Origin: Pseudoscleropodium purum
Lineage: Eukaryota; Streptophyta; Bryopsida; Hypnales; Brachytheciaceae
DNA length: 64,000 bases
Reading direction: 5' to 3'
NCBI GenBank assembly: GCA_963969395.1
Contig: OZ017804.1
Location: 9,300,001 to 9,364,000, forward strand
In this document: positions 1-64,000 of the stretch, one piece after another
Position numbering within the stretch: the first letter of the stretch is position 1
Layout: each line of letters begins with the position of its first letter
Translations under genes and position numbers: made by a program
Notes under the pieces: model-generated
The model's database searches: none
What the model saw: the letters and a program-made list of their open reading frames with translations, nothing else
What the model was told of the DNA's origin: nothing

Positions 1-2370
1 AAATGCAACTAGGCCACATTTGAGGTATATTATTCCCTAATAATGAAACACAACAGCTTTTGTCCCAATTTGCAGATAATACAGGCTTTTCCTTATCATG
101 GCAAGAATCGACCTTGAGGAACACAGTTAATTTGATCCACTAATTGGGCTCAGCATCGGGGCTTGTCATCAATTGGCATAAAAGTGTAGGCTATTGGTTC
201 TTTGTAACTCTTCTCCCAGAATGGATTGATTAGTTTGGAATCACTTGGGCACCCTTGGGCTCTCTTTCCAAGCTTTTTGATGCACCGTTCAGGATCACGC
301 TAGAAATAGCAGATGTCAATGATTTCCTTCAACAAAAAATCACAGAAGAAATTTTTTTTCTAGGCCTCACAACGCTTATCATTGGCTGGGAGAGCAATCA
401 TGGTGAACGTCGTATTACTTTCAACCATTTATTATTTTATCGCAATTTGGTGTGGATCCATCCAAGCGATTAGGTCAATCTGAGCTAGCAGAAGGAATTA
501 CCTTTGGGCTAGGATTGAACATCTAGCTTGATCAAGAGTCAACTGGAATGACTACTATTTATCCAAGCTTTAGGGAGGTCTTCAACTCTTAGATCCAGAA
601 GTCTCCCTCTCAGCATTATTAGTCAAATGGATTCTTTATGCCATTGAGTTTGGTATATCAGGCTTAAAAACCCTACTGGGACACCGCATTCTAGAAATGA
701 AACCCCATCCCAAGACAAGATATTGGTATCTATCATCGGCTTGGCTAATGGTACATCGTCCTTCAGCTACTAAGGGGTCCAAGATTTGAAATTGCATTAT
801 CTTAGCGTGGAGACTTATGGTTAAATATATCAAACTAGAACCCTTGACAAATGCAGATGAAATTTTCCAAACCAGCATTTGGTGGTCAATCAATTTTATT
901 GGAACCAATTTAATTTCTCGTTTGGCAGGGCTCAGGAACTAGCAAGAGGCGGCCTTAGAACAATTGGACATTTGTGGGATTCAAACACAAAGGATTTTAG
1001 GTCATGGTCTCAGATCTCCACTAAGTTTTCACTCATAGATATGGAACAACACAACTCACTCTTCCTCAAATTTCAGTTCCTCCAAGCTTGGTTGTCATTA
1101 CTTACAAAAAGGGTTGATCAAGCTAAAACCAATGATTGGATTGGAGTCTTTCCAAATAGTGATGATTTTACCCCAATAGTTATGAGGTTAGCTTTAGAAC
1201 CCATCTTTCACCTCATTACACCCTAGGTATAGACGATTCACATTCCAAGAGCATCTATCTGAGCCATAGTTGGCTCCCAATCCAATCATTTATCCATCCT
1301 TCCTTTATTGATAGACAATTGGCAATATACAGGAGTGATAAAGAGAGTAAGAATAGTGCAAGTTAAAAAAGGCCATGGTAGACTCATCGTTCTTATGTAT
1401 CTCGGTGCTTTACATACACTGGACTTTGATCGAAATTGTTGGAAATGGTCCAATGGCAAAGGGCTTCTCGAATACACCACCCCCAATGGTAGGAAGCTCC
1501 TCACTCAACAGGATTTTCTTCGACGATCCATCCCATCCAAATGGTCTGGATTATTGCAAGATTCATTCAAACCTACATGGAAAGAGACATGGATGTGAAC
1601 TCAACTGTTGAAAGATGCTGCCTTTATCTAGTCAATATAGCATAATGCTATTGCTATTAATTCATGGCGACTCCAGATTTCTCCTAGAATTGATGCTAGT
1701 TTCTCTTGTTGTTCCATTGGTGAAATTGAATCCCCTCTACATAGATTTTTCCTTTATTCAAAGTCTTAGGACATATGGGATTACGCCCAATCCATTGGTC
1801 ATCACCTCCTCGGCTCTACCTCGCTTCTTGGCCCTCACAAGAGACTAACTGCAATTCATTGCATCTTTGGATCCTCTCTCCCTCATAAACTGTGAAAGAT
1901 TAAGATTATGTGGTCTCTTATAGGAAGGTCAGCCCTTTGGCTTTGTTGGATTACTCATAATCAAGTAGTATTTGCTCAAACTAGATGGCCGATCCATTTC
2001 ATTCAGGCTTACTTATGAGATGCAATCATGGACATCGAGCATGCTACCCTTCTCAAAGCTAACATAGCAGCCAAGTCTCGACCTCAAAACACAGATAGGA
2101 ATTTGGACTCATTTTGATAGTATATGGCTTAGAGCTTCTACTTTGGCCACCAGGGTTGGACAAACGATTAGATGGAATCATGAGCCCCCTCTCTTGTTCC
2201 TTTGTCTCGTTGTTTTCTCTTGCTTTTCTTTTCTCCTTCAGTGCTCTATTTTCTTCAACTTCTTTTCCCTCTTAGTGCTCTGTTCTCTTCAGTTGTCCAA
2301 CCTTTGGGCTTGGTTGTATGTTGGTGTTTTATTTCTTTTAATGCAATGGTTTTCCATTTGTTATTAAAAA
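1..2370 (+). repeat. Decayed LINE (non-LTR retrotransposon) 3' portion
   Basis: No intact frame exists, but broken frames read like the distal part of a plant LINE ORF2. Segments around 1,850-2,000 resemble the zinc-finger (zf-RVT) and post-RT region, and the unit ends near 2,310-2,370 with a T-rich stretch, TTTAATGCAATGGTTTTCC, then an A-run. The same tail recurs near 28.9 and 48.3 kb, and a fragment at 47.7-48.3 kb matches this region over several hundred bases. The strand is inferred from the 3' A-run. Small frames here (for example 255-473 and 879-1226) are debris of the element, not genes. Confidence 0.6.
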
Positions 2371-5300
2371 AAAAACTCCAATATTTTAGGCAATTGTAAA
2401 AAACTTCTTCATTTATTATTAAATAAGTTTTAATTTGGTAGATGTTGTGTATATCTAATACATAAGGTTTTAAAATACCATATAATAACTTCTTGGAATT
2501 TAGAGGGGGGTAGATTTCTATTAGAGCTTTTTAAAATGAATTATACTTAAGATTGTAAACATGTCATAACAAAATTAAGAATTTTTAAGAAAAATTATAA
2601 AAATAATCAGAGGAACAATAAAAGCAAGTGTGCGTTTTGAACTCCTTTATTTTTTAATCCCAAGAGTCTCATTGTCTCCTTAGAGATAAACAAAAGTTTA
2701 AGTAGATTCCTATGAATTCAATTTTTGATACATTTTTTAAACTTTCTGATTAGATAGAAAAACATATTTACTTTGAACAAATATAATTTAATTTCAATTG
2801 TCTCTTGAAAACAAAAGTTATGCAATTCTAAGCCCAAATTTTAGGGTGTTGGGTAAAAAAACAAATTCACAAAAACTTAAAATAGAATTTTTAATTTTTT
2901 TCTCATAGATTATATTTCCAAACAATGCATTTATGTGTTTGTCTATTGTATATTTATTTGGCAATAAAATTGCAATGTTTGAAAATGACTTCATGTGTGA
3001 GTAGCTCTTGATTGACATTAGTACTATGGGGTGAGTCCTAGTCTCATTGATGTTGGGGTTGATAGAACAAGATAGAAAGATATGCAAATCAATTTTGAAA
3101 ATGCTGCAAATTAGGGGCCTTAGTTCAAAAGTTGTAAGGACTTAAATTCTCTTGACTTTCAAGCTTAGGACTTGCTTAGGACTTGTTCAGGTGGAAGCAA
3201 GATAGTGATATGGGCATACAAAAGTGCCCTTTGGGAGTAGACCATTGTCTAAATATGGATCAATAATCCATACCTCGGGAGAATACTTAAAGGACAAGTT
3301 CAACGGGATTTGACACTATCTCTAAGTAAGCAAAGTTCATCACTTGATAATTTAAGTGTTTGAGAGAGGTCTTGGTGTTACTACTAAGTAGAAATTAGTG
3401 AGCCTTGATTTTCTCCTAGTCAAATAAATAAGATAGGCTAGTTGAGCCTAACTTGGAGTCAAAAGAAAGCAAATCAAAATAGTCTCAAAGTAGATATGTC
3501 CCATTAGATTAGTTTAGGTCCTTAGCAATTGTAACCTAAGGCTACCAAAATTAGGGGCTTATCTAGTGCCACCTTTGGAGACTTATCCAATTGAACTAAG
3601 TAAGTGAATACTTAAACATTGTGGGATTAGCTACCTAGAACGCAATGAAAGTATTGAGAGAGATTGGTATCCTTTCTAACTCAATTCTTCTAACAAGAGG
3701 TAATGTTGATGAGGGCATCGACCCTATTTGGTGGGGATGTCAAGCTCTTATCTCCTTTGGGGTGTCTAAAGTGCCTTAGTGAGCAAAAGGGACCTTGGGG
3801 GTGACTCCCCAATCTTTGCAATAGTCTAAAAAAGGAGAATTGAGAGACTTTTGAGTGAATAGGGTACAATGGGGCCCTAGATTTGAAGAATATGGTAGTG
3901 TGTCATACATTTTTGGAAAGTTCTTGAAAAGAATCTTTTAACCATCTAAAGAACACATGATTTAGACTAGTTGGCTAGAAATTATGACCATTCAAAGTTG
4001 GAGGTGTTCCAATGACACCGGGACTTTGAAGGGTTAGGTGTAAGTGTTATCTATGAATCCCTCATGAAAGTATCACAGGTAGCATATCATTGAAAAGCTA
4101 TGAATACAAAGATGCTAGATTGACAAACATTATAAGGTTCTAAGCTAGGAGTCAAAAGTTATAGCCAAAGGAAGGGCCATTGTGAAGGCATGACTATTCC
4201 CCTAGTGAACCCAAATCTTTAGAGGGTTATAATTTTGTGAATACTTATTCAAATGGGGCAAGTAAAAAATTGATTTCTATCTACTCAATAAATAGATATT
4301 TGAAATGGACTTGCATTTGAGAGTTAGAGCTCTAGTTGCAAAATTACATCGTTTGAAAGTTCAGAACTCCAAATAGTGATATACTTGGTAATTTTGGTTA
4401 GAAATGGGTGGTCTTCCAAAACCTAAGTGAATTTAAGAAGTGCCTTTGACCTACAAAGGGAGGTCTGTCGAATGCTATAAAAGGTAGTATAGTAGGGGTT
4501 GGTCTCCCTCCTTACTCACTCTTAGAGCCTTGGTGAGTCCCGATAGCTTTACCACCACCTCCAAAGCACCATAGGACACGTGTGTGTATGTATCATGTAG
4601 CATTGGTTGGGGGAAGTCCCACTCCTTGTTAGACCACTCTTAATGTGTCTTGACTTGTGAGTCCCAATTAGCCTTGATACCAAAAAGTAGCAAATACACA
4701 ATGGACTAGCATGGAGTGGGGTGACACTCAAGGGTGGTTAGAGGCGTAGTGAGTAGTGCCACCACAGATCCTAATACATTAAAATGGAAGTTCCGTCCTA
4801 TATTACCAAGTAATATGTCTAGTTTCATGAACGGAATGTATGTTAGTATTCCCAGAGACTAGGATTTAGCAATGTGAGTTGGAAATCAAAACTAATGTTG
4901 TGAGTGTGCGACATGTGCAATATTAGTCAAATGTGATTCAAGTGATGCTGGAAACAAAGTGTGGTGAATCCATTGAGTAGTAAAGGACTGTTTTGAGTAG
5001 TGAAGTGTCATTTGAGCTATGATAGCTATCATATAAATAAAGATTTTAATATACAACAAGTTGAATGACATAAATTTACATCAACTATTAAAACAAAATT
5101 CCTAGAAGAAAATATAAAATCAACACTCTCATGTGCCCCCTTTAGCTAATAATGTCACTTCAACAAGCAACTAGGACTATACAACATATTCAGTTAAATT
5201 TGGATGTCATAATGAAATATTTCTACAATAGATCTCTACATCAAAATTGAAGTCATTGGTCAATCAACATGTACAAAAATAAGTCCAAAATGGCATAACA

Positions 5301-7750
5301 AGACTACAAGAGACTAAAGGTTGGATGCAATGGTGAGACTCATTTTTAATTGCCTTCAACAAATTTTTGAAGTTGAATTTCTATATCAATCTTTAATCTA
5401 AATTCCGTTCTTTTGTACCATATATCTAATGCATTATCAATTCAAATGACATTTTCTTTATCATGAACATAAGTAATTTGACTCCTTGGATATCTTCAAT
5501 ACTTGTCCAAAAATGTCACATGACCAAGAAACTTCTAATAACAAGGACAAATCCAATCTCCAAGAGGCAAACTCAATAGATGTAGAATCAAGCATGCCTT
5601 ATACCAATCCATTGGCACTAGTTACATAACAATATGGTATCCACACCTTTCTTTTCTCTACAAACAAACTATGTAGAAGACCATTGGCACCACTACTAAT
5701 TTGGTTTGCTCAGTCAATGCCATCAATGGGCAAGTGACAAAGAGCACAATTCTTTGAATGCTTCAACACTCTCATCGATCTTTACTTTCTAACAACAAAA
5801 TGCCACTAGGAAAAACATCCTTTATTCAAAGGATGGTACATCTTGATTTGATATTCAGAGTTGTAAGTGCTTTATATTGTCAATATACATAAACTCCTTT
5901 GGTGAATTTCCACAACTAAGGTTGGTAAGTGTAGCTACAAATGTCAATATAACACAAAGACTACTAGAAAGTTCAACGTCCAAAGTGACAAAAAAATGTT
6001 CACTTTTTTGTTCATTTTTGTATTGATTTGGACGTGTTGACTAAGACATTGCATAGCAAAAAAGTATTGATATGGACATGAAAATGAACACTTTTTTGTT
6101 GAGCATAGCAAAAAAGTGTTAATTTTGCAACAAAAAAGTGTTCATTTTCACCCAAAAAAATTTTGCATTTCAATCTCATTAATCAAAATTGGTCAATGAA
6201 AAAGTGCCACATAGCACCTACCACACAGGCAAGCTACCTAGGCTGCCCAACCACACAGGCAGGTCGCTACCAAGGTTTGAAATTGGGACATTGGAGGTGA
6301 AACTCCAAGGTTCTTCACCATTCAGCCACCCATGTGCTCACATGACTATAAAGGTGAGTATTTTTTATTTAACTACTTTTTCTTTTTTCTTTCCCTTTGC
6401 CTTGTAAAGTCAGTAGACTTCAGCGGCCGTTTTCAAATAGTAGACAACTTTTTTTCAAAATCTTTCAAGTGAAAAAAATCAAAAAATGAAATGAAATTTC
6501 ATTTCGAAAATTTATTTGCAATTTGAAGTCTTTAATAAAAAGTTATGGACAAAATTCAGAGAAGATGTTTAAAAGTGTCAAAGAAAAATGGTCATTCAAA
6601 CCCCTCTTTGAATTTTGTTCATAACTATTGAATGGAGACTCCAAATTCTAAACGGATTTTTGGAACTGAAAGTTAATTTCATTTAACAACTTTTCTTAGC
6701 TCAAAGTTTTTTGAAAAAATTTAGTCTACTATGTCCAAGCGAACACCAAAGTCTGTTGACTTTTAAAAGCTTCAATTTGTAAATGATTGTGGGCGCTTGA
6801 TTACCCACCCTTGGTAAATAAGCGAACACAATCAGGTTCTTAGCTTTTATCCACTTTTTAATGTAAGGAAGTATTGTAAGTGCGGTCCATTGTGCCTTCC
6901 AAGCAATGGATCTTACTATTGTTTCCTAATTCGTGGATGGGCGAAAAAAATGCTTAGAGACGCAAGTGATGCGACAATGAGTCATTACCAATTGTCAAGT
7001 TATTATGGTGCCACAATGGATCCTACAGTATGGAAGACCTACCTATGTGATTTTCTATATGGGATCCTCTAAATTTGAATTCTACATTATATTACGTTCA
7101 CTCCTAGCTATGTTGGAGTTAGGGCCCCCAACCCTCCTACCTACTCCCTACGTGATTCGACTCTCCTAAATTGCGTTAACTCCCTGCTTGATAGTCTAGG
7201 TAAATGACTAATACTAGCTTAGTGGCTTACCTTGCTACAGTGGAGGTTTGGTGTGAGCTCATCCATATCCACATAAGCTTCCTCTGGTTCCATAGAGGAC
7301 CTTGAATTCCACCTCTTTTCCTTCCTTCCTTCTTTTCTTTCCAGCTTCATCCTTCTACACTAATGCTATTCCACCAAGAGCTTTAATGGAGGCCTTATGC
7401 ACTATAGCCTTGACTTACGGGGCTCTTTAATGCCCCCTTCCAAGCTTACAAAAGTCTTACATTCGTCATACTAATCCTAATTCTAATGGTCACCATGAAG
7501 CCCGATGGATTTCCTACTTACTCTAGTTGCTTAGCTCACTATTCACCTTCATCCCTTCTACTTCATCTCCTCCTCATCTAATCTCCTTCCATTGTTTGTG
7601 GTGGAGTGTAGTAGATTGAGAGCGAGGGCTATGTGCAGGTGGCACTTGTTCGGGTGTGGCTTGCCATAGGAGTTTCCACTTCTTTTCTTCTTCTTTGCTT
7701 TGGGGCACTAGCTCTCCTTTTCATGCGTAGGTGGTTGTAGTCACACTTAG
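2371..7750. other. AT-rich intergenic spacer, no gene recognised
   Basis: I see no supported coding sequence here. The 3.1-5.0 kb part has a more even base composition and a TATA-like CTATAAAAGG at 4,475-4,484, which would suit an old LTR promoter, but I found no paired LTR or primer-binding site. Between 5,990 and 6,160 there is a cluster of short AAAAAAGTGTTCA-like motifs in both orientations. The 6,460-6,840 part shares motifs such as 'ttttgttcataact' with sequence at 24.6-25.3 kb and belongs to a dispersed AT-rich repeat. Confidence 0.5.
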
Positions 7751-7759
7751 TAATCCCCT

Positions 7760-8260
7760 TTGTTGGCTCCCCTAGACATCCCAACTATTGTCTATTGGCT
7801 CTCTGAGCTACCCCAACTATTGGTTGTTTGGGCACCCCAACTACAGATGCCCTTGGACACCGCACTATTGGCTCCCCAAGCTACCCTAACTGAGGACTCC
7901 CCAAGACCTCGGTTGCAGACCCTGGGACGCTCCAATTGCGGCCCCTGAGACCTCAACTACTACCCTCGAGATACCCGGTTGCAACTCCTCTAAGCCCCCA
8001 ATTGTGGTCCTCGAGATACCTGACTATGACTCCTCGAGATACCCAACTATGGCCCCTAAGATATCCAATTGTTGGTTCCTTGAGACCCCAACTACAAATC
8101 CCTGAGATACCCGACTGCTAGCCCCCTTGAGACCCCGACTCTTGGCTCCCTGAGATTCTAACTGTGCCCCCCTAGATACTCCATTGCGACTCCCTAGACA
8201 CCCCAACTACTGGCCCTCTTCACACACACACCCCAATTGCTGGCTCTCGAGCTAATTCAA
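7760..8260. repeat. Degenerate minisatellite, about 30-bp unit
   Basis: A phrase of the form 'cccc-aactattggctcc-ctgagac' recurs many times with strong divergence, giving irregular units of roughly 25-35 bp. Long open frames on both strands here are by-products of the repeat structure and show no protein family features. Confidence 0.65.
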
Positions 8261-11095
8261 TTTTTTGGGTTCCCTTAGGAGAACCCTCCTAACAGAAGAA
8301 ACTAACTTGGACTAGATTTCTTTGTGGAATGTATTTTTCAGGTTGGAGCTTGGGAAGTTTGGAGCAAGATCTCCCATGTGAGGGTAGAGACTGACTCAAG
8401 TAACTGGATAATTGTACTCCCCCTCAAGTTCTATCACTAATTTTGGAAGCTATACTCTGGATGTTTCCAAGGATATCTTGGAAACTAGACTCTGGAATGA
8501 AGCCCTAACTAAGTTCAAAGCTTCACCGTTGAGTTGGCTTTAATACCAACTCTAAGACTTCTTTAATCCTCACAGGTTCAAAGCTCAACTGTCTTATGGT
8601 TTTTTAACACACACTCTAAGACTTCTTAAGGTAGGGGGGTCAAAGCCTTGCTGTAGGGCAACTATGGTGCCCAACCTTCAAACGTCCTTATCACTACAAT
8701 CAAGTCTGGCCAATCCAACTAGACATAGCCTCAAAGAAGTTCACTCCCCTCGCACACTAGAGGCCCCCCAAAGCGGCATCGCCAAGGTACGGTGGGAGGT
8801 ATCCCTAGGATTAGTACAACCTTTCTCACACAACCTCATACAATCCCATGGAAGGAAGAACACCCAAACAATATCACCACAATGAGGGTAAAAGTGCTAC
8901 CCTTCAAAGGTGGGACCCAAGCAAACTTCAACCAAACTCTAACAACCACCGTTGCAAGTTTCTTGGCTAAAATGCCAAAAATGCCAACACATATTGGACC
9001 CAATGGATCCCAACAACCAAAATGAAGGGAGGTGATTTTAGAAAGGGAAATGGAGCCTTTAAATAGGTTTCAAGGGACCACTCTCCCCCCTACACTTCTA
9101 CAAGTAACCTTATGTCCTTATCAACTCGGATTTTCATCTTTATCTTCAAAGATTTTCATCCTACTCCTAAACTTTTAACTATCTACTACACGTTGGACCA
9201 ACATCCTAACTTTTGGAGATTAACTCCAAATGCCAAACGGATTACACCATTGGCTCTAGAACACCAACTTTCGTTCGTAATCCCTCTTACCCTTGTGCTA
9301 GGACCAAAATCCCAACAGAAACTAACATGGATTAAAAACCAAGTTGAGATAAATTTCCAAATCTTGGTGGTTCCCTATTTTGAGAAAAGCAACTAGTTGT
9401 GGTCTCCTATAGGTTCAAGGGAGTAAGAAAATTTCCCTTGTTGAATTCAATTCGTTGTCGTGTACTCCTAGAGCACCAATCAACATTGTAGGGTATTGTT
9501 ACATGATTAATTCCTAAAGAATCTGGCCCTTATCGGAATCTTGCCACTATCAGAATGTTGCAAAATTTGATGAAGCGCATTATTATCATAAGACAAGATA
9601 ATCTAATTTTTAATGAGATTTTATCGCAACCTAGATAATTTCCATAAAATTCCCATTGGAGGTTAGAACGGTTGACCACCCAGTTGAAAGTCTTCTACAA
9701 GTCAAAAGATGTCAGGAATTTCCATGAGACCTCTCAAGAAGTCTCATGGGAGGTATATAGGTCCACTTTGTCCTTGGCACCTTGGTCAGTGAGATCCAAA
9801 ATGGCATCTCCTTGAATTGTCAATGGTGTAGGAATCTTCTGCAGATGAAGGAATCTTGGGAAGCTGACTTCACCATTGAACTCCTAGCATGGAATTTACC
9901 TTTAAACACCATCCTTCGGCAATAGATTCCTCCACAGCTCCATTCTTTGGTTGTAGCACCTACATACTAACAATTGGGGTTTCATGGAAATGCATCGGTC
10001 TAATGGGGAATTCAAAACCTAACTCTAGGATCTGACCTATTGGCCTCGTTGTAGATCCTTTTGACCAACTTAGCCATGAATTGCCACATTCATAGGGGGA
10101 ATTAGCCCTTAAGGGGCTATGTGACTCAAACCAGCAAAACCAGCTATCTTGCGATTCTTCTCATAATTTTCAGACTAGTTTGGGGGGGATTCTACATATA
10201 CAATCAAATCTAGACCAAATACTATAATGGATATGTTACAATTCTATTTCGGTTCTACACTCTTTTTATGGCTTTTTGTATACTTTTATCTATTCTAATT
10301 TGTGGTTTAAAACAAAAGAAAATCTATGAGTCCCAAGTGATGAATTGGGAGCTCACAATGATTAAGCTATTAAAATTTTTTTATCTATATATTATTTCCT
10401 TGAAGCATGAATAGGAATTTCTTTTTAAGTTTTTAGTATACATTTCCAACATATTTCTTCAATGTGTAAAGAAAAGTTGCAAGTTCTAGGATTGACGCAT
10501 GCATTTTGGGTAAATTGTTTGAAAGATAAAACCTAACCATTAGGGACAAAATTTTAATTTTTTTTGCTTTGAAGTTTTTACAAGACATCTGTCCAAAGAA
10601 TAACTTTAAGGCACAAAATCTTTTATAACTTTTGATCACATGATTAGAAAGTTACTTCATCATATGTGATTTTCATTAATCTTTGAAGAATTGAAAATCT
10701 TTAAAAAAAATTAAAATAACACTATTTATAGAAATAAACATTTCAATTTGATTTCCTAAATTTATTTTTATATAAAAAGCTTTGAAGTATTCTATTTTGA
10801 TTAATGAGATGGAAACTATAAAGATTTTTAATTTATTGATAGTTGTAAAATTTATACTCTAAAATAAATTTTAATATCTTTTTTGTAACTCAATTTCAAA
10901 TATTGTTGAAGAAGAAATAATAACATTGGATCTACATCATTTATTACAATATTACAAAGTAATCTTGATTGAAATCTTGATTTCTAAATCCTATAACTAA
11001 ATTTTAAAGAACTTTGAACTTTAAACTATAACAATTCCTTGAAGATGTTAATCCTCCAATCACAAGTTATAAGCAAAATGGAGATAAACCTGTAT
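8261..11095. other. Intergenic spacer left of the 13.3-kb element
   Basis: No gene, RNA or intact mobile element can be supported. Open frames at 8,664-9,396 have no recognisable domain. Base composition becomes very AT-rich from about 10.2 kb and changes sharply at 11.1 kb, where the element begins. Confidence 0.45.
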
Positions 11096-11099
11096 TTAA
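11096..11099. repeat. Candidate target-site duplication TTAA, left
   Basis: TTAA directly precedes the left terminal inverted repeat, and TTAA directly follows the right one at 24,400. Because TTAA is its own reverse complement, it could also be part of the inverted repeats. The flanking three bases (TAT on the left, ATA on the right) are also complementary, so the exact edge is uncertain by a few bases. Confidence 0.55.
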
Positions 11100-11144
11100 C
11101 TAATTATGGACAATTGCACAAATTATGGACAAATTCATAGTCCA
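11100..11144 (+). repeat. Left terminal inverted repeat of the 13.3-kb element
   Basis: It starts CTAATTATGGACAA, and after a 19-bp internal duplication (AATTATGGACAA occurs twice, 19 bp apart) continues ATTCATAGTCCA. Apart from this insertion and one mismatch it is the reverse complement of 24,374-24,399. The terminal sequence contains a small inverted repeat of its own, TATGGA-CAAA-TCCATA in the right-end version. Confidence 0.75.
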
Positions 11145-11328
11145 TAGCCACATTAAAAAAGGTAGAAAACATGCTTCAAATGATTAAAAAGTGTCGGCAG
11201 CCCACCCACACCTTGTTCAGAAGAACCAAGGGTACAAAAAAAAAGTGGATTGTTGTATTTTGGACCGGTTTCTATGCAATAGCAGAACCGGTGCCTATGA
11301 CCGTGCACCCATCCCATGCCCATTGACA

Positions 11329-11794
11329 TATAGGCTAGCAGCCGATAAGACAGCATAGTAAAGTGCACAAAACCAAAAAGTAGGACAACGAACAAGAAAG
11401 ATAGAGATGAGCAAATTGCCTGTGCACTGAAGATAAAACAGTTGTAACATGGTCCCCATAGGAGATTCAAATAAATGTGATTTGTCAGCAGCCAACGGAT
11501 ACATATTAAAAATGTCAAACTGACTAGTCATAAGACTTATAGTCACAACCTATAAGATATGAAGGCACACCCTAAAAGATATGAAGGCACATTCACAAAT
11601 GAGTAAATATTGTGGATATGCATGTAATCATCCTGAAGTGAAAACATCCTATTCAAGAACCATACGATCGACATGCAGCGAAGCCCTTAGTATCGGTTGG
11701 CAGCCGACACCTGCAGCGAGGACTTGGATCCGTCTAGCAATGTGATGGTGACATAACTCCAGAGCTAAACTATTGTATCGGTTGGCAGCCGATA
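11329..11794. repeat. Palindrome sites, left end (three copies)
   Basis: Copies lie at 11,329-11,347 (two mismatches to consensus), 11,691-11,709 (TATCGGTTGGCAGCCGACA) and 11,776-11,794 (TATCGGTTGGCAGCCGATA). They lie between the left terminus and the 3' end of the minus-strand gene, the last one ending only 17 bp beyond its stop codon. A degraded half-site is visible near 11,485. No gene lies between 11,145 and 11,810. Confidence 0.85.
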
Positions 11795-11810
11795 GGTCTG
11801 AGGTGATATG

Positions 11811-14800
11811 TCAGTAATCCTCTCCGCCCTCGTCGGCATCTCTGTCCAAAGCTGCCCCCGCGGCCTCCAGATTCGCAATAGCAGCAGCAACGGATGCCTC
11901 TGGGATGACATGAGATGTGGGAGGTCCTTTCTTTGCGTGCGAGGGCATTCTGTGCGAGTACAAGACAATGTTGACATGGACCATCTGCGAAAGACAGAGT
12001 TCCTTGTGCCATCTTCGGGTCCAGCACTCCCTCGCAATGAGCGCTTTTGACTCCCTCTTGGCTTTCATCGGAGTCCACCACTCAATTTTAAAATTACCAT
12101 ACGTGGGCCCCGGAGACATGTCCACACATTGGAGTACTCGTCCCAGCCAGACACGCAGATGATTGTTATGACATGGTCGACAAAGAACAAAGTCTCCGAG
12201 CAGAACATCCTTGAATGGATTGAATCTCAAGCGCGGCCTGTCCTTCGCAGGTCCGTAGTATGGAGTGGGATCCCCTTTGTCCTCCGGAGTGGTGTCTACT
12301 GAATAATTCTCCTCCGCCCCCTTGTCTACAAAAGTCGACGTGTGATCTCTTGTCCAGTCAGAGAGCGGCCATAATCCTTCTTGAAGCAATGCAGGAGTTT
12401 GAGGCAGCGCCGAATTGATCTCCGATTGAATTCTTTCCCAGTAAGCCACACAGCCTGCCATTTCCTGTGCGTACCGTTTATCTCTAGCCATTCCCGATTT
12501 CCAGAATTCAATGAACTTTGCTATTCCGTTTTTGATGAATGTCTGTTTCTCATTGCACTTTGTAGCCCTTGCGACTTCCTTTTCTGCATTTCGCCTTCTG
12601 GTATTAATGTCCACATTCCCCCAGAGTGCCTTGAAAGGCACAGGTCGAGGGTCCCCCTGTGGAATATTGGGTTGTCCATTTTCGTCCGCTGTCCACATTT
12701 TGACAGGTGCGCCAGGAGGCAGCCACGAAGAATCTGTAGCCCTGAGCTTGTACCTCATGACCGGCCATCCACGATCCACACCATCCTCCACGACGTAGAA
12801 CTTGAAGAGGTGTTTATCTCCGAGCCCGATGATTTTGTTCACCCCATCATGATGGAAGCCCTTGAAGTATGATTTGAAGTCCGCCACTTCTTGCACGAAC
12901 TCCGGAATGAAGGCTACAGTCTTCTGTGAATCCATGAACGCCTTCATGAGATCCGCAAGTACGTATGTGTTCTTCCTTTTGATCAGTTTCGAGAGATAAC
13001 TGAAGTGCGCATCAATGTCCTCGTGCGTATGCCCAACAATAAGGAACCCCACTGAAACTTCCTTGAATATGCGCCTGGCAATGAGCAGTGAGCAGAAAGT
13101 CATGAGGAATCGATTTTTGTTGTCCTTTGCTGAATTGTCGAGTTGCAAGAACAGTTTCCTCGGAAGTGGGACTTGAGGTCGTCTTGGTCTCGCTGCGTCG
13201 ATCACCATGTCTGAGGCCTGCGGGATTGACGAGTTGCATCTCGATTTCCCATGAAGCAAAGCCTCGAAGAAGGTGTTTAGCGGTGGAGTGGAGAAGAGGA
13301 TCTTGGACTCCCGAACAGGTGGTAGTTCTAGGGCCCTGAGGACCCTGCAGATGGACGAAATTGTGAAATTTGAATCTCCAGGCCAGAGTGATGTGGAGTA
13401 TTGTGCATACGCGCCATCTCCATGTCCATGTGTGAGCATTCCAGTACACGAGATTGGTATTTGCCCTAGCCCTGCGGTGGCCTTGGTGATGCGCTGCATC
13501 CTCGGAATGGCAGTCTTTGTGGTGTCCATTTTGTCATGAATAATGCAGAGGAAATCTGATGGATTTTGCACCGACTGCACGGTCCATCCATTGTATACAT
13601 TTCTACAAGCGCGGTGGTAATTGAGATGTCTCTCTCTATCGTCGACCAGGGCCTGCCACTCATCACAACCTCTTGGATACTTTGCAATGAATTCTACCAG
13701 GAAGTCACATTCTGTACATTTTGAGAAATTGCTCCCTACGGCCTTGACCTCTACGCTTTTGAAATAAGCATTCCGAAGGCGGCTGATAGCAGACTGCGAG
13801 ACCAGCTTTATATTGCATATTCCATTGACCTGAAGAACATGACTTCATGGATGAGTTTCCATGGAAGACTATAGAGTTGTATCGGCTGGCAGCCGACAGA
13901 ACTGCAAATGACGGCCTATAGAAAGGAAAGATCAATGGCTTCTACATTCAAAGTCCAGACATGATTGTATCGGCTGGCAGCTGATAAAAGGACTTTTCTA
14001 CTGTAGACGAAGAGGCAGATGATGGACTTACATAATTGACTTGTTCGCGCATGTGATCCCAATTCATTGTAGAGGGGAGGACCTTGAGATTGTCGACGCG
14101 TTTATTTCCAACCATTCTGAACTCGTTTGGCATTTTGTCGGCATTGTCGTCGATGATCGTTTTGAGGGTTGCTTGAGCTTGGATTGTTTGTGGCCGTGGC
14201 CGTCGGGCCCCCGCATTTCCATGCGAGCCGTTAACGGATCCTCCCACGGCCGCAGCCTTGTAAACATGATAGGCCGACCTCGATACCTCGTGAATGATAT
14301 ACCATGCGTTCTCGTAGACGTCTGTATTTGCAAGAGTAATGAATTTTTTTCTTGGAATAACCCCTGCATGAAGCTGACTCTGCACCGCATATGCTACCTC
14401 CCTCCTACTCTCGAATGTGCAAGCGAAGAACTTTCGTCGTATAGACCTTGTGTCCTCCTAGGGAAACGTCTGGCAGCATCTGAGCTTACAACACTTCTGT
14501 GAGCTGACCTTACGTACCTCCATCTCCGAGGTCTTCATTTGCAGTCTGGATTGGCTTTCGTGATTCTTGGGAATCACCCTTCTACGCACAGAGCGGTATA
14601 GATTCCTCGGTACCCCCTGCATTCCGTTATCGTCCGACTCATTCAATAGAGTAGCCTCTGAGCAGAGCGTGACAATTTTAGATAGTAGCCTTCCACCCTC
14701 CAACCTTGTGTGTGTGAGCCTCCAGCGCATGGTTGTCATTTGCAGTTCGTCATTGTCCAATACGAACATGACCCCGACATCCGTGTCGCCCAGGACGCCA

Positions 14801-15864
14801 TCATCGCAGGCCTCATCTGGTAGGCAGACTTGGATCATGGCTCTTCTGAGAACCGAGAAGTCGTCATTGAGAAGTTTACAGTATTGATTTCTCCAAAGCG
14901 GTCTATCTGGGATTGGAAGTCCAGCTTGCATTCCATCCGGATGGCCATTATCTCCACTTTGAGTATCAGCTCTAAACGCGTCCGAATGCTCCATACTGTC
15001 AGCAACACTTGTGTCGGACACGGCAGTGCCAAAGGTACTGTAACCATGAACATTGCGGTGATCCTCTACAGACCCGCGGCTGTCATCGTCGGACGAATAG
15101 AGCCTATCATCTCGGTCGTCTTCATCTGATGCAGTAGGAAGTACTCGCTGTGTTCCCGAATCACATAATTCTACCTGTACATTGTTCGAATTCCCACCAC
15201 TCTCGTAGTTACCATCGACTTGAGCCTGCATGAAATGGGTCGCAGGTTCTCCTGTCGGCTGGCAGCCGACAACCTTGGTTATTGGGACGGAGGTCTCGAT
15301 TGGTCTGACCTTATAACCACTCCAGAGTATTTTGAATCCAAAACAACATTTGAGTGTCATGAATTCAGGAATCTCGCAATAAGCACTCTAATCTTGGAAA
15401 TCATCAACGATGTGCAATAGCTTCACAACAAGGAAGAAGCTGTGTGGAACGCGAAAGCCTTCCCAGTAACCCTTCGGAGAGCATTGTACAATTGTACCTA
15501 CACCAGCATACAGCACATCCGTGCCCACAGTCTGCAGTAGTGAGACATCCATATTGACAGTGAGTGACAGGAATTGTTGTATGGGTTTTTCATCTGTGAC
15601 CACTTGTATCGGCTGCCGGCCGACACCAGCAGAAGAAGACCCTTCAGACTCTGCATGAGGATAGATATTCTCTGCCTCCCACACGATTGACCTTCCCGGA
15701 CAGTATCGCAGGAACACCATGTCTCCCTCAGGAAACGGAAGAGGCATATCGAGGTTATTTGGAACGTCTAGGACATGAACGCGTACGAGGTAGGGATCGC
15801 GGCTGACCACCCTTTCTACGACCGCCCTTCCGGAGTAGTATAATCCTTCCAGTGTAAGAGCCAC
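11811..15864 (-). CDS. DUF7869-like (transposase-like) protein, 4 recognised exons, one in-frame stop
   Basis: Exons by frame and splice-site fit: 15864-15310, 15225-14518, 14457-14032 and 13829-11811, all phase 0. Together they give about 1,235 codons. Numbering from codon 15,864, the last exon carries a Cys/His/Arg-rich stretch (CTEC ... DDRERHLNYHRAC, about 600-635). It is followed by HDKMD near 661-665, LDNSAKDNKN near 793-802 and GHTHEDID near 829-836. This is the pattern of DUF7869 proteins, whose spaced aspartates look like an RNase-H-fold transposase core; the catalytic role is inference. Near the C-terminus a segment with VLCRP, VWLGRV and IEWWTP resembles a small beta-rich domain. 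Exon 1 has an in-frame TAG at 15,390-15,388 (codon 159). The true start is unresolved: 15,864 is GTG, preceded by an acceptor-like ATGTAG, so a 5' exon is probably missing. Introns 15309-15226 and 14031-13830 contain palindromes. Confidence 0.75.
13880..13986. repeat. Two palindromes in an intron of the DUF7869-like gene
   Basis: TATCGGCTGGCAGCCGACA at 13,880-13,898 and TATCGGCTGGCAGCTGATA at 13,968-13,986 lie 88 bp apart inside the 202-bp intron 14031-13830. Removing the intron joins frames cleanly on both sides, so the sites are outside the coding sequence. Confidence 0.85.
15253..15271. repeat. Palindrome in intron 1 of the DUF7869-like gene
   Basis: TGTCGGCTGGCAGCCGACA is a perfect palindrome with an odd centre. 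It lies in the 84-bp intron 15309-15226, whose length is a multiple of three and which contains no stop, so retention would keep the reading frame open. Confidence 0.8.
15607..15625. repeat. Palindrome inside coding exon 1 of the DUF7869-like gene
   Basis: TATCGGCTGCCGGCCGACA reads in the gene as V-G-R-Q-P-I. It is one of only two copies that clearly lie in coding sequence. The palindrome has no stop codon in any of the six frames, which lets it sit in an exon. Confidence 0.7.
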
Positions 15865-16023
15865 AACAACTCCCTTCTACATTTTCAGTCTTCCGGAGCC
15901 TCTATTTTTCGTGAATGCCTCAATAGGACTCGCACCCAATGTCTAGTCATCAGATCCACTCATGATTTGAAATAGGAGTCAGAACCCACAATGTCGGAAT
16001 CTTTGTCAGACCCGTGATGACCT

Positions 16024-16172
16024 TATCGGCTGGCAGCCGATACGTCTGTTTACCTGGTGCTTCACGACCTTCCTGGTACAGAAATTGGTATCGACTGGCA
16101 GCCGATACATTTGTGTACTTGGTGCTTTACGACCTTTCTGGTACAGAAATTGGTATCGGCTCGCAGCCAATA
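16024..16172. repeat. Three palindromes on a 65-bp tandem repeat
   Basis: Copies start at 16,024 (perfect TATCGGCTGGCAGCCGATA), 16,089 (one change) and 16,154 (two changes). The spacers are also similar: each reads TACST..TGGTGCTT.ACGACCTT.CTGGTACAG-like, showing true tandem duplication of a 65-bp unit, with the first copy best preserved. Confidence 0.9.
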
Positions 16173-16915
16173 CCACTGTCCGTACGGCAAAGCACAGAGG
16201 CAGGACTGTACAGCTAGAACTTTGGGGATCATGCACGAAGCTAGATTTTGCACTTCCTATGATCTAGGCACTGTCCACAGATGCTCTGACCAGTAAAAAT
16301 AATGAAATGGAAACACATGTGCAACCGAATAGGAAATCTTGAACCTCTGTCAAGCAACTAATTTCCGAGAATGCTCCTGACTACTACTGCAATTAGAATC
16401 CTACTGCAATTCAAATGTAGCTTGGAGCAATTCAAATCCCACTACAAATCCTACGTAAGCCTAAACGCCAAATAACAACTGTCGAAGAGCGCTTCCTGAA
16501 CCCGGAGACTACTCAATGCTGCACTGAACTGAGGTCTACTGAATTCCCTGTCACGTTGCATCCCTCATAAACATTCCACAACAAGCCACTGCAATTCCCT
16601 GACGGTTCTTGGACGCTCTGAGTGCGTGTGTGGGGCAAATGAAAATGGAAGTCCTCCAAGATCTGATCCTAGGTGAGCAAGCCTAAAACTGAATTTGGCG
16701 CCTGAAATTTGAATCTGGAAGAGGATGAAATTGTGGTGATTGCAAGAGAGACAAGTCCGTGCATTGGGAGATCGTGTTGGGAAACGTACGCATCTCTGCA
16801 ATGAATGTTCGTAACTTCCATGTACTTTGCTGGATGTGGAGTACATGCTAATGGATGAAAACCTGCGATGGATGAAATTTATGGAAGAACGGACTCGGTT
16901 TGTCATGATTGCGCC

Positions 16916-16934
16916 TACCGACTAGCAGCCGAGG
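16916..16934. repeat. Degenerate palindrome copy
   Basis: It matches 14 of 19 consensus positions (right half AGCAGCCGA is best kept). It is counted as a weak copy. Confidence 0.45.
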
Positions 16935-16995
16935 GTTTAGGAGGTATACACCCCTAGCCACTTTCATTTTCTCTCATTTGCCATTTGCGTCTCTT

Positions 16996-17080
16996 GCTCT
17001 CTCTCTGTCACTCACTCTCACTCTCACTCACTCTCACTCACTCTCACTCACTCTCAGCCTCACTCACTCTCACTCTACCA
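16996..17080. repeat. CT/CACT microsatellite
   Basis: A pyrimidine-rich stretch of repeated CTCACT units with a short CTCTCTCT run lies in the presumed leader of the ParB-like gene, about 190 bp before its start codon. CT-rich leaders are common near plant transcription starts. Confidence 0.75.
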
Positions 17081-17104
17081 TTCTCCCTCCTTCAGTCCGG
17101 CTTG

Positions 17105-17246
17105 CAGCTGACATCCCCTCGCAAAGCAAAGCAGCAGCCGATACATCCTAGCGCAGCCGATACGCATTTCTGGCCAGCCGACAGTGAAGGAGAGCGAAGC
17201 AAGCGTGCTTTTTCAGCAGCCGACAAGTCATCTTCAGCAGCCGATA
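17105..17246 (+). promoter_or_regulatory. Array of five to six palindrome half-sites in the leader
   Basis: CAGCCGAYA occurs exactly at 17,135, 17,154, 17,175, 17,217 and 17,238, all on the plus strand. A related CAGCTGACA starts at 17,105. The last ends 20 bp before the start codon at 17,267. Half-sites without their partner arm, all in one orientation, differ from the full palindromes elsewhere and suggest a leader or promoter element bound by the same factor. Confidence 0.7.
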
Positions 17247-17266
17247 AGCGACAGAGTCCATTGGCG

Positions 17267-20200
17267 ATGGCGTCCTCCGATTTGGCGATTGAGAGGTACT
17301 TTTCACTACATGTATCGGCTGCCAGCCGATACACTGTCATTTGCTATATCATATAGGATAGCCATTGAGATTCTGAGGCACCTATTACTTGCTATATCGG
17401 CTAGCAGCCGACATACATTGCAACACTTACTAGGAGCCTGAGCTTAAGCTATGTCGGCTGGCAGCCGATATGATCCTGGGACGATTGACTTAGGAATTTC
17501 TAGAAATGTCTTTCGACGGTAGGATTTAGGGACTGAGAGGTTGTATCGACTAGCAACCGATACAGTGGATGCACAAAGTGAAGGTGCATAGTGTGAGTGT
17601 ACTGAGAATTCAATTGTATTATTCTGTAGGAAACCAACTTAGGAATTTCTAGAAATGTCTTCCGACGGTAGGGTTTAGGGACTAAGAGGTTGTATCGGCT
17701 GGCAGCCGATACAGTGGATGCACAAAATGAAGGTGCATAGTGTGAGTGTACTGAGAATTCAATTGTATTGTTCTGTAGGAAACCGACTCTCTTGGCCCGC
17801 CTTCTGGAAAAGCAAATCCCAAACTCTCGGATATTGGGAGACGGGTATCCACCGAGGGCAACATGGCGAGCGATCGAGGCCATCCAAGAATGGGGTCTGT
17901 GTTGGAGGCAGTTACCTGACACGACAGTGGAGATCGTATGCTCCTTCAAGCTGAAAGGGAACATGACCCCTGGCAAAGGAAGTGTATTGTCCGTCATGGC
18001 TGTTGGCGATTCCGTGCACGTCATGATATGCTTGATGCCACTGGGAAGCACGGATGGAGTTGCCAATTATTTCGCGGTGGAGTTGCCGGTGAACAAGTGC
18101 ACGGAGGAGGTCTGTGGAGAGAAGTCAATGTCGATGGGCATGACGTTCGAGGGAAACACGCCGTCCAGTGCAGAGGAGCTCATCCAGGGCTGGGAGTGCT
18201 TGAAGATAGAGCGCGATGAACACAATGCATTCATCGCTCATGAGTTGGAAAAGGGGAAGAAAAAGGTACCCTCGGCAAGGAAGCAAGTGGCGGCGAGAGT
18301 GACTGAAGACGTTGCTACTGATCTACAGGAGACCGGGTCACCCAGCAAACCGAAGAGAAAAGCGAAGGCTAGGGACGACCCCAACAAGCCGCTGAAGCTG
18401 ACACTCGACAAGGCACTCCGGCGTGGAAATCATCTCACAACCAAGACGAAGGAGAACGAGGTGAATGCTATTTACCACGCGTTGGAAACAGGGCTCCTGC
18501 ACGCGTTTCCTTACAAAAAGCAACGTCTTCCGGGGGTCATTCACTCGGACAAATTCCACATTGCACCGGACGAGTTGAAGTACCGGAAGATTGCAAAGGA
18601 CCGACTTGGCCAGGTAATTCGACGATCACTTCCATCCTTTACTGGTTTTTATCTTCCCATATAATGTATCAGCTGGCAACCGACATCTGTAGCTGGTCCT
18701 TAATATTTTGGCCTTCTCTCAATTCAGGTGAAGACCATGTACAAGGGATACAGGTCCATCAAGAAGAAGCCAGAAATCCATGGGATTCCTCTGAAGCGGG
18801 CTCCACTGCCAATGGACAAAGGGCTAGACGCCGTGATGGACGAGTGTCCCGGGAAGGAACAGACTATTGTTGTCGACGGCATCTCAATGCCGTGGTGGAA
18901 GGCGCCAAATATCCACTGGTATATCATTGGTGGGCAACACACAGTGACGGCCTATCGAGAATTGGCCGAGCAATATCTGGACGGCTCTGAAGCCAAAACC
19001 GACCTCCTGGAATTCGAGGTCGTTCCGGTATTCAGTAGAGACCCGGACACACTTGTTAGAGTCTCCAATGCCCTCAATCTCAACATCGCGGAGAAAGTGG
19101 CAAAGGAGACCTTCAAATCCTGCGCAGAGATGGGAAGAGCGGCATGGGTGCAGGCGGGGTACCCAGAGCCGCATCGTGGAGGTGGAAAGCCGTCAACAGC
19201 ATTTGAGGTAATTCCCACGCACCTTTATTTTTTTCTCCCTTTTGATTAATATATTATGTATCGGCTGGCAGCCGATACCATTCTCGCATGTTCTAAACAT
19301 TGCGGTGGAACTCCTCCAAGCTGCGAAGCTGAAGGTGATGGCGCACTTCGTGGATGAGAAGGTGTCCTCCAAGTTGCCCCTCATCTTCATCAAGGAGACC
19401 ACCTGGGTGCTATGGACGGAGGTCTTCGATGCGTGGGAGAACGGGGAGCTTATTGGAGATGATGGGACTGTGCCGAATCTCCTCGTCAATCAAAAGCCGC
19501 TCACTCACATCACCAAAACGGATCTCACGCCAACGCTGGGGCTTCGGGATTCGGATCTGTGCGAGCTAGGGCGGGAGATCGTTGCACTTCGCGTGAGCAT
19601 CAAGAACACCGCGAAGGCCAAGTCCTCGGGGAAGATCACTCTCTTCGACTGGTGCAAGGACAAAAAGCTGGACAGAATCGTCATGAACGAGATCATGTGG
19701 ACCAGGAAGAAGCATCCCCTTCCCTGCAAGGACCAAGGCTGGACCCCATATACTGACGAGGATTGGATGGAGCTTGCTGAAAAGGAGGGGTACTCAGCGG
19801 CCGTAGTCCGAAACGTCTGGAAGGACATGATGAAGTTCACGGACGCCAACAACTAGTTGAAGGGGCGAGTGAACCCTATGAATCCAACGACGGACAAGTC
19901 GAAGGATGGCAAGGCGCTGGGGGTCTTCTTCACGACGTTGGCGAACTACGCCAAAGTCGAAATGCCTCTGACGCGTGGGAAGTCCGCCAACCTGAAATAC
20001 GAATGCTATGTTGGAAAGAGTATTCCTGAGGTGGTCGACTTCGTCCGTCAATCGAAGGGGAATATGGCGCTGGAACCCAAGGACAAAAAATTCATTGTCC
20101 TCTTTGGGTATACAGATATGGGGGAATCGGTTCCAGTGAACAAGAACGATGTGCTCAATCTAGCACTGGCCGCTGAAATCCCTGAGGTGGACGGTCCGAA

Positions 20201-21576
20201 TATCGAGGAGACCGAAGCGTATATCCCCCTGCCAATGCTCCTTATCGGGAACACGCGTTTCCGAGATTCTGTCGCGACGGCCTCGTACTCGTCCTCGTCC
20301 TCCTGGTACTACCATTCGGTGTACTATCAACCATCTCCCCGTGGAGGCTTTCAGAAGGCGGAGATTGAATCCATGCCTTTGGTCACTCTGTCCTTGACCT
20401 TTCCGAAGCCCGAGGACAGGTCTAGTATTTTCCCGGTCTTCAAGCACTTCACTGGGATCAACAAGGCGCCTAACTGGTTCAATGTTGACGTTGAGGGCAA
20501 GGTCGACTGGAATGGCGGGATGTGCGGGGTTGGTCATGGACTTCTAGAGAAACTGATGATGCCGACCCTAAAATCCAAGGATGCCACCATCATCAACATC
20601 TGGGGGGGCGGGAACATCATGGAGATCGCTCTGGTAAGTTTTCTTATCCCTTCCTCACATTTGCATTGTTCAAAGGAAGTGAAATCCTGTCGGCTGGCAG
20701 CCGATACAACATGTTACTCACTTGTACTCCATGGATTCGTAGAGGAATGGGCGGGCCGTCATGGAGTTCGTTCGGGAGGAGGACGGATTGCAGAAGGCCA
20801 CGGAACGTGTGAGGGGAATGAACCTCGTCTCCTCGGCTTCCTTGGGACCTTCTTTGGGGACGTTTGCGCTGACAGACCAAGGGAGCGCAAGCGGATCGGG
20901 GCAAGTGTCGCCTGCGGCATCACATCAGCAACTGCGGCCGATCTTGACCCTCAATCTGATGGAGACTCCCGGTGGCGCGGCGGCGCGGAGACGGCCACAG
21001 GGTCAGTCTCAGGAGCGACCAGCAATTCAGACGTTTTTTATTGACTCAAACAGTGATGACACCCCGGAAGAGACACTCATTCGAAGGCAGTGGCAACGAA
21101 GTCCTTCATCTCCACGGCGTTCTCTCAATCTCCCCCCGGCTCCAAATTCGGAGATGCTCAAGATGCTCCGACCGAAAAATTCATCGGTCACAATGGTCGT
21201 GGACTTGCACGTTCAGCCACCGTCAGAGGAGATTCGCAAGATTCCACAGGCTCCAGTGGTCAGTCCTACGACAGAGCCTCAAGTGGGAGTCACTGCAATT
21301 GGCCACCCAGCTACTACAGCTGACATTAGTATCGGCTACCAGCCGACACCCATGGTGGTTTCCCCGCCTGAACCACGACAGGGAAGAAGCAAGGGGGCCA
21401 CGTTCGAAAAGGAGTCGGAGTCGGCGGACTCGCGGAGGTCAACTCGGGTTCAGCAAAAGCGGAAACGACCGAGTAACGAGGAAGACGGTGGCGCGGCGGC
21501 GCGGGAACATGACTTCCCAAATGAAGCGATGTCTCCCGCTCGATCTCAGAGGCGAGCTCAGACTAGAGGTTCGTAG
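17267..21576 (+). CDS. ParB-like protein with methylase-like C-terminal segment, 5 exons, one in-frame stop
   Basis: Exons: 17267-17295, 17779-18613, 18728-19207, 19272-20633 and 20743-21576, joining in frame to about 1,180 codons. ATG at 17,267 begins a short first exon; AG|G across the first junction restores codon phase. Residues about 190-225 include a basic KPKRKAKAR stretch. The WYIIGGQHTVTAYRELAE segment near 352-369 with a later VSNALNLN matches the ParB/sulfiredoxin-like fold (GGQH equals the G-x-H/R core). Near codon 870-925, GHGLLEKLM, then NIWGGGNIMEIAL and NGRAVMEF, resemble the end of N6/N4 DNA methylases, but I see no DPPY, so activity is doubtful. The C-terminus is Ser/Pro-rich and basic. 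An in-frame TAG at 19,854-19,856 follows codon 642. The acceptor at 19,271 lies inside a palindrome; the next in-phase AG is at 19,328. Confidence 0.7.
17313..17711. repeat. Five palindromes in intron 1 of the ParB-like gene
   Basis: Copies lie at 17,313 (perfect, C centre), 17,395, 17,452, 17,544 and 17,693 (perfect, G centre). All are inside the 483-bp intron 17296-17778, the densest cluster of full sites in the element. The last two are related by the 149-bp tandem duplication. Confidence 0.85.
17490..17787 (+). repeat. 149-bp tandem duplication carrying a palindrome and a splice acceptor
   Basis: Unit 1 (17,490-17,638) and unit 2 (17,639-17,787) are nearly identical, each with a palindrome and the acceptor-like TTCTGTAGGAAACC. 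The palindrome in unit 1 has three changes from consensus while that in unit 2 is perfect. Only the unit 2 acceptor (exon at 17,779) is followed by the long open frame. Confidence 0.85.
18667..18685. repeat. Palindrome in intron 2 of the ParB-like gene
   Basis: TATCAGCTGGCAACCGACA lies in the 114-bp intron 18614-18727, whose edges are CAG|GTAATT and TTCAG|GTG. Confidence 0.8.
19259..19277. repeat. Perfect palindrome overlapping an intron 3' end
   Basis: TATCGGCTGGCAGCCGATA is a perfect copy. The only in-phase acceptor before 19,328 is the CAG at 19,269-19,271 within it, which would make the intron 64 bp and place the right arm (CCGATA, Pro-Ile) in the exon. Confidence 0.75.
20688..20706. repeat. 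Palindrome in intron 4 of the ParB-like gene
   Basis: TGTCGGCTGGCAGCCGATA lies in the 109-bp intron 20634-20742 (CTG|GTAAGT ... CGTAG|AGG). Confidence 0.8.
21330..21348. repeat. Palindrome inside the last coding exon of the ParB-like gene
   Basis: TATCGGCTACCAGCCGACA is read as I-G-Y-Q-P-T in a low-complexity Ser/Pro-rich tail. It is the first of a run of copies whose centre base is C rather than G. Confidence 0.75.
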
Positions 21577-21711
21577 GCGATAGACATGCTCCACGATGTT
21601 TGTGGAGTATCTAAAATAGCTCATGTATACATAGCACTGCCTGGCTCAGACTTGTGCGTAGACTTGTCAGTAGGAGCCTTCATCTCGACAGACTAGAGTA
21701 CTTATGGACTA

Positions 21712-21730
21712 TGTCGGCTGCCAGCCGATA
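21712..21730. repeat. Palindrome between the ParB-like and first HAD-like genes
   Basis: TGTCGGCTGCCAGCCGATA ends 10 bp before the ATG at 21,741 proposed as the start of the first phosphatase-like gene. An alternative in-frame ATG at 21,711 overlaps the palindrome by its TG. Confidence 0.8.
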
Positions 21731-21740
21731 CGGTGCACGA

Positions 21741-22673
21741 ATGTTTTGTCATGTACCTAAGTTCATTGCTTCTCATGCTCTATGTATTTCGTTTTGCAAT
21801 GCAAATGATGACTCCAAAACTTCTGAGAAATTCCCCACCACCGCGTCTGAAGGTTGGCAGGAGTGTGACAAACCAGCTCTAGAAGAAAGGGCAGGGAACA
21901 CGTCTAGTGCTGGCCCGTCTCAGGTAGCGACTCCGAAGTTGTTTCTTTTCCTTGAGGTTCAAGGAACTCTGCTCTTCTATGAGCCCCTTATTTTTAAAGG
22001 GAAAAGTATGCATCAGAGGTCGCAAGTAAGACCTCGACCAGGTCTTCAGGAGTTCATCAGGTTCTGTAAGGGTTAGGACATTCAAATCGTTTATTGGTCG
22101 CATTTACCCAAGAAGACTCTTGAGCAGCGTCTTCATAACCTGAAATGGATGGTACCGGATATCGAAGACGATTACCTGGCTTTTGGACAGGAGTACTGTG
22201 ACGAGAGTGCTTATCGAGACCCTCAGAATCCCACATGACCAATTTTTCTGAAGCGTCTCGCAAGGATTCTCAGGTCATCCTCCTTGTACGATAATGGGGC
22301 CACGATCAACAACTCATTGATCGTGGATCACGAGCCCTATCGGAACGTTTTGAATCAGCCATATAGTGCGATTCATCCACCCCCGGTTACTATGTATTCG
22401 GAAGGTTCGCTGAAGGGTGGAAAACTGCCTTATCTCCAAGCGAAGCTCATCCCGTTCATTGAACAGTTTTTGTCTTCGGGACTCACGGTCCCAGAGTTCT
22501 GTCTAAAGAACTCTTCAGTTGGGAGTGCACGTTGTATGCCGGGCTCTCCTCTTCATAATCAGTTCGTGAATGTGACACCGCCATATCAAAAGGGATTCGA
22601 GGTGCCATATTCACTGGAGGAGCTGCAAGCCATGGGAATTCCTAGCCCACGGGTCCTAATGGAGGAGGCGTAG
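21741..22673 (+). pseudogene. HAD/FCP1 (NLI-interacting factor)-like frame with two stops
   Basis: A continuous frame of about 310 codons is broken by TAG at 22,074-22,076 and TGA at 22,236-22,238. It reads as a NLI-interacting-factor/FCP1-type HAD domain: LFLFLEVQGTLL in place of the usual DxDxT strand, RPRPGLQEFIRFCKG, then IVYWSHLPKKTLEQRL, and later SLIVDHEPYRNVLNQPYSAI near the third motif. Known FCP1-like phosphatases dephosphorylate the RNA polymerase II tail or other nuclear proteins using the two aspartates of DxDxT. Here the nucleophile position is Glu-Val-Gln, so it would be inactive even without the stops. The start is uncertain (21,741 or 21,711). It lies 165 bp downstream of the ParB-like gene on the same strand, inside the element. 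Confidence 0.6.
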
Positions 22674-22675
22674 TG

Positions 22676-23050
22676 TATCGGCTGCTAGCCGACACATATT
22701 TCTGTAGATTGTATATATTCTCTGTAGATAAAGGAGGACGTCTAGAGACTACATCTTTTGTGTACATTATTTTCTTTTGTATTGATTAATCAATTTTCTT
22801 GTAATGAAGGCATTTCAGTCCGATTTTTCCTAAAGCTTGCGCATGGGACACTCACTCTCAAAGCATTCAAATGTTTCCTTTGAGAGTTTCAGCATTAGGT
22901 CTTGACCATTCTAATCAAGTGATCGCAATAATATAGGTGCAGGCATTCACTCATCTGTGCACAATCTATCTGGCACCTTTTGCTTGTTTCTCAATATGAA
23001 TTATTGGCTGCTGTCGTGTGTCAGGCCGCAGTATCGGCTGCCAGCCAATA
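22676..23050. repeat. Two palindromes flanking the spacer between the HAD-like genes
   Basis: TATCGGCTGCTAGCCGACA at 22,676-22,694 starts two bases after the stop codon of the first HAD-like gene, and TATCGGCTGCCAGCCAATA lies at 23,032-23,050. The spacer between them is AT-rich, with polyadenylation-like TTGATTAATCAATTTTCTTG near 22,780, and shows no gene. Confidence 0.8.
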
Positions 23051-23125
23051 TCAACTAGCTTGTCTTCTTTCAGTGGATGTTGATGTTGTATAATCTTGTA
23101 GCTACTAACTCATGTTCTGTTCAGG

Positions 23126-23772
23126 AGTCCAACGTGGGCCATCCACAGTCGTTCAAGAAATGTGTGGTTCTATGCGTCACAGGACTACTTTGTTATCTCG
23201 ACCCGAATATCGAGGTGGACAAGTCGGACCCGCACAGAAATGTCATTAAAAGGCCAGGGCTAGTTGCAATGTTCATGACACTGTTTGAAAAGTTCCACGT
23301 AGGAATTTGGTCCAGGATGCCAATAGTTGATCTTAGGCCTCTGCTTGCGCACTTGCTTCCAAAACATGTCAGAGACAACCTAGCGTTCGTTCATGGCAGA
23401 GAGTACTGTGTAGATAGCCAGAATTTCCCGTGGTACTACAAAATGCTCTCAATACTTCACACTAAGAGACCATCCAGGATGACATGCTTCACGGACCAAG
23501 TGCTCATGGTCGATGTGTACCCACTTTCGCTCAGGAGGACGCCGAATCCGGCGTGCTATATTCCGCTACCATTTACGGGGGATCTCAATTTCCCGAATAT
23601 TAGTAGAGTTATTCCGAACATTTCAACGGATATTATTCCATTCATTTATCCCATGCACGAGCATGAGTCAGTCTCGGAATACATGAAAGGCGCAATCAGA
23701 CCGGGACAATTACACTATGAGGTTGCACAGTCAATCAAGTACGGGAAGCCAAACTGGAATGGGATATTCTAG
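23126..23772 (+). CDS. Second HAD/FCP1-like protein, pseudo-phosphatase, 5' end uncertain
   Basis: An uninterrupted frame of about 215 codons begins at an acceptor-like CTGTTCAG|GAG (23,126); the open frame itself extends upstream to 23,077, and a first exon was not found. The order KCVVLCVTGLLCYLD, KRPGLVAMFMTLFEKFHVGIW, VHGREYCV and LMVDVYPLSLRRTPNPACYI matches NLI-interacting-factor-type HAD domains. The usual DxDxT motif is CVTGL, without aspartate, so catalysis is not expected. It is related to the frame just upstream but diverged, suggesting an old tandem duplication or two recruited paralogues. It might act as a non-catalytic binding protein; that is inference. Confidence 0.6.
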
Positions 23773-23789
23773 TGATTTGCCCTACATGG

Positions 23790-24367
23790 TGTCGGCCGCC
23801 AGCCGATACCCTTGCAGAGTGGAATCGGGGGGGGCTTGAATACCTTCCAATCTCGTCCCCTTTACCTTATTCACAAATTTGAACTGCTTTATTGTCAACG
23901 CCAGTCTTATCGAATCGACTGCCTCTTCACTTCAAGACCTGTTCTCTGGAGTTTTCTTGGGGGGATATCGGCTGCCAGCTGATACGAGCAATTCAGTTCA
24001 TTGGATCGGATGGACTCAGGGTTTAGGGTTTAAGGAGGAGCATTCATTGCTCTTCATCTTATAGATGGCTGCCATAGTCGATTTTCATAGTTTACGTAGT
24101 GCAAACACTTTCATAGATCTAGGTGCTTTAGAGAATGATGTTAGGAATCGGTTGGCAGTATCAGGCGCCAGCCGATACTTTGTTCCAAATTTGGACACAG
24201 CATAGGAGCTTATGAAATTATTCATTTAACTACTAATTGTAGGCTCTGAACTCAATAACTTGCCGTGTGTTGTGGTACTTTGGTTTGTTTAGTGGTTGCG
24301 TCCATTTCTGTTCATTGCTTATGACACACAAATCTATGCATTCGACTATATCGGCTGACGGCCGATT
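23790..24367. repeat. Four palindromes at the right end of the element
   Basis: Copies lie at 23,790 (TGTCGGCCGCCAGCCGATA), 23,966 (TATCGGCTGCCAGCTGATA), 24,159 (TATCAGGCGCCAGCCGATA) and 24,349 (TATCGGCTGACGGCCGATT). The one at 24,159 is joined to an extra left half, AATCGGTTGGCAG, at 24,146-24,158. The stretch 23,809-24,373 shows no supported gene; the last palindrome ends 6 bp inside the right terminal repeat. Confidence 0.85.
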
Positions 24368-24373
24368 TATTTC

Positions 24374-24399
24374 TGGACTATGGATTTGTCCATAATTAG
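24374..24399 (-). repeat. Right terminal inverted repeat of the 13.3-kb element
   Basis: Its reverse complement starts CTAATTATGGACAAATCC and ends ATAGTCCA, matching the left terminus apart from the left-end 19-bp duplication and one base. AT-rich unrelated sequence resumes immediately outside. Confidence 0.75.
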
Positions 24400-24403
24400 T
24401 TAA
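24400..24403. repeat. Candidate target-site duplication TTAA, right
   Basis: TTAA follows the right terminal repeat and matches the TTAA at 11,096-11,099. The same ambiguity about a self-complementary sequence applies. Confidence 0.55.
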
Positions 24404-24759
24404 ATATCAGTTGATAGGTGTTGGAAATAATTTTTTTTATAATTCAGCAAACTTTGGAGGTTGTTTTGGCATAGTAGAAAAACTTTATCAAAAACATTTT
24501 GAAATAATAAAAGTTGGTAATTCAAACAAGCTTTCATCTCTAAAATTCTATTTGAGATTTGGAGATTTTATTCAAGAGTTTTGGACAAATTTCAAAAAGA
24601 GGTTAGGAAATCATTACTTTTGACATTTTTGACGTTTTTGAACATCATCTCTGAATTTTGTCCATAAATTTTGATTGAAGGATCAAAACTTCAAATGGAT
24701 TATTGGAAATAAAAGATTTCTTGAAGATTTAGGCTGAGCTACGCAACTAAAGGCACAAG

Positions 24760-25050
24760 TGGGGTCTCATCAACGCCTACTTACACCTGTTGATATCTAG
24801 GCCTAGTTCGATCGGACTTGGCTATGCTCGCTGATCCTTGCCACTCGCTTGGGTAGTTTTAATAGTTGGTATCCAAAGGGCCCCCCTTTCAGCCTTTTTT
24901 CTCCTTAGCTATCTTTTGTTTTTGGTTCTTTCTTGGTACTATGTCTCTCTTCACTGTCTAGCCTTTGGCTTGGCCTCCTTTCTTTTATTTGATTCTCCTT
25001 TTTTCAATGTGGTGGATCTCCCCCATTTGTTCAAAAAAAAATTCTTTGAA
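24760..25050 (+). repeat. LINE 3' end fragment
   Basis: A short T-rich sequence with 'gtctagcctttggcttgg' ends in CCCATTTGTTCAAAAAAAA. It matches the pattern of the LINE ends near 2.3 and 48.3 kb. The upstream part of the element is missing. Confidence 0.5.
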
Positions 25051-27229
25051 TTTCCAACTTCTCTTTGCTCAAAGTTTTTTCCAAAAATTTCTTCAACTAT
25101 GCCAAAACTGCTTCCAAAGTTTGTTGAATTCTTTTTTAAATTTCCTACACTTCTCTAAATTTTGTTTATAACTTTTGATTGAAGAATTGAAATCTGAGAA
25201 GGATTGTTGGAGATGAAAGTTAGTTCAATTCCACAACTTTTTCAATTGAAAGTTTTTTGGAAAAAAGTTCATTTATTATGCACAAATGACCTCCAAATTT
25301 TGTTGACTTTGATGAACACCGAATTGTGAATACTTAATTTTTAAAAAATCTACATTGTACAATGAAGATTTCAAGAGATTTCAAAGAATTTCAAAACTTT
25401 TCAATAAAAATCTATTGATTTTGTCACTGCACTATCCAAATTAATAAAAAAATGTCACCATTAACAAAAAAATGTGAAAACAAACATTGCAATACCTAAA
25501 TCAACAAAAAAAAATGTTGATTTTTTTCTTAAATTAAACATCTATTTCTAGTAGAGAAAGTATCATGATGTTGAGCAATAGATAAGTTCTCCTTAGCCAT
25601 TGGCATGGCCTTTTTGAAGAACTCTACTTGATCATGTAAACATTGAGCTTATATATCAAGATCATCCAAGTTCATAATTGAAGCTAGTTTCTCCTATGTT
25701 GACTTGGATAAAATTAGCTCTTGAATATATAATAACTCATCAAGGTTGTAAGACACCAAAAATCCTTGCAAGCTTGCTAAAGGATCGCTGCAAGAAACAC
25801 ATATTCTATTTTTTGTCCCTTTAATCTCAACCAAGTAGTTCTTGGCTCATAACTTTTGTGTCACATATCCATTTCCTATTAGATTTGAAGGAAAGGTATA
25901 TGTAGTAGTTTTAGATATCTAATAATTTTTCAAAATTTATTTATTATTTTTAAATTTCCCCAAATTAGATGTCTACCTTGGCCAATTCAGGGGGTTTTAG
26001 TACTATTTCCAACCCAAAAATAAAAATTTGAGAGTCAAAATCGATTCACAAGGATTTTACTAAAGTTATATAAACCTATGAGAGATTTTTTTAAAGAAAA
26101 AATTATCCACCTTCTACATGTGCTCAAAGATTTCCAGCTAAGTACACATAAAGAAAACACAATTTTTAATTGACAAAGATGCAAAATGGTTTAAAAGGAA
26201 AATCTTCAAGTTAAAAAACAAATTTTTTTCTTTGAATTTTTTGAGTTTTTTTATTATTTTCTAAAAATCAAATTCAAAAGTATCTATTTTCTTGCATTTT
26301 TCATCACTCTTTTGTTGTGCATAACTTCTAGAGATATATTTTTCTAGGCCTAAATTTTTTTAAGATATACTACTTTGAATGATTTACAAATTTTTCATAT
26401 TTTATTTTATTTAAAAAATATATTATGTTTTAAAAAATTATTCTAAATGTCAAAACACTCCAAAATTGGGGCCCATTTTGAGTAAAAAATGGTAGGTGTT
26501 TCTTGCAACTACCCTAAAATGATAGCCAATAGTAAGCCATAGCAACATTAGGTTCCAATTACAATGGTTGTTGTGAACAACCAATATTTTTATAAATCAC
26601 ACTTGACTATTTAAACAATCCACTTAATCATATTAGTCATCTGCAATAGGATGATCTTTGGAAGCATTGAGATAATCTATCAAGCTTTAGTGCACACTTC
26701 TTCAAACAAACCAAGGAATTCCCGCCTTTGATTAGTCAACACCTCAATAGGTGCTTCAAAATGTATCAAAACACAATAATAATAAAAGTTATAATTTCCA
26801 ACTTTGAAGAGTTTTGTGGTAGAGTCATAAATTCAATCCATTCATTGAAATATTTCACCATCACTAACATACACTTAGTTCAATGTGAAATGACCACAAG
26901 TAGCCTACTAATCTACTATAGTTGAAAGACCAATGGTAGTCCTAGCCTATAATAAGTAAAGGCTTCAACAAGGTGATAAGGTATTCAAACTTGTCATGTC
27001 CTAATCACACACCTATACTAAGAAACAGAAGTAGTAACAAGCTTATACATGCCAATCCACTAATATTAGTTGTGCAGTATGGAATGTATCATGTGCACTC
27101 TAAAATGTCCAAGGTCCATTGCGCACCAGAATGGATTGCCAATGGATGACTTCATTATTTAATTGTAGACAAAGAGAATGCATCCATCAGCTTAGCAATC
27201 AAAGAATTTTACTTACTACCTTAGTTTGT
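25051..27229. other. AT-rich spacer, no gene recognised
   Basis: The 25.1-25.3 kb part shares 'taacttttgattgaag' and neighbouring motifs with 24.6-24.75 and 6.6 kb, indicating a dispersed AT-rich repeat. The remainder has no open frame with recognisable features. Confidence 0.4.
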
Positions 27230-27310
27230 TTGTTTGTTTATTTTTTATTTTTTTGGAAAAATGGAAGAACCATTGTATTTAATCCTATAAGGATGGGGTT
27301 GGTCTCCAAA
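27230..27310 (-). repeat. LINE 3' tail, minus orientation
   Basis: The reverse complement reads ACAATGGTTCTTCCATTTTT followed by an A-rich run of the kind seen at the other LINE tails. Only the tail can be recognised. Confidence 0.45.
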
Positions 27311-27479
27311 TAAATCATCATTTTCTAATACCATGGGAATCAATCACTTAAAAAAATGGAAATGTATTCATTGGAAGTCAAACTACTATAGAAGATGTTC
27401 CCTTTTCACAACAAAACTCCGAAGATGAAAAGTTGCACTTCTATCCTATATAATTCTTTGTCATCCATCGAACATTTAG

Positions 27480-28140
27480 TGTTCGCAACAGCATTACAAG
27501 GTTAAAAAAATCACCATACAAAAAAATGCTAAGTCAAAGGCTAGACAATGAACAAAAATGAGCACAAACAAAAAGAAAAGCAAAATGAGCTACAAAAAGG
27601 TGCTAGGAGGGGGAAGACTTTTGGTCCAAATCATATGGTTTCCATTCCTACGAGCTAAGGCTGGAGAGAAGGTCGAAATGCTATCAGATTTATGTTAGAT
27701 ATTATGTGCATGTTGAGGTTGATGTCTAATAGCTAATTGCGCCTTCAATTGCTTTGCACCGCTAGAATCTAACAAAGCCTCTCATAAAGTAGTCTAAACA
27801 AAACTTAGAAGCCATCTATGTTGATTGAAAATCTTGCTATTGCAAGAAACCTAGATAATCCATAAAGACAAGCCGCAGAGAAGAGTCCAAATAGTCTTGA
27901 GGTTATGAAAGCACAAAGGTAATGCAAATCCAAAAACACATTGGATAAAATTAAATTTGACATGAGGACCTAAAGTCGATGGATTCCCTTGGAGGTGATG
28001 AAGTATGGATTAAACATACCTCCAAATCTCTTGGGCTTGTGAGCAATAGAAGAAACGGTGAGCAAGTGTTTCTTCACATCCAAGAGAGCAACAATTGCAT
28101 GTGGTATACTACTTTGGTTATAGGGGGGCCACCTCTTTGC
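27480..28140 (-). repeat. LINE fragment with zf-RVT remnant, minus orientation
   Basis: The reverse complement encodes, with several stops, a segment reading CNCCSLGCEETLAHRFF, then CSQAQEIW. This is the Cys/His pattern of the zinc-binding reverse-transcriptase domain (zf-RVT) of plant LINEs. It continues to a T-rich 3' end. It is not a functional gene. Confidence 0.65.
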
Positions 28141-28904
28141 AAAGTTCAAGGTTCATGAACTATTTAAATCCAATTAGATTTTTTTGAGTCACATTGGTTC
28201 ATTGTCATTACGAACACACTTTATTCACACCGACCTTCTACGAAGACCAGAGTCAGTTTTTATCTATCTTTCTTTGAGTCAAAAATGGGTTTTTCTGGAC
28301 CCATGTACTCTGAGTCTTGGACCCTAACATGAACCCGCGCTTAGGTGCAGCGCATCCCGGTGTGACATTACCATCCACAGGCCCTACTCACTCGTGTACT
28401 CCAACTGTACAACTGTAATTTATAATAAGAGTCTACAAATCTGGCAACAGACGGACAGCAGCAATTTATGCAATGGTAATTCGTGACCCAATATTCACGT
28501 CACTCCCTCTACGGCAGGACGGAGCACCAAGGAATCTATTCCTGCAATTCAAATTGGTTATGTACAGTAAAGTCTCGGAAGCGGAAGCGGACTTTACAGT
28601 CAGCCATTTGTCAATATGCCAAACTTGGCACCCCAGTGGACATTGAGATCTGCGTCCACCTCAGAAACAGAAACAGTTGCAGCTTCTGAGCAACAGCACG
28701 GCATGCCAAGAAGCGCTATTAATAAATGTATAAAAAACTCCCAACGCCTCGATCATACCAACACTGACGGACTTGGGTTCGCAACTAAATTTAAGAAAAG
28801 TAAGAATCCAATCCAATACGTCACCAACAAGGCCGGCAACAACTGTATATACTTATTTATACCGATTTTTGCATATTATGTCCTGTTGAAATCAGAAGAA
28901 GGAA
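28141..28904. other. Unassigned region with a weak open frame
   Basis: Composition is more balanced here than in the neighbouring spacer and a 100-codon frame spans 28,616-28,915 on the plus strand. It shows no domain, clear start context or splice signals, so I do not call it a gene. The last part merges into a LINE-like tail. Confidence 0.3.
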
Positions 28905-28955
28905 CTGAACTTTAATGCAATGGTTCTTTCCATTTGTTCAAAAACTAAATAAAAA
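28905..28955 (+). repeat. LINE 3' tail
   Basis: TTTAATGCAATGGTTCTTTC then CATTTGTTCAAAAACTAAA repeats the LINE tail motif seen at 2.34 and 48.28 kb. Confidence 0.5.
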
Positions 28956-31700
28956 TCAGGAAATACTACAGCAGGAGATTAATCCTTAATTACGAAATCA
29001 CAATAATCAGGGTGTGAACTTGTGACCTGTGAAGACTGATGAAGAGTGACGGAGCTTCAGTTGGACGTCTACACGTCAGTCAGTCAGTCAAGCTCAAAAG
29101 TGGGCTGCAACTCTCAAAAGGCCGGAGGCTGAGGATCCTAGCTGCTCCAGCTAACTCCTAAAATTAATCCAAATATTAATACTGTTGAGCTCATTGATTA
29201 ACAAGAGGCCTGTACCGACCGACCATTTGGTGAGAGTTTAATTAATTCCATTGTCTGGCTTTGAATTCTGAATGTATTAATTGGATTCCAGTATTCCACT
29301 ACCAACATTTGCCTACTAAAAAGAGAAGCTGAGGCGGACGAAGAAACATTGGTTCGGAGCTCCGTCCTACTTGGTAATTTAGCTCCGAACCTAAAATAAA
29401 GAAGAGCAACGAAGGGCATCCTCAATGGGACCGGTAAACTGCCCTCCAAATTTCAGTTCTAACTTTTGACAGGTTTAGGTTCAGAATTAGATCATGTGAT
29501 TACTATCATTGAAAGCACTTAAAAAAAATCTCTTTAAATAGACACAATGATTTTCTTTTTTGACTAGCAAGACCATGTGAAAGCAAGCTAAAAGACCAAA
29601 AAATAAATGTGTGTGGCAAATCATGGAAAAATCCATGGAAACGGCATGGTAGGTTTTGGAAATTTATCATGTCATTTTCATGGATTTTCCTTCTTAAGAA
29701 TGTCTGGCCATGACTTATTTAATTTTTTGACTTTTAATTTGCTTTCGAAGGTGACTATTTTAGTTGTCCAATTTTAAAATTATAAAAATTACTGTAGCTA
29801 ACTAAAGAAATCATATGCATTGCTAATAACAGTGATTACAAGATCTAATTATAAACAAGCCAAAAGTGAGAAACGAATGTAGAGGGATAGTATTACAATT
29901 GCATTGATGATGCTCCAAAGTATGTGCACCTAGAATTGATCCTAATTACAACTTAGCATGTCTACTCTTATTAAACACATTTTATTTATTTTTATTAGGT
30001 CTTATTGTCAATTGAAGGAGGATTTCAATATACTTTAGTATGCCTTATTTCAACATTATATGAACAAGTTCTGAATTTTCAAAGTATTGTCTTTAGGTAT
30101 ACTAAAAAATAACACTAGATTTTCACTTAACTTTCAAATTGTATACATCTTATCTAATCAATATCTAGAGAAAAATTACTATTTTTAGTCCAAGTGTAGG
30201 TATTGCATTTTCAATAGTGTTTATCATAGTGTACATATCTTTGGATAAATTGGATTTTTTCTTGCTCTTTGCAAACCAAATGTTTTCACTTGTAATGTAA
30301 TCTAATCTATTACTACTCTCACTTCTTATATACCCAAAAAATATACTTCAGAACAAAGATGTCAATCAAAGATACATGACAATGAAATTGAAATGATAAT
30401 AGGTCGATTCATCAAATTTACAAAATATGTTTTTTGTTTTCGCTATAGTAGTAGAAATGTGACCTTGGAGCTTAGCATCAAACTCTCACACTAAAGTTTG
30501 GTGCTTTAAGATCATTAGTGATTTGATACTATTGTGCTTGACTACATTATTGTATTTACATTCAACTTTAAGCCATAGTATGAAGTGTATATGAATATAA
30601 AATCATAATTCTAGATACAATAGAGATTTTGTGGGACTATATATGTTGTGTAAAGATATTCTTCTGAAGAGAGCTTTGAAGATTAAAATAAGGAGGGATT
30701 AACTTTTGATGACCAAATTGGTCATAGAAGTGGTCAAAGCCAAAGAGAGGAAAATAACTCCAGTAAAATTAGGGCTCTATAAGAATTAAGAGTTTGTTCA
30801 TCCTAGATTTGACATCAAATTTTGAAGAACTTCTTCAAATGAAACCAAAACTATGTACCTCTACTTTGAGGAAGATTCTATGGTACCTAAAGAGAACAAC
30901 ATCATTGGATTTCTTTATTTTTGTTACAATCTCAAGTTCTAGTGGTGTAAGTAGTGAGGAAATAGTTTGGTTCTTTTTTCATTTTATTTTGGACAATAAG
31001 ACATGTGTAGAGTATTTTATGAGTATTTTGTTGATGTTATTTAGGATGTGTTTGATTATTGGCTTTGGTAGTTTAAATGTATCACAAGTAGATTGTCAAT
31101 AGATGGAAGTATAGGCACGAATTAAACATCTAGTTTATGTTGTAATAATTGCTATTAGTGGTGTATTCCATCTATACATTTGAAGATTTTGTACAATAGG
31201 TTAACATTTATAGCTTCTATGTTAATTGGTTATTGGTGAAAAATGGTAATTGTCAAATACAATCTCTAGGAATTGTATTATGTAAGCTTTGGTTGAATTA
31301 TTTGGAAGAAAGCATATCAAAATGTTAGATCTTGCACTAGAAAAGTACAAAAATGTTTAGAAGAAATTTTGTAAACTTTGAAAAAATAGATAGAAATATT
31401 TTAGTATTTAAAGTGGATTTAAAAAACAAATTTTTTGCACCTATCTAGTTTATCATACTATGAATCTTCTTAAATTAAAGTTTTTGCACTATAGACTGTT
31501 ATTTTATAAATTCTTGTGTTGAAAAATTAAATTTATAACCTACAAAAAAAATTAGAAAAAATAAACTTGAATTTTATTCTTTAAATTATTTTTAAAGAGA
31601 AGTAGGTTCAACATTGGAAAGGAAATCTAAATCATTGAGAGCTTTAAGATGGAAACACATCATTCTAAAACTTGCAGACCTTTATTTTCAATATGGGAAT
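28956..31700. other. Intergenic spacer, no gene recognised
   Basis: A (GTCA)n stretch near 29,075-29,090 is the only simple repeat noticed. Frames at 29,198-29,449 and 30,794-31,102 have no recognisable features. Confidence 0.35.
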
Positions 31701-31739
31701 TGTATTCAAAAACAAATTATGTGCAGTATTTTATGAGGA

Positions 31740-32720
31740 TGATGCTATGATTGCCGACAAAACAAGACTCCTCATAACTTTCACATCAAAAAATCAAATG
31801 GAATGAATCGAGGCTTTCTTCCAAAAGTAAGCTATATTCTATGAAGAAGTCATTTAAAAAAAAATTATATCAAGTGTTTGCAATTTGGTTTTTTTTGCAT
31901 GGGCTTGGCTAATTTGAATTTGAATGGTAACATATAATCCCATGCATTATTTGAAATAAAAATTAAATTACATAAAACTAATTTGTTCTTCTATTGTAGC
32001 GAATAAAAAAAATTCTATAACATCAAGATCTTCACCAACTATTTATTGTGCAAATCTTGAATCTAAAAGAATGAATTTAAATCCTAAAGGACTAAGGCAC
32101 ATTTGGGGCACAAATTGTGAAAAATTGCCACTTTTTAGGGCAATGAGAAAAAAATGAAAAAGAAAAAGTATTTTTTCAAAATTCATCTATACAAATTTTT
32201 ACTAGACTACTATAGGAAAGTGTGAAAAAAATTTTAAAAACTTTGACAGCACTCATTGAGAGATTATAATGCTTGAAGTTAGAAGAAAAAAGTTTTTTTT
32301 AAATCTTCCTTGACAATGCTAGTAGACTTTAACTCCTCCTATAATGAGATTTTTACACCATATATAGTTATTTTTTTTAACATTTGCATCTTGTATCATG
32401 TAAGTTATATACCTACCATATTTCAAAATTATTAAGGAATTTTGCACATACTACCCAAAGTTGCCAAAAAGTTTAGGCCAACATAACTTTTGATCAAGGT
32501 GCCCTATCAAAAAGTTTAGGCCAACATAACTTTTGATCAAGGTGCCCTATCAAAAAGTTTATTTTTCCACCAAAGAGATACATATCCAGACCTTGTATCA
32601 AAATCTTAAGATCATTTGCTAAAAAAAGACTTCATATACAGCTATCTAAAATCACTTGCATATGTTCAAATGGTCATTTGGTCCTTTAGGAGTTAAAGAC
32701 CATAAAATTGTAAAGGTTCT
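31740..32720 (+). repeat. Diverged copy of a roughly 0.9-kb dispersed repeat
   Basis: Phrases such as CTCCTCATAACTTTCACATC and AATCAAATGGAATGAATCGA resemble the repeats at 40.0-40.97 and 44.4-45.35 kb, though the match is weaker. Limits are approximate. Confidence 0.4.
32466..32560 (+). repeat. 43-bp tandem duplication
   Basis: The unit beginning AAAAAGTTTAGGCCAACATA occurs at 32,466 and 32,509 with no visible difference and starts again at 32,552 before diverging. The identity suggests a recent duplication or an assembly artefact. Confidence 0.85.
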
Positions 32721-34689
32721 AAAGAACAAAAATAAAATAGGATTTCTTTTTTAATTTATTCCATTATAAAATTAAAACATTTTATTTAATCCTTTGATTA
32801 ACCATAGGAAGACATAGACTCTACAACTAAGGTAATCACCAAAATAATGTGATTACTAAACCAATATGTGCACTCTTTGTTTTTATTGTTAAAAATGAAG
32901 TCATCCATTGGACCTTTCAAGTCCACATTGTCCTTATAAGGTTAAAATTGACCTTCTTAAAAATTGTATTACATGGGAATATAGCACATACTTCACAAAA
33001 ATTACAATAAATTATAAAATGGTTATAAAAATGGATTATATTCTAACTTGGAATTGTGCACCACACTTTTTTTTAAATATTGTTGAAAAAAGATGAAGTT
33101 AGTAAGAGTTGTCTTATGCTAATCTACCCAACAATTTTTATTTATTTTTTAACAAATGGAATCTATCCAACAATTGACCTTATACTTTGTGAACAATTTT
33201 AGATTTTAGAAACTTTAGAGCAAAAGAATCCTAAGATGTGAAGATTTGCAAATTCTTTATATCCAATGGTTTGTGAAGTTTTTTTAATATGGTGTCTCAA
33301 TGAAATAGTATTCATTTTCTTCCTAACAAAAAATTGAGGAGTTTTAAGTTCAGTGATATGAGGCAATTGCAAGTAAAGTGAGTTTTTCTATACCTAAATA
33401 TTACATAAATTTTTTTTCACATATATTATGTTTTTTTAATAACATTTATTATAAGCCTTCTTCACATTACTCTATGTTTTTCCATTAGTAAATTGGATTA
33501 TCCAAAGCTCTAGACTACCCTGTTAGAGATGTCCTTTAAATTCAACTCAAAGATTTGCATTATGCTTTTCCTTAAACCTCCAATAAATTATCTTGTGGAG
33601 GTCTTCGAAATTCAAAGTTCATTTAAATTTGCTAGTCATTTGTGACGGATGTAATGAGACATATTTTACTTTATTTTTTATACAACTTTCAAAATTGAAT
33701 GAATCATGATCAACTACAGATCTCTATATCTTTTATTATTTAATTTCAATCTTTGAATTCACTAAATAAATCAAGTTCAAAGGGATGCAATTTGTTTAGA
33801 GAGGTAGGATGTACTCCGTTTCCTATTAATTATGTTGAATTATTAGAGGTCAAAGGAAAAAAATAATATGAATCTCTAAGTTGGACTTAAAAGGATACTC
33901 CTATGGAGATGTTGATAGTTTTAGTCATAAAATGATATAAAAATGAAACGGCTTCTTGTACAAATAGTTACTTCATTATGAAGCTACCTTAGTTCAATAA
34001 GCTTTAAAGAGCATATTTTGGAATATTTAGTCATTTTTGCAATTTGGACATACTCTAATGAATTATTATATTTTGAAATTTTTCAATAACTTCTAATTTT
34101 CATATCTTAGATTTTATAAATAATTAATATAATAAGTATTATACAGAATAAATGTTTTTTAATTTTCAAAACCAATCCAAAATCTCTACTATGATATCTA
34201 GGAATATCCATTAATGATACCTAAAATGAAAAAGATATATAGCTCCAACTACTTTGAGGGTCTCCTTGCATATATTAGTGGATGGGTGCTTCATCGATAT
34301 TGGAATATAAAAAGCACTTTTATGTTTCTTCTACAATGAGGAATGCATTGATATTGGTAGAACACATTTTCCTATTTATATTTTTATATTTGTTTTTTAG
34401 TACCTTTTTTTGTCACTGAGCTTCACATTAAATAGTTGGTGTACATGAAGAGTTTATTTGTTTCAAGTCCCCCATAGGACTCCAAAAGCTGGTCCAATTG
34501 ACACCTACACTATATAAGTAGTCATCAAAAAAAGACTTTATACTAACTAATTTTAATTGGAGAAGGGAGGGTGGGAGTAGGTTAAGAGTTATGTAATTTG
34601 TTAGAATTCTAGAAACGGGTGTGATGAATGTAGGGTCAAGGTAATCATGTTCCTCTATTCTCTTCACGTGTCCAACCGTTAAGTGTGAC
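32721..34689. other. AT-rich spacer, no gene recognised
   Basis: No coding, RNA or structured repeat feature could be supported. Confidence 0.35.
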
Positions 34690-34765
34690 CGTTTTCTTTG
34701 GCTCCTTTGTAATGCAATAGTTTGAGATTTGTTTTCAAAAAAACAAAAACAAAAACTACATAGGG
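34690..34765 (+). repeat. LINE 3' tail
   Basis: TTGTAATGCAATAGTTTGAG then ATTTGTTTTCAAAAAAACAA is a diverged form of the recurring LINE tail. Confidence 0.4.
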
Positions 34766-37700
34766 TCATGATACAAGTGGAGTAAAAAAAAAGCATTGTA
34801 AGGTAATTCATACACAGGGAAGTGTTTTAAGAAAAAAATTATTTGAAGAAATGAAGTGTTTGTTTGATTGTTTTGTTTGTATGGTGAATGTACATGGCAA
34901 TATTTGATGTCAAGGATTCAACGAATATGCCGAATTACAGAATCTGTCATTACAGAGGCTAGAGGGTCATATAGTCATATATACTCATGTTGAAGAGGTT
35001 ATTTGGAGTTGCACGGCTGTAGGGCCTGACTGAAGTTGTTATTAATGCGTGTATTAAATAGACTATATTAACCTCGTAATCAACAACTGTGATCATCATT
35101 CATTCGGGTTTCTTACAGTTAAGGCTTTCAGTTCTCATCACATTCATTGCTCCGTCTCTCACTGGATAAGACTCGGTCCACCTCTTCGAGGTTTTCAACA
35201 TTCAAAGCATCGAATACAGGGTGGGAGGATTCGCCTCATGCAAATTCACGTCTGAATTAGACTCCCAAATATAGACGGACTGAAGGATCAATTTTCCCGA
35301 CTCTATTACGAGCAGTCAAAATGCTTTTTGCTATTGTGAGTTAAAACCCAGAAGAATGCAAACAAAAGGAGTTGCTCCTTTCCGTGCAAAAAAAGTCGTT
35401 TTCGCAACACAAATTTAAACTTGGGCGGCCACATTTCACTGAACTGAAGATTAGAATATACACAAATTTCCATTCCGATGATTCACATGATTTTCTTAGG
35501 GGTGTGCGAGCGACTGACTGACGACCAGGTCTTCCTTCTCAGCTCACTCCCACTCTTTTTGAAAACCAAATATAGGTCGTTTCATTTGTTATAAAAAACC
35601 AAACAAAAACACAAATATAGTGAGCCAGGTCAGTCATGAGCAAGTCCGGGGAGTAATTAATGAAATGAAATGAAACCCATGTCATGAAAAATCCTCGGTC
35701 ACTTATTAGCTTAGTAGCGAGTATTTAACCCTGTCAGAGTGGAGGCAGAGTGGTTGCACATGCAGAAGAATCAGACGAATCCGTGGATTTCAGCACCGAA
35801 GTGTGTTCTTCCTTGGATGTTTTGTTTTTAGGGTTGGAACTGTGCAAGCAACCCGAACTTGAGTTGTCTCCACTGCAGAGAGCAACGAGCAGGTCTTCGG
35901 GAATCTTTAATGACTGTGATTCTGCGAAGCCAGTGTTTTTAATTCTCCAACTTTATTTTTTAACATCATTTGGTGCAAGAAAAGGATGGATTGACTCTTT
36001 CTTACTGTCCTGTCCATTTGTTTATTTAGTAATTGACACAGAGGGAAGAATCAAATGGGAGTGAGAATATCCGGTTCATGTTTTGTGGCCTTTCAGTAAT
36101 GTTGTTTTTTTAGTCTAGTTTGACCCTTAAAACTACAGTAGACGGAGAACATACCTTGCTCGGTGTTTTGCTGGTCCTAATAACATGTGTTTCTTGGAGT
36201 GGTAGAATCAACCGAAAGCCAATGCCCATGCTTTTTGCACGCATTCCAAACGCAAGAAAATTTTAATGATCGGTCATATTGAATTTCCCCTAAATTTGCA
36301 CCAACAAATATTCAAAATTAATTAAAAAGTCAGTGAATAGCAGTAATCTACTTGTAAACATTACAAAAGCCACAACAACAATGATCAAATCAAATTGTTC
36401 AACCCTTAAAAGTTTTAAAACTACCTGTCAGGTAATCTGCCTTTAAAGCGACCATTTAAGAGTTGATTGCCTGTGGGGGAAGCTCAACTCCTTAAAAACA
36501 ATTTTCAGTAAATTTCAATAAGAAGAAAAACAGAATTGGCATCTAACGTACCCAAGTCGTTTTGTATTTTTTGGACCTTTGTGGAATTAGTTATGGATTT
36601 TTGAAGTTGAAACTAGAAACAACTACTTCTTGAATTGTGCAGTGCTGGTACATTGAAGAAAACAAAATGTTCCTTTGTGTCATGATCACTTTTAAAGCAC
36701 GGATACTATTAGAGGAGACTACCTTATTTAGGTCTCAATACTAGGGCAACGTAAACTTGCATTCTATAATCTTTCTCATATGGGCATCATGAAGCTTGTA
36801 CAATACAAATGAACAATCAAGGAAATGAAACAAAAATTTACATGTTAACATAAATATATTGTATGAGGGATAAAATGAAGATTTTAGTTTGAATTTCTAT
36901 ATTTTCTTTCATCTATCATTCTTTGCTTGGGAAGGAAAAACTTTTATTCTTAGACACCAATTGAAATAAGAATTATATAATTTTAGAAAGCTACTATCAT
37001 ACATCACCTTACCTTGAAAATGAAATTGTGAAAAATTAGAATCAAAATTAATTTCCTAAAAAATTACCTAAAATCTAAAACAACCCATTTGATGACTTGG
37101 TTCCTCTTGAGATTGTTTCAACCTACACTAATTGCACTTTTTAGCATACTGATTTTAACCATCAAAGAACATTTTGGGTCTTGGAGAGGTTGCCCGAAAT
37201 TGAATTTCAAAATCTTTATGATATAGGCATTTAGAAACTTGTTCTTGAAATATTGTCCAAAATTAAATTTGAGAATCTTTATGACATGAGCATTATGAAG
37301 CTTGTTCAAAAGGCCAATCAAATAACAAGTTTTTGCCCTCCTCAAGACAATGGCCAATCTTGAAGCTACCATGTGAAAAAGTTTACAAACTTTCCAATGT
37401 AAGAATCATTTGTTCAAATTGTGATTTGGAATCCAAAACTTTGCATGATACAAGCATCTCTTTGAGATGAAGACAAGGATATGAAGAAATTAGTACATAA
37501 TTAAGTATTGGAGATGCTTTTGTTTAAATTCTATGAAAACCAAGTCCTTAGGACTAGGTATGACCCAATGTTTAGGAAGTTTTCAAAGTTGTACTATAAT
37601 TTTCCTCTTCTTTGTAGAAAGAGATAATTTTTTTTCCAAGGACATTGATTGCATCATCTCCTTAAGAATATCTCTTGGCTCATTTCTTCCAATATCAAAT

Positions 37701-40019
37701 TCTCACCAACTATTTTCCTTCAACTTCAAATTTGCAAAGGCTACAATCCTCTTCTTTCAAAAACATATTGCTTTTGAAACTAAACTTCCAATTTCATTAC
37801 ATTGGACACACATAAATGAGGGAGCAAAGGTTGTCTTCAACAACCAACCCTAAAGCAATATCTACCTTATCTAAAAGCATACTTGTCTCCAACAATCTGT
37901 GTAATAGCCTTAGACTTGAAATGGTAAGTGGCTAAAATTTGACAATTTCATGAAAGCAATAGCTATACATTCACCTTTTATTTTTGCACAACAATTGGTT
38001 ACTAGTCCTACTAATTTTTTGTTTGATACTGAATCCTCCATTTTCACATTGACTCCAACCATTTTTTTTCCAAAGGCACCAACTAGCGATGAACTAATCA
38101 CTATTCTCTCCAAACATTGGTATAGTGTGTCCTTTAAGGGTTAAGGATTGTTAACAAACAATGAATGACATAAACAATGAATTATTATTATTACTATTAA
38201 GAAATGTCCATTTCAAAAGGTGGGCATACTATTTTTGGTAATCCCTTCTTTGACACATAAAATATGCGTAATTGGTGATTTCTAATTTTTCATTCATTGA
38301 TCATATATTTCATCCATTTTTGGATGGGCAATTACATACGGCAATCTCCTTGTTGAGAATTCCACCAAATAAAAGGTATTCCTTGTTGGGCTTTGTGCTC
38401 CTCATTAGCTTGTTCTTTTTTTTGTTAGAATTCCCACCACTTTAGTAATTGATAAGGGAAATTAGCCTATGATAGTCTAAATGCTAGTTAATTCATTACA
38501 AGGCAAAAAATTTCTAGTGATGCATATTTCAAGAATTAGAATGTACACCATTAGTACAATTTTTGCATGTGATGGGTTGGCTCTCATTTGGGCTATCATA
38601 GGCAGAGTACCTTAACAAGAACGGTGTTACCATAAAGCTCTATTCACTCCAACTAAACCCTCACCACATTATGAAGTGTGAATGCGGTTGTAGATAGAAT
38701 TTGACAATTGCAATTCAGAAACCAGAGAGTCCCTGCCACAGCCAGTCTCTGTCCAAACGACAGAGCCAATAGAAACACATAAAAACACAAACCACAACAG
38801 TACGAACTCATCCGGCAAGATAGAAGTCCCCTGCAGTTCCAAAGCTTCAGTTGCATTTTAAAATTAATTAATTTTTTTAACAAATGAAACGGGTTTCAGC
38901 TTCAGCTGCAGTTTGAAGAAAGTGCAAGACTCCAGTTCATTTGTTTTTTAAAAAAAAATTTAAAATTTAAAATGCAAGAGCTGAGGCACCACTCCCAATA
39001 ATGTGACTGTCTGAGCTTGAAGTGCAAATGTTGCCTGAGAATTTGAGAATTTGTAGCAAGTTGTCCTCAATCCCAATACACAATACAAGCACAAGTGTAG
39101 ACTTTTATGTAAAAAGCTTACTGCTGTCACAGCCCAATCTTTTTTTTCTTTCATGCTTTCAGTTTCATTTGTTTCAATTTCTTTTTAATAATTTCTTTAA
39201 ATCCATGCTTCCTCTGTGGACGCACTCGGGGAGAGTGATTAATTGAGCATTCAATTGAACAGTATGTGCATTTTCAATGAACCGCATTGAAGTTGGACAT
39301 ACAGACACAGGCACACAGAAGCTTAATTATATTAGATATATTATCGCAGATGCAGAGTGAATTGTGTCTATGAATTGTTGATGATTGGTTGCCTTAAAAT
39401 AGCAACCAGTGAGCACTTTAAATGAAGAACAAACATGGAATAAATAATGGAATCTTATAGAAAGTAAACTCTACACAAAATGAATGGTAATCATTTGACC
39501 TTGTCCAACCTTCTACAGTAGTCATAATAGATGGTCAATAAGACCATTGAATTCTCAAATTTTTTTTTGAAACAAATTAAATGAAAGAATTCTCAATTTT
39601 GGATTGAATCTCTTTCGGTTTCTACAGTACCTGCCTGTATACTTTTTCTTGTATTTTAATGGAAAATTTTCAGGCATTGAAAAGAAAAAAATTTAGGCAT
39701 TGTAAAGGAACAGGCTGATGTACTCGTACCTGGCTGGCTAGCCAGAGTGTGCAATGCAAGTCAACTATGGGCATCAGCCAAGCCCAAAAATATCTGTTGT
39801 ACTTTTTTCTGCAATGGCTGTTAGGCTGTATGTTAAGACTCCCTAATGTCGCAGTCCAGAAGCCCATAAAGCATGTGATAATACAAAAAATTGTACCATA
39901 ATGAAAAACATAGTGTTGTATGTAGAACATATTAACGATGCACTGAAGGGTCTACTTAATAGTTGAGAAGATGGTATAGGAGAGAGAGAAAGAACTCCAA
40001 CCTATTTTCACAGGTTGAC
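34766..40019. other. Spacer with two non-AT-rich patches
   Basis: The 35.0-36.1 kb and 38.6-39.5 kb parts are less AT-rich and may be remnants of low-copy sequence. A 104-codon frame at 35,750-36,064 begins with an acidic, Ser-rich stretch but ends in hydrophobic nonsense, so it is not called. The rest is AT-rich and featureless. Confidence 0.3.
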
Positions 40020-40970
40020 TTGAATTAAGCTTAACCTCTAAAAGTCGGAGACTATGTTTTCACCAAAAACACTCCAAACTCCCATTTCTAATACAAGCAT
40101 CAAATTTTAGATGAAAAACATTTTTGGACACATGTAACTGTAGGATCTTGTAGTAAATTATTTTGAAAAAATGTGAAAAAAATTTCAAAATTTTCCACTG
40201 TGTAAATTGCAAGATATTAATGTTTGAAGTGACAAAAATCATTTTTTTGACCCTGTGAAAATATAGGCAATTGCATTTCACAAAGTCACATTTGTATGAA
40301 AAAATGTCCAAAATGATGGTTACTCTTTGGATTCATTCTTCAAGGCAAGTTGGCTACATGCTTAAAATTTTTTAGATCATTTTGAATTGCACAACATATA
40401 GGGAAAAAATAGTAAATAGAAAGAAGTATAAAGTGATTCAAAACACTAAGAAGTTAAGAATTTTATTATGGAATTGGAAAATTCCAATCCCAATGGTGAT
40501 AATGTAGTAATAAACAATCTACATCATATATTTTTATTTTTTTCAAAAAATATTAAAAATTGAGTTAAATAAAGGACTCCAAAATTTATTTTTGAGTAGG
40601 GAATCCATGGCTACCCGCAAACTAGAACACCTCAAAACTTTCATCTTGTAAATCAAAATGGAATGATTCAAAGCTTTTCACACATATATAAATCTAGAAA
40701 ATCAATTTCAAATTTTTATTTAAAAAAAAAGTGATTTTTTAAGAAATTTTTGGGTTGCCTGCCAAGCATTGGAAATTACATATCATGCAATAACTTTTGA
40801 ATCGTGTAGTCAAAAGTTATAAAAATTGTTGGGCCTTAAAGCTACTCCTCGGGTATACGTTGTGTGAAAATTTCAGCCAAAAAAACTAAAAACTCCATTT
40901 GTAGTGAGCTGCCTAAAATCACTGTGTTGCCAAAAAATGCAACTTGAACCTTAGGGATTAATCCCTTACC
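40020..40970 (+). repeat. Dispersed repeat, copy A
   Basis: It aligns by eye along its length with 44,400-45,350. Both have GACTATGTTTTCA, CATGTAACTGTA, TTCACAAGCTCA-type text, AATGATGGT.CTTTGGATTC and a late 'aaaacc-tcataacttttg' segment in the same order. Neither copy contains a coding frame. The family is unidentified. Confidence 0.7.
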
Positions 40971-42560
40971 ATCTAAGGAGATGAAATACATCCCCTTTTC
41001 AATGTATTTTGAGATACTTCAAGTGGTGAGGAATTAAGAGTGAACTCACCTTAGGTCCCAAAATCAAGGTCTTGAATCAAAATTCATCATTTTAAACATA
41101 TGTTTGCAATTTATAACATAACAAAGTGTGACCATGAGATTCTATAATAAATTTTGAGTTGCATACATTCATGCCTCCATATATTTTGGTATGCAAGAAA
41201 ACAGGGGGTGATGTTCCACAAGCCTATTTCCAAGTGGTCTGGGGTGTAAACTTCATGAATGTCAAGTTTTCGCTTGCACCACAAAAAACACATAAGGACT
41301 CTTTTCCCCACCTGCTTTTTGTCATTATTATTTTTGGTTAAATGTTTAACCTTTTCTAGTCAGTTTAAGCAAATGTGATCCATTCATTAAAGAAAGAAAA
41401 CAGAAAACTCAGCCTTCTCCTTTTGTCCATTCTACAACAAAAATCCCCAAGCCCGTGCATTAATACAAAAAGGTATGCATTCGGCCGAAGCATTATCTCC
41501 CCCCCAATCACATAAATACAAAGAATGTAAGCTGATTTAACCTAACCTGGTTCAGTCCGTCTGCCCTCGTTTTGCTACCCTGTTAACTTCATCTCCTGAG
41601 CTCTCAGTGTTTGTCACTAACTAACAAACTTAACCCAACCCAACCCAGCCTAACCCGAGTCAGGTCTGTTGGTCGGCCCAATTACATGTTATAAATTCCC
41701 TTTGCTTTGCTCACTTACACAAAGTAGTTTAAAGCCAGTACTGCACTACTACTGCTGTCTCTTCCCCAACCCAATTGATGCTTTAAAAAAATTTTAGCTT
41801 TTATTTTTTTGAGAGAGAAATGAAGCGGAATTTCGTTGCCAGAAAATGGCCCAATTGGAATTGTAAGCCAGGTAATGTAAGGGAAGGTATTACTGAGTGT
41901 GTAAGTCCTTGATCATCATATTAATAATTAAGTTATCTCGGGTGGGGGTGTCCGTCCCAGCTTGCCTCACCCGCCTTGCCAGGTGAATACCATGTGCATT
42001 TCATTTCCTGGGGGGGAGCTTCAAATTTACTTCGTCTCTGGAGAGGCAGAGATTTTCTGCACGATTCCCCTGCCACCCTGCAATTTACCTTACCTGGGCT
42101 CTGAAATTTGGCTTCGCTGGCCTGGTTGCGTGTACATAAATCCGCGTACATAACTGAACCATAACAAAAAACATTACATTTACGAAATACTGATTTCAGT
42201 TGGCAGCAGGTGATAAAAGTTAAGCTTACTGTATAAACTACTGCCATGCAGCTTTCAGTTTTGAATTGGTTGGTTTTGTTTTTTTGTGTTTTTTTGTTTT
42301 GGGAAAAAAATGAAAAAAAATGAAAATTCCATTGCAAAACCAACATGAAATCAAGATAGATAAAAACTCCGGTCTTCAAAGAAGGCTGGTGGGAATAAAG
42401 GGTATGTTCATGATCACATGAAATCAACAGCCAAAACAAAGGTTGGGTGAAGGAAAGAAAGACCTGATTGAATTGGTTGTTTTGAGGAAGAGCCCATGTT
42501 GGAACTTCACACCACTAATAGTAGCCCTGAATATTGTTGTTACTTATTGCTCTTTCCAGG
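40971..42560. other. Intergenic spacer, no gene recognised
   Basis: The 41.4-42.15 kb part is less AT-rich, with repeated TAACCCAACCC-like text near 41,630-41,660. A 168-codon minus frame at 41,933-42,439 lacks family features and is not called. Confidence 0.3.
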
Positions 42561-42581
42561 ATACCATATATGTGAAGGTCT

Positions 42582-42771
42582 GATTCGGCACTCAAGTGCC
42601 GAAACTAAATTTCCACATCAGATTTCTGAGGGGTCCATGTCACTTCACACCATTCATGAGATGACATGGGACTAGTTTCGTTTTACAAAAAATGACATCA
42701 TTTATGCTCATTCATGAGATGACATGGGACTAGTTTCGTTTTACAAAAAATGACATCATTTATGCTGAATC
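42582..42771. mobile_element. Small inverted-repeat (MITE-like) element, copy 1
   Basis: It begins GATTCGGCACTCAAGTGCCG and ends TGCTGAATC, an imperfect inverted terminal pair. An internal 58-bp unit starting CATTCATGAGATGACATGGG is tandemly doubled (42,651 and 42,709). A related sequence lies at 58,916-59,083. No target duplication could be confirmed. Confidence 0.6.
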
Positions 42772-44399
42772 TAATCTTTGCTTAGGGTATGCTAAAAAAA
42801 ATTCTTGAACATTCAATCAATTAAACTCAGGGCTTAGTTGACAAGATGAATATTTACATATATGCTATTGGCATTCCTTATTGTCTACACTAAATAGTGA
42901 AATTAGGTTTCCCTTGCTAATTTCTTGACATTTTACACTATACAAATGTTTATTTGGTATTGTCCAGTACAAGGATGAAATAATTTTCATTCATTTGGGC
43001 CCATGTGTGTAGCATGGGTTGGTGCACCAGTTCGACCATGGTTTGGAGTATTGCATGTTCCTCGACCTGGACAAGCAATGAGTTATGAAGTAACTTTTTT
43101 TAGGTAAAGCAATCTAATTTCACTATTTTATGTACATGTAATGTTGGTTGTGACAAATTAGATTTGCTAGAACACATAGTTGCTAGTCTTTCCTCTTTTA
43201 AATTTTTACCAATCTTCTTTGTAGTTAGCAACACTTTTATATTTTGATCATGTAAAAGTCTATAATTCTATATATTGGAAGAAATAAACATCCATTTGTA
43301 CAAGAAATGAAATAGGTGTGGGGTTTATTTTTGTTTGATTTATATTGCACTATTGATGGAATGGAGCTTGTTGCAATTCAAGAATACCAAATTGGTTTAA
43401 TTGACCCTTAATTGTGAATGGAGTCACAAAGTCACTTCTAATTGATGATTTTGAATGACTAGTAGAGGATGTAAAAATGCAAATTTTCATCCAATATATT
43501 TTTTGAGAGAATTCTTTAGGTGTGTTTCTAGTGCATAGGAGTGGAAATACACTTGTTGAGGTATTAGTGACCTTTCTATAAGAGAAAATGCTAAAAAAAA
43601 AGGATCACAAGAGATGCTTGATCTAAATTTTAGGCATATAAATGATTTAATTTTTTTTATTATTTCAACTAATGAAATCGAAGCATACTTCTCCTAGTTT
43701 CTACTCCATCTTAAAATTTTGAAAAATTCATAAAATTCAATATTTGGATACAATTTGAACATTGAACCTATAACCACAATCTATTCATTTTTAAATTTTA
43801 GAAAGATACAAAACTTTGGTTCTCACCACGATAGCTCTATACAATATATATATATACATTTTTCTAGAAAAATCATCTTTTTTAAGCATATTTTATATTT
43901 GATTTGAATTTTTCTTCTTTTTTTCTTTTAAAATTTTACAAATGATTTCAAAATTTTCACAAAAATATTTGAAAATTTTAGGAATCCTAGAGAATATGTG
44001 ATTGAATCTCTTAAAAATTTTATGAATTAAAATTCTACTCAAATATGTGAAAAAATGGAGCATATAAAGCTAAAAGGTCCAATAGATGACTTTACTATTA
44101 ATTGTAAAAACAAAGAATGCATCTATTGGTACAATTATCAAAATATTTAAGTGACTACCTTAGTCATGGGGCTCAAGTCCTTCCAAACTTAAGATATAAG
44201 GTTTCGTTGAGAAGATGACTAACTTTCGTTAGGATTCATCAAAATTAATACTAAGCAACCAAGATGAATATCAAATGAAAGATGAAAGTGAACCATTTTT
44301 GAAGAATTGAAATCAAATTCATTTTGAAATCCAAACATCATGATCATCTTGCAATTGGTAAGATTTCTTACTTTGAAATTTCATGAGGGCATACTTCAA
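42772..44399. other. AT-rich spacer, no gene recognised
   Basis: Only a short (TA)n run near 43,848 stands out. Confidence 0.35.
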
Positions 44400-45350
44400 T
44401 AAGTTAATTAATCCCTAAAGTTCTATGACTATGTTTTCATTGAAAAAGCTCAAAAACTGTCTTTTTTAGTACTAGTAGCAAACTTTTGAAAAAAAACTTT
44501 TTTTGACATATGTAACTGTAAGAAATTTTACTATGTAGTATCAATAACATGTGGCAAAAATTTCAGACATTCCCATGGTGTGGATTGCAAAATATAAGCA
44601 TTCAAATATACTCAAATCATTTTTTTTGCCCTACGAAAAGCCGGGCAGCTACACTTCACAAGCTCACTTTTCTATGAAAAAATGACCAAAATGATGGTGC
44701 TTCTTTGGATTCTTTTTCCTAGACAAGTTGTCCAAATGCTTGGAAAATTTCAAATCATTTGAAATTGTACAACATAGAGGAAAAAAATAGTAAGTAGGTA
44801 GTAGTAGATAATGATTCAAAATACTAAATTATTAAGAATTAAAATATGGAATTGAAAAATGACAATTCCAATGGTTGAAATGTTGTAATAAAAATTTTAC
44901 ATCCTAGGATTTTATTTTATTTCAAAAATATTGAAAATTGGGTAAGATAAAGGATTTCAAAGTTTATTTTAGAATAGGGAATCCATAACTACCTACAAAC
45001 TGAAAATCCTCATAACTTTTGACTTGTTGATCAAAATAGAATGATTCAAAGCTTTCCTTGTATATGTAAGTCTAGAAAACCAATTTCAAATTTTGGTTTT
45101 TGAAAAAAGGGATTTTTTCTAATTTGCCCAAATTGCCCAGTTACAAAAAAAAAATAACATATTAGGCTATAACTTTTGACTCCTATTTCCAAATGTCATG
45201 AAATTTGTTGCATATGAAAGATATTCCTCATCCACACCTTCTCTTAAAATTTGAGCCTAAAATATGAAAATTTCTGGTCACAATGATTTGCCCAAAAATC
45301 TATATAGCCAAAAAACACAAGCCAGTCCTTTAGGGATTAAAGCATCCTAC
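44400..45350 (+). repeat. Dispersed repeat, copy B
   Basis: This is the second copy of the roughly 0.9-kb repeat at 40,020-40,970, in the same orientation 4.4 kb away, with point differences throughout. It is non-coding. Confidence 0.7.
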
Positions 45351-47689
45351 AGTTGAATTTGTTAATGAATAAACATAGATAGAGTATTCAGCGTTGCTTT
45401 CCCCATGAGTATTTTTTAAGCAGTTTTGGTCTAAAAACACCACAAATCTTGAGGGGTTAAGTTACATTGCCAGATGGCAACCAAGCATTGGCTGCTTTGT
45501 TGCAGTTCTGCAACTTGTTATTATTAGTCTGGAATGGGCCAGCCTGGTTAGATTTAAGCTTAAGCTTCAACATGAATCAACCTCCATCCTATGCTTGTGT
45601 CTGAAGCTTACATTCTGATTTGATAAGCCTCTGATTAGCCCTCAGCATGCTCTGATGTTGATGAAATTGCACACTTCAGTTCCATCACTCTACTGACTCA
45701 AATTGATTTCTATCAGAATTAACAAATACGTACAACTTTATTGGAGCATTTTAATTTCAAAGTTAGAACTCATAGATGTTTAAAAAAAAAGAAAAAAGAA
45801 ATATAAGGTAACAACATTTAATATCGTCTGAAAATAAGGGATTTGAGCATGGTTTCTATTATTGAGCTGTAATTTACAAATTTACAAAGTTACAAATTTA
45901 ATCACTGACGGTAAATAATGAGTTGGCACTCCCGTGTTTTCCTGAGTGTGAAAAGATAGTAAGCAGGGGGTGGCAGTCCTATAAGCAACCCGGCTTTTTC
46001 TCTTTGTGTTTTTCATAAGATCCAACCCACAATGCATGATGAGAAACATCCATCTGACACTTTCATGATCAAATTTTGAACTCACTCCTTTTTGTACCTT
46101 ACTTGGGCTCTGACTCAACAGCCAGGGTGCTCAGTAAGTGAAGTGAGCTCAAGTCTCTGCCCTTGCAATGGAACCCTGTTTCATTGTTTCAAAAATTAAA
46201 AAATAAATTAAAAGTAAAGTCTCTGTCCTCTGGACTTCGGTTTGTCATGAGTGATATGAAGTTTATCCAAGAGATAGATCCCACACGGGAAGTATCAATC
46301 AGTACACAAACAAATGGATCCATTCCCTCTTCCTCTCCTGAGGTACAATCACCTCTCATGTTCAAAATTTTGGGCTTCACTTAGGCTTGGAATGGCAACA
46401 ATGTACTCAGTAAGCTTAGTGGGAGTCTGGTTTTTTCTGGAGTCTCCATTCCACCTTTGATCAGTGCACAGTGGGTTTCACTTCACCTTGGACTTGGTGA
46501 CAATGTACCAATGGGGTTCTGTTTTTTTCTGGAGTCCTCATTCCACTGTTGATCAGCGAGCTTGATGACAGCAGCAACACTGGTGCAAGACTGATGCAAT
46601 TTCATGAGCAGGTTGTTAATGATAAGAAAAAGCATGTGATGGCAACATAAGAGAGACAGACATAACTTAAGACGAAGGGAGAGAGAGAGAGAGAGAGAGA
46701 TAATTCGGTGGGGTCATTATGCAATAAGTTAGGCAAGGCAAACTACATGTGAATCTTAATGTTACTGGAAAAGTCAGCCCAGGGGTATCCTCCAGAAATC
46801 TCATCCCTTGCTTTTCCTCCTGTGTTTCTTAATGATGAAATAGTGAGTTAACTTACTAGTAACTCATACACTTGCCATTCAAATATTTGGAAGCAACGTA
46901 CTTGACTTAACCCCGGCAAGACGGACTGGGCTGTGCAGTCCCAGACACTAGGTAAAAAAAAAGGGAGATAGAAATTTGCAGCGTGTGCTCTGAACCTCGC
47001 CAGGGCAGGGCAAGTTATTAATGTTGGGACAGGCCAGATAAATCCAATCATCCATATACCGTCAATGTTTTTATTTTTATTTTATTTTTTGAGACAAATG
47101 AATGCTATCAAAATTTTCACTTATGAGTGGTAGTAAGTTAAGTTAGTATCAGTATGTCTCAGTTTATTCTGTGCAGTAAGGTACTCTGTTTTTAACAAAA
47201 AAAAAATTTGTCGCCCTTTCACTGTAATCACTGAAATTTTTTTTATTGTGTGTGCAGAAGTCGCATAAGGACAAAGAATTGGGTGCAGAAAGTAATGTGT
47301 ATAAAGAATTGAGCAGTAGTTAGGCAATTGGGCAAAAGAATTGTGCAGAAATTGTCATGTGCACAGGCATGAAAATCTTAATTGTGGTGCATTTGAATGT
47401 GATCTAGCGGGCCAACCATGTGAAAATTTCCTTTGTAGAAAACAAAAAAAATTGGTTTCTAGCAAATATCTAATGTTCCCTAGTTCCGTTCCAAAATTAT
47501 TTTCTGGTTGGACAAAATGTTTGGGATTTCTTTTGCTAGAAATAATATTATTTCAATGTGTTTTAACCTATGAAAAGATTTTGGTGCATTCCTATTGTAA
47601 GAAAATTGTGAGTTTGGGAAGCCTTTTCAAATTAAAGTATGAAGCTTATTGCAATAAGATTGTCGGGAACTAAAAGATCATCTTGGAAC
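45351..47689. other. Intergenic spacer with a GA microsatellite
   Basis: A (GA)n run occupies about 46,678-46,701. Small frames at 45,882-46,384 and 47,341-47,673 have no recognisable domain. The sequence is otherwise featureless. Confidence 0.4.
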
Positions 47690-48325
47690 AAAAGGAGTAA
47701 TTCTGCTTGAAAATTCATTAAACATTGGTACTCTTGTTGTGATTTAGGCCTAGAAGAATCACCAGTTTACAAGTTTTATACTTGCCCGCAAACTTTGGAG
47801 GCATGGGCCTATGCCCAATCCATCATCTATCATCTACAAGGCTCTTAGCCTTCATGAGAGATTGAACTTTGCCTAATGTGTTTTTGATTCTTCGATTCCC
47901 ATGCATTTCCAAGAATTTAAGATTATTTTGTCTTTATTTAGAGTTTTTGTCCTATAGATATTCTAGACCTCTCGTACCAAAGGGTCTTCTTTTAGGAGCA
48001 TTGGCCACTTGAGGTCACTCATATAGATATATGGGAGGCGCTTTTGGATTAAGGTTGGTCTGTTTAGCTTAAGGCTCAATTTAGAGTCAGACATTGTCCC
48101 TATAATGTTGCTTCCATCTGGGCCAAGTTTGATAAAATTTGGCTCAATTCTCTAGTGCTTGCTCATAAGATAGATAACTACATTGTTTTGAACAAGTTGG
48201 AGCCCCCTTTTTGTCACTTCATTTAGTCTTCATTGTCTAACCTTTGTGGCTTGTCCGCTTTGAATTCTCGTTTTTTTAATGCAATGATTTTTTCCATTTG
48301 TTCAAAAATAAATAAATAAATAAAC
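47690..48325 (+). repeat. LINE 3' fragment with A-rich tail
   Basis: Order and wording match the 1.8-2.37 kb region: a GGCCTATGCCCAATCC-like start, a decayed zf-RVT-adjacent segment, 'tttgataaaatttggct', then TTTAATGCAATGATTTTTTC, CATTTGTTC and an (AAAT)n tail. It is a 5'-truncated LINE copy on the plus strand. Confidence 0.65.
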
Positions 48326-49312
48326 ATTGATATTTAATTTATAGATTTGAAGTATACATGCACGTAGGTGAGGAGAAAGCAATGACTACATATTTTGGTA
48401 TCAATTAAAAACCATAAAATCCTTGTAAGATGTGACATTATTCATCACTCTTTAAAAATGGTATTTAAATGTTGCCAATATTTTAGTTCATATGCAAATA
48501 CATGTTTGAAGTTCTACATAAAGACCAATCAACATTGTCTTTGTGTTTAGTGGCAACCATCCTTGATCATTTTCACTTTCAAATGATAGACTAGCTATTA
48601 TTTTGAGCTTTAAATTAAATGGTTGATCTAAAACATTGGTAATTGATTTAAAAAGTTTGATTGCACAAAATTTTAAAAATTTGTACAATTAAGCTTGCTT
48701 CGTGGTTTGAAAAATTGACATTGTGAGGCTCTAATTCTTTTCTTACAAGGCTTGTCTACACTCTTCATTTCCAAAATTTTGAAAAACATATTAGTACTAA
48801 AATATTCCATGTGTTTACATAATTTTGGGCATAATTCTTGCATTCATTGCATATTTTCAATTGTGTGTACCTTTCAACTAAATAATACATTCTTTAAGAG
48901 TAGTGCTCTCACAAATTTCTTCCAAAAATACTTGGCATTTAAAAAAAATTAAATAAAAAACCAAACAATGCTATGTTCTTAATTTGGTCTAAAGTCCAAT
49001 AAAATCAACCTTTGAGAGTCGCAAGAGACCATTGTGGCCAAATATACCATGTTTTTTTTCCATATTTTTGTATCATGCCATTGGAACAAGTATTTTGAAT
49101 AAAAGGGAAAGTTTAAATTTTGTACAATAGCTATCCATTATTGAAGCTTGTACCGCATTCAAGGATGTGGCTTTTACTTTGTGTTCCATAATACGATACA
49201 AACATATTTGAATGCAAAGATGGATGCATTGCATTATAGGGTTGTGGAATGTTGAAGTGTCTTAAACCATTGGGCTTATAAAACAAGAGGATTTGGGCAC
49301 TATGAGAGAATA
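48326..49312. other. AT-rich spacer, no gene recognised
   Basis: No feature could be supported. Confidence 0.35.
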
Positions 49313-49453
49313 CACTAGTAGAATAAAGGTCTTGGGGCACTAAGGAATACTATTAGATATTGGTGTTGAAGCCCACATAAGCACCAGGTTGGTCCCAATG
49401 CGGGCCTTTTGATACCATTTCATGTTGCCCCAAAACTCCCGTTTCTACTAGTA
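49313..49453. mobile_element. CACTA-type miniature element
   Basis: The left end CACTAGTAGAATAAAGG and the right end CCCGTTTCTACTAGTA form an imperfect inverted pair of the CACTA (En/Spm) kind, continuing inward as TTGGGGC and GCCCCAAA. The 141-bp interior has the phrase 'ggttggtcccaatgcgggcc' and no coding capacity. Flanking triplets ATA and ATG are only a partial match for the expected 3-bp duplication. Confidence 0.65.
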
Positions 49454-51259
49454 ATGAGAGAAACTAGTCTTGTTGGACAATTGAGAGATTGGAGCTAGGA
49501 ATTCCAATAGTCTTTTTTGTTTCTTCTTGCAAATTTTTGAACAATGGCACTTGCATGTTGCAAGATTCATCATGCTTGGTGGTGATGCCAATGAACTCTT
49601 AGCATTGATCACAATTTTTCTACTTCTAATTTGGAAATTTAAAGTCTATAAAATTCAATTGTCAAATTTTGAGAGCCTCTAGTAGGGTTGATAGGGTGTC
49701 TAGACGTCTGTAGATGTTGGGTTTGTAGCATCTTGTGACACTTGCAAAAAAAAAGATTTGCCATCTGCCTTGTCCATCTGCCCACACCGTCCACCTTACT
49801 ATCCACCTTATCTAATGGCCTAGATCTATTTGCCGAAGTGCTATCAAAAGGCGGATGGGGCAGACGTAGAGTCTGGACATCCTATTTTTGGACGCAAATT
49901 TGCTCAGGACATCAGACTTTGTCAATCCTAGCCTCTAAGGTCCTTTAGAGGTTGAGATGTACAATATTCTTTAGAGAAAACATGACCAAAATCTTGCGCA
50001 TTTAAAACCACCACAAATAAAGACTAGTAATTTTCAAGATAGAAGTATTTTGATCTTTGTGACACTTTGTTAGTCATTTCACCTAAGATGTGTTAGATCT
50101 TTCTTGCTCCAATCAAAGATGTATTAGGTCTTAAGCCCATTCTACCATGATAGATTTTTATCATTTGTAATAATACAAGTTTATACAATACTAAAAATGT
50201 GTAAATTCATTTAAAAAATTAGTTTAGAATTTAAAACATTTAAAATTCTATTTTAAGATTTCAATCCTAAAATGAAATAGATATGTAAAACAAACATATT
50301 CCTTACTTTTTAGGCACCATAAATTGTAATGCTACTTATTTGATTTTGAAAAGATATTCTCATATTAAATAATAATTTGAAAAATATGCAAGCTTGCTCA
50401 TCAATGCAATATCGAATGTGCATGATCTCACAAGACCAACTAGGTATAGTTACCTTAAACCTAAATAGAATTATTTTGTATACAACACAATAATTAAGAA
50501 AGAGTAACCTTCTTCTATTCCCAACTGAATTCTTTTTTCTAAGAAATAAATTTGTATTGTCTTTATTCATTTCTAATCTCAATTCAATTCATTTACTCTT
50601 GCAATATTTTAAGATGTGTACCAATCAAATTCTTATTTGGAGTCGTATTTCAACACCCTACAAGGTTAGTTGAAAATTCTAGTTATATATAGATATCTAC
50701 AAGGTTTGTTGTTTGTATATTTTGAAAAATATATTTATAATGATTTTTTTGGATAGGGCCAATTCTTTTGATGTTTACAATTTTCAGATTTCATTTCATT
50801 ACTTTTCATGGCTCCAAATTCTGAAGGGTTGATATTAGTCTCTTTACTTAATTATATATATGCCACCTTCATGCATAGTACAAATTTCAAGGCATTGTCA
50901 ATTAAAGGTTTCAAATCTTTGACAAAGAGACTTCATGCTCCTCAAAATGAACTCTTTCAATTGAAATGACCTCAAAGCATCTACATTGTGACCCTCAAAA
51001 TGTTAGACACTCACAAAACTTGGATGATAAATCTTCCTGGTCTTTCAAGATATTCTTATGACATTCAATCCTAGAGTGTCAAAGCAATGACCCTTGAAAT
51101 CACTTTTCATCCTAAGTTTATTAAACTTTATCCTATATTCCACTTGGTGATTGATCAATTGACTATTATCTGGACTCATTTGGTAAGCTAGGATGGGGGA
51201 CAAAATTTTTTGAGGACTCCTAAGAAATAGGTGTGAACTACTAGAGCCTCAGATTCAGC
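49454..51259. other. Spacer upstream of the XRI1-like gene
   Basis: AT-rich with no supported gene. Any promoter for the downstream gene should lie toward its right end, but no clear TATA element was identified. Confidence 0.35.
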
Positions 51260-54200
51260 GCCCATGAGTACAGATGCTCTCAATACTGTAGCTGATTTAA
51301 ATAGATATTATCATCCACGACTCGTAGGAGTCCGTCAGGTCGAGTGGAGTTTCATCCATCCAATTCGATTGGGGAAAACCACACGGACTTCCGGGCCCTT
51401 CTTTCGCACAGGCAAGTTCTGTGTAATAAGTTCATGTTTCAATTTGCGAGGATCTGTCTGCGCTCCTCTCGAGCTCTCGCCAGACCCTCGGACACTTGCT
51501 GCTATCTTCCTGGCTCCCCATTCTCCTCTCCCACACCCTCCTCATCCCCCGTCGCACTTCGTCTCTCGCCTCGCCCCGCTCAATTTGAGCTCTTGCTCGT
51601 CATTTTTGGTTTCCATTTGGCTCCCCTACACTCCGATCTTCTCTGCCTGCTTGCTTTCTGCTCTCGATTTCTCGTGTGGGAGGTTTAAGACGACTCGCGG
51701 ACGAAATTGGAGTGCGTCAGATTTCTGGAGCTGGAACGGTTTCGATTTACCGAATTTCGGTGTTTTTCTCTGTTCCATGCAGGTCCGGGTTCTTCTTCAA
51801 TTTTTTGGTGCGTCGTGAGTTTTGAGGACGATGGTGGTGTGTGTTACAGTTGAATGATCCACTTACTTTTATTTCTGGATTTGGAATTTTTTAATGCGGG
51901 AGACATTTTAGACATTTACGCTTCGGGTCTTCTTGTTAACAGTGATTGGCGGCGATTTTCGCCTCGGAAGCTTAGAAAGTCAGACGAATTGTAGAGTGTG
52001 TAAGGTTGTCTGGAGCTGAACTTGTTGCGCTATTCCAAACATCGGTCGTTTCTCAGTTCATTGCAGATCCTGTTTCTTCTTCAGATTTTTGGTGCATTGT
52101 GAGGTTTGAGGACATTGAGGTGCTGGTGGTAGGTTTCATAGTCGGATGATCCTGTTACGTTCATTGGTGGTTTCGGACTTCCATAATTCGGGTGACGTTG
52201 TAGATAGTGTAGGCATTTTTTTAATGCTTTGGGGCCTTCTTGTTACAAGTGTAACGGGGATTGGCGGCGATTTCGCGTAAGAAGCTTGTGAAGTGCGCTA
52301 GGAAGTGTTTGGGCTTTCTCGACGCGGTTCATTCTTGTCAATGCATTGCACTGGCACTTTCGAAGCTGAACCGGTTGCGATTAACTAAAGCTTCAGTCGA
52401 TTTTCTGTTCTGCGTAGGTCCGGTTTCTTCTTAAAATTTTTGTGCATGTGAGTTTTGAGGACGTTAGAGGTGCTGGTTGCTGTCGTAATATTTGGATGAT
52501 CCAGTTGCTTTCTTGGATTTCATAATGCAGGAGACATTTCGGACATTTTAGTATGCTCCGGGTCTTCTTGTTACAGGGATTGGCTGTGATTTTCGCCTAG
52601 GAAGCTTTTACAGGGCGTTAGGAAGTGTATAGGCTTTCTCGACGCGGCACATTCTTGTTACTGGCACTTTATTTTGTGTTATTGGAGTGCTTCTTTGTGC
52701 GTAACTGGGTGAATATTCGGCTCCGGGTCTTTCACTTGATTTCAAGTGTTATGATTGTCGCAAGACAGCGTGGCAGATTGCTCTAGAAGAACGTTTCAAC
52801 TCTTGAATTTGACAAAGTTTTTGTTTCTGTCTCGGCAACTGTCTGCCTGCAGGGAGGATCACGGTCAGGTTCGGGTGTTACATTATAGGACTTGCATTTT
52901 CGTCTGGTGAGCAGACTCGAAGTTGAGCACAAACTTGGGAGTGCGAGTCTTGAACCACCTCCTGGAAGTAAGAACTGCACTCTACAATAAAACCATTCTC
53001 TCCTGGATATTTGCTCATTGCTTTGTTGAGAACCCATCTTTGTTATTGCGTTTCTTAGACTGCCACTGCTTTAAGAGTCTAGCTGGCAGTTTCTTCACTC
53101 CTGATATGTTTTTTCGCAATAGCAATCTATTTGCTGCATAGATGTAGTGACGAGCGCCAGAAGTTTCCGTGCTATGGCTTTGGCCGCATGAATTGTTTGG
53201 GCATTATTGTTTACTCATCAACGTGAGAAGTCTCATCCTTATTGAAGGTGCATCGGTCTTCATTAGATTTTCGTGCGTGACATATTTCATACTGGTCATT
53301 AATCTCTTCCACTCGATGGAATTGCTCCCGTATATCAATATCTGAGGTCTGGTTGTGGAGACGAGCTGATTTTCAAAAATGCTAGGAGTCATTGCATTGC
53401 TCTTGTCATGTTCATGCCAACCATTGGTAGATCCCTTGCATCCTCTGTATTTAAGAGCTGATCAAGCAAACGATTCTCTGAATTACTGGATTACATATTT
53501 CTCTCGCCTGCAAGAAGTGGAACCAGGCAGACATAAATCACTTCCCTTCTTTTGAAACACCTGGAAATTGTTGCAAAATTTCCCTCCTTCAGTTTAGCGC
53601 CAATTTTACTTGTGAGTTGTGTCACGTAGAGAAATATCGAATAAATGAGTGAGTGTCACCAGGTATTTAGGGATGCTCCTTCTTTAGCACGCAATTTCTT
53701 AGACGTTACGCATCCAATTCCCTTATGTCTTTGTGCTTCGGACAATCCTTCCCTGTCCGGAATTTGATGTGTTGAGCTTGGGTCGCTTACTAGTCATTGG
53801 CAATGCGGCCCTCGTTTGGGATGGATTGCTTATTGAGATCAACAGTTCAACCGTTATAGCTTCTCAGGGTTCTGTAGCCTTTCTGATGAAGTCTTGTCGA
53901 GCTGAAAATACTTGAACCCGGTAGCGGAAGCTGCGTCTTTAGAACTAGTATGTAACTGTCTTAGAAGTTTCTTGGCTACACACTGGAATTCGACATTTGG
54001 GCGTCTAAACTAGTGAGTGTGTTCTTATGCCAAATTTTAGTGTTTCCGATGGTCAGTTCAATGGAGTGGATTTGCGAAGACAAGGCTGGAATCGTTTGTA
54101 TTCATTACGGCTGTACTAATCTTTGTTTGTTTTGACTTTCCTCTGACTATATCCTACGGTTCAGGTGGCTTTTTAGTTGTATGTCAAGTGCCTGAACATT

Positions 54201-54614
54201 ATGTGTGGTGCTTATGTAGATGGTGCCGTGATAAGATTGGAGATCAAAACTTTTTTTTAATGAAACGGGTCAACGTGGATGTATTGCGGCAAACATAAAG
54301 GTTGATGTTAAAGAGTCTCGACGGCGGTATCAGTGCATTCATCCGGACAGAGATGAGCCTTAGCGACGTTGCCTTGCAATTTGCTCCCAGAGCTCAATCA
54401 ATGGCCGGAAGGGGCAAGATGGAGCCTTGGTCCCAGCACAATGAATATTCCTTTATGACTGAGTCTGAGTCTCCACTTGGTACGGATGGCGAAGCACTTT
54501 CTCTTCATGGTTTCAATACTTTCTCCAATGAGAGGGTCGTACATAATGTAGTATGCGAATGCTGAATGTATGAGGAATTTCTGATGGAGTCTGTTTCCCC
54601 TTGCAGCAAGCTCG
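51260..54614 (+). promoter_or_regulatory. Long 5' leader/intron region of the XRI1-like gene
   Basis: Composition shifts to higher GC at about 51.26 kb, with a pyrimidine-rich stretch (51,450-51,680) typical of plant leaders. No conserved coding frame appears until 54.6 kb. It holds three diverged tandem repeats with acceptor-exon-donor structure (51.7-52.7 kb). An open frame at 54,402-54,564 (ATGGCCGGAAGG start) does not join in phase to the next exon and may be a short upstream frame. The transcript start is not determined. Confidence 0.5.
51700..52660 (+). repeat. Triplicated leader segment with micro-exon-like cores
   Basis: Three units, spaced 284 and 351 bp, share TTCTTCTT..TTTTGGTGC, GAGGACRTT..GGTGCTGG, GGATGATCC and GGCGAT-TTCGC-type blocks. 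Each has an AG acceptor, a 30-32 nt core (51,783-51,814; 52,067-52,098; 52,418-52,447) and a GTGAGT or GTGAGG donor-like end. The cores could be alternative non-coding exons. Confidence 0.7.
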
Positions 54615-56512
54615 ATGGCAGCCATCCCCACGTCTTTCTGGGATCAGATTCAGTTACAGAGCGAAGTCGACTCTAGCAACTTGTTTGCCATGACAACTCC
54701 ATGTGTGGACAGAAGTCTTCAGCCCTCGACTCCTTCATTTTATTCTTATGCTAATAGTCAAGGTATTTATGTGACCGAAGCAACTTGAATATCGATCATG
54801 GAATGTCATTTGATTATTCATTCATCTTTGTAGACTCTCTAACGTACTAAGTAATTCATCTTTATGTGTCCACATTCTAGTTAATCTTGACCATTTTCTT
54901 TTTTCATATGAAGGGTATAAGATCTAACATGATTTCTTCATTTCTCTCTGATGTTTCAGGCAGTGACAGCACTGGGTCATCCTCGTATAGTGACCAGCAA
55001 GGAGATCGATTCAAGAGGCGGCGTATGCTGCAGTTTACCGGAGTAAACACAGGTGGTTTTGCGCAAGACTCACCTCCTCCTTACGAGACTGTCATCGGCT
55101 CTCCTACAAACACCTACTCTTCGTACTCCTCATATTCTTCGTCCTATGGGGTAAGGCTTCTCTCCCTCGCACGACCTGCACTTGTTAGATTTGTTAAGGA
55201 TTACTATAATGTCTATGTACCAAATTGCTGTAATTGGATGTGTTTAGGATGCGTTTATCTAATTTATGGACCGTGCGTTCTTTGACAACAGGGCTCGCCT
55301 CTTTCCTCAGTGTATAGTGGCGAGGACTACATGTTGCAATCATATGGCTCTCCTGGTCAGCCAGCTTCTTCGTGGTTTTCTGGAACTGGTAAGACCAACA
55401 CCTCTTTTATTCCACTTCCTACTGCGGAGATTGTGGCAACAGTATTGTGCCACATTTCGTGCAGATGCTGTTGGGATCTTTTGGGACACATTCCAGTCAG
55501 GATTCATTGTTCTTACGGGAGTCTTATGTCTCTGCAGATGCTTCAACCTCTAGTATGCTTCCCAATGCTCAACAACCTGTTGACAAATGGGCGTCGCTAC
55601 ATTCGTTCGATAAGAATCAGTCCTACAGTGCTCCAGTGCAAATGTATGTATCATGATAATTTTGTTCATTTCACTCGCACCATGCTATTTTACAGCAATT
55701 ACAGATCATAAGAACGTGTGATGAAAGAGCCTAACTTGCAAAATTAGTCAAGAGTGCAACGACATTGACTGTTTGTTTGTGCCTTTATATTCAGGAAATC
55801 TCCTGTGCTCCCGCTCGGCACTTACGTCCCAAGTGCTTATGGAGATGTTTATGCTCCACAACCTTGGAAACGACCACCTCCGCCCGTGCCGCAGTCTAGT
55901 TTGTCCCAACATCAACTTTCACCTCTACAATTACCTTACCAGCAGCCATTCCAGCAAACTCAACCGCGACAGTTGCAAGCAAAGTTAGAAGATGGACTAT
56001 TGCAAAGTCCTCTCACTCCCTTCTCAAAGCCGCCTACTCCTGGTAAAACCCCACTTAGTCATTTCGTTTGAACGCTTTTTAGAGTCCTCGATACAAATCC
56101 TAGATAAACCTGCGCGTTGAAGATTGCACCCGTTGAAGATTTGCGTATGATAACGTGCACACATTCTCCTACGTGTATGATTTTTATTGACGATTGACAA
56201 TGATTGTGGACGAATGCAGGCCGGAAATCCTGTTCAGGTCCCAGTAGATTCAAAACGAAGCCGTTAATACCTATTGCATTGCCGTTTGCAATGTTGAAAC
56301 CATCTGCTGCTCAAGGTGATGTGACCTTGAATGATATCAACAAGCTATTGTTGAGTCCCCCACCAACACCAACTGATAGACCATTTCCCATTGATGAGAA
56401 AAGACCTCCTACGCCTCCAGGAGCAGGCCTCTCTGGGAAATCTGTTGTCGCGTGCACGAAGATACACACGGAAGGTGCTGGCACCATTACCATCATGAGG
56501 ACGAAGGGGTAA
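54615..56512 (+). CDS. XRI1-like: XRI1-like protein, 6 coding exons
   Basis: Coding exons by splice fit: 54615-54762, 54960-55150, 55292-55388, 55430-55643, 55795-56042 and 56220-56512, joining to 396 codons plus stop. The fourth exon's start is the least certain because GCGGAG is a weak acceptor. Landmarks are SFWDQIQLQSEVDSSNLFAM near the start, then FKRRRMLQF at about 65, a long Ser/Gln/Pro-rich middle, and a conserved-looking end with PFAMLKPSAAQGDVTLNDIN and later TKIHTEGAGTITIMRTKG. That end matches my recollection of plant XRI1 (X-ray induced 1), a nuclear protein induced by DNA damage and needed for meiosis in Arabidopsis. The first ATG after the leader acceptor (54,615) is the proposed start; the protein is longer than Arabidopsis XRI1. 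No stop or frameshift is seen. Confidence 0.75.
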
Positions 56513-58915
56513 ATTACAGATATCTTTTCCCCGTCTCCTTATCTTTCGCGATTGGAGAGGATTATAATGGATGTGCCGTAAGGCACCGACCACCCTGGAT
56601 GATGGATGCCGGTCTGTCCTGCCACCTTGAACCAATTCCTTCTCATACATGGTGTACATCTTCGAGAAACGGCTTGGCGCAAGACAGTCGATTGTATAAG
56701 TATTCCCGCTTCCTTCCCCGTTGATGGCTTTGTGGTACTTCGAAGAAGACCTTAAGGCGTTTTCAACTGAGATTACTGTAAAATAGCTGAGGTTCTCTCA
56801 TGTATTCCTCATGATTTCAGAGTTTCTCGTATTAGTCTTGCATAGTTAGAATTTCTGGAAGGGACCGATTTGTAAATTAGTATGCCGATGCATAGACGCA
56901 CGCATCGAACATCCAATTATTTGTTCCATTCAATTGCACAGATTCGAGTGCATCATTTCCCATCCAACCACCTCTCTCTCGACAGAGGACTTGGTTGTGG
57001 TGGAAAATATTCAGATGTAGAAGTAGCCATTTTTATTCAGATGATCTGCCGTTATTGGTTCATGACCAATTGACTGTGCAGTGCTGCTTTTTCAATCCTG
57101 AGCGCCCCCCCCCCCCCAAAGTTCACTTTTCTTCTTTTGAATGCCATTTGCTTGTGGAAGTCAGCTCGTGGATCTTGCATAGTCTATGACACCTCAAACG
57201 TTGACTCTTGATGGATTGGAGTAAATGCCCTTTGTCGCAAACGAGAAAGATAAAAAGAAGTAGACCCTGAAAGAACGGGTCTAAGACTCCTAAGACTATG
57301 GGACTGAGCCTAAGACTTCGGAGACTTCGGAGTTGACGTCAAAAATCAAAATCCTTTTACTCTGTTCTCCCAATTTGACCATTCTAATACGACCTCACAC
57401 CAATAAGAAATACGAACTATCTTTTCCATCCTATAATATAAGATTCCTTAAAGTCATTTATTTATCAGACAAGAACGCCCTTTCCTTTAGCATTTCCCGG
57501 TTCAGTTGACTCTCAATTGTTGCTTGCTTCGGTTTGCAAATTCAATCTCCTACAAGTAACAAGAATTTCGGATAGATTTGTTTAGGAGGCTTCCATGTAC
57601 GTGTACAAGATCTGTGTTTCAAGAATTTTTTCGTTTCAAGGTTTGCAGTTTGCACCATAAATTCAAACGGATTTATAAACACAAGAGAGTCTTTGTGTTA
57701 AGGTAAACCTCACTATAATAATTATTGCTTTGCAATTTGCAATGTGATTCCTTTTCCAAAGAGTTATCAGAGGATCAGAGGATGATGTAAGCATACATTC
57801 AATTTCAATTTCCAAGGCAGCAAGGACCCAAGTCACCCTGAACCAATTGCATTTCTGCAGTTTCTTTCCACTGATTTAATGATGTTAATTAAAAGGGGAT
57901 TTCGTCCCAAGGCACTTGGAAAACCAATAATTGTATATCCTTCTATAAATTAAATCAGTGTTTCTGCAGCCACGCAGTGCTGACAAAACCCAATAATTAA
58001 ACCCACCCCATGACCCTCCCTTGTCCATTCCGTCTGTATGATAAGATAGATGAAATGCAGCACCAGTATGATAAATAAAGTTTATGTATCAATGCACTGT
58101 ACGTACTTCCTCTGCGTATTAAAAAGAGCAGGTGGAATGGGCTTTTCATTCCTTGACATTACTTGACATTACTTGCTATAAAGTACATACTTTCAATCCT
58201 CATTAATACCTTACTACTACTGTACAGTCCAGCAAGTTACACATAATAATATGATAATAATAAAGTACTCTGAATTTTTGACTTCAAGTCAAATGCTAAT
58301 GTTAGACTTGCCTGATTGATCTCTTTTCCCAATTGGTGGAAAATGAAGCTCATGCAAGCCTATGATCAGCTTCAATTTATGATACTCGGCCTAGAAGTCG
58401 GTCAGTTGCAGATTTAGAATGTGTGATGGCTCTGCACCTTTAGTTTCTGAAAAGGAAAACGAAGTAGTAAAGTGCCTGAACCCCTTTAATTGCTACAAAT
58501 TATTGAGGTGGTCTTCTTCTTTGGGGGATGAATGTAAATAGTTTCACTTGAAGAAATAGTTTGAAAATAAATAAAAATTCATATGTAAATGCTTCTTATA
58601 TGTCCATGGGAATAAATAGCTTCATTATTTCATTGAAGATTGTTTTCTTTTCTTGATTATTCCAAAGAAATGAAATGTAAAAAAAAAAAATACCCAAAAT
58701 GTGCAAAGAAATCAATTTGGTGAGGGTGGGATCCCGATTTTTTCTCACAAGATGAATTGGTTGAGTTCACTTAAGCATACAAGTGTTGGCAATGGTATGG
58801 CCGTGCTTTATTCTTTCATTGAAGAGAGGGGAGGGGATTGATAAAACACTTCCTTTATTTGTCTCTTCTATGTTTTATTATTATAGGTTCCAAGATGAAC
58901 ACCCCAGGGAGGCTT
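56513..58915. other. 3' flank and spacer, no gene recognised
   Basis: The first several hundred bases probably include the XRI1-like 3' untranslated region. A run of 14 C lies at about 57,103-57,116. The 57.2-58.9 kb part is AT-rich without supported features. Confidence 0.4.
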
Positions 58916-59083
58916 GATTTGACACTTAGGTGCCGAAATTGAATTTCCACATCAAATTTTCTCTGAAGGGTCCATGTCATCTCACACCTCACATTCATTC
59001 ACTTTCTCACAAGACAACATGTGGCACTTTTCTTTTTTTCTTTTTTTCTTACCCAAATGATTCTTATGAATTTATGCCGAATC
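58916..59083. mobile_element. Small inverted-repeat (MITE-like) element, copy 2
   Basis: It opens GATTTGACACTTAGGTGCCG and closes TGCCGAATC, sharing AATTTCCACATCA, GGTCCATGTCA and TCACACC blocks with the copy at 42,582-42,771. It lacks that copy's internal 58-bp duplication. Confidence 0.55.
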
Positions 59084-59580
59084 TGCCCATTGTAGCCTGA
59101 CTTGTAGCCGCTTTGGCAATGGGTTGGCCAGCATGGGCATCTGCAGAGAACCAATACTGTTTCCCATGCAAAAATGGCCCGCTATTTTGGAGGACATGTT
59201 GCTGGTGTGTGTGTGTATCCTCCGACTTTGCAATAACTTATTATTAGTAATTTAAAAACAAAACAAAACAACTTATTATTAGTAAAGCTCACGAGCCATT
59301 TGTGTGCCATTGGAGAAGGGTGGAACATGTGATGGAGGACATAGCTTTACTGACGTCAGCCAGTTCAAGTCTAGACCACGTTCATTGGAAAAATGGGAAT
59401 CCTTTGAAGAATAAAATGAATTTAAAATTTAAAAACTGGAATCCTTGACAGAAATTTTGGCATGATTCACAGTGACAAATGGGGTGGGGTGGGGGTGGTC
59501 TAATCAATTTGTAGGTAATAATCAACTTTTTTCGCAGAATTGTGGTAATTCCAGAGTGAAGTGTAGGGTTCATCAAATTG
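59084..59580. other. Spacer, no gene recognised
   Basis: Short direct repeats of ACTTATTATTAGTAA near 59,235 and 59,270 are present; otherwise nothing stands out. Confidence 0.35.
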
Positions 59581-60913
59581 GGCCAGGGAGGATTGACCCG
59601 GCCGAGGGGATCGACCCCTCTATTGCCCCCATCTTTGGATGATGGGGGATGGGGGGGTTTTCGGTTTACTGTCCATTCCTCCGATCGCCTCCCTCCTTCC
59701 CCCTCCCGACCTCCTTCGTCCTCCGACCTCCTTCTCCCCCTGTCGTCACTCCCATTCGAATCCCGATCGTCACCAGGCCCCAGCCATCAAGCTGCGAGAA
59801 CTCACTTTTCGTTGAAGTCTATCAAGAACAATCTTCATTACTGCGTTTTGATGGTGAGGTGTTTCCAGTCTTGCTGAAGCTCCGTCCAAGTCGGATCTGA
59901 GTTCTGAAGGATTCTGAGTTTTGAAGGATCGACAAACTACATCATATGTCACTGTAAAATGGGAATAGATTCTACAGAACTTGAAGAAATTTTCCACCAA
60001 GTTGGCTCTAGTGGTTGTGTCCCTCATATTTTGGCATATTTTGGAGGGAGTTGAGCAGTCACGCATTCTTGCCATGGAGTTTACGGATACATTGATAGTT
60101 TACGGATGTATCTTATTTCCGTTTTATAATGAAAGCATCCTTGGGATCGACATCAGTTAATTTCTCCTATTGCTGAGGATACCCAATGGTCGCTATGTAG
60201 CTACTCTGGCTATTTGGTTCAGGAACCATTAAGTTGTCGCCTCGAAGATCTGTGTTCTAATGTATTCAAAACATGAGATTAGCAGCCTGCAGCAAGTTCG
60301 TGCTAATATGCCAACTGAGCGGAAACTTGCTCCCACCAATGCTACCCTTCCTATACAGACTTAGGAGCAGGGTCAGCCTGTACTGACTTTTTCATTTAAT
60401 AATATGGCTTCTTTTGATCTGATGCCATTGTAGCGAAGGCTTGCAACAAAGTCTCTCATTGTCAACGTATTCACTCTCTTCTTCTCAATATCTTATCAAA
60501 AATTTAAAGGAGTTGTGTTCTCTTCACCACATGTTAAGAATTCGTGTCTTGTTGTGGTTTATCTTGATCTTGCCGCATGGTGATTTGTTCTCTGTTTGGA
60601 GAGGATTTTAGCTTCTCGAAGACTGAATGCAATCAGATTCAACTTAGACAGAGCTTCAGCAAGATTGGAAACACCTCACCATCAAAACGCAGTAATGAAG
60701 ATTGTTCTTGATAGACTTCAACGGAAAGTGAATTCTCGCAGCTTGATGGCTGGGACCTGGTGACAATCGGGATTCGAATGGGAGTGACGGCAAGGGGAGA
60801 AGGAGGTCGGAGAAGGAAGGAGGGAGGCGGTCGGAGGAATGGACAGTAAACCGAAACCCCTCCATCCCCCATCATCCAAAGATGGGGCAATAGAGGGGTC
60901 AATCCTCCCTGGC
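59581..60913. mobile_element. Fold-back element with roughly 300-bp inverted arms
   Basis: Arms at 59,581-59,900 and 60,634-60,913 are reverse complements with modest divergence, separated by a 730-bp loop without a gene. The arms begin GCCAGGGAGGATTGACC and contain CCTCTATTGCCCC, a pyrimidine-rich stretch and a short exon-like segment. A third partial terminus near 61,107-61,138 (reverse complement GCCTGGGGAAGATTGACCCC) may mark the true right end. Open frames inside the arms mirror each other and are not genes. The family is unknown; it could be a gene-capturing MULE. Confidence 0.65.
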
Positions 60914-61517
60914 TGGATTGCCCCCTCTATTGCCCCACGGGAGAGAATGTCAAAAATTGCCCCCCTATTTTGTGCCACTTAAATTTTGCATTTTATTATG
61001 TCTCCTAGCTCATTTGGAGTCTCCAATTGCAAATATGAATTCAGAATTTTCAAATTTATCATATGTGGCAAATAAAAACTTTCAAGGTTTTCTTCAAGGA
61101 TAAAACATGGGGCTATAGAGGGGTCAATCTTCCCCAGGCATGAAATTCAAGGTTGTCTTGTCGGACAAGATTTTGGGTTTTGGCATCTAATAGACGTTGC
61201 ATGTCGCATGTTGAGTATGCATGACATTTTGGGATTCTAAAAGCATATTTCTTAGTTGAGGCAATTTAGAATATAATATGTATTTATCAAATTGAAATGC
61301 TTTAATAAAATGGAACATTAATATGTTAAAATTGGTACTATTGAATCTTTATTGAAAAAGTCAACCTTATAGTTGACTTTATTAGACAGACAATGTCTAA
61401 TTTGTCGAGTTGTCTTCATGTCTGACAAGACAACTAGGATCAAATTGTCACCTTTAGTTAACCCTTAAAGGACAAAAGGGTGACCATGGAAATCATCCCT
61501 TTTCACTACTATGTGAA
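60914..61517. other. Spacer with a third copy of the fold-back terminus
   Basis: TCTATTGCCCC recurs near 60,945 and the related GGGGCTATAGAGGGGTCAAT lies at 61,109. No gene is seen. Confidence 0.4.
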
Positions 61518-61768
61518 CAGGGTTGACGAATCTCAACGTTCGCCCCAAAATAGCGTCTGTTTTCCGGATGTCCGGACGCACGAACGCTAGCGGACGTTGC
61601 ATCCCTCCCGCCGTCGGAAGGCGGACGGGCGGGGCGGGGCGGACGGGCGGACAGGCGGACGGAGGACAGGCAGACGGGGCGGACAGGCGGACGCGAATGT
61701 CAGCGGACGCTGCGGACACAACGTCCGCGTCCGAACGTCCCGGACGTCCGGACGTCGTGTCAACCCTA
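61518..61768. mobile_element. GC-rich hAT-type miniature element, copy A
   Basis: Termini are CAGGGTTGAC and its counterpart GTCAACCCTA, flanked by a perfect 8-bp duplication TATGTGAA at 61,510-61,517 and 61,769-61,776. An 8-bp duplication and YAGGG termini are hallmarks of hAT transposons. The 251-bp interior is packed with CGGACG/CGTCCG words and contrasts sharply with the AT-rich surroundings. Open frames within it are a by-product of GC content. Confidence 0.85.
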
Positions 61769-62527
61769 TATGTGAATAATTGACTTAAAAATATTGCAAA
61801 AGTACTCATTGAAAATCAAACTCATGTAGAAGATTTCTCCTTTTCACAACAAATTTTGAAGGATGAATAGTTGAACTTTTAACCTATTAGAAGAATTCCC
61901 TATCATCCATCAAACACCAAACATTGTTGTCAATGTTTGAGGGTTAAGATAAGGTAACTACATTTATAATTGCACAAATCAACAAATTAGTATGGTTTTC
62001 ATTGTTATATTGAAAATCTTTTTGTGGGGGCTTGTTGGTAATCAAAAGTTAGGGGATTCTAGATTATCTTAGAATATGTTTTATGGACACTATATGAATA
62101 TCCTACAAATCCTCAAAGTGATGGAAGGAGGTGTTTCTAAAACCAACCATAGATGCTAATGAATGGTGGGAGTACATTTTAGGCAAGAATTTAGAGTGGT
62201 CAATTTTAGAAAGTGTTGATTACATTTGGAGGGAAGTTAAACTCCTTGAAAAAAAATCCATTCAATTTTCTTAGGAAGAAAAATAGAATTGACATTGAAA
62301 TCAAATCATTTCATATTTTTGGACCTTTTTTGAAATTAATTACAAATTTTTGAAGTAGAAACGCAGGGGCACTAAAAACGACCTTTTCTTGAAATGTACA
62401 TTGTAGGTACATTGAAGAAAGGTAAATGTACATCTTTATTAGTGGTCCCTTTTGGAACACCCTACTTTAACTCTTGTTTTGCATCTAATGTGAAGTGATG
62501 GTAATTTTAAAAAGGGTGAACTATAAC
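61769..62527. other. AT-rich spacer between the two GC-rich elements
   Basis: No gene or repeat could be supported. Confidence 0.4.
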
Positions 62528-62836
62528 TAGGGTTGACATGACGTCCGGACGCGGACGCTGTGTCCGCAGTGTTCGTTGACATTCGCGGTCCGGCGGACGC
62601 AGCGTCCGCCTGATTACGGCCGTTCGATCGACGCAGCGTCCGCCTGTCCCCCGTCTGCCCGTCTGCCCGATCGTCCGATCGACGCGCGGACTGATCTGGT
62701 CCGCACGATCTGGGCGTCCGCCTCGGGCCGTCCGCCTCGCCCGTCCGCTTTCTGACGGCAGTCGGGACGTTGCGTCCACTAGCGCCCGTGCGTCCGGACG
62801 CTATTTTGGGGCGGACGTTGAGATTCGTCAACCCTG
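62528..62836. mobile_element. GC-rich hAT-type miniature element, copy B (inverted)
   Basis: Termini TAGGGTTGAC and GTCAACCCTG are flanked by a perfect 8-bp duplication ACTATAAC at 62,520-62,527 and 62,837-62,844. It lies in the opposite orientation to copy A: the end reading TTTTGGGGCGGACGTTGAGA here matches the start of copy A. It is 309 bp, about 60 bp longer, with the extra length in the CGTCCG-rich interior. Confidence 0.85.
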
Positions 62837-64000
62837 ACTATAACCTTGTTTGCCAATGAGGCAAAGGGGCTATTTCCATCCTTGAAAAGGGGCCCCCTAT
62901 AGTGAATAAAATTGTCTTGTAGAGCTCTTCAATCAACTCCAATCCTTGAATTAACTAAAAGTCTCTCCTATTTATTTTGGGAAGCATAATACCTTTCTAC
63001 CATAGGAGAGGACCATTTCTTGGTTATGTAATGTTATGTTAATCAATACTTTAATTTTTGGCAAAGGTTTACATCTATTTTTGGTACAAACTACCATTAC
63101 ATTTGAAAATTGGGGAAAAGTTTTGGATGAAATTGCTCTTCTAAATTTCAAGATATACAAGGTTTGTCAATGTTTAGATGAAGTTTATTAAATTTAGATA
63201 TTATTAGGAATGAAAATAAAGTAGAAGTACCTATTTCAAATAGGCCCCCACGATGGTTGCGTAGGATGCCCTATTGTGGACATTAGGTGGATGAATTAAA
63301 GATTTGATTCACAAGGATGGGTTGTCTTTGAATTTGGCATAAATGTAGTAGTTCAATTATATAGGTTTATTACTAATGTGAAATTGTGCCGAATATTTGT
63401 TTCATTGAAGCAACCTTGATTAAGTAAAATTACCAATACTAGATGGCAGTTGTCCAAATTGGCACAAACGTCAGTTGTGTATGAAATAATCCCATTGAAT
63501 GCAAAAATTAATGACATTAGGTTCAAAGACCATCAATATTAGGGCACTATCTTGTCCATTATATGAAGCATTGGAATCCTAAAGTAGTGAACAGAAAAAA
63601 GGGAAGAGGACCATTGAATGCATCTAGAATTGTAATGAATTCGGAGTACAAGCTAAAAAGAATGGCAGGGGTCTTATAATTGCCAAAATAGGAGCTTGAT
63701 GTGTGCATTCCATTGTCTTTGACTAGCATGAGTGGCTTTCTATTCTTGTTTGTATCAATATTGTTAGGTTAGCCATTCCATCATTTTACATCTTTCGTGG
63801 CCAAAAAAATGTCAAGATTTCATATGCAGGTGTGAAAGACGGAGCTACCATAGCTATGTAGCCAAAATCATGTATAATAGTTGAGTTTTTTCTTTTCTGG
63901 ATTGACCACTTCATTGAGAGTGTCCACAATTTTGATGACATCTCTCCTCATGAGAGATGTCTTCTAATCCTGGATAGACACAATTCACATGTCATGTTAG
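62837..64000. other. Terminal spacer, no gene recognised
   Basis: The 63.3-63.75 kb part reads faintly like a degenerate retroelement polyprotein in broken frames, but I cannot support a family. Nothing else was found. Confidence 0.3.

What the first reader, a model, noticed from the sequence alone, without database searches (positions are those of the whole stretch)
11329..24367. Twenty-seven copies of a 19-bp palindrome confined to one 13.3-kb element
The consensus TRTCGGCTGSCAGCCGAYA (9-bp arms, one centre base) occurs at 11329, 11691, 11776, 13880, 13968, 15253, 15607, 16024, 16089, 16154, 16916 (weak), 17313, 17395, 17452, 17544, 17693, 18667, 19259, 20688, 21330, 21712, 22676, 23032, 23790, 23966, 24159 and 24349. 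I saw none outside the element's termini. Four are perfect TATC..GATA forms, and most deviations are single bases. Only two clearly lie in coding exons. Transposase sites are usually subterminal; even scattering through introns and spacers over 13 kb is unusual and suggests a spread-out protein-binding platform.
Basis: seen in the sequence. Interest (0 to 1): 0.92.

Follow-up and report, generated by a model that had tools for sequence, protein, structure and literature searches.

The report
Moss transposon with dispersed palindrome tags
A large, decayed moss-type jumping gene carries about two dozen copies of one 19-letter palindrome, mostly in its non-coding DNA, and relatives carry the same or a matching altered palindrome at the same places, as if each element marks itself along its length with binding sites for one of its own proteins.

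Summary
26 copies lie within 3 mismatches of the consensus (0 expected), plus one weak copy, all between the 21-bp terminal inverted repeats of a 13.3-kb element. They are not evenly spread: 23 of 26 lie in the third of the element outside my exon models, and spacing is no more regular than random.

The element is a decayed DNA transposon, probably from a moss. Its minus-strand gene is DUF7869, predicted to fold as an RNase-H/DDE transposase. Its plus-strand protein has no assigned family.

The site is a family trait. Read-through of intron 3 in relatives carries a site peptide within one residue in 23 of 29 cases (about 0.2 expected). Coding sites have counterparts in Ceratodon and Physcomitrium, the latter with a matched change in both inner arms. 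A distant DUF7869 contig (32% identity) has its own 21-bp palindrome, 12 copies, none in the ORF.

Best reading: family-specific cis sites for an element-encoded protein, used to recognise and control the element along its length, like VANC in VANDAL transposons. The binder is unidentified; ParB similarity was tested and is not significant. The own-genome scan could not be run.

The parts
11093..11113 (+). left terminal inverted repeat (21 bp identical; TTAA, TA and AT all possible as target duplication)
24386..24406 (-). right terminal inverted repeat
11811..13829 (-). DUF7869 transposase gene, last exon (DDE core)
   Evidence: splice sites read
14032..15948 (-). DUF7869 gene, upstream exon region, approximate; in-frame stops
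   Evidence: (47, 46 and 45% identity to P0007, P0008, P0012)
17267..21577 (+). plus-strand gene, 5 modelled exons (17267-17295, 17779-18613, 18728-19207, 19272-20633, 20743-21577), about 1180 codons incl. one in-frame TAG; exon 3 conserved in relatives, no family assigned
21889..23772 (+). third gene, NIF-type phosphatase-like, in-frame stops, approximate limits
17135..17246 (+). five half-sites CAGCCGAYA at 17135, 17154, 17175, 17217, 17238, one orientation, ~20.7 bp steps, upstream of ATG 17267
11329..11347 (+). palindrome 1
   Evidence: 2 mm
11691..11709 (+). palindrome 2
   Evidence: 1 mm
11776..11794 (+). palindrome 3
   Evidence: 1 mm
13880..13898 (+). palindrome 4, intron of DUF7869 gene
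   Evidence: 0 mm
13968..13986 (+). palindrome 5, same intron
   Evidence: 1 mm
15253..15271 (+). palindrome 6, coding; counterpart motifs in relatives
15607..15625 (+). palindrome 7, coding; counterpart motifs in relatives
16024..16042 (+). palindrome 8 (perfect), 65-bp tandem unit
16089..16107 (+). palindrome 9, 65-bp tandem unit
16154..16172 (+). palindrome 10
   Evidence: 2 mm
16916..16934 (+). palindrome 11, weak
   Evidence: 12.4 bits; not within 3 mm
17313..17331 (+). palindrome 12 (perfect), intron 1 of plus gene
17395..17413 (+). palindrome 13, intron 1
   Evidence: 1 mm
17452..17470 (+). palindrome 14, intron 1
   Evidence: 0 mm
17544..17562 (+). palindrome 15, intron 1, 149-bp tandem unit
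17693..17711 (+). palindrome 16 (perfect), intron 1, 149-bp tandem unit
18667..18685 (+). palindrome 17, intron 2 (P0001 has two translated copies there)
19259..19277 (+). palindrome 18 (perfect), intron 3; predicted 3' splice site inside it
20688..20706 (+). palindrome 19, intron 4
   Evidence: 0 mm
21330..21348 (+). palindrome 20, coding exon 5
21712..21730 (+). palindrome 21
   Evidence: 0 mm
22676..22694 (+). palindrome 22
   Evidence: 1 mm
23032..23050 (+). palindrome 23
   Evidence: 1 mm
23790..23808 (+). palindrome 24
   Evidence: 1 mm
23966..23984 (+). palindrome 25
   Evidence: 1 mm
24159..24177 (+). palindrome 26
   Evidence: 3 mm
24349..24367 (+). palindrome 27, next to right terminal repeat, centre A
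   Evidence: 3 mm

Best explanation
The palindromes are family-specific cis-acting binding sites of a DUF7869-type DNA transposon. A protein encoded by the element, probably as a dimer on the two arms, binds them along the element's length. Candidates are the DUF7869 transposase or the plus-strand protein, with neither singled out. The sites sit mostly in spacers and introns and are densest around the region between the two divergent genes, so bound protein would mark the element as self, regulate or de-silence its genes, and could also bring the ends together for transposition. Shown: the sites, the element, their non-coding bias, and site-like peptides at the same places in relatives. Inferred: protein binding, which protein, and the outcome.
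For: 26 sites against 0 expected, confined to the element within the window. Sites avoid exons (3 of 26 in 67% of the length). The site is in the same intron of relatives: of 29 translated intron-3 tails of 24 residues or more, 5 hold an exact translated TG- or GG-type palindrome (any centre base) and 23 one within one residue, against shuffled means of about 0.005 and 0.2. P0002 has a site peptide, and a second one with one mismatch, upstream of its DUF7869 exon, and P0001 has two in intron 2. Coding site 15607 aligns with counterparts in P0007, P0008 and P0012; counterparts of 15253 lie in the same stretch in P0007 and P0012, where the alignment is gapped. P0012 reads GGPP where the window reads GRQP and GCQP, as expected if CTG/CAG changed to CGG/CCG on both arms. 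A 32%-identical DUF7869 contig, L003, carries a different palindrome of similar build (10-bp arms, G/C centre in the three best copies): 12 sites within 7 mismatches against 0.42 expected, 0 of 12 inside the 963-codon ORF. Phased half-sites abut the plus-gene start. Precedent: VANC21 binds a short motif in non-coding parts of VANDAL21 and lowers methylation across the element (PMC5735166, passages).
Against: No binding data. The compensated change is read through amino acids, not DNA. Ceratodon's coding motif VGCPPT would be asymmetric. Of the 29 tails, P0154 and five members of the large clade score worse than one mismatch, and in that clade the usual peptide (SADGRY) is one residue off any symmetric TG or GG site, only P0130 being exact. 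No known DNA-binding domain was found in the plus-strand exons by Pfam or, for two pieces, NCBIfam. The L003 consensus was made from L003 itself, and the contig is filed as cyanobacterial, so its source is uncertain. The own-genome scan was not possible. Spacing is not even.
Confidence: 0.6

Rival explanations
1. They are ordinary transposase-binding sites that multiplied by local duplication; only those near the ends matter, the internal ones are by-products.
For: Two 65-bp tandem units and two 149-bp tandem units each hold a site. Neighbouring sites share the central base. In L003 the sites lie on both sides of the single ORF.
Against: Intron and coding sites recur at homologous places in relatives, so the internal sites are kept or constantly renewed.
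Confidence: 0.2
2. Sites for a host factor or host small RNAs (insulator, repressor, or a 21-nt silencing target), not for an element protein.
For: The core is 19-21 bp long. 19 of 31 deviations from the consensus are C>T/G>A, as expected of methylated, silenced DNA.
Against: Relatives show different inner bases and L003 a wholly different site, which a conserved host factor would not explain. Nothing outside the element in the 64-kb window matches.
Confidence: 0.1
3. RNA hairpins acting in transcripts, for instance in splicing.
For: All four modelled introns of the plus gene and the modelled DUF7869 intron hold a site, and one predicted 3' splice site lies inside a site. Matched arm changes also fit a stem.
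Against: A two-fold symmetric site with one centre base is the usual form of a dimer's DNA site (recalled). 14 of the 31 deviations are G>A on the + strand and 5 are C>T; from 17267 on it is 9 and 2, so A-C mismatches outnumber the tolerated G-U in the plus-gene part; but this copy is decayed, so the point is weak. Same-orientation half-sites in steps of about two helical turns cannot form the hairpin on their own.
Confidence: 0.08
4. The palindromes are themselves tiny mobile inserts, like palindromic mini-elements.
For: Many dispersed near-identical copies.
Against: The flanks printed show no evident target duplication; one coding copy is at an aligned place in the window and three relatives.
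Confidence: 0.05

Closest known systems
VANDAL21/VANC21 anti-silencing system of Arabidopsis (PMC5735166, passages read; PMC10398659, abstract and section list)
   Same: A DNA transposon with a transposase gene and a second gene; short motif repeated in its non-coding DNA; motif differs between related families; effect spreads over the element.
   Different: VANC21 motif is 9 bp and targets often form tandem repeats; here it is a 19-21 bp palindrome with mostly dispersed copies. The transposase is DUF7869. No VANC homology was tested and no binding is shown.
En/Spm (CACTA) TnpA and its subterminal motif repeats (recalled; the one search found nothing on it)
   Same: Many copies of one motif bound by an element protein, linked to transposition and demethylation.
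   Different: TnpA motifs are subterminal; here introns and spacers over 13 kb carry sites.
Bacterial parS/ParB partition sites (recalled)
   Same: Short palindromes repeated in a region, bound by a dimer that can spread.
   Different: ParB homology of exon 3 was tested and is not significant; eukaryotic transposon.
DUF7869 (PF25273) protein family
   Same: The minus-strand gene is a member.
   Different: Pfam gives no function, and the name was in none of the papers searched; here it reads as a DDE transposase fold.

Membership tests
DDE/RNase-H-type DNA transposon | RNase H-like catalytic core | tested here: met
DDE/RNase-H-type DNA transposon | conserved acidic catalytic residues | tested here: met
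   Of 41 aligned rows, with gaps left out: D104 35 of 35, D236 39 of 39, E275 38 of 39, D276 39 of 39. Which three form the triad is inferred from the fold
DDE/RNase-H-type DNA transposon | terminal inverted repeats | tested here: met
   21 of 21 bp
DDE/RNase-H-type DNA transposon | target-site duplication | tested here: inconclusive
   TTAA, TA and AT all fit the junctions (read); no empty site available
VANDAL/VANC-type anti-silencing element | family-specific motif repeated in non-coding DNA | tested here: met
VANDAL/VANC-type anti-silencing element | Mutator-like VANDAL transposase and a VANC gene | tested here: inconclusive
   the transposase matched DUF7869 and no other Pfam family, so it is not filed as a VANDAL; no VANC sequence was compared
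VANDAL/VANC-type anti-silencing element | element protein binds the motif and removes methylation | not testable with these tools
   needs protein and plants
ParB/parS partition system | ParB N-terminal domain | tested here: inconclusive
   hhalign score 11.9; 84 of 200 column-shuffled controls scored as high or higher, and the reversed profile 12.7; no ParB family in Pfam for 40 members. The best alignment pairs IIGGQHT with the ParB G-E/H-R-R box, and sulfiredoxin is one of seven PDB rows at E 0.73, not the best
ParB/parS partition system | palindromic repeated sites | tested here: met

The most novel reading that the evidence does not exclude
DUF7869 elements are an undescribed lineage of large plant-type DNA transposons in which every family carries its own address code: a ~20-bp palindrome with one centre base repeated through its introns and spacers. 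The code and its reader protein coevolve by symmetric arm changes.
Probability: 0.25. Interest if true: 0.85.

Novelty: new variant of a known kind. Interest (0 to 1): 0.68.

Why it matters
How a transposon protein finds only its own copies, and how that specificity changes without killing the element, is an open question; the VANC authors list it among the most enigmatic features of their system (PMC5735166, passage). Here the sites are long, symmetric and partly inside coding exons, so protein and sites can be followed side by side in mosses. A model moss, Physcomitrium patens, carries a relative with the altered motif (P0012), so the question can be tested at the bench. It also gives a likely role to a domain of unknown function.

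Tried and rejected
Own-genome scan: the genome search was tried ten times with the same request and never answered. So confinement to this element family in the host genome is untested.

ParB idea: raised from the look of exon 3. Tested by Pfam on 40 members, by PDB profile, by single-member PDB searches, by PHROGs (best E 0.0085, a family of unknown function), by tblastn in phages (best E 8), by a fold model of poor confidence (pLDDT 58.8; two searches gave nothing usable), and by hhalign against 12 ParB domains with controls. Not significant; kept only as an unproven hint.

Methyltransferase idea for the plus-protein C-terminus: from memory of a motif; Pfam found nothing in the piece given. 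Dropped.

Viral contigs: two stretches with an exact palindrome (L001, L002), not pursued; my rough estimate, not computed in a call, is that chance could give them. No relatives of exon 3 or of DUF7869 there: 0 of 105 and 0 of 38 candidate stretches. In genome contigs 3 of 47 candidate stretches encode a DUF7869 relative. L003, L004 and L005 hold no exact copy of the core TCGGCNNNNNGCCGA.

Even spacing of the full sites: not supported. A hit in P0154 (SAASR) is a coding coincidence; P0154 was counted as lacking the site. In one search two members of the large clade (P0162, P0188) fell into the 'others' group by my pattern, so about 21 of the 29 tails are from one clade; the pooled 23 of 29 does not depend on this. 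Of the 74 proteins scanned (P0001 and the 73), 30 had no recognised exon end and 15 had tails under 24 residues and were dropped before the count; two of those 15, P0129 and P0191, also show a site or near-site peptide.

The first protein search used the first 929 residues of the plus protein, region 1-900, and scored 7989 candidates; only P0001 passed. P0001's best local match covers 18% of the query.

Literature: the listings of searches, seen only in the rows shown, gave no account of this element or site, and one search found no paper with the name DUF7869; only open-licence papers are held.
Full report
What was checked. The 27th, 16916, is weak (12.4 bits). A weight matrix over the whole window found no hit above 5 bits outside 11192-24349. 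The element is bounded by a perfect 21-bp inverted repeat, 11093-11113 and 24386-24406; the target duplication cannot be fixed from one copy.

Where the sites are. 23 of 26 lie outside exon models that cover 67% of the element (p = 7e-9). Every modelled plus-gene intron has at least one, intron 1 has five. The densest 2.5 kb begins near 15200, with 11 sites, around the start regions of the two divergent genes. Just upstream of the plus ATG are five half-sites in one orientation in steps of about 20.7 bp (p = 0.0035, chosen after the fact). The central base splits the element: G on the left, C on the right; the breakpoint was chosen afterwards and some neighbours are duplicates, so this is a lead only. 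Gap lengths look random.

Relatives with the same site. A search with the plus protein found P0001 (69% identity over the matched part, 18% of the query), whose predicted protein runs through introns; its intron 2 encodes two copies and intron 3 one copy of the site. A profile search with exon 3 found 73 further relatives. Of the 74, 29 run at least 24 residues beyond exon 3. Of these 29, 5 carry an exact translated TG- or GG-type palindrome with any centre base (4 of 10 and 1 of 19) and 23 carry one within one residue (9 of 10 and 14 of 19); shuffled means for the latter are 0.06 and 0.17. About 21 of the 29 belong to one clade, so these are not independent. Across all 191 proteins, exact TG-type peptides occur 11 times and GG-type 3 times, against 0.2 each in shuffles (maxima 3 and 2) and 0 for reversed peptides; one TG hit (P0154) is a coding coincidence.

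A site that changes on both arms. The window's coding site 15607 (VGRQPI) aligns with VGCPPT in Ceratodon P0007 and P0008 and with VGGPPI in Physcomitrium P0012; the 15253 site (VGCQPT) has VGCPPT in P0007 and IGGPPT in P0012 in the same stretch, though the alignment there is gapped and P0008 lacks it. P0008 has VGGPPT where the window's DUF7869 intron holds two sites. GGPP is what TRTCGGCGGSCCGCCGAYA encodes, that is, the outer arms kept and the inner bases changed in step. Ceratodon's CPP would be asymmetric, which does not fit the simple picture.

A distant relative with its own site. L003, a 4.3-kb contig filed under a cyanobacterial MAG, encodes a DUF7869 protein in an open frame of 963 codons, 32% identical over 600 columns. 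It carries TTTAGCTCGASTCGAGCTAAA, 10-bp arms and a G/C centre in the three best copies: 3 copies within 3 mismatches (0 expected) and 12 within 7 (0.42 expected, at most 2 in 100 shuffles), none inside the ORF. The consensus comes from the same contig and the host is unknown, but the build matches. As only DUF7869 is visible there, it favours the transposase as binder a little, though the contig may be cut.

Mechanism. Two-fold symmetry, a single centre base, half-sites in helical phase, avoidance of exons and matched change between lineages all point to DNA sites of a dimeric protein that belongs to the element. The closest studied case is VANC21, which binds a 9-bp motif in non-coding parts of VANDAL21 and lowers methylation over the whole element, with motifs that differ between families (PMC5735166, passages). 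I therefore propose self-marking and gene control, with end-pairing as a possible further use. Which protein binds is open. My own first guess, a ParB-like domain in exon 3, did not pass its tests.

What stays open. The decisive host-genome scan could not be run. Binding, the binder, the effect and the DNA of the Physcomitrium sites remain to be shown.

Noticed in passing
window 17488-17785: 149-bp tandem duplication (94% alike) mostly inside intron 1 of the plus gene; each unit holds one palindrome and a copy of the 3' splice-site region.
   Followed up: partly
window 16024-16153: 65-bp tandem duplication (89% alike), each unit starting with a palindrome, upstream of the DUF7869 gene.
   Followed up: no
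window 11017-11087 and 25151-25221: Inverted 71-bp repeat (75%) just outside the left end and about 740 bp beyond the right end, and another at 24441-24534/25037-25130: the element seems to sit within older repeats.
   Followed up: no
window 21889-23772: NIF-like gene inside the element with in-frame stops; where I would expect the DxD motif of such phosphatases (recalled) it reads EVQGT, so it may be a dead enzyme.
   Followed up: no
window 19259-19277: The predicted 3' splice site of intron 3 lies inside a perfect palindrome (GGCAG/CC).
   Followed up: partly
L005:4972-5149: 89-bp perfect tandem repeat with palindromes CTTGTGTTCG-TTTC-CGAACACAAG near the contig end, on a MAG contig with a weak DUF7869 match.
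   Followed up: no
L003:1-4327: A contig filed as cyanobacterial encodes a DUF7869 protein otherwise named here only from mosses and a liverwort: possibly contamination of the MAG.
   Followed up: partly
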